From: an uncultured Prevotellaceae bacterium
GTDB taxonomy: Bacteria; Bacteroidota; Bacteroidia; Bacteroidales; Muribaculaceae
Assembly (NCBI GenBank): GCA_946410125.1
Contig: CAMJZF010000006.1
Location: 1 to 43,288, forward strand
DNA length: 43,288 bases
Direction: 5' to 3'
Shown piece after piece: positions 1 to 43,288 of this stretch (positions are counted from its first letter, which is position 1; every line of letters begins with the position of its first letter). The notes beneath the pieces were generated by a model, which did not search any database, was not told where the DNA came from, and saw nothing but the letters and a program-made list of their open reading frames with translations. Both the position numbers and the translations under genes were made by a program.

Positions 1-17
1 CTTAATTTTATTTTTCA

Positions 18-3824
<3,807 letters not shown>

Positions 3825-3861
3825 TAATTAAAACGTTATCTCTTTTCATTAAATTATTATC

Positions 3862-6800
3862 ATGGCTTTTAAGAAAGACAATAAGATAAGAAGTAACTTC
3901 TCGAAGATTACCATTGGTCTGGCGTCTCCCGACGACATCCTGGGTAACTCTAAAGGTGAGGTGCTCAAGCCCGAGACTATCAACTACCGTACTTATAAGC
4001 CCGAGCGCGACGGCTTGTTCTGCGAGCGCATCTTTGGTCCTGTAAAGGACTATGAGTGCCATTGCGGCAAGTACAAGCGCATCCGCTATCGCAACATCGT
4101 GTGCGACCGTTGCGGTGTTGAAGTCACTGAAAAGAAAGTGCGCCGTGAGCGCAGCGGTCACATCCAGCTTGTAGTGCCTGTGGCACACATCTGGTATTTC
4201 CGCTCGTTGCCCAACAAGATTGGTTACTTGCTGGGACTGCCCACCAAGAAGCTCGACTCGGTTATCTATTATGAGCGTTACATCGTTATCAACCCGGGCA
4301 ATGTGGTTGTTGACGAGCAGGAAGGCACATTCAATGTTGTTCCCGGTATTGCCGAGAGCACCAAGACTCGTGACCAGGCCAGCCGCTTGCAGAAGTATGA
4401 CCTCTTGAGCGAGGAGGAATATCTCGCTATTCAGGAGAAGTTGCCGGAGGGCAACCGCAATCTTGAAGACAGCGACCCCAATAAATTTGTGGCCAAGATG
4501 GGTGCCGAGGCTATTTATGACCTGCTTTCTGAGCTCAACCTCGATAAGCTGTCTAATGAGCTTCGCGACCGTGCCAGCCACGAGACTTCACAGCAACGCA
4601 AGACCGATGCCTTGAAGCGTCGTCAGGTTGTTGAGATGTTCCGTGCCAGCAAGAACATGAACCGTCCTGAGTGGATGATTCTCAAGGTTATTCCCGTCAT
4701 TCCACCCGATTTGCGTCCTCTCGTGCCACTCGATGGCGGCCGTTTCGCTACAAGCGACCTTAACGACCTGTATCGTCGCGTGATTATTCGCAACAACCGC
4801 CTTAAGAGGCTTATTGAGATTAAGGCTCCCGAGGTGATTTTGCGCAACGAGAAGCGCATGCTTCAAGAAGCCGTCGACTCGCTGCTTGACAACTCTCGCA
4901 AGTCGAGTGCCGTTAAGAGCGATGCCAACCGTCCGCTCAAGTCGTTGAGCGACAGCCTCAAGGGTAAGCAAGGACGTTTCCGTCAGAACCTGCTCGGTAA
5001 GCGTGTTGACTATTCGGCACGTTCGGTTATCGTGGTTGGTCCTGAGCTTAAGATGGGCGAGTGCGGTATTCCTAAGGATATGGCTGCCGAGCTTTACAAG
5101 CCTTTCGTTATACGCAAGCTCATTGAGCGCGGTATCGTCAAGACCGTGAAGAGCGCCAAGAAGATTGTTGACCGCAAGGAACCGGTGGTTTGGGATATCC
5201 TTGAAAACGTGATGAAGGGTCATCCCGTGCTCCTGAACCGTGCCCCAACACTGCACCGTCTTGGTATTCAGGCTTTCCAGCCTAAACTCATCGAGGGTAA
5301 GGCAATTCAGCTGCACCCACTGGCATGTACTCCATTTAATGCCGACTTCGATGGTGACCAGATGGCGGTTCACTTGCCACTTGGCAATGAGGCTATTGTC
5401 GAGGCTCAGATGCTCATGCTCATGCCGCACAACATCCTCAACCCTGCCAACGGTGAGCCTATCACCGTGCCTTCGCAGGATATGGTACTTGGTCTGTATT
5501 ACATCACCAAGCTGCGCGAGGGTGCTAAGGGCGAGGGCCTTACATTCTATGGCCCCGAGGAGGCAACTATCGCCTTCAACGAGGGTAAACTTGCGATGAA
5601 TGCCATCATTTCGGTGATGGTCGATGACGTGGATGCCGAGGGCAACCCCATCAAGCACATCGTTAAGGACACCTCGGTGGGACGTATCATCTTCAACAAC
5701 AGCGTTCCAGCCGAGTTGGGATATGTAAATGAAGTTATTTCGAAAAAGTCACTCAAGAAGATTATTACCAAGGTAATTCGCACCTGTGGTGTGCCTCGCA
5801 GTGCCAAGTTCCTCGATGACATCAAGAACCTGGGTTACTACATGGCATTTAAGGGTGGCTTGTCGTTCAACCTTGATGACGTGCTTGTTCCTGCCGAGAA
5901 GCAGAAACTTATCGCCGAGGGCGACGCACAGGTCGAGGAGGTAATGAACAACTACAACATGGGTTTCATTACCAACAACGAGCGCTATAACCAGATTATC
6001 GATATCTGGACACACGTTAACAGTCGTCTTACCGACACGCTGATGAAGCAAATCTCGGCCGACAAGCAGGGCTTCAACTCAGTCTACATGATGCTTGACT
6101 CGGGTGCCCGTGGTTCGCGCGACCAGATTCGTCAGCTTTCAGGTATGCGTGGTCTGATGGCTAAGCCACAGAAGAGTGGTGTAGAAGGTGGTCATCAGAT
6201 TATTGAGAATCCAATTCTCGCCAACTTCAAGGAGGGCCTCTCGGTGCTCGAGTACTTTATCTCGACCCACGGTGCCCGCAAGGGTCTTGCCGATACCGCC
6301 TTGAAGACTGCCGATGCCGGTTATTTGACTCGCCGTCTGGTAGACGTGGCTCACGACGTTATCATCACCGAGGAAGACTGTGGCACTTTGCGTGGCCTCG
6401 TTTGCCGTGAGGTGAAGAACAACGATGACGTGGTAGCTACTCTGGGCGAGCGCATTGTGGGACGTGTTTCGGTTCACGATGTAATCGACCCCACTACCGG
6501 CGAGGTAATCGTTGAATCGGGCGAGGAAATCAGCGATGCCGCTGCCGACCGCATCAACAACTCTCCAATCGAGAGTGTGGAGATTCGTTCGGTCCTTACT
6601 TGCGAGTCGAAGCATGGTGTTTGCGCCAAGTGCTATGGACGCAACCTCGCTAACCACCGCCTTGTTCAAAAGGGTGAGGCAGTGGGCGTGATTGCCGCTC
6701 AGTCGATTGGTGAGCCAGGTACTCAGCTTACTCTGCGTACCTTCCACGTGGGTGGTGTTGCAAGCAACATCGCTGCCGTGAGCAACATGACATCTAAGTA

Positions 6801-8226
6801 TGACGGTCGTCTTGAAATTGAAGAGTTGCGCACCGTTACCGACAAGGACGGTCACGACATCGTGATTGGACGTATGGCCGAGATGCGCATCGTTGATCCT
6901 AACACCAACATGATGCTCACTACTGCCAACATCGTCTACGGTTCGAAGATGTTCTTCAAGCCAGGCGACATGCTCAAGAAGGGTGATGTGATTTGTACAT
7001 GGGACCCATTCAACGCTGTTATCGTCAGCGACGAGGCTGGTCTTATCCGTTACAAGAACCTTATCGAGGGTGTTACATATCGCAACGAGGTTGATGAAAC
7101 CTCTAACAAGAGCGAGATGATTGTCATCGAGTCGAAAGACCACACTCGCATTCCCGAGGCACAGATTTTTGCTGCCGAGGACTACAACAATCCCGATGCT
7201 GCTCCTATCAAGAGCTATTCTTTGCCTGTGGGAGCTCACTTGATGAAGGTAGAAGGCGAGGAAATTACCCGTGGTGAGGTATTCGTTAAGATTCCACGTG
7301 CATCGAGCGGTGGTGCCGGCGATATTACCGGTGGTCTGCCACGTGTTACCGAGCTCTTCGAGGCTCGCAACCCATCCAATCCAGCTATCGTAAGCGAGAT
7401 TGACGGTGTTGTAACATTTGGTAGAGTTAAGCGTGGTAACCGCGAGATTGTTGTCACCAGCAAGAATGGTGAGCAAAAGAAGTATCTCGTGCCCATGTCG
7501 AAGCAGATTCTCGTGCTTGAGAACGACTCGGTGCGTGCCGGTACTCCACTTTCCGACGGTGCCGTTACTCCAGCCGACATCCTGCGCATCAAGGGCCCGA
7601 CTGCCGTTCAGGACTACATCGTTAACGAGGTTCAGGACGTATATCGCCTGCAGGGTGTGAAAATCAACGACAAGCACTTCGAGGTTATCGTTCGCCAGAT
7701 GATGCGCAAGGTTAACATCATCGATCCAGGAGATACCAACTTCCTCGAGCAGCAGGTTGTTGACAAGCGCGACTTTATGGACGAGAACGACCGCATCTGG
7801 GGCAAGAAGATTGTCATCGACTGTGGCGATGCTCTCGACATCGACAAGGGACAAATGATTACTACACGCAAGCTCCGCGACATCAACTCAATGCTTAAGC
7901 GCAAAGCCTTGCGCGAAGTTAAGGTTCGTGATGCCGTGCCAGCTACCAGTGAGCAGATTCTGCAGGGTATCACCCGCGCCGCATTGCAGACCAAGAGCTT
8001 TATCTCGGCAGCATCCTTCCAGGAGACTACCAAGGTGCTCAACGAGGCTGCTATCAGCGGTAAGGTCGATTACCTCGAGGGCATGAAGGAGAACGTTATT
8101 TGCGGTCACCTCATTCCTGCCGGTACTGGTTTGCGCGAATACCAGACCCTTATCGTGGGTAACAAGGACGACTTTGACCGTGCATCCGTTATCAAGGATG
8201 CCGAGGTTGTAGACCAACTTAAGTAA
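3862..8226 (+). CDS. rpoC: DNA-directed RNA polymerase subunit beta'
   Basis: This is the beta prime subunit of RNA polymerase and carries the catalytic magnesium site. The active-site motif [12 protein letters not shown] starts at residue 493, with the three metal-binding aspartates at 495, 497 and 499. The N-terminal zinc site is C66, C68, C81 and C84. The second zinc site is C840, C914, C921 and C924 ([13 protein letters not shown]). The length of 1454 residues is normal for Bacteroidales. It is cotranscribed with rpoB and followed by a clear intrinsic terminator. Long antisense reading frames opposite it are codon-bias shadows. Confidence 0.99.
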
Positions 8227-8303
8227 TCCTCTTTCTGGTCAAGCGGCCGAAACGAAAAAAAAGATTCTCATCAAAAGAGAAATTTTTGTTTTCATTATTG
8301 TTG

Positions 8304-8345
8304 AAACTCTGGAACAGCCGAAGGGCAGTTTCAGAGTTTTTTTAA
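8304..8345 (+). terminator. Intrinsic terminator after rpoC
   Basis: A 12-bp near-perfect stem (8304-8315 with 8328-8339, one G/A difference) closes a 12-nt loop and runs into seven T residues. It lies 78 bp after the rpoC stop and should end the rpoBC transcript before the B12 locus. Confidence 0.9.
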
Positions 8346-8397
8346 TCCAAATCGGTCATTGTGACATTCTGTCCTCTAATGACCCGATTCGGGTTTA
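8341..8397. repeat. Short palindromic repeat (minimal copy of the 19.8-kb element)
   Basis: Inverted arms at 8347-8360 (CCAAATCGGTCATT) and 8378-8392 (AATGACCCGATTCGG) flank only 17 bp. The core AATCGGTCATT is the same as in the terminal arms of the larger palindromic element near 19.76-19.94 kb. TTTA occurs on both sides (8341-8344 and 8394-8397) and might be a target duplication, but that is weak in this T-rich sequence. The repeat directly abuts the rpoC terminator. Confidence 0.65.
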
Positions 8398-8429
8398 TGT
8401 GAAAATCAAGACATTTCTTGAAATAATCT

Positions 8430-8460
8430 TTTGATAATGAATGAAAAAATATTACCTTTG
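8430..8460 (+). promoter_or_regulatory. Bacteroidota-type promoter of the B12 locus
   Basis: TTTG at 8430-8433 and TACCTTTG at 8453-8460 match the Bacteroidota -33 (TTTG) and -7 (TAnnTTTG) elements with a 19-bp spacer. Transcription would start a few bases before the riboswitch aptamer. It is among the best-formed promoters in the window. Confidence 0.75.
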
Positions 8461-8463
8461 CAG

Positions 8464-8650
8464 CGCATTTTTGGTGCTGTGAGGCAAAACCTTACGGTTA
8501 AAAGGGAACCGGGTTAGAATCCTGGACAGACCACGCTGCTGTATTTCCCGCTACCAAGTTGCAGCACACTCTGTGCTATATCGTCACTGTCGATGAAGAC
8601 GGGAAGGCGGTGCTGCAATGGGATAAGTCAGAAAACCTGCCATAATGCAT
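8464..8650 (+). promoter_or_regulatory. Cobalamin riboswitch
   Basis: The leader carries the expected cobalamin-aptamer landmarks in order: the GGTGC entry, the GGGAACCGGGTTAGAATCC region, ACCACGCTGCTGTA with TTCCCGC, GACGGGAAGGCGGTGCTGC, and the B12 box AAGTCAGAAAACCTGCC at 8625-8641. A 12-bp perfect palindrome (8642-8653) follows the box. The receptor start codon is 43 bp beyond the box, and no T-tract terminator is visible in between. Control by masking translation initiation of the receptor mRNA when B12 is bound is therefore more likely than attenuation. The riboswitch identifies the cargo of the downstream receptor as a corrinoid. Confidence 0.95.
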
Positions 8651-8684
8651 TATAGTTTTAACTGACTAACGGGGTAAAAGAGTT

Positions 8685-10745
8685 ATGTTAAAGAGATTTA
8701 CCATGACATTGCTGGCTTTGGTTGCTTGCTCCCTGGGCTCTTGGGCTCAAGGCAATAACTCGTTGTCTCAAGTTAACGACATCGACACCATGCAGTACTT
8801 GCAGAATGTGGTAGTCTATGGCAACAAGCCTTATGGCAACGTTATCCCGTCGCAAATGCTCAAAGGGAAGCAGCTTGAACGCCTCAACAGCCACTCGGTG
8901 GCCGATGCCGTGAGATATTTTGCCGGAGTCCAGCTCAAGGACTATGGCGGCGTGGGGGGCATCAAGACCGTTGACATGCGCTCGATGGGAACTAACCACA
9001 TGGGGGTGTTTTATGATGGCATTCAGCTTGGCAATGCGCAGAACGGACAGATTGACCTGGGGCGTTTCTCGCTCGACAATGTTGAGGAAATAGCTCTATA
9101 TAATGGGCAAAAAAGCGAGATTTTCCAGCCGGCACGCGATTATGGCTCGGCAGGAAGCATTTATCTGCGCACCAAGAGACCCAAGTTCGTCGGTGACAAG
9201 CGCGACAACCTTAATGTGACGATGCGCACGGGCTCTTTTGGGCTCGCCAATCCTAGCGTGCGATGGGAGCACAAGTTCAGCCGCACTCTCACCATGTCGC
9301 TTAATGCCGAGTATACCTATGCCACTGGTCAGTATCACTTCCGTTACCGCAAGGTTTTTAGCGATGGGGTAGTGGCGTGGGACACCACAGCTGTGCGCAA
9401 GAATGGTGACGTGAAGGCCTTTCGTGCCGAAGGTGCCATTTTTGGCACCATCAACGACGGTAAGTGGAACGCTAAGTTCTACTACTACGATAGCGAGCGT
9501 GGCATCCCTGGTGCCATTGTCAATAATGTGTGGATGAGTTCTCAGCGACAATGGGACCGCAACTTCTTTGCACAGGGGAGCTGGCAACAACGCATTAGCG
9601 ACCGTTTTGAGATGATGCTCAATGCCAAGTATGCGCGCGACTACATGCGCTACCTTAATCCCGATACCACACTAATGTATCTTGACAACAAGTTCTGGCA
9701 AGACGAGATATATGTCTCTACTGCCAACAAATATACCATCATGACCGACTGGGACGTGAATGTGAGTGTTGACTACAAGTGGAACTATCTGAATTCCAAT
9801 CTGTCAAACTTTGCTTATCCCACTCGTCACACACTACTGGCGGCTATTGCCACTGCCCGCACCTGGCGTGGGCTTAAAATGCAGGCGAGCCTGTTGTTTA
9901 CCCATGTCAATGACCGCTACACTTCTCGCTCGGCAGGTGTTGTCGTGCTCAAGCACAACAAGCGTCTCGACAAGTTTACTCCTGCTGTATTCCTCAGCTA
10001 TCAGCCGTGGCAGGAACATGACTTGACTTTCAGGGCATTTTTCAAGCGCATTTTCAGGATGCCCACTTTCAACGACCTGTTTTATACCGATATAGGCAAT
10101 GCCGGACTAAAGCCCGAATATGCCACCCAGTGGAATGTGGGAGCTCTTTATCAGCGATATAGCGAGGAAGGCGTTTTCAGTGGCTTTAAGGTGAGTGCCG
10201 ATGCCTACTATAATATCGTTGATGACAAGATTATCGCAATTCCCAAGGGCACAGGACAATATCGCTGGATGATGATGAACATTGGCAAGGTTAAGATTCG
10301 CGGTGTCGATGTCACGGCGCGATTGGCATTCCGTCTGCCTCATGACCTTGTGCTTGAGGGCGGTGTGAATTACACCTATCAGCGGGCTCAAGATTATACT
10401 AATCCCAACGATAACTTTGACGGAGGCACTTACAAGGGGCAGATAGCCTATATACCTTGGCACAGCGGTAGCGCAACTGTGCATCTTGCATGGCGCAACC
10501 TTGACGTGAACTACAGCTGCATCTATGTGGGCGAGCGTTATCACACCAGTGCCAACATCCTTGCCAATCACGAGCAGCCGTGGTACACTCATGACCTTAG
10601 TGCCAGCTATCTTCTCCATTTCAGCAGGTCGTCACTCAAGGTAACTGCCGAGGTCAACAACCTGTTTAATCAGCAATATGACGTAATACAAAACTACCCC
10701 ATGCCAGGGCGTAATTATCGATTGATATTGAAGTTTGATATATGA
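8685..10745 (+). CDS. btuB: TonB-dependent corrinoid receptor, BtuB type
   Basis: This is an outer-membrane TonB-dependent receptor that should import vitamin B12 and related corrinoids. The 686-residue chain has a signal peptide ending near SLGSWAQ (residue 21) and a short TonB-box-like segment around NVVVYGNK. A plug domain covers about residues 45-165, with MRSMGTNHMGVFYDGI and an ending in GSAGSIYLRTKRP. A long 22-strand barrel ends in YRLILKFDI. The cargo assignment rests on the cobalamin riboswitch directly upstream. Its stop overlaps the next start by 4 nt (ATGA), which implies translational coupling. No inner-membrane btuFCD genes are in the window. Confidence 0.92.
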   Translation: MLKRFTMTLLALVACSLGSWAQGNNSLSQVNDIDTMQYLQNVVVYGNKPYGNVIPSQMLKGKQLERLNSHSVADAVRYFAGVQLKDYGGVGGIKTVDMRSMGTNHMGVFYDGIQLGNAQNGQIDLGRFSLDNVEEIALYNGQKSEIFQPARDYGSAGSIYLRTKRPKFVGDKRDNLNVTMRTGSFGLANPSVRWEHKFSRTLTMSLNAEYTYATGQYHFRYRKVFSDGVVAWDTTAVRKNGDVKAFRAEGAIFGTINDGKWNAKFYYYDSERGIPGAIVNNVWMSSQRQWDRNFFAQGSWQQRISDRFEMMLNAKYARDYMRYLNPDTTLMYLDNKFWQDEIYVSTANKYTIMTDWDVNVSVDYKWNYLNSNLSNFAYPTRHTLLAAIATARTWRGLKMQASLLFTHVNDRYTSRSAGVVVLKHNKRLDKFTPAVFLSYQPWQEHDLTFRAFFKRIFRMPTFNDLFYTDIGNAGLKPEYATQWNVGALYQRYSEEGVFSGFKVSADAYYNIVDDKIIAIPKGTGQYRWMMMNIGKVKIRGVDVTARLAFRLPHDLVLEGGVNYTYQRAQDYTNPNDNFDGGTYKGQIAYIPWHSGSATVHLAWRNLDVNYSCIYVGERYHTSANILANHEQPWYTHDLSASYLLHFSRSSLKVTAEVNNLFNQQYDVIQNYPMPGRNYRLILKFDI

Positions 10746-11908
10746 GAATTAAGTTATCCATATTATTGATACAATTGCTGCTCACTGCGCTCATGTTGAC
10801 CGTTGCATCGTGCCGGGAGGAGGTGACTATCTTTGTACCTGAAGAAGTTGAGGTCACTACTCCTCAGTTCTCCTCGCTTTTGGGTTTCTTTGTGCTCAAC
10901 GAGGGAAATATGGGCAGCAACAAAACCACTCTTGACTATTATAACTTCAGGACGGGGCGATACAGCCGCAATGTGTTTGCTTCGGCCAATCCCACCGTGC
11001 CCAAGGAAATGGGTGATGTGGGCAACGACCTGGGCATCTACGGCAGCAAGCTCTATGCTGTGATTAACTGCTCCAACAAGGTGGATGTAATGGACAAGAT
11101 GAGCGTGAAGAAGATAGGGCAAATCAACATTCCCAATTGCCGGTTCATAAAGTTCTATGGCGGCTATGCCTATGTTACCAGCTATGCCGGTCCAATCGAG
11201 ATTTCGGAGGAGTATAGGCAGCATGGATATGTCGCTAAGGTTGATACCGCCACTCTTGAGGTAGTTGACACCTGTGTGGTGGGCTTTCAGCCCGATGAAC
11301 TCGATATTGTCAATGGCAAGATTTATGTTGCTAACTCAGGCGGATATATGGTGCCTAACTACGAAAACACTGTTTCGGTGATTGACATCGACACCTTCAG
11401 TGAGGAGAGGCGCATTGACATTGCCATTAATCTGCAATGTTGCCGTGCCGACCGCAATGGCATGCTGTGGATTTCATCGAGAGGCGACTACTATGACACC
11501 TCCAGCAAGCTCTATGCCTACGACACCCGGCATCAACGCTTGGCAAAGGTCTTTGACAGGAGTGTGAGCAGCATGTGGCTTGATGGCGATTCGCTTTATG
11601 TTATAGGTTCGCAATTCAGTTATGTGACAATGAAGACCGAGGTCTCGTTTGGCATTATCAACGTTAACACCATGGAACTGGTATCAACCAATTTTATCAC
11701 CGATGGCACTGATGCTTCAATCGAGATGGCTTACAGCGTGGCAGTAAATCCCATCACCAAGGAAATTTATGTTGCCGATGCCAAGGATTATGTGTCGCCA
11801 GGTAGGCTTTATTGCTTCAGCCCCCAGGGTGTTAGGCTGTGGGATGTGCGCACCGGTGACATACCGGCGCATTTCGCCTTCCTCGGTGAGAATATTAATG
11901 AGAAATAA
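10742..11908 (+). CDS. Surface beta-propeller lipoprotein, BtuG-like (YncE/DUF5074 type)
   Basis: The 388-residue product has a lipoprotein signal with a lipobox VASC, so C24 would be the acylated residue. The rest reads as repeated propeller blades of the YncE/DUF5074 kind (for example LGIYGSKLYAVINCSNKVDV and GKIYVANSGGYMVPN). In Bacteroides, the propeller lipoprotein BtuG sits on the BtuB barrel and captures B12. The same gene order, 4-nt overlap with the receptor and riboswitch control make this its likely counterpart. The propeller fold and lipobox are visible. B12 binding is inferred from context, since propellers of this family also occur with other receptors. Confidence 0.82.
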   Translation: MRIKLSILLIQLLLTALMLTVASCREEVTIFVPEEVEVTTPQFSSLLGFFVLNEGNMGSNKTTLDYYNFRTGRYSRNVFASANPTVPKEMGDVGNDLGIYGSKLYAVINCSNKVDVMDKMSVKKIGQINIPNCRFIKFYGGYAYVTSYAGPIEISEEYRQHGYVAKVDTATLEVVDTCVVGFQPDELDIVNGKIYVANSGGYMVPNYENTVSVIDIDTFSEERRIDIAINLQCCRADRNGMLWISSRGDYYDTSSKLYAYDTRHQRLAKVFDRSVSSMWLDGDSLYVIGSQFSYVTMKTEVSFGIINVNTMELVSTNFITDGTDASIEMAYSVAVNPITKEIYVADAKDYVSPGRLYCFSPQGVRLWDVRTGDIPAHFAFLGENINEK

Positions 11909-11923
11909 AACAAGAGCTGAAAA

Positions 11924-13144
11924 ATGAAACATATAATATTATCATTGCTGGCTGTTGTGGCTGTTGTGACTCAGGCTCAAAACATGCCTTTTGTCACTAA
12001 GGTCTATGATTTCTTGCCTGCACCAGGGCAGTTTGTGAATATGTCGCCAAAGTTTAACGACGGTGACACCAAGGATGTCATTCTTGAACGTGTTGCCGAA
12101 AAGATTTGTGGCAAGATAGAAATTGAAGAGAATGAGCTGCCCGACGGAACCATTGTCAACGACACTATAATCACTGTGAGCGCCGGCTATGTGAGTTTGG
12201 GCTCCTATGGCGGCTATGTGGTGTTTGGATTTGACCACCCGGTGGTTAATGTCAAGGGAGAATATGACATGCAGATTTTTGGCAATGCCACGCAGTCCGA
12301 TCAGCGTCCCGTGCTTGGCGGCTCAAGTGAGCCGGGCATCGTTATGGTGAGCCGTGACGTGAATGGTAACGGCGTGCCCGACGACCCGTGGTATGAACTT
12401 GCCGGCAGCGAGTACAATCACCCCAAGACCCAGAAACACTTCACAATTACCTATTACAAGCCCGACGACAGCCAGTTTGGACCCTTGGGACCAATGCAGT
12501 ATCACGACCAGTACATTCGCTGGACAAGCAACAGCGTTGACAGCATTCAGGAAGGATACATACGCAAGAACAGCTTCCATGCTCAGAGCTATTGGCCTCA
12601 GTGGACCGAGGGCAATACATTGACCTTTGAAGGCACCAAGCTGCGTTGCAATGCCCAGAATTTCTCGGCTACCGCCAACGACTGGCACCAGTACTTCTTT
12701 GGCTGGGGATATGTCGACAACCGTCCTGATGATTGGTATGGATATAAGCAAAATGCTACAAACATTGCCCCCGAAGAGTTGAATAAAGGTTTCAAGATTG
12801 ACTGGGCAGTTGATGACGAAGGCAATCCCGTGGAACTGAAGCAAATCGACTTTGTAAAGGTTTACAATGCCATGTTGCAGGACTGCGGCTGGCTTGGCGA
12901 GACCTCGACCGAGGTGGCTGGAGCCATCGACCTTCACTCCGATGCGGTTGCCGAGCCCGATGACGTTGTGGGCGATGTCAACGGTGACGGATTTGTTACC
13001 AGCGCCGATGTCACTGCCATCTATGATGTGCTGCTTGGCATCGACAACACGTTTGCAGGCACAGCCGACGTGAATTGCGACGGGTTCGTTACCAGTGCCG
13101 ATGTCACGGCAGTTTATGACCTGCTTTTAGGGACCGTTAATTGA
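11924..13144 (+). CDS. Secreted B12-locus protein with C-terminal dockerin-like repeats
   Basis: The 406-residue protein has a signal peptide cut near VVTQAQ (residue 19) and no lipobox. The body (about 20-330) resembles the uncharacterised cell-surface proteins often found beside BtuG-like propellers in Bacteroidales. Recognisable stretches are GYVVFGFDHPVVNVKGEYD, DVNGNGVPDDPWYELAGSEY and DFVKVYNAMLQDCGWLGETS. The C-terminus holds two EF-hand-like dockerin repeats starting at D351 and D382, 31 residues apart, each DVNxDGFVTSADVTAxYDxLLG. Calcium ligands are expected at D1, N3, D5 and D12 of each loop. It lies 15 bp after the propeller gene in the same operon. Its function is unknown, and a surface partner in corrinoid capture is inferred. 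Confidence 0.8.
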   Translation: MKHIILSLLAVVAVVTQAQNMPFVTKVYDFLPAPGQFVNMSPKFNDGDTKDVILERVAEKICGKIEIEENELPDGTIVNDTIITVSAGYVSLGSYGGYVVFGFDHPVVNVKGEYDMQIFGNATQSDQRPVLGGSSEPGIVMVSRDVNGNGVPDDPWYELAGSEYNHPKTQKHFTITYYKPDDSQFGPLGPMQYHDQYIRWTSNSVDSIQEGYIRKNSFHAQSYWPQWTEGNTLTFEGTKLRCNAQNFSATANDWHQYFFGWGYVDNRPDDWYGYKQNATNIAPEELNKGFKIDWAVDDEGNPVELKQIDFVKVYNAMLQDCGWLGETSTEVAGAIDLHSDAVAEPDDVVGDVNGDGFVTSADVTAIYDVLLGIDNTFAGTADVNCDGFVTSADVTAVYDLLLGTVN

Positions 13145-13198
13145 TAGTTTAAAAAATTAGAAATACTATAATTTATTCATTATTAAAACAGTTTTTTT

Positions 13199-14179
13199 AT
13201 GAAGAAAATTTTTACTCTTACAGCAATTGCCCTGATGGCTTCTACTGCCTGGGCCGATGTAATTACTCTTGACTTGAACAAGCCCATGAACCCTGCTTCG
13301 TTGGAATATAACGACAATGGGATATGGACTGGCTGTTACAATGATGTGGATTACACATGGTTGGAATTTGGTGATGCCGCTAACGGCGAGTTCATGCTCT
13401 CGCACCTCATCGATGGCGAGGGCGCCTCTTGGGGTGGATATTATTGGGATGGCTTTTGCCCTGCCAAGGGTGGCGACCAGACCGATTATGGTGTAGCCGG
13501 CTCGGGTGGCTCTTGGACTGCCAACTATGGTGGATGCATGGCTGGTGGCGGCTGTGTGATCAATGAGGATGGCACGGTGACTGCCGACCCTGCTCAGCCT
13601 TACCTCGTGGCTTATTACAGCTCTTGGGCTAGTGCAGGACCTTCTAATCAAGTGATGTTTGTCAACAAAGACGGTAATACCACTTTCAAGCCCGTGGGCG
13701 TGTATGTTTGCAATCATCCTTGGCCTTATTATGGTTGCGTTCATGGCGATGGTTCGGCTCGTGCCTTTGCCGAGGGTGACTACTTCGAACTCAAAGCTGT
13801 TGGTGTAGATGCCGATGGTAATGAAAAGAGCACCAGCATCAATCTTATTGAGTTTACTAATGGTGAGCTTCAGGCACTTAACGACTGGACATTCTTTGAC
13901 CTTTCGAGTCTGGGCGAGGTAAAGTCGGTTTATTTTACTTTGAATTCTACCGATGTTGGCGACTATGGCATGAACACCGCTACTTACTTCTGCATGGACA
14001 AGTTTCAGGTTGATGATACTCCAACCGCTATTGAGAATGTCAATGCCTCCAAGACTGTTGCTGGCGTGAAGTATGTGAACCTCGCGGGCGTGGAGAGCGC
14101 AACCCCATTCCAGGGCGTGAGCATCAAGGTCACTACTTACAGCGACGGCACTCGTTCAACATCTAAGGTGGTAAAGTAA
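13199..14179 (+). CDS. DUF4465 secreted protein with T9SS-like C-terminal tail
   Basis: The 326-residue product has a signal peptide (MKKIFTLTAIALMASTAWA). A DUF4465 domain covers about residues 20-275, rich in Trp, Gly and Tyr (SWGGYYWDGFC, YGVAGSGGSW, FKPVGVYVCNHPWPYYG). The last 40 residues (YVNLAGVESATPFQGVSIKV to the terminal KVVK) look like the short T9SS-type sorting tails common in Prevotella and Muribaculaceae. It is the last gene of the riboswitch-led operon, 54 bp after the previous gene. DUF4465 genes recur near corrinoid receptors in Bacteroidales. A B12-binding role comparable to BtuH of Bacteroides is possible, but I cannot confirm homology by eye. Confidence 0.8.
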   Translation: MKKIFTLTAIALMASTAWADVITLDLNKPMNPASLEYNDNGIWTGCYNDVDYTWLEFGDAANGEFMLSHLIDGEGASWGGYYWDGFCPAKGGDQTDYGVAGSGGSWTANYGGCMAGGGCVINEDGTVTADPAQPYLVAYYSSWASAGPSNQVMFVNKDGNTTFKPVGVYVCNHPWPYYGCVHGDGSARAFAEGDYFELKAVGVDADGNEKSTSINLIEFTNGELQALNDWTFFDLSSLGEVKSVYFTLNSTDVGDYGMNTATYFCMDKFQVDDTPTAIENVNASKTVAGVKYVNLAGVESATPFQGVSIKVTTYSDGTRSTSKVVK

Positions 14180-14181
14180 TT

Positions 14182-14213
14182 AGTTATCAGTAATCAGTTT
14201 TCAGTTATCAGTG
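14182..14213. repeat. Short ATCAGT-type tandem repeat
   Basis: Four degenerate copies of the (T/A)ATCAGTT unit follow directly after the DUF4465 stop codon. Such short runs are common intergenic simple repeats, and I see no function. Confidence 0.5.
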
Positions 14214-14251
14214 AAAGTGATTTCTTGAAAAGTTGATTGATGAGGAACGGA

Positions 14252-14285
14252 AATGCGGTGCGGGCCCCGAGGCTCGCACCGCATT
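14252..14285. terminator. GC-rich hairpin between convergent DUF4465 and recA genes
   Basis: Arms 14252-14262 and 14275-14285 pair perfectly over 11 bp and extend inward to about 15 bp with a 4-nt loop. There is no T-tract on either strand, so this is either a factor-dependent terminator or an mRNA 3'-end stabiliser. A second, weaker inverted repeat (TTTCCTG/CAGGAAA) lies at 14305-14337. The rest of 14180-14354 shows nothing else. Confidence 0.6.
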
Positions 14286-14354
14286 GAGTGTTCGAACAGA
14301 TTGGTTTCCTGAGCTCCTGTTGTACTGCTGCAGGAAAGGGGTGGAGGAAAAGGG

Positions 14355-15419
14355 TTATCTTTTCTTCACGGGTGGGTTTTTCATGGCTTCGAAAATTTTG
14401 GCTTCGAGCTCTTCGGCCAGTTCGGGGTTATCCTCGATGAGCTGCTTGGCATTGTCGCGTCCCTGGAACTTGATTCCCTCGTAGGATAGCCAGGCACCGC
14501 TCTTGTTGATGATGCCAAACTGAATGCCGAGGTCTACTATCTCTCCCGTGCGTGAGATGCCCTTGCCAAAGAGAATCTCAAACTCTGCCTTGCGGAAGGG
14601 AGGTGCTACCTTGTTTTTCACAACCTTGACGCGGGTGAGATTGCCTATCACTTGGTCGCCGTCCTTGAGTTGGCCAATGCGGCGAATGTCGATGCGCACC
14701 GAGGCATAGAACTTGAGCGCGTTGCCACCGGTAGTGGTCTCAGGATTGCCAAACATCACGCCAAGTTTCTCGCGCAGCTGGTTGATGAAGATGCAGGTGG
14801 TATTGGTCTTAGAGATGGTGGCTGTGAGTTTGCGCAGTGCCTGCGACATGAGGCGTGCCTGCAAGCCCATCTTGCTCTCGCCCATCTCGCCCTCGATTTC
14901 GGCCTTGGGGGTGAGCGCTGCCACCGAGTCGATTACCACGATATCTACTGCCGATGAGCGGATGAGCTGGTCGGCAATTTCGAGAGCCTGCTCGCCGTTG
15001 TCGGGCTGTGCAATCCACAGGTTGTTGACGTCCACACCGAGCGACTCGGCGTAGAAGCGGTCGAATGCGTGTTCTGCATCGATGATAGCTGCGATGCCGC
15101 CAGCCTTCTGTGCCTCGGCAATGGCATGGATGGCAAGAGTGGTCTTACCGCTTGACTCGGGACCATAAATCTCGATGATACGTCCGCGCGGATAACCTCC
15201 CACGCCGAGGGCATAGTTCAGACCAATCGAGCCCGAGGGGATTACTTCCACGTTCTCGATATTGTCGTCGCCGAGTTTCATGATAGAGCCACGGCCATAG
15301 GTCTTGTCAATTTTGTCCATAGCCACTTGCAGGGCTTTGAGCTTCTCGGGTGAAGGAGCCACGCGTTGTGGCTTCTCCATTGCTTCTTGAGCTTCGGGAT
15401 TGAAGAGTTCGTCGTTCAT
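14355..15419 (-). CDS. recA: Recombinase RecA
   Basis: RecA forms ATP-dependent filaments on single-stranded DNA for homologous recombination and triggers the SOS response. The 354-residue protein has Walker A GPESSGKT at residues 86-93, the Walker B stretch [12 protein letters not shown], and the DNA-binding loops around [20 protein letters not shown] and [19 protein letters not shown]. The chain is uninterrupted, with no intein, and ends in a basic tail (PPVKKR). It lies 21 bp downstream of bcp, so the two are probably cotranscribed. I see no obvious LexA-type operator in the short gap. Confidence 0.99.
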
Positions 15420-15440
15420 AGTTGTGTTATATTTTTTTGT

Positions 15441-15893
15441 TTATAAATTCAAGTTCAGGATTTGGTTGGCACTGTCCTTGGTGTTCACCTTGTTGATAAT
15501 GTGGATGATGTTGCCTTGCTCGTCGGCAATGAAGGTGGTGCGCACTGTTCCCATATAGGTGCGGCCTGCCATCTTCTTCTCCTGCCACACGCCAAAAGCC
15601 TTGTTCAACGTGAGATCCACGTCGGCAATCAGCGGGAAGGGCAGGTTGTGCTTGGCGGCAAATTTCTCGTGCGATGCGGCACTGTCTTTGCTTACTCCCA
15701 CAAGGGCGAACCCCGCCTTGAGCAGTTTTCCATATCCCTCGCCAAGGCTGCAGGCCTCGGCAGTACAGCCTGGGGTGTTGTCCTTTGGGTAGAAGTAAAT
15801 AATGAGTTTCTTGCCTGCAAAGTCACTGGCCTTAATCACATTGCCCTGGGCATCTTGTCCCAGAATCTCGGGTATTTTATCTCCAATGTTCAT
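15441..15893 (-). CDS. bcp: Thioredoxin-dependent thiol peroxidase (Bcp/PrxQ)
   Basis: This is an atypical two-cysteine peroxiredoxin that reduces hydrogen peroxide and organic hydroperoxides using thioredoxin in the cytoplasm. The 150-residue protein shows the active-site stretch YFYPKDNTPGCTAEACS. C43 is the peroxidatic cysteine and C48 the resolving cysteine, five residues apart, as in the PrxQ class. The length is typical. It is the first gene of a bcp-recA unit, with a -7 promoter box 35 bp upstream. The pairing puts oxidative-stress defence and DNA repair on one message. Confidence 0.96.
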   Translation of the reverse strand: MNIGDKIPEILGQDAQGNVIKASDFAGKKLIIYFYPKDNTPGCTAEACSLGEGYGKLLKAGFALVGVSKDSAASHEKFAAKHNLPFPLIADVDLTLNKAFGVWQEKKMAGRTYMGTVRTTFIADEQGNIIHIINKVNTKDSANQILNLNL

Positions 15894-15927
15894 GATGAGT
15901 AAATGCTTTATGTTAGTTTTGATGTTG

Positions 15928-15935
15928 CAAAGTTA
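15928..15935 (-). promoter_or_regulatory. Putative -7 box for bcp-recA
   Basis: On the minus strand this reads TAACTTTG, a perfect match to the Bacteroidota -7 consensus TAnnTTTG, 35 bp before the bcp start. A TTTG upstream is spaced only 14 bp away, so the -33 element is uncertain. Confidence 0.55.
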
Positions 15936-15991
15936 ATATGTGTTGTGTGCAAAAATAGTGCCCATAATAAGAAAATTAAGTTAATGACCAG

Positions 15992-16903
15992 CTATTTTGC
16001 TTTGTCGCCTTTTGTGCCATAGTTGGCAAGTGCCTTGCGCAACTCGTCAACAATCTGGGCTTTGAGTTCGGGCGGTTCCACTACTTGCACGCCGCTGCCG
16101 TGCGACAGCAGTCGCTCACGCAGGTCGTAGGTGTTGTACATCTTGTAGTGAAAAATCGAGTAGCTGTCGTGCAGCTCCTCTTGCTGTGAGGGGTGCAACG
16201 GCAGTGCCCTGAAATACTTAGCCTGGGTTGGCTCCACTTTTAGCGTTATGCGCTTGGGCTGAGCCTTACTGGTAGTGATTCCGTAGCAGTCGGCAAAGAA
16301 TTCTTCGGGACTGAAGCCGGCGGGCATGTCAAACTTCTGGTCAAGAATCATCACTTTGCTCATTCGGTCGAGTGAGTAGGTCTTTATCATCTTGTCCTTG
16401 ACGTTGTAGCCAATAACATACCACAATTGCTTGAAAATCTTGACAAAGTAAGGCTCAAGAACGATTCCCGATTGAGGGTTGACGCGCATGTAGCTTTTAT
16501 AGCTGAACTGCAACCTGTGGTTCTCGCGCATGGCATCAACAACGATGGGAAGGAATTCGCGAGCCGATGGCACATACTCTAAGACGATGCGGCTGGAGAT
16601 GTCGGTCGAGCTGGTAATCATGCCGCTAATCGACATGGAGTCGAGCAGCCATTGCTGTCGCTTGCTTTCCATGCCGGTGTTGTCGATGTAGTACTCGTAG
16701 GTCGACTGGTTAAACTCAATGTCAATTCCCAGTGTGTCGGCGATGCCTGTGCGGTAGTTGTAAAACGAGCGCCGCGGCAGTGGGTTGCCACCGCTGAACT
16801 CCGACTTCATCCACAGTTCGTTGAGCCGCTCGCGCGTGATAGCACCGTGTCGCTCAATGGTGTCGACAATCCAAATATATTTATTTATCAGATTCTTTGC
16901 CAT
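15992..16903 (-). CDS. WYL-domain transcriptional regulator
   Basis: The 303-residue protein has an N-terminal winged-helix-like region (IVDTIERHGAITRERLNELW) and a WYL ligand-sensing domain over about residues 110-210 (RFYSYKSYMRVNP-like core, EPYFVKIFKQLWYVIGYN). A WCX-like C-terminal extension completes it. WYL regulators bind nucleic acid or small ligands and often control neighbouring genes. Its start lies inside the 3' end of the symporter gene (23-nt overlap), so it is translated from the same message as the symporter and the NamZ-like enzyme. Control of that operon is likely, though this is inference. Confidence 0.88.
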   Translation of the reverse strand: MAKNLINKYIWIVDTIERHGAITRERLNELWMKSEFSGGNPLPRRSFYNYRTGIADTLGIDIEFNQSTYEYYIDNTGMESKRQQWLLDSMSISGMITSSTDISSRIVLEYVPSAREFLPIVVDAMRENHRLQFSYKSYMRVNPQSGIVLEPYFVKIFKQLWYVIGYNVKDKMIKTYSLDRMSKVMILDQKFDMPAGFSPEEFFADCYGITTSKAQPKRITLKVEPTQAKYFRALPLHPSQQEELHDSYSIFHYKMYNTYDLRERLLSHGSGVQVVEPPELKAQIVDELRKALANYGTKGDKAK

Positions 16904-18356
16904 TTTTCTTGAAGATAAATAGCCCCAGCATGGTCAAGGCGGCGTTGAGTAACAGCAACTCAAAACCGAGGGTGTAGTCAAATTGTTCTTTGAGCCACCA
17001 CTGGATGAAATAGCTTAAAACAGGTGCCACGATACATGCAATGGGCACCATGCGGTCGCGCACGCTGGTGCGGCACATCATGCCGTAGGCAAATAGACCG
17101 AGTATTGGTCCGTAGGTATAGCTGGCTATAGAATAAACTGCGCTGATGGCATCGCTGTTGCTGATAGCATAGAAGATGATGATGACGATGCCCATGACCG
17201 CCGCCATTGCCACGTGAACGAGTTTGCGGGTAACGGTGAGTTTCGCTTCATCTTGCTTTTTGTCGGCTCCAAGTATGTCGACGGTGAATGAGGTTGTTAG
17301 CGAGGTGAGTGCCGAGCCAGCCGCAGAGTAGGCCGCCGCTACCAGGCCTATCACAAAGAGGATTCCTGCCACTACAGGCATTCCGTCGCTCCAAACTACC
17401 GAGCCAAAGAGTTCATCACTCTTATAGGTGCTCATGTCGGTGGGGAGCATGCCTTTAGTCTTGGCATACATCGACAGGAGGGTGCCGAGGATGAGGAACA
17501 GCGCAATTACAAAGAATTGGGTTATACCGCTCACGACGAGTCCCTTTTGCGACTCCTTGGCATTGGGGCTCGCGAGTGTGCGTTGCATCATGTCCTGGTC
17601 AAGACCGGTGGTGGCGATAACCATGAAGATGCCGGCAATGAACTGCTTCCAGAAGTAGGTGCCTTCCTTGGGATTGTCAAAGAAGAACATGCGCGATGTG
17701 TCGTCGGCGGCTACTGCTTTGCACATTTCGCCAAAGTCGTAGCCGAGGCCCTTGGCAATGAAGAAAATGCTAAGCACTACGCTCATGATGAGGCAAAAGC
17801 TCTTGAGGGTGTCGGTCCATATCACGGTTTTTACACCACCCTGAAGGGTGTAGAGGAAGATAAGGGCTATGGTTACTATCACGTTCAGGATGAACGGTAT
17901 GCCCAAGGGTTGGAACACGAGCAGCTGCAGGGTGACACACACCACATAGAAACGCACGGCGGCACCCAGCATCTTGCTTATAAAGAAGAACCATGCTCCG
18001 CTCTTGTGGGTACTTGAGCCAAAGCGTTGCTCAAGGTATCCATAGATTGATACCAGATGACGCTTGTAGAACAGTGGGATGAGCACATAGGCTATTACAA
18101 AATATCCTACAATGAATCCGAGTGCCATCTGCAGGTAGCTGAAGCCCTTGCCAAGCACCATGCCGGGCACCGACACAAAAGTTACTCCCGAGATGGGAGC
18201 GCCTATCATGGCAATGGCAACGATAAACCAGGGTGCTTTGTTGCCGCCGGTGAGGGCATCTTTACTGTCGCTCTTGCGGGTTGCAAACCAAGAAATAAGG
18301 AAAAGTAAGATAAAATAGCCAGCTATTGTGGCGATGATAATCCAGGGTGTGGTCAT
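16881..18356 (-). CDS. Sodium:solute symporter (SSS family)
   Basis: This is an inner-membrane secondary transporter of the SSS (SLC5-like) family. Its 491 residues contain about 13 hydrophobic segments, from IIIATIAGYFILLFLISWF at the N-terminus to the last helix near residue 470. The family signatures include GAPISGVTFVSVPGM in TM2 and AAAYSAAGSALTSLTTSF around TM8-9, the sodium-site region. The substrate is not readable from sequence. It lies 34 bp after a NamZ-type muramidase gene and overlaps a WYL regulator, so a peptidoglycan-derived amino sugar such as MurNAc is the best contextual guess. Confidence 0.92.
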   Translation of the reverse strand: MTTPWIIIATIAGYFILLFLISWFATRKSDSKDALTGGNKAPWFIVAIAMIGAPISGVTFVSVPGMVLGKGFSYLQMALGFIVGYFVIAYVLIPLFYKRHLVSIYGYLEQRFGSSTHKSGAWFFFISKMLGAAVRFYVVCVTLQLLVFQPLGIPFILNVIVTIALIFLYTLQGGVKTVIWTDTLKSFCLIMSVVLSIFFIAKGLGYDFGEMCKAVAADDTSRMFFFDNPKEGTYFWKQFIAGIFMVIATTGLDQDMMQRTLASPNAKESQKGLVVSGITQFFVIALFLILGTLLSMYAKTKGMLPTDMSTYKSDELFGSVVWSDGMPVVAGILFVIGLVAAAYSAAGSALTSLTTSFTVDILGADKKQDEAKLTVTRKLVHVAMAAVMGIVIIIFYAISNSDAISAVYSIASYTYGPILGLFAYGMMCRTSVRDRMVPIACIVAPVLSYFIQWWLKEQFDYTLGFELLLLNAALTMLGLFIFKKNGKESDK

Positions 18357-18390
18357 TATAGATGAAAATTTTGAGTTTTAAGAGTTAAGT

Positions 18391-19614
18391 TTATTCGGGG
18401 TAGAGGAGATAGGGGCGACGCTGTTGCTTGAAACGCTTCACATCGTCTTGCCAACGGGCACGTATCTCATCGGCACTCTTGCCGGCTTGAATCATTTCGC
18501 GTATGTAGGTCTGCCCGGCGAGTTTGTCGAAGAAACTTGTGAAGAACTTGTCGCCGATGTTAAGGTTGTTATAGGCATCGATGACATACTCGAGATTCAT
18601 GCCCTTGGCTATCACATCCTCGGCCTTGAGGTTGTGGAGGTCTACTCCGTGGCACAACTTGTCAAGTTGTGGAGGATTCTTGGCTCCAGGACGGCTGGTG
18701 GGAGTGAAGGAGAAATCATAGCCCTTCATGTCGGGGTGGCCATACACCTGGAAAGGCCAGTCAGTGCCACGTCCAAGGCTCACGGGTGTGCCCTCAAAGT
18801 AGCAGGTAGAAGGGTAGAGGTATATCGAGAGCATGTTGGGCAAGTTGGGCGACGGAGCTATGGGCAGCTGGTAGCGTGTCTTGTGGGTGTAGTTCTTGCA
18901 GGGAATGACGGTGAGCTTAATTCTCTTGCCGTCTTTGAGCCACCCTTCGCCATTGGTCATTCGGGCTATCTCACCCATCGTCATGCCGTGAACTGTGGGG
19001 ATGGGCAGCCATCCCACTCCGCTCTTCAGTTTCATGTCGAGGATGGGACCGTCGACCGTCATGCCGTTGGGGTTTGGCCGGTCAAAGACTACAAATTCCT
19101 TGTCGTAGGCGGCAGCGGCATCCATCATTTTCACCATGGTGACATAATAGGTATAGAATCGCAGTCCCACATCCTGAATGTCGGTGACAATGACATCGAA
19201 GTGGTCCATTGTCTCTTTGCTGGGCATTTGCGATTTACCTTCGTAGAGCGAGGCGATGGGAATGCCTGTCTTCTCGTCGACACTGCTGCTCACGTGCTCG
19301 CCGGCATCGGCTTTGCCGCGAAAACCGTGCTCGGGCGAGAAAATGGTAGTAACGTTAAGGCCTTTTTCGAGCATGATGTCGAGCGTGTGCTTGTCGCCCA
19401 CAGTGCCGGTTTGGTTGCTTAGCAAGGCAATGCGCTTGCCTTTGAGCAGGGGCACGTAGTCGCGGGTTTGTGCCGCTCCCACAATCACTTGTGCTGTTGG
19501 CCTAAATCTGTTGCTCTTGTGCAATTTCACGCGTGTTCTTCCATCGGTACATGTCCATGCAGGCGAGATGATTACCGCCATCAGGACAATTAATGTTAAT
19601 TTGAATATTCTCAT
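18391..19614 (-). CDS. namZ: Exo-beta-N-acetylmuramidase NamZ family (DUF1343)
   Basis: DUF1343 enzymes (NamZ, formerly YbbC) release N-acetylmuramic acid from the non-reducing end of peptidoglycan fragments. The product starting at the ATG at 19614 has 407 residues with an exported N-terminus (MRIFKLTLIVLMAVIISPAW). Family stretches are clear: KRIALLSNQTGTV, FSPEHGFRGKADAGE, DIQDVGLRFYTYY, FDRPNPNGMTVDGP and GRGTDWPFQVYGHP. An upstream TTG at 19641 is open but lies inside the promoter -7 box, so the ATG is preferred. It heads an operon with the SSS symporter and the WYL regulator. No murQ or sugar kinase is in the window. Confidence 0.88.
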   Translation of the reverse strand: MRIFKLTLIVLMAVIISPAWTCTDGRTRVKLHKSNRFRPTAQVIVGAAQTRDYVPLLKGKRIALLSNQTGTVGDKHTLDIMLEKGLNVTTIFSPEHGFRGKADAGEHVSSSVDEKTGIPIASLYEGKSQMPSKETMDHFDVIVTDIQDVGLRFYTYYVTMVKMMDAAAAYDKEFVVFDRPNPNGMTVDGPILDMKLKSGVGWLPIPTVHGMTMGEIARMTNGEGWLKDGKRIKLTVIPCKNYTHKTRYQLPIAPSPNLPNMLSIYLYPSTCYFEGTPVSLGRGTDWPFQVYGHPDMKGYDFSFTPTSRPGAKNPPQLDKLCHGVDLHNLKAEDVIAKGMNLEYVIDAYNNLNIGDKFFTSFFDKLAGQTYIREMIQAGKSADEIRARWQDDVKRFKQQRRPYLLYPE

Positions 19615-19638
19615 GAATCTGTTATTTTTTTCAATCAA

Positions 19639-19646
19639 CAAAGATA
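19639..19646 (-). promoter_or_regulatory. Putative -7 box for the namZ operon
   Basis: The minus strand reads TATCTTTG, a perfect TAnnTTTG match, 25 bp before the chosen ATG at 19614. This supports the shorter start. No convincing TTTG was found at the -33 position. Confidence 0.55.
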
Positions 19647-19699
19647 ATACATTTCTGTCACATTATTTGCCCGTATGTTTTAAAAAATGTCAACACAAC

Positions 19700-19733
19700 A
19701 AAAAAGCCGAACTGCTTTTAGTTCGACTTTTTT
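19700..19733. terminator. Bidirectional intrinsic terminator
   Basis: Arms 19700-19713 and 19720-19733 form a 14-bp stem with one mismatch and a 6-nt loop. They begin with six A and end with six T, so it can act on both strands. It would end the TPR/barrel/coiled-coil transcript arriving on the minus strand, before the namZ promoter. Confidence 0.85.
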
Positions 19734-19755
19734 ATGATGTTTTTGTGTTTGATTT

Positions 19756-19946
19756 TTAGTCCGAATCGGTCATTAGGATTTATGATAGAACAGATTTTAT
19801 TTTGAGTAGGTTGTAAAGATATTGTCGAAGACATAGCGGGCTATGACAAGACAATATCTGCAACAAGATGCCAAAATAAAACTGTTATAACATAAAAGAC
19901 CATAAAAAACAACCTGTCGTCGGCCTAATGACCGATTTGGGCTTAG
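19756..19946. mobile_element. Palindromic MITE-like element with TTAG flanks
   Basis: The element has 17-bp terminal inverted repeats (19761-19777 and 19924-19940) with one difference. Nested inside are a second arm pair (19789-19804 with 19872-19886) and a central pair (19817-19826 with 19850-19859, then CATAGC/GCTATG). Nearly the whole 183 bp can fold on itself. TTAG lies on both sides (19756-19759 and 19943-19946), like a 4-bp target duplication. The right copy contains the TAA stop of the coiled-coil gene. It has no coding capacity. A stripped version of its ends lies after rpoC at 8341-8397. A transposase-dependent MITE and a structured RNA 3' end are both possible. Confidence 0.65.
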
Positions 19947-20347
19947 TGATTATATCCGTCATTGAGGATAATGCCGTCCATCTTATCGATGATTTTTTTC
20001 ATCTCAATGGTTTTTTGCTCGGCTTTTTTAGCTTTTTCAACGGCTTTGTTATAGTCGTTGCGGGCATTCTCGGCTTTCTTCTCGGCATCTTTTACCTTGT
20101 TTTCGGCATCTTTCACTTTCTGGCGTGCCTTGTCAATTTCTTTGCCTGCCTTCTCGGCCTTTTGCTGTGCTTTTGTAACTTCTTTCTTGGCTTTAACCTC
20201 GTCTTTGAGAGCGTTGTTATAGTTCTTCATTGCCTCGGTTTTTGCCTTGGTTTCCTTGGCAAGCTGGTCAAGATCGTCTTTAGGAGCTGCTGTAACATTT
20301 ATTGCCAACGCAAAAATCAATGTTGCTAATAATGCTAATTTTTTCAT
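19943..20347 (-). CDS. Small exported coiled-coil protein
   Basis: I do not recognise a named family. The 134-residue product has a signal peptide (MKKLALLATLIFALAINVTA) and then an almost pure Ala/Lys/Glu helix, with heptad-like spacing over about residues 25-120 (KAEKAGKEIDKARQKVKDAE and similar). This suggests a long periplasmic or surface coiled coil. It ends in DGIILNDGYNH. It is the last gene after the TPR and barrel genes, 58 bp downstream on the same strand. Its stop codon lies in the right TTAG flank of the palindromic element. Confidence 0.78.
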   Translation of the reverse strand: MKKLALLATLIFALAINVTAAPKDDLDQLAKETKAKTEAMKNYNNALKDEVKAKKEVTKAQQKAEKAGKEIDKARQKVKDAENKVKDAEKKAENARNDYNKAVEKAKKAEQKTIEMKKIIDKMDGIILNDGYNH

Positions 20348-20405
20348 GTCTATTAAGTATTTATAAATTAGTTAATCAATTCTGTCTGTTTGACCGAAAG
20401 AGTGG

Positions 20406-22277
20406 TTAGAAGTTTAATGAGATGCCGCCCATGAGGCTTATCTTCTGTGCTCCCATTCCGGGCACGATGTCCCATTGCTTGCACAGCAGATTGTTAGCTT
20501 GAGCCCACACCGAGAAGATGTGGCTGAAGCTGTAACGGGCACGCACGTTAAGGTCTATCGCGTCTTTCATTTCAATACCGTCATAGTCCATGTAGCCCGA
20601 ATGGATAGTGCCGTCTTCTCCCACTGTGGGTGGCACCCACCTGCGTGTGAATGTCGAACGGTTGATGCGGCAATTCAATCCTGCTGTTACCGTGAGAGGC
20701 TTGATGGGCCACACCTCCACTTCAAGGTTGAAAAGGCTTGTTGGTCCGTCATCACCAAGAGGATAACCCATGTAGCGTTCGCCGTCAACATAGTTTTCAT
20801 CGCTGGTAAATGTGTGAATAAACTGTAGTTTAGCTTCGGCTATCGAGCGATATTTGTAACTTGCCTCTAATCCTATATATGCGCCCTTGCATTTGGTTGA
20901 TATAAAAACGACTGCGGCATATTGGTTGTAGTCTTGATAAGGCGACATGGGCCCATCGGGAGTGGGGTTCTCAATGTCAAGAACTTCTTTATAGATTCCT
21001 GAATTGGCTCCGGGAACAACAGGGTCGAGCTGACCGGTCATGAATCCGTATCCAGCATAAACCTTGGCCATGAATCCCCTGAAGGGACCCACGTTAAAGC
21101 CCAAGCGGCCGTCAAATGGAATGTAGGTTGTAGCAGTATAATCGGCAGTAGGGTCGTTATAACGGAACGCGTCGTGCATTGCACCCAGGTGGTTGATGTA
21201 TTTTCCACCCTCGGCGGTGACAAACAGGTTGACCCCTTTAGTGATTTTAAACCCCAAATCAATGTCGGGCGAGAATCTCACAGCCGTACCCTCGTTGAGA
21301 GAGAAATCAACGTTGAAGCCTGCCTTGGCAGTGAAGATGTCATTGGCATATTGATAATAAGGATTGAACCTTATAATGCCACTGGTGGTGTTCTTGCCCT
21401 GGTTGGTGATGATGTCGTGGCGCTTGAAATTAACCACGTCGCCACTGAAGAGCAATCCCACACCGCTATTGTCGTTGAGGTTGTATTGTCCTTCAAGCGA
21501 AGCTCTTAGCCAGAATTCCTTGGCTCCGTCGATGCCTTCAAGGTGCGACTTGTCATAGCCTGCATAGCTAAGGGTGGCATTGGCTTCATAGTCGATGTTG
21601 ATGTCATTGTCAAACTTGTACTGGCTGGTCCACTTACCGTCAAAGCGTGCCTCGAAGAATGCTGTCTTATGTTTCTTGAGATAGTCGCTAAAACCGCCAT
21701 AGAAGTTATAGCTGTCGAAGTGAAGGCGGCCGTCAACGTCGAGCGTGCCTTGCGAGAGCTCTTTTGTCCAGCTGGCGCCCAGCATGTTGTCGTTGAAGCG
21801 TTGTTTCTGGCGTTGCGACGACTGCTCGATTAGCCTGGTTGTGTTTTTGCCTGCCCAGGTGCTGTTGTGCTGCAGCCACACTCCCAATTTCTCATTCTCC
21901 TTGTCGAGGACACGATATCCTGCACTGGCGAGCATGTTGAGGTGAGTGCCACCGCCCACCATGAGATAGCCGCGCTGGTTGGAGAAGTTGTGCAGGGTGC
22001 GATATCCGTAGGGCAGCATCGTGGGAATTTCTACGGGTACCAGTGTTGGAACAGTCCAGTCGCTGAACTGTGGAGCAACCGCCTCCTTGCTGCTTTTCTT
22101 GATTTCCCTGGGGAGGACAGCCTTCTTGACCACTTCCTTCTTCACGGGGTCAAATTCACGTTCGAGGTTTATAACCTTGTTGAGGTCGGCCTTGTCTTGG
22201 CTGTTCGTTTGTGCCATGATGCTCAATGGAAACATCAATGCTGCTGCCACACCGGTATATAATAATCTCTTATCCAT
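20406..22277 (-). CDS. Outer-membrane beta-barrel protein, TonB-receptor-like without plug
   Basis: The 623-residue protein has a signal peptide (cut near LSIMAQ, residue 23). A basic linker follows with the family-like stretch INLEREFDPVKKEVV, as seen in a group of Bacteroidales barrel proteins. The rest is a long run of alternating amphipathic strands ending in SLMGGISLNF, whose terminal Phe is typical of outer-membrane barrels. I see no plug domain or TonB box, so gated import is not supported. It follows the 1006-residue TPR gene by 58 bp. The two probably work together at the outer membrane in an unknown role. Confidence 0.8.
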   Translation of the reverse strand: MDKRLLYTGVAAALMFPLSIMAQTNSQDKADLNKVINLEREFDPVKKEVVKKAVLPREIKKSSKEAVAPQFSDWTVPTLVPVEIPTMLPYGYRTLHNFSNQRGYLMVGGGTHLNMLASAGYRVLDKENEKLGVWLQHNSTWAGKNTTRLIEQSSQRQKQRFNDNMLGASWTKELSQGTLDVDGRLHFDSYNFYGGFSDYLKKHKTAFFEARFDGKWTSQYKFDNDINIDYEANATLSYAGYDKSHLEGIDGAKEFWLRASLEGQYNLNDNSGVGLLFSGDVVNFKRHDIITNQGKNTTSGIIRFNPYYQYANDIFTAKAGFNVDFSLNEGTAVRFSPDIDLGFKITKGVNLFVTAEGGKYINHLGAMHDAFRYNDPTADYTATTYIPFDGRLGFNVGPFRGFMAKVYAGYGFMTGQLDPVVPGANSGIYKEVLDIENPTPDGPMSPYQDYNQYAAVVFISTKCKGAYIGLEASYKYRSIAEAKLQFIHTFTSDENYVDGERYMGYPLGDDGPTSLFNLEVEVWPIKPLTVTAGLNCRINRSTFTRRWVPPTVGEDGTIHSGYMDYDGIEMKDAIDLNVRARYSFSHIFSVWAQANNLLCKQWDIVPGMGAQKISLMGGISLNF

Positions 22278-22335
22278 AATTCTTGTTGATATATTTTAGT
22301 CTAAATAGATTAAGTCGCTTTATGTTATAGTGTTG

Positions 22336-25300
22336 TTATTTGCCGTTCTTTGTCCACTTCGAGAGACGATTGTCTATTTCGTTGAAAATCTCTCCTTCCT
22401 TGCCGGGATAGTTGCTCTTGAGGTTGCGCAGGTAGTCAAGGGCATCATAGGTGCGTCCACTCTTGTAATAGATGTCGCACAGGAGAATAAATCCCTTGGC
22501 AAGCCAGTAGTTGTGGGGTGTGTCGCTCGAGATGAGGTCATTGACGGTGTTCTCGGCACCTTCAAGGTCATCCTCGTCAAACTGCATTTGAGCCAACTCG
22601 TAGGCGGCTTGGGCACCGGCTTCGCTCTGGGTGTTGTTGGCGAGGTTTATCAAGTCTTCTTTAGCGGCATAGTCGTTGCCCATGCTGGAGTTGGCAAGGG
22701 CACGGGCAAGGATAACCTCCTGCTCAATCTCGCTGTTGAGGGTGGCTTTGCCGTTGAGCAGCTGGTTGGCACTGTTAACAACCTTGTCCCATTCCTGCAT
22801 CTCGCGGGCTGAGCGCATCATGCCAAGCTGAGCCAGGGTGAGATTGTCGTCATTTGTGGCCTTGGTAGCCCAGGTCTTGTAGGTGTCATAGGCTTCATCG
22901 GCACGTCCTTGCTCAAGCAAGATGGCACCCTTGAGGGCCATGGCACGCTGGGCAAAGGCGGCATCCTCGTTGCCTTCCAGAGCATCGTTCAGGGCATGCA
23001 GGGCACTTGCCGGGTCGCGCTTGCTATAGTAGTAGTGACCAATGTAGTATTTTGCCTCGTTGCGATAGGCGCCATTGGGGAATTGCAACAGGTAGTTCTC
23101 AAGCTTGGTGATGCTTGCGTTGTCGATGTAGAATGTCTCGGCAGCGTCAAAGGTGGCCTTCTCCACCTCTTTCACGTCGATGCGTGGACCGCCGTCAATG
23201 TTGTTGAGCCTTGCGCTGAAGGTCGAGAGCTCGCCTCGCTCGGCATAAATGAGCTTCAGGTCCTCGGCTGCGGTAATAGCCTCGTTGCTGGCGGGATATT
23301 GCTCAATAACCTTCCAGTAGTTGTCGATGGCTTCGTTAACTTTCTTGGCTCCCTTCTCGGCGATAGCCATTTGCAAGAGTGCTTCACGCGCCTCAGGCTG
23401 GTTGGGATATTTTCTCACAAGCGAAGAGTAGGTGTTGATGGCATTGCCCACCTCTCCGGCAAGCACTTGGGCGTTACCTTTCTCGAGCATGGCTTCGGGC
23501 ACCTTGCTGGAATTGGGGTACTTGGTGATGAGCTCGTCGAGCTGGGCTATCTTGGAGGCATACTGGTTCTTGTCGCCGGCGATAATGGCTTTGCGCAACA
23601 TTGCATACTCCGACGAAGCGTCGATGTCGCCGTTGGTGGCTTTGGTATAGTTCTCTACTGCTGCATCAAAGTTCTTGCTATAGTAGAGCGCGTCGCCAAT
23701 GCGGTTATAGGCTTCGCTGGTCATGTCCTTGGTCAACGAGTTGGTTTCGATAGCCTTTTTGAAAGCGGCTATGGCCTTGTCATATTGTTGCTGGTTGAAA
23801 TAAGACGAGCCCAGGTTGTATTGAGCCAAGCCAAAGTTGGCTTCTTGTTCCGAGACGGCGTTGACATATTCCTGCTGGTTCTTGGCGGCGTTCTTGTAGT
23901 CACCAAGTTGGTACTGTGCCTCACCAAGCCACAACTTGCTGTCGTTATAGATGTTGGCATCCTTGTTGCCCACGTCAACGGCTTGCTGCAGGCTGTTGGC
24001 GGCATCGCGAGGCTTGTTGTTGCGAAGTTGCTGCACTCCCTTGTGGTAGAGCACGGTTTGCTTAGCTTTGAGAACCTTCTCACTGGGATTGTTGATGTTG
24101 GCAATGCTGCGCAATGCCTTGTCATAGTCGCTTGTTGTGTTGTAGGCATCGATAAGATAGTTCTCAACGTTGCTGTAATAGGTAGAGTTGGGATATTCGT
24201 TAAGGAACTGCTCAAACATGTCAATCGACTTGTTGAAAGGAGTCCTGCCACCCATGCTCTGGCTAATGGCATAGTTGTAGAATGCTGTCTCGCGCACGTT
24301 GCGGTCCCAGGTCATGTTGGCGGCGCGTTCAAATGCCATTGCGGCACCATTGTAATCGCCACTCTTGAGACGGCTTTGGCCTATGTAGAGGTAAGCGCTT
24401 TGGGCAATCGCGTCATCAACATTGGTCAGGGTCGACATGTTGTTGATTGCGTTCTTGTAGTCTCGGTTGTTGAAGTTGATAACACCCAGCATGTAGCTTG
24501 CTGTGCGGTGAGCCTCGTTCTCCTCTTCGCAGATGCTGACGAACCGTTGCAGATAAGGCTCGGCATTGGCGTTATTTCCCATGCGGTAGTAGCTCTCACC
24601 AACAATGCGGTTGAGCTCGGCAGTGAAATAATCGTTCTGGTTGTCGTCGATGAGCGACTCGCCAAGTTTGATGGCATTGTTGTAGTCGCCTTGCTTGTAA
24701 AGTATTTGGCACATGTAATACTGCGACTGATAGCCCAGCTCGCCCACGCGGTCTACTTTGTCAAAGAGGTCGTAGGCATCGCTGTAACGGGCGTTGGCAT
24801 ATTCTATATAGGCGTTATAGAATGTCGACGCAGTGCTGTATTGCTTGGTCTTCGACAGTTTGTCATAGAGTTCCTTGGCTTCACTGTAGTTCTGCAACAT
24901 CAGGTCGCTGTAGGCACGGCGGTAGAGCACGTCCTCGTCGCTGTCGTCGTCAAGTGCCTTCTCCCTGATACTTTCATAGTAGTTGAGGGCCTGGGCAAAT
25001 TCGCCACGATAGAAATAGTAGTCGCCCAGCTTGGCTTTTGCTGCCAGTGCCAACGGTTCATTCTCGTGGTTCTCGATGAACTCCTCAAGCATGGTGATGG
25101 CTTTGTTGTTGCCCAGTTCAAACTCGTTGAGGGCAATCAGGAATTCGGCCTCCACGTCTTGGCTCCATGCGGTGTTTGCATACTTATTGTAATAAGAGAG
25201 TTGATCGCTCGACCCTACATAGTTTCTCATCTCCTTCATGAGCTTGCCGCGCACGAAGTGCCCTTGTCCCTCGGTATTGTTTACTGTTGGTTGGGCATTT

Positions 25301-25356
25301 GCCATGATGGCTCCCGATATTGCCACGGCTGTTAGCACTGCTTTTTTAAGATACAT
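22336..25356 (-). CDS. Large exported tetratricopeptide-repeat protein
   Basis: The 1006-residue protein has a signal peptide (MYLKKAVLTAVAISGAIMANA) followed almost wholly by TPR-type helical hairpins. Examples are AKLGDYYFYRGEFAQALNYY, AQYNLGSSYFNQQQYDKAIA and AKYYIGHYYYSKRDPASALH. About 20 or more units can be made out, many of the TPR_6/YbgF-like outer-membrane kind. Such proteins act as periplasmic scaffolds. It heads a three-gene unit with an outer-membrane barrel and a small coiled-coil protein, and has a -7 promoter box 50 bp upstream. No enzyme domain is visible. Confidence 0.88.
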   Translation of the reverse strand: MYLKKAVLTAVAISGAIMANAQPTVNNTEGQGHFVRGKLMKEMRNYVGSSDQLSYYNKYANTAWSQDVEAEFLIALNEFELGNNKAITMLEEFIENHENEPLALAAKAKLGDYYFYRGEFAQALNYYESIREKALDDDSDEDVLYRRAYSDLMLQNYSEAKELYDKLSKTKQYSTASTFYNAYIEYANARYSDAYDLFDKVDRVGELGYQSQYYMCQILYKQGDYNNAIKLGESLIDDNQNDYFTAELNRIVGESYYRMGNNANAEPYLQRFVSICEEENEAHRTASYMLGVINFNNRDYKNAINNMSTLTNVDDAIAQSAYLYIGQSRLKSGDYNGAAMAFERAANMTWDRNVRETAFYNYAISQSMGGRTPFNKSIDMFEQFLNEYPNSTYYSNVENYLIDAYNTTSDYDKALRSIANINNPSEKVLKAKQTVLYHKGVQQLRNNKPRDAANSLQQAVDVGNKDANIYNDSKLWLGEAQYQLGDYKNAAKNQQEYVNAVSEQEANFGLAQYNLGSSYFNQQQYDKAIAAFKKAIETNSLTKDMTSEAYNRIGDALYYSKNFDAAVENYTKATNGDIDASSEYAMLRKAIIAGDKNQYASKIAQLDELITKYPNSSKVPEAMLEKGNAQVLAGEVGNAINTYSSLVRKYPNQPEAREALLQMAIAEKGAKKVNEAIDNYWKVIEQYPASNEAITAAEDLKLIYAERGELSTFSARLNNIDGGPRIDVKEVEKATFDAAETFYIDNASITKLENYLLQFPNGAYRNEAKYYIGHYYYSKRDPASALHALNDALEGNEDAAFAQRAMALKGAILLEQGRADEAYDTYKTWATKATNDDNLTLAQLGMMRSAREMQEWDKVVNSANQLLNGKATLNSEIEQEVILARALANSSMGNDYAAKEDLINLANNTQSEAGAQAAYELAQMQFDEDDLEGAENTVNDLISSDTPHNYWLAKGFILLCDIYYKSGRTYDALDYLRNLKSNYPGKEGEIFNEIDNRLSKWTKNGK

Positions 25357-25685
25357 AGCTCTGTATTTTGTGTGTGATAGTATTTCAATTTTGGAATTTA
25401 TTATGCAAATATAAATATAATTTCAATAACCCATATACCTTATTATATTAAAAAGAAGAAAAATTAACTATTTGCAATTTTCTTCTACTTTTTTTGGTAC
25501 TATGGCTAAACGGTTTTTTGATGTGTCGTGACGATAGTACTATGTTTTTAAGGTTGCAAATTCAAGATTTTTCTTTTATTTCTTGCTATTGTCAATATTT
25601 TTTGCCAATTTTGCATATTGTCTAAGAAATTGACATTTTTAGGCCTTGTTTTTATGATGAATTAAACCTGTAACAAATTTAGAAT
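25357..25685. other. Divergent intergenic region with inverted repeats
   Basis: This 329-bp AT-rich gap separates the TPR gene (minus) from the zinc-ribbon gene (plus). It holds a -7 box for the TPR gene (25406-25413). A bulged 11-bp inverted repeat (25454-25465 with 25476-25486) lies near the middle. GTACTAT and ATAGTAC form an inverted pair at 25497-25503 and 25534-25540, each also part of a direct TACTATG repeat. No convincing promoter was found for the plus-strand gene, and no open frame looks real. Confidence 0.5.
25406..25413 (-). promoter_or_regulatory. Putative -7 box for the TPR operon
   Basis: The minus strand reads TATATTTG, a perfect TAnnTTTG match, 50 bp before the TPR gene start. 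No good -33 element was identified. Confidence 0.5.
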
Positions 25686-27029
25686 ATGGAACCTATCAAA
25701 TGCCCAAATTGCGGAAACATCGTCCCCGAAGGCGCTAAATTCTGCATGAACTGCGGTCAAGCAATCGAGATAAAGCCCGCAGACGTTATACCACCAGTAC
25801 CACAAGTGCCCGACATCCCAGCAGTGCCCGACATCCCGGCAGTGCCCGACATTCCGGCTGCACCAGCTGCTGCCGCTGCTTCTGTTACAGCTGCCGCCGC
25901 TATGGCTGAGCCTGTCCCAGTTGTCCCAGATGTCCCCGATGTCCCCGATGTGCCTGAGGTACCAGTTGTTCCCGAAGCACCGGCTGTTCCCGAAACACCA
26001 AATATTCCCGAACCTCCAGTTCCCGAACCAGTAGCTCCGACAGTTCCCAATATTCCCGAACCTCCAGTTCCTGAAGCACCGGCAGTTCCCGAGGTTCCAA
26101 ATATTCCCGAACCTCCAGTTGCCGAACCGGTAGCTCCGGCAGTTCCCGATGTCCCCGTAGTTCCTGAGGCTCCAGTTGTTCCTGAGGTTCCCGAAGTGCC
26201 TGTAGCAGCTCCCGAACCGGTAATTCCACCCGCTCCAGATCCAGCCCCTGCCCCTGCCCCAGCTCCAGCCCCTGCCCCAGCTCCAGCTCCTGTTCCTGTT
26301 CCACCTGCTCCAGCCCCGGCCCCAGCCCCAGCCCCTGTTCCACCAGCCCCAGCTCCTGCCCCAGCTCCTGCCCCAGCACCAGCTCCAGTTCAACCAGCTC
26401 CAGTTCAACCAGCTCCAGTTCAACCCGCTCCAGCAGCGCCTTATGTTGAACCTGCCAAGAAGAAGTCAACTGGTCTGATAATTGGTATTATAATTGGTGT
26501 ACTTGCGCTTGCCGCCATAGGTGGTGCCGCTTATTATTTCCTCACCAAGGACAAGAGCCCTGTAAAGGTTGAGAACGCTGGTGATAATGACAATGACAGT
26601 GGCGACAACACCAGCTACAGCTATGATGGCGGTGATGAAAATGACAATAACGGCAATGTTGATGAGAATGATAACGAAAATGGCGACAACAATGGCGACC
26701 TTGACCCAGGTGAGGTGCCCGATGACCAAATCACCGAACCTGGCGACTATGACGATTCTCACGAATTGAAAGGTAACGACAAGGGGTCGGCGACTAAGCC
26801 TGCTCCAGTGACAAAGCCTTCAACTAAGCCGCAAACCAAGCCACAGACCAAGCCTCAGGCTCAGCCCAGCCGTAGCAACACTCAACCTGCACAACCTCAA
26901 CAGAGGAACTATGACTATGAGCGTCTGCGTGGCGGCAATAATAATCAGCAGCAACAGCAGCAACAGTCGCAACAGCAAAAGCGCGACCTCTACGAGCGAT
27001 TGCGCAATGGCGGCAACCGTGCACTGTAG
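25686..27029 (+). CDS. Zinc-ribbon, proline-repeat, single-TM protein with acidic and Gln-rich tail
   Basis: The 447-residue product starts with a zinc ribbon (C6, C9, C20, C23 in CPNC...CMNC). Residues 34-258 are Pro/Val/Ala/Glu repeats, first PxVPE(V/A)P units and then long PAPAPA runs. One TM helix (about 262-286, GLIIGIIIGVLALAAIGGAA) is preceded by KKKS, so by the positive-inside rule the ribbon and proline arm should be cytoplasmic. Next come an Asp/Asn/Gly-rich acidic stretch (about 295-350), a Pro/Lys/Gln stretch and a poly-Gln run. Two copies of YERLR(G/N)GGN flank the Gln run. No named function. The proline region shows near-identical DNA blocks, a sign of recent repeat expansion. 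Confidence 0.85.
   Translation: MEPIKCPNCGNIVPEGAKFCMNCGQAIEIKPADVIPPVPQVPDIPAVPDIPAVPDIPAAPAAAAASVTAAAAMAEPVPVVPDVPDVPDVPEVPVVPEAPAVPETPNIPEPPVPEPVAPTVPNIPEPPVPEAPAVPEVPNIPEPPVAEPVAPAVPDVPVVPEAPVVPEVPEVPVAAPEPVIPPAPDPAPAPAPAPAPAPAPAPVPVPPAPAPAPAPAPVPPAPAPAPAPAPAPAPVQPAPVQPAPVQPAPAAPYVEPAKKKSTGLIIGIIIGVLALAAIGGAAYYFLTKDKSPVKVENAGDNDNDSGDNTSYSYDGGDENDNNGNVDENDNENGDNNGDLDPGEVPDDQITEPGDYDDSHELKGNDKGSATKPAPVTKPSTKPQTKPQTKPQAQPSRSNTQPAQPQQRNYDYERLRGGNNNQQQQQQQSQQQKRDLYERLRNGGNRAL
25785..26459 (+). repeat. Coding proline-rich repeat tract
   Basis: Blocks such as CCAAATATTCCCGAACC recur nearly unchanged within about 200 bp, followed by runs of GCTCCAGCCCCT-type units. High DNA identity between units suggests slippage or recombination, so the length may vary between strains. 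Confidence 0.7.
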
Positions 27030-27050
27030 TGCATTGTAAAGCAACAACAA

Positions 27051-27084
27051 AAAAGTGTGTGCCAAAATCTTGACACACACTTTT
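27051..27084. terminator. Bidirectional terminator between convergent genes
   Basis: An 11-bp perfect stem (27051-27061 with 27074-27084) with four A leading and four T trailing lies between the zinc-ribbon gene (plus) and hpf (minus). It can serve both transcripts. Confidence 0.8.
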
Positions 27085-27111
27085 ATTTTGCTTTTATTAG
27101 TTGTAGATGAT

Positions 27112-27405
27112 TTATTTGTCTTTCTTGGTTTTTTCGAGCTGGCGTTTCAAGGCATCGACAGCCAGGTCAATGGCCTCTTCAAATGTGTCGGCTGTCTTGT
27201 TGGCAAAGAGGTCCTCGTTGCGTGGAATCAGCAGCTTGATGCTGGCCTCCTTGTTCATGGCAGTCTCTGGTTTAACAACTTTCAATGTCACCTCGGCATT
27301 GGTGATCTCCTCATGATGCTTTACTAATTTCTCAACTTTCTTGTTGATAAACTGGTTGAGTTTCTCGGTTGCATCAAAATGAATGGCTTTTACATTAATT
27401 TCCAT
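27112..27405 (-). CDS. hpf: Ribosome hibernation-promoting factor, short form
   Basis: HPF/RaiA-family proteins bind the 30S subunit where tRNA and mRNA sit and inactivate or dimerise ribosomes in stationary phase. The 97-residue product matches the short form: IHFDATEKLNQFINKKVEKL at the start, the helix NKTADTFEEAIDLAVDALKRQL, and a basic tail. It lacks the long-form dimerisation domain. Only one base separates its ATG from the xerC stop. The last xerC codons carry a perfect Shine-Dalgarno sequence, which is exceptional for this phylum. The xerC-hpf pair is a conserved Bacteroidales order. Confidence 0.95.
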   Translation of the reverse strand: MEINVKAIHFDATEKLNQFINKKVEKLVKHHEEITNAEVTLKVVKPETAMNKEASIKLLIPRNEDLFANKTADTFEEAIDLAVDALKRQLEKTKKDK

Positions 27406-27406
27406 A

Positions 27407-28306
27407 TTAGCCTCCTTTTTTAAGTGCCCGGGGATGGGCGAGTTTATAATTATTTTTCAGTTCACTAAATGTCACATGTGTGTAAAGTTGTGTGGTGGCA
27501 AGCGACTCGTGACCAAGGAGTTCCTTCACTCCGTTGAGCGAGGCCCCGTCGTTGAGCATGGCTGTGGCAAAGCTGTGCCTGAGCACGTGGGGGCTGCGCT
27601 TGCTCATCACTCCAACCTCGCTGAGCGACTGCTTGACTACACGGTAAACCAGCATCGGGTACAGCGGCTTGCCGTTTTCAAGGACAAAGAAGGTGTCGCA
27701 TCTCCCAACATGGCAATCTCTCAACGACCGGTACTTGTCAATCCATATTGCAAGTTCGGTGCCAAACGGTATAATGCGGTCTTTGTCACGTTTTCCGTGC
27801 ACCTTGAGCTCGCCTTTGGCTGTGTCAACGTTATGGTCGAGCAGTCCTAATAGCTCGGCGCGGCGCATGCCGGTCTCATACAGCATCATCACTATCAAGT
27901 GGTTGCGCACCTGCTCAAAATCCTGCTCATCAATTTCCTTGTCGAGTAACGCATCCATGCTGCTTTCTCTCACCAGTTCTGGCAGGCGTTTGGGAATGCG
28001 TGCCAATTCTACATCACTGGCTGGGCTGGATGCCACGGCTCCTTGCCGCATGAGCCACTTATAGAACGAGCGCACTGCCTGCACCTTGCGGCGAAGTGTG
28101 CGGGCTCCATCTCCCTGCTTACTCAAGTGCAACAGCCATGCCCTGATGTCGCTTGCTGTCACACTTGTCACATCAAGCGGCTCACGCCCGTTGGTGAGAA
28201 ATTGCTCCCACTGCAGCAGGTCGGCACTATAGGCTGTAACCGTGTGAGGAGAGAAATTCAACTCTACCTTGATGTATTGCAAGTAGTTATCAATGGTTTT
28301 GCTCAT
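27407..28306 (-). CDS. xerC: Tyrosine recombinase XerC/XerD
   Basis: This is a site-specific tyrosine recombinase that should resolve chromosome dimers at dif. The N-terminal SAM-like domain (residues about 5-85, NYLQYIKVELNFSPHTVTAY) precedes the catalytic domain. Catalytic features are R in GMRRAELLGL, K in VHGKRDKDR, HVLRHSFATAML (HxxR) and LGHESLATTQLYTH with the nucleophilic Tyr. The ATG at 28306 gives 299 residues. An upstream TTG at 28327 would add 7 residues and is less likely. It is cotranscribed with hpf. In many Bacteroidales rpsU lies just upstream, but the 150-bp gap here is too small for it. Confidence 0.93.
   Translation of the reverse strand: MSKTIDNYLQYIKVELNFSPHTVTAYSADLLQWEQFLTNGREPLDVTSVTASDIRAWLLHLSKQGDGARTLRRKVQAVRSFYKWLMRQGAVASSPASDVELARIPKRLPELVRESSMDALLDKEIDEQDFEQVRNHLIVMMLYETGMRRAELLGLLDHNVDTAKGELKVHGKRDKDRIIPFGTELAIWIDKYRSLRDCHVGRCDTFFVLENGKPLYPMLVYRVVKQSLSEVGVMSKRSPHVLRHSFATAMLNDGASLNGVKELLGHESLATTQLYTHVTFSELKNNYKLAHPRALKKGG
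27411..27417 (-). promoter_or_regulatory. Perfect Shine-Dalgarno sequence for hpf
   Basis: The minus strand reads AAGGAGG with a 5-nt gap (CTAAT) to the hpf ATG. It lies inside the last Lys-Gly-Gly codons of xerC. None of the other starts that I read in this window has a comparable sequence. Confidence 0.85.
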
Positions 28307-28359
28307 TACTCTTATTATTATTGGCAATGAAATTGTTTCGTTGGGCTACTAAATTACGC

Positions 28360-28395
28360 AAAAATCGCAATAAAAACAAATTTATTGCGATTTTT
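28360..28395. terminator. Bidirectional intrinsic terminator
   Basis: A perfect 15-bp stem (28360-28374 with 28381-28395) with a 6-nt loop has A and T runs on either side. It lies upstream of xerC and downstream of the SH3-like gene on the minus strand, so it separates the rsh/HD operon from xerC-hpf. Confidence 0.88.
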
Positions 28396-28456
28396 TTACA
28401 ATTATGGCTACTTTTTTTAATCTATAGCCATTTTTGGCATTTTAAATTTACTGTTG

Positions 28457-28978
28457 TCACGGGCAAGTGGTTAATGGATTGTCGCAAATGCGGTCACGAT
28501 GCAGCCATCCGGTGTGTTTCTTGCCGTTAACGACAAATGTAACCTTTACCCAGTCGCCCTTAATGTCGATGGGCCTAAGTGTTTCCTCGCCAGGGTAAAA
28601 ATATACTTTCAGGGCTTTGGCTTTGCTCGATGGAGTGGTGCGCAGTGCCCCTTTAGGGTCGCCGGTGATGCCAAAGCCTAATAGCGAAGAGTGAACCCAA
28701 TATCCTGTTTTTGAGCCTTTAAGCTTCTCGGTCTTTTCTTCGTCGCCCACATAGAATACTTCATCGTCAATATTCCACCATCCGTCTTTAGCATAGTTCA
28801 GCGTCACTATGATGTTGGCATCGGTTGGTAGTGTTGCCACAATTTTGCCATTGGGGGCATTGCGAATGTTGGTTACAGGTCCGTCGCCATCAACAATGTA
28901 GGCCGATATCAAGCCTTGTGCATTTATTGACAAGGGTAGCATTATAGCCATTGCCAACAGTAAAAACAATTTTTTCAT
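28457..28978 (-). CDS. Exported SH3-like domain protein
   Basis: The 173-residue product has a signal peptide (MKKLFLLLAMAIMLPLSINA). A bacterial SH3-like fold spans about residues 22-125, with the hallmark TNIRNAPNGKIVATLP, the DGWWNI segment, and GYWVHSSLLGFG. A second such half follows (ALRTTPSSKAKALKVYF to HTGWLHRDRICDNP). Bacterial SH3 domains commonly bind peptidoglycan or cell-surface ligands. It is the last gene of the run that begins with rsh, 108 bp after the DUF4919 gene, and is followed by a strong terminator. The exact role is unknown. Confidence 0.82.
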   Translation of the reverse strand: MKKLFLLLAMAIMLPLSINAQGLISAYIVDGDGPVTNIRNAPNGKIVATLPTDANIIVTLNYAKDGWWNIDDEVFYVGDEEKTEKLKGSKTGYWVHSSLLGFGITGDPKGALRTTPSSKAKALKVYFYPGEETLRPIDIKGDWVKVTFVVNGKKHTGWLHRDRICDNPLTTCP

Positions 28979-29086
28979 AAATTTAATTTTTGGGGGTTAA
29001 TAATTAGTATGAATTATGTGTGCTGTATAAATTCAAAATCGGTCAAGAATATATCATCTCTTATTTATTGAATTATAAAACCTGAC

Positions 29087-29806
29087 TTAAAATTCTTCGG
29101 GATACTTGCGTGCGGCTTCTTTCAGCATACGTGACACGTCAAAGTAGAAGTCACGGGTCTTGCTATTGTCGTCTTCTTTTACCGCCTTGATGCAGTCGAT
29201 GCCGCCCGAGAGCTCTTGGTGATCCTTGGCAACATAGCCCAGGAAATTGATTAGGTTGTATTCGTGCTCAAGAAACAACACCACCCAGGGCTCTTCCTCG
29301 GTGCCGCGTCCGCTCGACATGATGGCGGCAATGAGCTTGTCAAGACGATATTGACGCACTGCGGCACGGGCATATTTCTTCTTGTGCTTGAGGGCATAGA
29401 TGTAATAGTTGAGCTGGTCGATGTTGAAGATGTTGTCGTCAAGTGCCTGAATGGCATATTTCTCGATGACATTGCATTCCTCACGGCTCAAGTCCTGCTT
29501 GTAGTATAGTTCCTCGATTTCTTTCTCGCCTTCGAAGGTCGTCTTGCGAAATGGGTCATAGTCTTCCTGGAAGACAAAGCCGTAGTATAGGTTGCGATAG
29601 GCCTCAAAGTTCATGATGGTGTCGTTGCTCTTGAATGAACGCACCAGCTTGGGGTAATAGTACCGTGAATTCTTGTCGAGGGTCTCCTGTTTGATTTTGT
29701 CAAAATCGATTTCACGCACCTGAAAGCGGTACTGCGCCACACTCATAAACGTGAAAGTGGTGAGTATCGAGAGTAGTATTGTGAGTAAAAAACGTTGTAC
29801 TTTCAT
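29087..29806 (-). CDS. Exported DUF4919-type protein
   Basis: The 239-residue product has an N-terminal signal sequence (LLTILLSILTTFTFMSVAQ). The body resembles DUF4919, a Bacteroidales family of unknown function (IDFDKIKQETLDKNSRYYYP, FEAYRNLYYGFVFQEDYDPF). It appears mostly helical and lacks visible catalytic motifs. It lies 20 bp after the small membrane-protein gene in the minus-strand run. The DUF assignment is from memory of the family pattern. Confidence 0.78.
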   Translation of the reverse strand: MKVQRFLLTILLSILTTFTFMSVAQYRFQVREIDFDKIKQETLDKNSRYYYPKLVRSFKSNDTIMNFEAYRNLYYGFVFQEDYDPFRKTTFEGEKEIEELYYKQDLSREECNVIEKYAIQALDDNIFNIDQLNYYIYALKHKKKYARAAVRQYRLDKLIAAIMSSGRGTEEEPWVVLFLEHEYNLINFLGYVAKDHQELSGGIDCIKAVKEDDNSKTRDFYFDVSRMLKEAARKYPEEF

Positions 29807-29826
29807 AAGTCTTATATCATTCTTGT

Positions 29827-30318
29827 TTAAACGTCATAAATAAAGCCTTCTACGGCAAGGCCTATCATCGCAACAGCGACAACGACCGACAGACCTTTGG
29901 CGCAAAGGTACTGAATAAAATTGGATTTTGAAAATTGAAGCCATTTTCCATGAGGGGTGCGGCTATAGGCAAGCACTCCAAGAACGGTGCCCAAAATGGT
30001 GCCAAGCACCATGAATCGGGCATCTATCATTCCTATCAGGCACCCCATCAACGCGCCCAGGCCAACGTAAAGATTTCCTGTGTTTCTACCGTCGGGCTCG
30101 CCTTTGGGCGAGAGGTATCTGATGCCCATTACCATGAGAGTGGCTGCCCCATAGAAATAGAACACCCAGCTTGGAAAAGTAGTGTAGGTGCTGTAGTGCA
30201 ACAGCCATAGTCCGGCATAGGCGGGCAATGCCGCCACATACCAGGGCTTGAATATCAGCACTACCGCTAAAACCAGCAGCACTATTCCTGCAATGAGAAG
30301 TATTTTGCTTAGTAACAT
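29827..30318 (-). CDS. Small integral membrane protein of unknown function
   Basis: The 163-residue protein has about four to five hydrophobic segments. They include ILLIAGIVLLVLAVVLIF at the N-terminus, a second near residues 50-68, a glycine-rich pair (LYVGLGALMGCLIGMI and VLGTILGTVLGVLAYS), and VVVAVAMIGLAVEGF near the end. The glycine-zipper-like pair hints at helix packing. I do not recognise the family. It lies between the 7TM-HD gene (69 bp upstream) and the DUF4919 gene. Confidence 0.75.
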   Translation of the reverse strand: MLLSKILLIAGIVLLVLAVVLIFKPWYVAALPAYAGLWLLHYSTYTTFPSWVFYFYGAATLMVMGIRYLSPKGEPDGRNTGNLYVGLGALMGCLIGMIDARFMVLGTILGTVLGVLAYSRTPHGKWLQFSKSNFIQYLCAKGLSVVVAVAMIGLAVEGFIYDV

Positions 30319-30387
30319 GCTAAGTTATTATTGTTAAGTTTCAATTGTTAAGTGAGCCGGCGACTTGCCTAAGCAGTGCCTGGTCTT

Positions 30388-32484
30388 TTATTCCTCTAAT
30401 GCCGCATTGGTGTCAAGTTCATCACTGCCTGCGGTGTTTTTCTCTTCATTGACTTTCACGTCTTCGGGGTAGGAAACGCGGGTGTGGTAGAAGGTGAGCA
30501 AGCGCTTGATAAGGGTCTTCTTCACATCGCCAATATCCTTGAAGCTGATGGGTGACTCGTTGAACAAACCTTCATTAACTTGAGAGTCAATGATTTTCTC
30601 CACGAGGTTGGTAATGTTGGTCTCATTAGGCTCGGCAAGGCTCTTGGCAGCGGCTTCACAGGAGTCGGCCATCATCAGGATGGCGGCCTCCTTGGTCTGC
30701 GGGTTAGGGCCGGGATAAGTATATGGAGCTGCATCTACATTGCCGGTGGCACTCTGCTTAAGGGCCATGTTGTAGAAGTAGCGCGTCTTGCCTTTGCCGT
30801 GATGTTGGGCTATAAGGTCTTTGACAACCTCAGGCAGATTGGCTTTCTCGGCACGCTTGATGCCATCGGTTACATGTGAGATTACTATAGAGGCGCTCTG
30901 CTGGGGCTGAAGCACGTCGTGGGGATTCACGCCACTCTGATTCTCGGTGAAGAATGCGGGATTGTCGATTTTGCCAATGTCGTGATAGAGTGCTCCGGCT
31001 CTCACAAGCTGGGCGTTGGCACCAATGTTGCGTGCAGCCTCGCCTGCCAGCGTCGCTACCTGCAATGAGTGCTGGAAGGTGCCGGGGCAGTTCTCCGAAA
31101 GTTCCCTGAGTATAGGATTGTTGATGTCGCTGAGTTCCACAAGTGTTACCTGCGAAGTGAACCCGAAGATTTTCTCAACAATGAAGATGCCAAAATAGGC
31201 AAACGAGAGCACGATGCAGTTGACGGCGAAGTAGAGAATCACATGCCAGTCAAAGCCGCTGAATGTGCCGTTCCTGACAACATACTGCGCGGCATAGGTT
31301 ACACTGTAGCACAAGAAGATGAGCAGGGCACACACTACAAGCTGTGAGCGTTGCATCAGCCCCTTTATCGAGAGGATGGCAATGATGCCGGCAAGGAACT
31401 GCATGATGATGAAATCGCTGGCATCGGGAGCGACAAGCGAACTGATGAGCACTACCACCAAATGGGTGAAAAATCCTAACGGAATGTTGAAGAACACGGT
31501 CACTACTATTGGCACCAGCGCAAATGGAATGAGGTAAAGCAACCCCGACCTCAAGTGAGCTATCACATATACCATCAGCACAAATACCATCACAAAGCAG
31601 AAGAGGAAAATCATGTGACGGAGGCTGCCATAAATCTTAGGGTATAATATCCTGATATACAGGTAGAGGACAAACATGATGAGGAACAATACCACAAGGT
31701 TTCCAAGTACCGAGAACTTCACAACCTTGTTGTTGAGATTGCGCTCCTCGCTCAGGCGTTCGTAGGTCTTGAGCAGTGTATAGGTTTGAGCGGTAACGAT
31801 TTCGCCATAGTCGATGATGCGCTCGCCGGTGAGCTTCACGCCATGAGGTGCCAGAGCCATCTTGTAGGCTTCGTCAAGCAACGATTTCGACCTTACGGAG
31901 TCATATTTTAGGCTTGGCGACAGGTTGTTGTAGAGCAACTGCGACAGCTCCTTGCCCTGGTCGATGCCAAAAAGAACAGTTGAGTCGAGATAGGAGTACA
32001 CTTCCATTGCCGACTTCAGGTCGGCGGCATTAACAGCATAAGATTCATTACCCTGACTGTTGATTATCCTTATCTGCTTGATTTTACCTCTGGTAATCAG
32101 CGATTTGGTGGTGTTGTCGACAATGCCGGTCTCATAGAATTTCTTGGTGGCCTCAAGCAGTCGGCTCTTCACAGGCGAGGAAATGCCGGTAATAGTTGGC
32201 AGAGCGGTAGAAATGTTCTCAAGCGATTTCTCTATCACGGCATCATTTACCGTGAAAATGGGGGAGAAATTGCTCTCGATGCTGTCCTTGATGCGCTTGG
32301 TGCTCAACGAGTCATACTCGATGGGTATGTCAAACGGCGCGATGAGCTTGGGGTAATTCCAGGGACGGCCTTCATTGTAGACAAGCACGTCGTTGGAACC
32401 GCCGCCAAAGAAGAACGACAACGAGCCCACCGTTGCTGCAATGATTAGCATCACTATGATATTGTTGCGAACCGACTGTTTCAT
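30388..32484 (-). CDS. pgpH: 7TM-HD domain phosphodiesterase, PgpH type
   Basis: PgpH-family proteins hydrolyse cyclic di-AMP with a cytoplasmic HD domain. The 698-residue chain has one N-terminal TM (about 9-27) and an extracytoplasmic 7TMR-HDED-like domain (30-250). A block of about seven TM helices follows (257-445), then the HD domain (465-640). The metal ligands are all present: H472, H501-D502 in YHDIGK, H in ISHVTDG, H in AQHHGKG and D in MMADSCEA. It lies 36 bp after the (p)ppGpp synthetase/hydrolase gene on the same strand. Activity on c-di-AMP is inferred from family members in Firmicutes. Confidence 0.9.
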   Translation of the reverse strand: MKQSVRNNIIVMLIIAATVGSLSFFFGGGSNDVLVYNEGRPWNYPKLIAPFDIPIEYDSLSTKRIKDSIESNFSPIFTVNDAVIEKSLENISTALPTITGISSPVKSRLLEATKKFYETGIVDNTTKSLITRGKIKQIRIINSQGNESYAVNAADLKSAMEVYSYLDSTVLFGIDQGKELSQLLYNNLSPSLKYDSVRSKSLLDEAYKMALAPHGVKLTGERIIDYGEIVTAQTYTLLKTYERLSEERNLNNKVVKFSVLGNLVVLFLIMFVLYLYIRILYPKIYGSLRHMIFLFCFVMVFVLMVYVIAHLRSGLLYLIPFALVPIVVTVFFNIPLGFFTHLVVVLISSLVAPDASDFIIMQFLAGIIAILSIKGLMQRSQLVVCALLIFLCYSVTYAAQYVVRNGTFSGFDWHVILYFAVNCIVLSFAYFGIFIVEKIFGFTSQVTLVELSDINNPILRELSENCPGTFQHSLQVATLAGEAARNIGANAQLVRAGALYHDIGKIDNPAFFTENQSGVNPHDVLQPQQSASIVISHVTDGIKRAEKANLPEVVKDLIAQHHGKGKTRYFYNMALKQSATGNVDAAPYTYPGPNPQTKEAAILMMADSCEAAAKSLAEPNETNITNLVEKIIDSQVNEGLFNESPISFKDIGDVKKTLIKRLLTFYHTRVSYPEDVKVNEEKNTAGSDELDTNAALEE

Positions 32485-32520
32485 TATGCTGAATTTTGTT
32501 TGTTTTCAATAATCGTTTGG

Positions 32521-34794
32521 TTAAGAACGCCTTATCGCCTTGGTCACGCCTTTCACCTTGCTCAGGCGCTTGCACATCTTGGTAACGGTGTTCACGTCCT
32601 CAACGAGCACATCCATTTCGCAAGTGAAGACTCCGGCATCCGATGTGATGTTAAGGCGACGCATGTTGATGGCGAGGTTGGTCGAGATGATATAGATAAT
32701 TTCTTGAAGGATTCCCATTCGGTCAATGCCTTCAACCCTGATTGAGGCAAAGAATGTCTCATTGCCTATTTCCCATTGCGTTTCAAGCAGGCGGCTGCCA
32801 AAACCGCTCTTGAGCTTCATGGCGGTTGGGCAGTCGATTTTGTGCACTATCACCTCGTTGTTTTCGTTGATATATCCTATCACGCTATCGCCGGGCAATG
32901 GATGGCAGCAATTGGCAAGCTGGTAGTTGCTCTTTCCGTTCTCGGTGCGCAGCACATACACTTTCTTGCGGTCTATCTTCTTGCCTTTCTCGTTGTTTTC
33001 TTCATGATTGGTCTCGTTCTTGCCATTCTTGCTGCCAAACGACATTTTCCACCACTTGCTCAGTAGGTTTTGCGATGCCGGCTTCAACGACTTTAGCACC
33101 AGTGGCGAAAGTTCTACATCGCCCTTGCCCACCTTGAAGTACAGGTCTTCCTTGTTTTGAACGCCGAGGCTGCTGATGATGCGAGTGAGGTTTTCATTGT
33201 TGATTTCGGCATTGTTGTCGGCCATGAACTGCTTGAATTTTTCCTCACCCTTGTCGACAATCTCACGGCGCATGTGCTTGAAAGCATTGTTGAGGCGGGT
33301 CTTGCCCTTGGCAGTGGTAACAAACTTGCTCCACTCATGCTGTGGACGCTGCGACTGTGAAGTGAGAATTTCTACTTGGTCGCCGCTGGAAAGGCGGTGC
33401 GACAGTGGCACCAGCCTGTGGTTTACTTTGCCGGCAATGCAGTGAGTGCCTATCTCGCTGTGGAGCGTGAATGCCAAGTCGAGCACCGATGCTCCCACCG
33501 GGAGCGATATCATGTCGCCCTTGGGGGTGAACACCGCAATCTCACGGGCGTAGAGGTTGAGTTTTATCGAGTCAAGGAAGTCGAGGGCGTTGGGTTCGGG
33601 ATTCTTCAAGATATCTTCAATTTCCTGGAGCCATCCGCGCAACTGGTTGTCTTCTTCCATCTCCGAGCCACCTTCTTTATACACCCAGTGGGCGGTAATG
33701 CCGCGCTCATCAATGTTGTCCATCTTGCGACTGCGTATCTGAACCTCAATCCATTCGCCGTCAGGACCCATTACTGTTACATGCAGGGCGCGATAGCCGT
33801 TGGGCTTGGCATGGGCAAGCCAGTCGCGTATGCGGTCGGGGTGTATCTTGTTGTAAATCTTGGTAATCTGGTTGTAGATTGCCCAGCACACTCCGTTCTC
33901 ATCCTTGTCTTCGGGGCATTCAAACACGATGCGGGCGGCATAGATGTCATAAATCTCGTCGATTGGAATGCGCTTGGTCTGCATCTTTTTCCATATCGAG
34001 TAACACGACTTGATGCGGGCCTTGAACTCGTAGGTCAGCCCCATCTCATCAAGACGTTCACGAATTGGAGCCGAGAAGCGTCCAAACACATCCTGACGCT
34101 TGCTTTCGCTTGCCTCAACGGCTTCTGAAATAGACTTGTAGATGTCGGGGTGCTCATATTTGAAGCTCAGGTCTTCAAGCTCGGTCTTGATAGCAAAGAG
34201 ACCCAGCCTGTGAGCCAGCGGTGCATAGATATAGAGTGTCTCGCCGGCGATTTTATATTGCTTGGCAGGAGGCATCGAAGCCAGCGTGCGCATGTTGTGA
34301 AGGCGGTCGGCCATCTTGATGAGCACCACGCGTATGTCGTCGCTCATCGTAAGCAGCAGTTTCTTGAAATTCTCGGCTTGAGCCGAAGCTTTCTCACCAA
34401 AGATGCCACCCGATATTTTTGTGAGTCCTTCAACGATGTTGGCAATTTTGTCGCCCACCTTCTCGCCGGTCTCGCCCACCAGCTCGTCGCCAAAGATTGC
34501 CTTGATGTCGTCGAGGGTGTACTCGGTATCTTCTACCACATCATGAAGAAGGGCTGCGCATATCGACGTGGAGCCGAGCCCAATCTCCTGGCTCACGATC
34601 GTGGCTACGGCAATAGGGTGGAGGATATATGGAACTCCTGAACGGCGTCTAATGCCCTCATGAGCACGACGAGCAAAGCGGTAAGCTTTTTCTATCTTTT
34701 CCACTTTCTTGCGATGATTGCTTGATAGATAGCCGTTTAGTAACTGTTGGTAAGCATCGTCTATCAATTTGTTTTCTTCTTCAGGACTCATCAT
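32521..34794 (-). CDS. rel: Bifunctional (p)ppGpp synthetase/hydrolase, Rel/SpoT family
   Basis: The 757-residue protein has the full RSH layout. The hydrolase HD domain covers about residues 45-200 (H59, H84-D85, KMADRLHNMRTL). The synthetase domain covers about 250-380 (PNGYRALHVTVMGPDG, EVQIRS). TGS is at about 410-480, followed by a helical and Cys-containing region (LANCCHPLPGDSVIGYI). The C-terminal ACT domain covers about 690-757. The intact HD motif predicts both hydrolysis and synthesis of the alarmone. The start is one of two adjacent ATGs. A -7 box lies 39 bp upstream, divergent from lgt. Confidence 0.96.
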   Translation of the reverse strand: MMSPEEENKLIDDAYQQLLNGYLSSNHRKKVEKIEKAYRFARRAHEGIRRRSGVPYILHPIAVATIVSQEIGLGSTSICAALLHDVVEDTEYTLDDIKAIFGDELVGETGEKVGDKIANIVEGLTKISGGIFGEKASAQAENFKKLLLTMSDDIRVVLIKMADRLHNMRTLASMPPAKQYKIAGETLYIYAPLAHRLGLFAIKTELEDLSFKYEHPDIYKSISEAVEASESKRQDVFGRFSAPIRERLDEMGLTYEFKARIKSCYSIWKKMQTKRIPIDEIYDIYAARIVFECPEDKDENGVCWAIYNQITKIYNKIHPDRIRDWLAHAKPNGYRALHVTVMGPDGEWIEVQIRSRKMDNIDERGITAHWVYKEGGSEMEEDNQLRGWLQEIEDILKNPEPNALDFLDSIKLNLYAREIAVFTPKGDMISLPVGASVLDLAFTLHSEIGTHCIAGKVNHRLVPLSHRLSSGDQVEILTSQSQRPQHEWSKFVTTAKGKTRLNNAFKHMRREIVDKGEEKFKQFMADNNAEINNENLTRIISSLGVQNKEDLYFKVGKGDVELSPLVLKSLKPASQNLLSKWWKMSFGSKNGKNETNHEENNEKGKKIDRKKVYVLRTENGKSNYQLANCCHPLPGDSVIGYINENNEVIVHKIDCPTAMKLKSGFGSRLLETQWEIGNETFFASIRVEGIDRMGILQEIIYIISTNLAINMRRLNITSDAGVFTCEMDVLVEDVNTVTKMCKRLSKVKGVTKAIRRS

Positions 34795-34832
34795 TGGCAG
34801 CTTTTTTTATAATTTGTTGATTATATAAGTTA

Positions 34833-34840
34833 CAAACTTA
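34833..34840 (-). promoter_or_regulatory. Putative -7 box for the rel operon
   Basis: The minus strand reads TAAGTTTG, a perfect TAnnTTTG match, 39 bp before the rel start. It is divergent from the lgt promoter about 110 bp away. Confidence 0.55.
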
Positions 34841-34945
34841 ATAATAAATTGTGAAACAACACTAATTTTCATTTCAGTTTTTGGTTTTTTTGTACAATTT
34901 CTCCCTTTTTAAAATCCTTTTCACCCCTTTTTCAAAAACAATTAT

Positions 34946-34953
34946 TACCTTTG
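34946..34953 (+). promoter_or_regulatory. Putative -7 box for lgt
   Basis: TACCTTTG matches the consensus exactly, 30 bp before the lgt ATG. A T-rich stretch about 20 bp upstream can serve as the -33 element. It rules out the earlier TTG start at 34951, which would lie inside this box. Confidence 0.6.
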
Positions 34954-34983
34954 TGCCAATGTAGACTAAAGTTTTTTTGTAAT

Positions 34984-35859
34984 ATGCTTGATTTTATAAC
35001 TTGGACAGCTAATCCCAACCTGCTCTCAAGCCCTGTTGCAGTGAGGTGGTATGGCCTAATGTTTGCCATTGGATTCTTGGTTGGATATGAGATAGTTTAC
35101 CGCATTTTTAAGCATGAGGGTGCACCCGAAAAATGGCTTACGCCACTATTTTTTTATGTGGTGATAGCTACCGTGCTTGGTGCAAGGCTTGGACACGTTT
35201 TCTTTTATGATTGGGGTTACTACAGCCAGCATCCGGGCGACATACTCAAGGTGTGGGAAGGCGGCCTGGCGAGCCATGGAGGCACGATAGGCATTATCAT
35301 CGCCATCTTCATCTTTAGCTGGCATGTGACCAAGAAGAGCGTGCTTTGGACTCTCGACCGCCTGTGCATTCCCATTGGTTTTGTTGGTGCGCTCATTCGC
35401 CTGGGAAATCTTATGAACCACGAGATTTATGGTGGTCCCACCAGTATGCCTTGGGGCTTCAGTTTCATCGACAACATCAATGCCTACATGCATGGTGCCG
35501 AGCCGGTTTTCACTGCACCCAGCCACCCCACGCAAATCTATGAGGCGCTGTGCTATCTGCTTGTCTTTGCCCTGTGCATGTGGCTATACTGGCGCCGTAA
35601 TGCTCAAGAGCGCCCGGGCTTTATTTTGGGAGTCTTCCTCGTTGGCATCTTTGGCACCCGTTTCTTCATTGAATTTCTCAAGAACGTGCAGGAGCCGTGG
35701 GAGATTGGACTGCGTCAGTCGATAGGTCTTGACCAGGGACAGTTGCTCAGCATTCCATTTGTCGTTGCGGGCATCTGGCTCATCGTGCGTTCGTTGCGCC
35801 GTCCACGCGAGAAGCTCCAATACCCCAATCAATTCTCCGATGAGAAAAAGAAGAAATAA
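34984..35859 (+). CDS. lgt: Prolipoprotein diacylglyceryl transferase
   Basis: Lgt transfers diacylglycerol from phosphatidylglycerol to the lipobox cysteine of prolipoproteins in the inner membrane. The product starting at the ATG at 34984 has 291 residues and about seven TM helices. Conserved landmarks are VRWYGLMFAIGF near the N-terminus, GGLASHGGTIG with H98, and the signature GALIRLGNLMNHEIYG (R139, N142). A C-terminal TRFFIEFLK segment follows. The length is normal. It serves lipoproteins such as the BtuG-like protein encoded in this window. Confidence 0.95.
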   Translation: MLDFITWTANPNLLSSPVAVRWYGLMFAIGFLVGYEIVYRIFKHEGAPEKWLTPLFFYVVIATVLGARLGHVFFYDWGYYSQHPGDILKVWEGGLASHGGTIGIIIAIFIFSWHVTKKSVLWTLDRLCIPIGFVGALIRLGNLMNHEIYGGPTSMPWGFSFIDNINAYMHGAEPVFTAPSHPTQIYEALCYLLVFALCMWLYWRRNAQERPGFILGVFLVGIFGTRFFIEFLKNVQEPWEIGLRQSIGLDQGQLLSIPFVVAGIWLIVRSLRRPREKLQYPNQFSDEKKKK

Positions 35860-35916
35860 GTATTAAAAGCTCTCATTCTCTAACAAGTCATAGTTGATAT
35901 TACTAAACACTTCGTC

Positions 35917-37134
35917 ATGAAAAAGATTTTGTTAACATTGGTTGTGCTTGGCTGCTTGTTCTCGGCTACGGCACAGGACAAGAAAGGTAGCAAGGAACAA
36001 AAGCAAATATCTTTCACTACAGTAAAGGCTAATCCCATCACTTCGGTTAAAAACCAGAGCAGGAGTGGCACTTGCTGGGACTTTGCCACTGTGGCATTCT
36101 TTGAGGGTGAAATTCTTAAGAAGACGGGCAAGACCTATGACCTGTGCGAGATGTTTGTCGCCAACAAGAACTATATGGACCAGGCAATCTACCATGTGAG
36201 AATGCACGGATGCAGCCGATTCTCCGAGGGTGGCAGTGCCGATGACGTGGTGTGGGTTATGGCCAATCACGGCATCTGTCCCGAGGAGGCGATGCCGGCT
36301 CCGGGCACTTTGATTGGCGACTCGCTTGCCAACTTCAACGAGTTCTTTAAGGTGCTCACACCCTATGTCGAGACTGTTGCCAAGGGCGAATCTACTAAGC
36401 TCACGTCGCAGTGGAAAGTGGGGGTTCAGGGCATTCTTGATGCTTATCTGGGCAAGTGTCCCGAGCGTTTCACCTATCAGGGCAAGGAATACACTCCCAA
36501 GTCGTTCTTCAACAGCCTTGCGATTGACCTTGACGATTATATCAGCGTTACAAGTTTCACGCATCATCCTTTCTACAGCTGGTTCAATATTGAGGCTCCT
36601 TACAAGTGGCGGCAGCGATTGAGCTACAATGTTCCTCTTGACGAAATGATGAATCTTATTGATACTGTCCTCGACAATGGCTACAACGTGTGCTGGGGTG
36701 GTGACGTCAGCGAAGATGGATTCACTCGCACGGGGCTGGCGATTGCCGCCGATGTTGAGCATGCTCCCGACTTGACGGGCAGTGATGCCGCTCGGTGGCT
36801 AAAGCTCAGCAGGCAGGAGAAGGCCGAGTCGCTCAAGAAACTGGGTGCGCTCACTCCCGAACTCGTTCCCTCTCAGGAGCTGCGGCAGGAGCGTTTCGAC
36901 AATTGGGAATCGACCTACGACCATGTGATGCTCATCTATGGTGTGGCTCGTGACCAGAATGGACGGGAATACTACATGGTAAAGAACTCATGGGGCAAGA
37001 CGGGCGACTACGAGGGCACTTGGTACATGTCGAAGGCTTTCATTGCACTCAACACCACCTATGTCTTCTTTAACCGTAATGCCATCCCTGGAAAACTTAA
37101 CGAGGCTTATTCACGTATTTTAATGAATAAATAA
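35917..37134 (+). CDS. Exported C1B-family cysteine peptidase (bleomycin hydrolase/PepC-like)
   Basis: The 405-residue protein has a signal peptide (MKKILLTLVVLGCLFSATAQ) and a papain-like C1B peptidase domain. The catalytic Cys is C53 in NQSRSGTCWDFA, the His is in YDHVMLIYG and the Asn in YYMVKNSWGKTGDYEGTW. These are in the order and spacing of bleomycin hydrolase/PepC. Cytosolic PepC enzymes form hexameric cages, whereas this one is exported, as is common in Bacteroidales. It would act on peptides in the periplasm or at the surface. It follows lgt by 57 bp. Confidence 0.9.
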   Translation: MKKILLTLVVLGCLFSATAQDKKGSKEQKQISFTTVKANPITSVKNQSRSGTCWDFATVAFFEGEILKKTGKTYDLCEMFVANKNYMDQAIYHVRMHGCSRFSEGGSADDVVWVMANHGICPEEAMPAPGTLIGDSLANFNEFFKVLTPYVETVAKGESTKLTSQWKVGVQGILDAYLGKCPERFTYQGKEYTPKSFFNSLAIDLDDYISVTSFTHHPFYSWFNIEAPYKWRQRLSYNVPLDEMMNLIDTVLDNGYNVCWGGDVSEDGFTRTGLAIAADVEHAPDLTGSDAARWLKLSRQEKAESLKKLGALTPELVPSQELRQERFDNWESTYDHVMLIYGVARDQNGREYYMVKNSWGKTGDYEGTWYMSKAFIALNTTYVFFNRNAIPGKLNEAYSRILMNK

Positions 37135-37157
37135 TTCGTCGTTTACACTTTTTTCTT

Positions 37158-37165
37158 TATCTTTG
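37158..37165 (+). promoter_or_regulatory. Putative -7 box for the SDR gene
   Basis: TATCTTTG matches TAnnTTTG exactly, 27 bp before the ATG. A TTCG about 20 bp upstream is a weak -33 candidate. Confidence 0.55.
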
Positions 37166-37192
37166 CAACTGTTACTATAAGCAATAAAAAGA

Positions 37193-38068
37193 ATGGAAAA
37201 AGAGAATAACCAAAATCAGCAGGATAAGGACATGGCTGGCAAGCCTCTGTATGTGGTTACCGGTGCCACCGGTGCTATGGGTAGGGTAATCGCCAAGCGC
37301 ATTGCGGCGCAGGGCAAACCTGTAATTCTTGCTTGCCGCGACCTTGACAAGGGAGTGAAACTTGAGGAGGAACTCATCGCTCAAACTCTCAACAACGACA
37401 TCAAAGCCATGCATCTCGACCTTAGCTCGTTTGCAAGGGTTAAGGCTTTTGTGGCCGAGCTTAACGAGCTCAATCGTCCTGTGGCTGCGCTTATCAATAA
37501 TTCGGCAGTGTTGCCACGACGCCGCAAGACGTCGGTCGATGGATATGAGTATACCATTCAGGTCAATTTCCTGAGCACTGTGCTTCTCTCGATGATGATA
37601 GTGCCTCTGTTCCAGGAAAAGGGTGGACGCATTGTGATGACCACATCGCTCATGCGCAACCTCACGTCGTTGCCCTATGAATTCCCTGCTGTCAACAATT
37701 TTGTACCTCTCACTACTTTTGCTCAGAGCAAGCTCGCTTTAACGTTGTTCTCAATCTACATGTCAACAACGCTCCGCACTCGCCACGTGAGCGTGAACTG
37801 TGCCGACCTGGGTATCATCAACACCGGAATGCTCACCTTGAGTCACTGGCTCGACATGGTGCGCGACCGTGTGGGGCAAACTCTCATTCACAACCCCGAG
37901 GACGGTGCCATAGCGGCGATGCGTGCACTTGAATCGAGCGACACAGGCTTCATTTTCAAGGGACTTGACCGTCAAATCAAGACGAGCAGCCTGCTCAAGA
38001 ACCGAGAGGTATTCATTAAGCTGTGCAACGACACCATGCGCATCATCAAGAGGGAAATGCCCTCTTGA
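37193..38068 (+). CDS. Short-chain dehydrogenase/reductase-like protein with Phe at the catalytic Tyr
   Basis: The 291-residue protein has an SDR Rossmann fold. TGATGAMG at residues 23-30 is the dinucleotide-binding loop, LDLSSFARVKAFV follows, then NNSAVLP and the TTSLMRN segment with the catalytic-site Ser. The family YxxxK motif reads F176-A-Q-S-K180, so the Lys is kept but the catalytic Tyr is Phe (codon TTT). This resembles the retinol-dehydrogenase/protochlorophyllide-reductase branch, where YxQSK is usual. The substrate is unknown. It may be a reduced-activity or binding protein. Confidence 0.85.
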   Translation: MEKENNQNQQDKDMAGKPLYVVTGATGAMGRVIAKRIAAQGKPVILACRDLDKGVKLEEELIAQTLNNDIKAMHLDLSSFARVKAFVAELNELNRPVAALINNSAVLPRRRKTSVDGYEYTIQVNFLSTVLLSMMIVPLFQEKGGRIVMTTSLMRNLTSLPYEFPAVNNFVPLTTFAQSKLALTLFSIYMSTTLRTRHVSVNCADLGIINTGMLTLSHWLDMVRDRVGQTLIHNPEDGAIAAMRALESSDTGFIFKGLDRQIKTSSLLKNREVFIKLCNDTMRIIKREMPS

Positions 38069-38147
38069 TTAACGCCTTGTGCTGTAGCACGATAAACCAA
38101 TTTCATAATTGTATAATGCTTTGCGCTGTTGTGCAAAGGTTTTCGCT

Positions 38148-38792
38148 ATGAGTAATATTGTAACCATTAAGGGTATTAAAAATCTCCTCTTTGACCAGGG
38201 CGGGGTGATTGTTGACATTGAGCGTGACCGTTGCCTTGACGAGTTGAGGAACTTGGGAATGAAATCTCCCGAGAAGTTGGTAGGGCTATACAAGCAGGAT
38301 GGCCCTTTCTTTGCCCTTGAGAATGGCGACATTGACATTGACCAGTTTCATGATGCTTTGCGCCCTCTCATGCCCCAGGGTGTTACCAATGAGCAAATCG
38401 ACCATGCGTTCAGCTCTTTCATCGTGGGCATTCCTCTTCATCGACTGCAGGCCTTGAGGGAGTTGCGCAAGCGTTATAAAACTTATATCCTGTCCAACAC
38501 TAACCCGTTGATGTTTGAAGGGGTGATAGCACAGAGCTTTGCCCAGGAAGGTCTTGATGTAAATGCCTATTTCGACGGTGTCACCGTTTCTTATATTGCT
38601 CACAGCAACAAGCCCGACCGCAAGATTTTTGATTATGCCGTCGACACGATGGGCATTGTGCCCGAGGAGACATTGTTCTTCGACGACGGGCAGGAAAATC
38701 TCGACGCGGCGGCACGTTTGGGCTTCAAGACAGCTCTTGTGGAACCCGGGTGTGAATTTATGGATATTATTAACCAACTCGAACAGCAATGA
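38148..38792 (+). CDS. HAD-superfamily hydrolase (subfamily IA)
   Basis: The 214-residue protein has the four HAD motifs. The nucleophile is D16 in LLFDQGGVIVD, Ser/Thr is in YILSNTNP, Lys in SNKPDRKIFDYA and the acidic pair in LFFDDGQENLDAA. A helical cap lies between the first and second motifs, as in the YihX/epoxide-hydrolase-like branch. The start at ATG 38148 is chosen over an open TTG at 38109, which would add 13 residues without homology. It overlaps ribF by 4 nt (ATGA). A sugar or flavin-precursor phosphatase is possible given that partner, but unproven. Confidence 0.88.
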   Translation: MSNIVTIKGIKNLLFDQGGVIVDIERDRCLDELRNLGMKSPEKLVGLYKQDGPFFALENGDIDIDQFHDALRPLMPQGVTNEQIDHAFSSFIVGIPLHRLQALRELRKRYKTYILSNTNPLMFEGVIAQSFAQEGLDVNAYFDGVTVSYIAHSNKPDRKIFDYAVDTMGIVPEETLFFDDGQENLDAAARLGFKTALVEPGCEFMDIINQLEQQ

Positions 38793-39754
38793 GAATACTG
38801 GAAGCGGCCGACCACATTGACGATGCTGGGGTGAGACTCACGGCAACGATAGGCATGTTTGACGGCATGCATCTGGGACACATTACTCTCATCAATGCCC
38901 TTAAGCAGGAGGCACAGCAGCGTGGGCAGGCTACCGCTGTCATCACTTTTAAGCAGCATCCGCAGCAGGTGGTGAACCCTAATGGCAGTCCGCGTGCCTT
39001 GATGACTCTTGAGAAGAAAATCGAGGCTATCAGGGCTTGTGGGCCCGATTATCTTATCTTGCTCGATTTTAACGACAGCTTGTCTCGATTCTCGGCAACA
39101 CAATTTATGGCGATGATGCACGACCGCTTTCATGTGAGCACGCTTGTCATGGGTTATAACCACCGCTTTGGTCATGAGCGAGGCACCTCTTTTGCCCAAT
39201 ATGTTGAGAAGGGCAGGGCTCTTGGGGTTGAGGTGGTTAAGGCTCCTGAATATCTTGGTGAGCATGCACCGGTGAGCTCGTCGATAGTGCGTCAGCTCAT
39301 TGCCGGCGGCAGGGTAGAGGATGCCATGAAGTGCATGGGGCATCCGTTTGAGCTGGCTGGCAAGGTGGTTCATGGCTTCCACAACGGGCGTGGAATAGGA
39401 TTCCCTACTGCCAATGTCGGGAAAATCGACCCGTCGGTGATTCTTCCCCACAAGGGAGCCTATGCTGTAATGGTCCATGTAGATGAAGCCTGGTACAAGG
39501 GCATGGTGAACATTGGTAACCGACCAACTCTCGACAACGGTGACAATATCACTATAGAAGTTAATATCTTTGACTTCGACAATGACATCTATGGCAAGCC
39601 CATCACCTTGCATTTCGTGCGCTTCCTAAGGCTGGAGTTCAAGCTGGGAAGCATTGAGCAGCTGCGGGCTCAGCTCACCTATGACAAGCAGCTCTCCAAT
39701 ACTATTCTTGACAGTTTCATTAAAAATCAACCGTTATATTATGGAAATCATTAA
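38789..39754 (+). CDS. ribF: Bifunctional riboflavin kinase/FAD synthetase
   Basis: RibF converts riboflavin to FMN and then to FAD. The 321-residue protein has the N-terminal nucleotidyltransferase motif GMFDGMHLGH (residues 22-31), then MGYNHRFGHERGT and the SSIVRQLIAGG segment. The C-terminal flavokinase domain carries GRGIGFPTANV and GAYAVMV, then NIGNRPTLDNGDN. The length is typical. It overlaps the HAD gene by 4 nt at its start and the upp gene by 14 nt at its end, so all three are translationally linked. Confidence 0.96.
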   Translation: MRILEAADHIDDAGVRLTATIGMFDGMHLGHITLINALKQEAQQRGQATAVITFKQHPQQVVNPNGSPRALMTLEKKIEAIRACGPDYLILLDFNDSLSRFSATQFMAMMHDRFHVSTLVMGYNHRFGHERGTSFAQYVEKGRALGVEVVKAPEYLGEHAPVSSSIVRQLIAGGRVEDAMKCMGHPFELAGKVVHGFHNGRGIGFPTANVGKIDPSVILPHKGAYAVMVHVDEAWYKGMVNIGNRPTLDNGDNITIEVNIFDFDNDIYGKPITLHFVRFLRLEFKLGSIEQLRAQLTYDKQLSNTILDSFIKNQPLYYGNH

Positions 39755-40400
39755 TCTTTGTGAGAACAATTCTCTTGTAAGTCAGTACATGAGCGAGTTG
39801 CGCGACAAGGAAATCCAGAAGGATAGACTTCGTTTTCGCGCCAACGTGCATCGTTTGGGTCAAATTATGGCCTATGAGATTTCTAAAACTCTCGACTATA
39901 AGACCATCGACACCGAGACTCCGCTTGCTGTGGCAAAAACCAATGTGATAGCCGACCAAGTGGTGCTGGCAACCATTTTGCGGGCAGGATTGCCTCTTCA
40001 TGAAGGCTTTCTCACATTCTTCGACAAGGCCGAGAATGCGTTTGTAAGCGCTTACCGAAAATATGACGCTCACGACCCTAACAAGTTTGACGTGAAAACC
40101 GAGTACCTTGCTTGTCCGTCTATCGCCGGTAAGGTGCTGTGCATCGTCGATCCCATGCTGGCAACGGGTCTCTCGATGGCGCTGGCCTATAAGGCTCTGA
40201 TTGCCCGTGGCTGCCCTAAACACGTTCACGTGGCATCAATCGTGGCTACCGACCAGGCGATTGAGTATGTGAAACAAACCATTCCTAACGCCAACCTTAC
40301 GGTGTGGGCATGCGACATCGACCATGAGCTCAACGAGCACAGCTACATAGTGCCGGGTCTGGGCGATGCGGGTGACCTGCTCTATGGCGAGAAACTTTAA
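39741..40400 (+). CDS. upp: Uracil phosphoribosyltransferase
   Basis: UPRT makes UMP from uracil and PRPP in pyrimidine salvage. The 219-residue product has ILRAGLPLHEGF, the PRPP-binding loop CIVDPMLATGLSMA (about 134-147) and the C-terminal uracil-binding stretch PGLGDAGDLLYG. The ATG at 39741 begins the conserved region MEIINLCENNSLVSQYMSEL. Earlier in-frame starts lie deep inside ribF and are unlikely. It overlaps the ribF end by 14 nt and precedes tsaE by 21 bp. Confidence 0.95.
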   Translation: MEIINLCENNSLVSQYMSELRDKEIQKDRLRFRANVHRLGQIMAYEISKTLDYKTIDTETPLAVAKTNVIADQVVLATILRAGLPLHEGFLTFFDKAENAFVSAYRKYDAHDPNKFDVKTEYLACPSIAGKVLCIVDPMLATGLSMALAYKALIARGCPKHVHVASIVATDQAIEYVKQTIPNANLTVWACDIDHELNEHSYIVPGLGDAGDLLYGEKL

Positions 40401-40421
40401 TAATCTAACTATTAGAAGACA

Positions 40422-40859
40422 ATGAAGAATATAGAATTTACCATTGCATCGCTAGAGCAGATAGACGATGCTGCCCACAAGTTTATGGCCGAGATGGGCA
40501 ACTACACCGTTTTTGCCTTCTATGGCGAAATGGGTGCAGGAAAGACCACTTTCATCAATGCCCTGTGCCGGCAGCTCGGCGTGGAAACCGACATAACAAG
40601 CTCGCCGTCATTTGCCATCATCAATGAGTATCGCAGCGATACTACAGCCGAGCTCATTTATCACTTCGACTGCTACCGCTTAGAGAATGAGGCTGAGGCT
40701 CAAGATATTGGTGCCGAGGACTATTTTGACTGTGGCGCGTTGTGCCTCATTGAGTGGCCCGAGCGCATTGAGGGCATCTTGCCCGACGACACCGTGCGTG
40801 TCGACATCACGGTAAACCCCGATGATGACTCTCGCACTGTAAAATTGACGTTCCCCTAA
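40422..40859 (+). CDS. tsaE: tRNA threonylcarbamoyladenosine biosynthesis ATPase TsaE
   Basis: TsaE is the P-loop ATPase that works with TsaB and TsaD to make t6A at position 37 of ANN-decoding tRNAs. The 145-residue protein has Walker [10 protein letters not shown] (residues 35-43), the conserved [34 protein letters not shown]-type region and [10 protein letters not shown]. The length is typical. It lies 18 bp before birA and 21 bp after upp in the same run. Confidence 0.96.
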
Positions 40860-40877
40860 ATTTATTATTTCAATCGA

Positions 40878-41633
40878 ATGCCAAATATCATAATATTACA
40901 GGAAACGGCATCGACCAACGATTATGTAAAGCGCAATGCCGGCACCTTGCCATCGGGCACGGTGATAATAGCTATTAGCCAGACGGCTGGACGGGGCCAG
41001 AAAGGAAACTCTTGGGAAGCTGAGCCAGGAAAGAACGTAACCCTGTCGTTGCTTCTCAAGAGGCCTCAAGTGGATGTGAAAAAGCAGTTTGCCATTAGTG
41101 AAGCAGTTTCTCTGGCTATCGTTGATGAGCTGGAAAACTATGCTACTGGGTTCAAAATCAAGTGGCCTAACGACATCTACTATGGCGACCGCAAGATTGG
41201 TGGCATTCTCATCGAGCACTCGCTTGATGCCCAGGGCATCGAGTACACCATTGCTGGAGTGGGAGTGAACATCAACCAGCAGGAGTTTGTCAGCAATGCG
41301 CCTAACCCGGTGTCGCTTTTTCAAATTACCGGCAAGACCTATGACATGGAGGTGATTAACAGCAGGTTTAGCGAAATTCTTGAGCGATATTGCAACTTTG
41401 ACGGAACCGGTGAGCAACTTGTTAATCTTCACAACAGGTATCTGGCAAGGCTCTATCGCTACGACGGTAAGTCACACTCTTTTGTCTCTCCCGACTGCAC
41501 TCATTTTCAGGCTACTATCAAGGCCGTTGCACCCGACGGCACCCTTACTCTGTGCCACTCAAGCGACAACTCATGCCACAACTATCATTTTAAGGAAGTG
41601 GGTTTCGTCATCAACCAAGAGCACTTTTTGTAA
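40878..41633 (+). CDS. birA: Biotin--[acetyl-CoA-carboxylase] ligase, without DNA-binding domain
   Basis: BirA activates biotin with ATP and attaches it to the carboxyl carrier lysine. The 251-residue protein begins directly with the catalytic domain. GRGQKGNSW (38-46) is the biotinyl-AMP loop, KWPNDIYYGDRKIGGIL (95-111) the substrate-binding core, and a C-terminal SH3-like domain follows. There is no N-terminal helix-turn-helix, so this is the monofunctional class II type that cannot repress biotin genes. It closes the HAD-ribF-upp-tsaE-birA run. Confidence 0.95.
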   Translation: MPNIIILQETASTNDYVKRNAGTLPSGTVIIAISQTAGRGQKGNSWEAEPGKNVTLSLLLKRPQVDVKKQFAISEAVSLAIVDELENYATGFKIKWPNDIYYGDRKIGGILIEHSLDAQGIEYTIAGVGVNINQQEFVSNAPNPVSLFQITGKTYDMEVINSRFSEILERYCNFDGTGEQLVNLHNRYLARLYRYDGKSHSFVSPDCTHFQATIKAVAPDGTLTLCHSSDNSCHNYHFKEVGFVINQEHFL

Positions 41634-41779
41634 CGAAGAATTTTCCCTACCCCCAGCGTTTTTCAAACATCTTTTCCCCGTTTGATCTCAATCATTACTG
41701 CTATACATAACTTTTACCAGACTCTTTGAAAAAAGAATAAAGCACCGCTCAGCAAAAAGCTAAGCTACGCTTAAAAAAT

Positions 41780-41812
41780 ATGCACTGCGATGGTTCACCC
41801 ATCGCAATGCAT
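41780..41812. terminator. Hairpin between convergent birA and LRR genes
   Basis: A 14-bp stem (41780-41793 with 41799-41812, one mismatch) with a 5-nt loop is preceded by six A on the plus strand. On the minus strand those become a T run, so it terminates leftward transcription of the LRR gene best. Confidence 0.75.
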
Positions 41813-41835
41813 GATAACGTGACTATTTTAAATTA

Positions 41836-42834
41836 TTAGTTACCAAGGAGAATATCGTAAATGGCAGTGACGTCGGCGCTGGTCACCACGCCGTCGCCGT
41901 TGACGTCGGCTGTGTTATCAAACTGGTTGCCGGTACCGAGCAACACATCGTAGATAGCTGTGACATCGGCACTGGTAACAAAGCCGTCATCATTCACGTC
42001 GCCTGGAATAAACGGAACTTCTACAATATTAACAAAATCATTCCACTGCGGTGTTGCTTGATAGATTTCCAATGTACCTTGAGGAACATTTAATGTGCAA
42101 TTGCTTTTGTCAACCTCAGCAAATACCCGACCACCCATTAAAACATTATCAGGATTTAGAATTTTACTTTTGATTGAGGTCAAGCCAGTGCATCCCCTAA
42201 AGGCATTGTCGCCAATTGTGGTCACCGAGTTGGGGATGGCCACCGAGGTCAAGCCACTGCAGCTATAGAAGGCACCGCCGCCAATCGTGGTCACCGAGTT
42301 TGGGATAATTGTGTTCTTGCATCCAGCAATGAGTGTATTGCTCTCAGTCTCTATTATTGCATTGCAGTTGTAGCGGGAATCATATTTTGGATTTCCTTCT
42401 TCTACTGCGATTGAGGTCAAGCCAGTGCAGTTAGAGAAGACCCTTTCGCCAATCTTGGTCACCGAGTTGGGGATAGTCACCGAGGTCAAGCCGGTGCAGC
42501 TAGAGAATGCGCTTTCGCCAATCGTCTTCACCGAGTTGCCAATGGTCACCGAGGTCAAGCCACGGCAATAAGAGAAGGCTTCGTCGAGAATCTTGGTCAC
42601 GGAGTTGGGGATGGTCACCGAGGTCAAGCCACTGCAGCTCCAGAAGGCACGGTTGCTAATCATGGTCACCGAGTTGCCAATGGTCACCGAGGTCAAGCCA
42701 GTGCAGCTCCGGAAGGCATCGTGGCCAATCGTGGTCACCGAGTTAGGGATAGTCACCGAGGTCAAGCCACGGCAATTAGAGAAGGCACTGCCGCCAATCT
42801 TGGTCACCGAGTTGCCAATGGTCACCGAGGTCAA
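41836..42834 (-). CDS. BspA-like leucine-rich-repeat protein with dockerin-like tail, probably 5'-truncated
   Basis: The frame holds BspA/TpLRR-type 23-residue repeats (LTSVTIPNSVTTIGDNAFRG and similar), about eight units. They alternate IGNSV and IPNSV versions, so the true period is 46 residues. A short linker follows, then two dockerin-like repeats starting at residues 279 and 310 (DVNxDGxVTSADVTAIYDxLLG). No ATG, signal peptide or ribosome site is found. The usable start is a TTG at 42834, and the frame is open only 12 codons further up, encoding the tail of another repeat (CKYKGCTGL) before a TGA at 42871-42873. A surface protein is expected, so the 5' end looks lost or scrambled, and this may be a pseudogene. 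Confidence 0.75.
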   Translation of the reverse strand: MTSVTIGNSVTKIGGSAFSNCRGLTSVTIPNSVTTIGHDAFRSCTGLTSVTIGNSVTMISNRAFWSCSGLTSVTIPNSVTKILDEAFSYCRGLTSVTIGNSVKTIGESAFSSCTGLTSVTIPNSVTKIGERVFSNCTGLTSIAVEEGNPKYDSRYNCNAIIETESNTLIAGCKNTIIPNSVTTIGGGAFYSCSGLTSVAIPNSVTTIGDNAFRGCTGLTSIKSKILNPDNVLMGGRVFAEVDKSNCTLNVPQGTLEIYQATPQWNDFVNIVEVPFIPGDVNDDGFVTSADVTAIYDVLLGTGNQFDNTADVNGDGVVTSADVTAIYDILLGN

Positions 42835-42845
42835 GCCGGTGCAAC
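42180..42845. repeat. 69-bp LRR-coding tandem repeats with 138-bp higher-order period
   Basis: Units around GTCACCGAGTTG and GTCACCGAGGTCAAGCC recur every 69 bp with high identity. Alternate units are most alike, giving a 138-bp period. The array ends abruptly at the truncated 5' side of the gene. Confidence 0.8.
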
Positions 42846-43288
42846 CTTTGTATTTGCAAACCGCTTTATTTCAACTATTTACGTGTTAAACGGTAGAAAA
42901 GTGATGACGTGCATTCTAAAGAAGCTAAAAAAGAAGAAGATTTAACGTTTTTAACTTTTGCAAACCTCAAAATCGGCGTATCTGTGCATTTTTTGAAGGT
43001 GGTTCTTACAAAAATACAAGACATATGCAATGAAAGACTCAAAAAACAGTCAGTCATTGGTACAAAAATAAAAACAACTTGCAAATAATTGCGCTGAACA
43101 TATCAATTCAACCTGTTTTTCTCGTATATAATGCCACCTAAATATAAAATAACGAGCTATTTTCGGCAAAAAACGGTTAAAGTATTCAAAAAGTATCAGC
43201 AAAATTATTATTCTATGACGATTTTTTCGTAACTTTGCGTTCAATTATGCGGCAGTAATAATATACATATTAATACGAGTTAAGAATC
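42846..43288. other. AT-rich region without a convincing gene
   Basis: This 443-bp stretch holds only short AT-rich frames on both strands with no recognisable product. A -7 box at its right end points to a plus-strand gene beyond the window. The expected N-terminal part of the LRR gene is not present here. Confidence 0.6.
43230..43237 (+). promoter_or_regulatory. Putative -7 box for a gene beyond the window
   Basis: TAACTTTG followed by CG matches the Bacteroidota -7 consensus on the plus strand. No clear TTTG was found at -33. Confidence 0.5.

Follow-up and report, generated by a model that had tools for sequence, protein, structure and literature searches.

A conserved Shine-Dalgarno sequence and a covarying hairpin before hpf in Bacteroidales suggest that a special ribosome state may control hpf

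The window, by which we mean the whole stretch of 43,288 nucleotides analysed here, contains a junction between xerC and hpf on its minus strand with the following features.

27407 to 28327, minus strand: xerC, tyrosine recombinase, given as its longest frame (TIGR02224, 303.5 bits, below the cut-off of 335.15; PF00589 and PF02899).
27426 to 27439, minus strand: predicted RNA hairpin GCCC-AUCCCC-GGGC, formed from the XerC Ala-His-Pro-Arg-Ala codons (RNAalifold consensus and covariation).
27411 to 27417, minus strand: putative Shine-Dalgarno (SD) sequence AAGGAGG (AAAGGAGG when position 27418 is included), 5 nt upstream of the hpf ATG (pairing energy and conservation).
27112 to 27405, minus strand: hpf, short ribosome hibernation-promoting factor of 97 residues (PF02482, E = 2.9e-21; TIGR00741, 50.9 bits against a cut-off of 40.9).

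The true start of xerC is likely the ATG at 28306. On the minus strand, the xerC/hpf junction reads AAAAAAGGAGGC TAA T ATG: AAGGAGG (27417-27411) is followed by CTAAT and the hpf ATG (27405-27403), and the xerC stop codon TAA (27409-27407) is located between the heptamer and the ATG. The original prediction, which had placed AAGGAGG 5 nt before the hpf ATG and within the last xerC codons, is confirmed on this point, and the same stretch encodes the C-terminal KKGG of XerC in the window. No rpsU was found upstream of xerC (27407-28978, minus strand). The gene order rpsU-xerC-hpf occurs in many relatives, and in near relatives such as G050, G030 and G092 rpsU and hpf are on different contigs, with the hpf SD unchanged. 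Upstream of hpf on the same strand (30388-34794, minus) are a RelA/SpoT-family gene and a 7TM-HD gene, which places a stringent-response gene close to the hibernation gene in this window. A cobalamin riboswitch (RF00174, 83.2 bits; 8455-8658, plus strand) lies just upstream of a TonB-type B12 receptor frame (8685-10745; TIGR01779, E = 4e-31, under its cut-off). No Bacteroidales-type internal promoter was found near hpf; exact matches to the consensus occur three times in the window, all elsewhere.

The hpf SD pairs with the 3′ tail of 16S rRNA at -12.2 kcal/mol in the window, calculated with the order's own tail. This tail, CACCUCCUUUCU, was read in genomes of the window's genus (L165, L166, L169), and a pattern search found no 16S end in the window's own genome. 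The pattern matched in 7 of 120 genomes, one of which (G159) was not 16S; a pattern containing GGATC matched in 1 of 200 genomes and was discarded as wrong for Bacteroidales. The order's own tail was used for the window frames, the 80 titled-record loci and the gene and junction controls described below, and a generic tail, AUCACCUCCUUUCU, for the 150-genome energies. Among the candidate starts of 29 other frames in the window (rpoB, at the window edge, left out), the next best is -7.7, with the exception of an ATG 36 codons inside the frame at 34951, which we take to be lgt, at -11.3. With that exception, the earlier claim that other genes of the window carry weak matches holds. The AAGGAGG motif alone is not rare: it occurs 7 times in the window on both strands, against 4.4 expected, and at least 7 copies are found in 16 of 100 shuffles.

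An HPF match was found in 180 of 200 genomes, and 150 hpf starts, including that of the window, were examined: 84 from the window's genus, 19 from its family and 47 from the rest of the order (one per family). These were taken from the matches listed, outside which stand three genomes of the genus (G009, G051 and G083) and 27 order-level genomes, which biases the order sample towards closer relatives. Pairing at ≤ -7 is found in 141 of the 150 starts (genus 82 of 84, family 17 of 19, order 42 of 47), whereas a mock window placed some 30 nt farther upstream gives 1 among the 150 (0, 0 and 1 at the three levels). The motifs are AAGGAGG (118), AGGAGG (6), GGAGG (6), AGGAG (9) and AAGGA (2), with none in 9 genomes, and motifs ending in GGAGG lie 4-9 nt from the ATG. 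We also examined 80 loci from titled records, which partly overlap the 150-genome set and include Bacteroides fragilis, B. xylanisolvens, Phocaeicola coprophilus and an uncultured Parabacteroides. Here, 79 of 80 hpf starts are at ≤ -9, the exception being a Porphyromonas, and 57 of 80 are at ≤ -13, by an energy method that is not the same as the free_scan of PMC9976891. The median is about -13.4 both in the window's genus and in the 80 loci. From this conservation, we consider it very likely that the sequence is a working Shine-Dalgarno.

The same letters encode protein in the window's genus, where the XerC tail AHPRALKKGG* is found in 54 of 84 genomes, and the motif could in principle arise by chance through XerC's choice of Lys-Gly-Gly codons, as the original prediction allowed. 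At the order level, however, the SD lies 3′ of the xerC stop in 28 of 40 genomes, in all three frames. XerC ends there in AHPRA* in 28 of 40 genomes and in AHPKA* in 2 of 40, and four of the AHPRA* genomes have no SD. Across all levels, a recognised XerC end is present in 143 genomes, with no HPxA match in the other 7 of the 150. Of the 143, 103 have the SD within xerC, 2 across the stop codon and 30 after it, and 8 have no SD. Over 35 order-level rows, the SD-ATG distance has a standard deviation of 1.10, and the hairpin-SD distance ranges from 7 to 33 nt with a standard deviation of 4.31. The SD thus appears to be anchored to the hpf ATG and not to xerC at the order level, and KKGG is therefore best read as the translated SD and not as its cause. 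The original prediction had named conservation of the motif beyond the coding need as its test; the test was run and did not refute it, since the SD is kept independently of the XerC frame. Codon choice is in our view refuted as an explanation, and the comparison argues that selection beyond coding need keeps the SD.

Other genes of the same neighbourhoods do not share this signal. Among 1128 other called genes in the 80 loci, 2 are at ≤ -13 (mock 6) and 51 at ≤ -9 (mock 45), compared with 46 and 62, respectively, of the 62 called hpf genes. The gene caller missed hpf in 18 of the 80 loci, all of which are covered by the energy count given above, and the control genes were scored at the best of several candidate ATGs, which favours the controls. 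The SD is thus exceptional for its neighbourhood, as predicted, and is kept in Bacteroidales at hpf as for no neighbouring gene tested. These counts also bear on the idea that the SD is an inherited remnant from an ancestor that used SDs, or else a neutral by-product. Such an origin would fit the SD-like hpf starts of two more distantly related genomes of the phylum (G327, -9.6; G452, -10.2). Without selection, however, decay would be expected, and the SD persists in 42 of the 47 order-level genomes (one per family) while neighbouring genes show no excess over mock. This explanation was already disfavoured, and we regard it as very improbable.

Translational coupling by re-initiation is a known mode at short or overlapping junctions, and the main rival explanation is that the SD is a plain start signal or an aid to re-initiation after xerC, with no tie to bS21 or ribosome state. 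In 142 of the 143 genomes with a recognised XerC end, hpf either overlaps the xerC stop or begins no more than 25 nt from it. In the exception, G109, the xerC end is 176 nt away and both the SD and the hairpin pair are lost; in G191, the xerC end is 114 nt away and the SD is gone. These cases favour a coupling role. Other tight junctions (-20 to +30 nt) in the same loci nevertheless show 1 of 227 starts at ≤ -12 (mock 1), compared with 59 of 61 for hpf, in a set that includes five stretches of G061; general SD use at tight junctions is thereby ruled out. Moreover, G176 retains AGGAGG before hpf, with no xerC found within 1.45 kb upstream. A plain SD is further disfavoured by the report that, in wild-type Flavobacterium johnsoniae, adding a strong SD to a tuf reporter somewhat lowers expression and does not raise it (main text of PMC9976891). 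The junction data and G176 speak against a general coupling role and are compatible with a local one. We consider this rival somewhat unlikely.

The hpf SD is not the sole strong SD in these genomes, as judged from G061 and from rpsR. In G061, a single-contig genome of the window's genus, AAGGAGG-N4-8-ATG occurs 54 times, against 12 in a reversed control; 13 of the sites are called starts other than hpf, and hpf itself is uncalled there, its site having been confirmed separately. Ten of these genes were searched, including a transporter, a chromate transporter, a citrate lyase subunit, a restriction subunit and a helix-turn-helix protein, as well as three small proteins without a Pfam match. 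iorB of G061 was considered as a broadly kept SD and rejected: its SD is present in 21 of 21 close relatives and in 0 of 8 more distant ones (1 of 30 loci gave no start), and thus appears lineage-bound, unlike that of hpf. A separate stretch of G061 (C1:2277361-2278147, L283) holds four AAGGAGG-ATG sites within 0.8 kb, two of which are called starts of small genes; one of the two was searched and had no Pfam match. This stretch may be a mobile element relying on SDs within a host that is poor in them. rpsR is a known SD gene of Bacteroidales (Jha et al. 2021, as cited in PMC9976891). Its SD has a median of -11.0, with 17 of 29 loci (L410-L439) at ≤ -7; the remaining 12, all from the window's genus, carry a decayed form, AGGAAG. 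hpf has AAGGAGG in all 10 genomes read among those 12.

The predicted hairpin in the last xerC codons, which falls outside the coordinates of the original prediction and ends 8 nt 5′ of the SD heptamer in the window, has the form GCNC-6 nt-GN′GC. Three of its four pairs are largely set by the protein, and the fourth joins two third-codon positions. This free pair is kept in 61 of 61 aligned sequences (58 at family or order level and 3 from the genus, with G109 left out), where shuffles expect 31.8 and 0 of 10,000 reach 61. The pair types are UA (24), CG (18), AU (11), UG (5) and GC (3), and among the 45 pairs that ten neighbouring third positions can form, the next best is matched by 15 of 1000 shuffles. 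Double-changed cells number 32, compared with 7.1 in shuffles, and slid controls fail. On the XerC tree, the two sites show at least 19 and at least 24 changes, and 24 when taken jointly, as if nearly every change at one site were matched at the other. Formal independent-pair covariation tests have 2-4 supported pairs per contrast, too few for significance. RNAalifold found the hairpin unprompted, it is also present in the predicted fold of the window RNA, and the free pair is intact in 80 of 80 titled-record loci, 12 times as U-G. These observations indicate that the hairpin is under selection.

The hairpin and the SD are separable, since the pair is retained in the SD-less genomes G107, G123, G135, G154 and G172, and the hairpin may have a partly separate role. 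The Porphyromonas locus (L271), like that of G135 (L079), lacks the hpf SD and keeps the hairpin pair; G135 has two HPF matches. In class Bacteroidia outside Bacteroidales, judged by eye, 3 of 7 rows with both Ala codons pair in families without the hpf SD, compared with 5 of 6 in family f81, which has it. The hairpin probably gives the RNA 5′ of the SD a defined fold, a role that is our guess. Pseudoknot pairing of the hairpin loop (UCC) with the SD was dropped because UCC is not kept, His CAC and CAT both being found. XerD was not comparable as a hairpin control, since most XerD tails read HPRN and lack the second Ala; no C-terminus was found in 6 of 30 loci. A conserved fold closing the SD with hpf codons showed no sign at family or order level and a slight one in the genus, where the SD is predicted to be slightly more closed (0.24 unpaired, compared with 0.34 for synonymous controls; lower in 66 of 82). 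As a second constraint whose pair persists in SD-less genomes, the covarying hairpin would suit an alternative in which hairpin and purine stretch are jointly bound by another regulator, either an RNA-binding protein or a small RNA, with the likeness to an SD secondary. Against it stand the ATG spacing, which stays at SD distance while that to the hairpin varies as described above, and the conserved letters, which are the 16S complement, and we consider this alternative improbable.

The tail-holding pocket of the ribosome is a precondition of the original prediction, and evidence for it comes from F. johnsoniae, where the main text of PMC9976891 reports that the 16S tail is held by bS21, bS18 and bS6, that ribosomes without bS21 favour rpsU mRNA and that mutation of Y54 in bS21 raises SD reporters. 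An AGGAGGU-tuf reporter responds there to bS21 mutation or depletion, rising more than 2-fold with truncated bS21 and by 70% with Y54A. Y54 is kept in 108 of 109 Bacteroidales bS21 proteins, and this component of the anti-SD pocket thus seems to be present in the order. bS21 was not found in the window's assembly, which is 84% complete, and we do not conclude that the organism has lost it, because rpsR is likewise unseen there.

rpsU had been named as a known exception that keeps an SD, and this stands for other orders but not for Bacteroidales, in which 0 of 109 rpsU starts are at ≤ -13 and 16 of 109 at ≤ -7, all at order level. The main text of PMC9976891 agrees, reporting the rpsU circuit in four of the five Bacteroidia orders and in no Bacteroidales. 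In that study (McNutt et al. 2023), the criterion was < -13 and the authors hold that autoregulation needs an extraordinarily strong SD; only ribosomal-protein genes were ranked, with a whole-genome scan for Flavobacteriales alone. In our comparison of other families of the class, rpsU is at ≤ -13 in f81 (7 of 7), f84 (10 of 11, with a median of -19.6, stronger than the hpf SD), f88 (4 of 7) and f82 (3 of 5), and in 0 of 9 starts in f83, f85, f87, f89 and f90. The hpf SD is present in 7 of 7 starts of f81 and in 0 of 34 starts of the eight other families, one of the 34 (G252) being a doubtful start. Three of these eight families have a strong rpsU SD instead and five have neither, so that a swap between hpf and rpsU is not clean. 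Bacteroidales and the three families thus appear to have opposite SD states, f81 both and five families neither. Family f81 (L302, L304-L308 and L322), with strong SDs on both genes in 7 of 7, is a natural place for comparing the two.

Bacteroidales are a major group in the gut and their genes seldom use SDs, which makes it puzzling that they keep the anti-SD. A strong hpf SD in an order without the rpsU circuit offers a candidate job for this little-used anti-SD, and would connect ribosome composition to hibernation directly and in a way open to test. We propose a two-part start element, composed of the small hairpin, an A-rich linker, AAGGAGG, 4-9 nt and the ATG. In Bacteroidia ribosomes, bS21, bS18 and bS6 normally hold the anti-SD, and the hpf SD would therefore mainly serve 30S subunits with a free 3′ tail, be it through lack of bS21, incomplete assembly or wear. 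These subunits would prefer hpf for initiation, and the resulting HPF would park ribosomes, so that HPF synthesis would follow the share of incomplete or worn 30S subunits. We give this reading a probability of roughly 0.55. Within it, preference for hpf by ribosomes with a free anti-SD, through lack of bS21 or a damaged pocket, is the best mechanism we can infer. We regard a tie between the hpf SD and bS21 or ribosome state as plausible, at or slightly below an even chance. The element would then be to Bacteroidales what rpsU autoregulation is to Flavobacteriales, except that its output would be HPF in place of bS21. More tentatively, a specialised-ribosome circuit of the rpsU type may have moved to hpf, with defective or ageing ribosomes summoning their own hibernation factor through the hairpin and the SD.

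hpf is not mentioned in the main text of PMC9976891, and we found no report of an SD on hpf in Bacteroidota in the titles and abstract openings listed by full-text searches of open-licence papers. Among known systems, re-initiation coupling resembles the hpf case in its short or overlapping junction, and differs in that other tight junctions here show no SD excess. The rpsR SD belongs to the same order and to a gene tied to the anti-SD pocket (via PMC9976891); it is weaker than the hpf SD and, as noted, decayed in some loci. The closest likeness is to the rpsU/bS21 autoregulation of F. johnsoniae as described in the main text of PMC9976891, with which the hpf element shares a strong SD in an SD-avoiding phylum, an intact CCUCC anti-SD, Y54 of bS21 and a ribosome-upkeep gene as target. 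It differs in having hpf as the target, in belonging to Bacteroidales, where no rpsU circuit was found, in its pairing length (about 7-9 bp by our own reading, against 9-13) and in the covarying hairpin that precedes the SD. An element of the rpsU type would be located upstream of rpsU, and this one precedes hpf. The hpf element is therefore like rpsU autoregulation in design and is not a member of that system.
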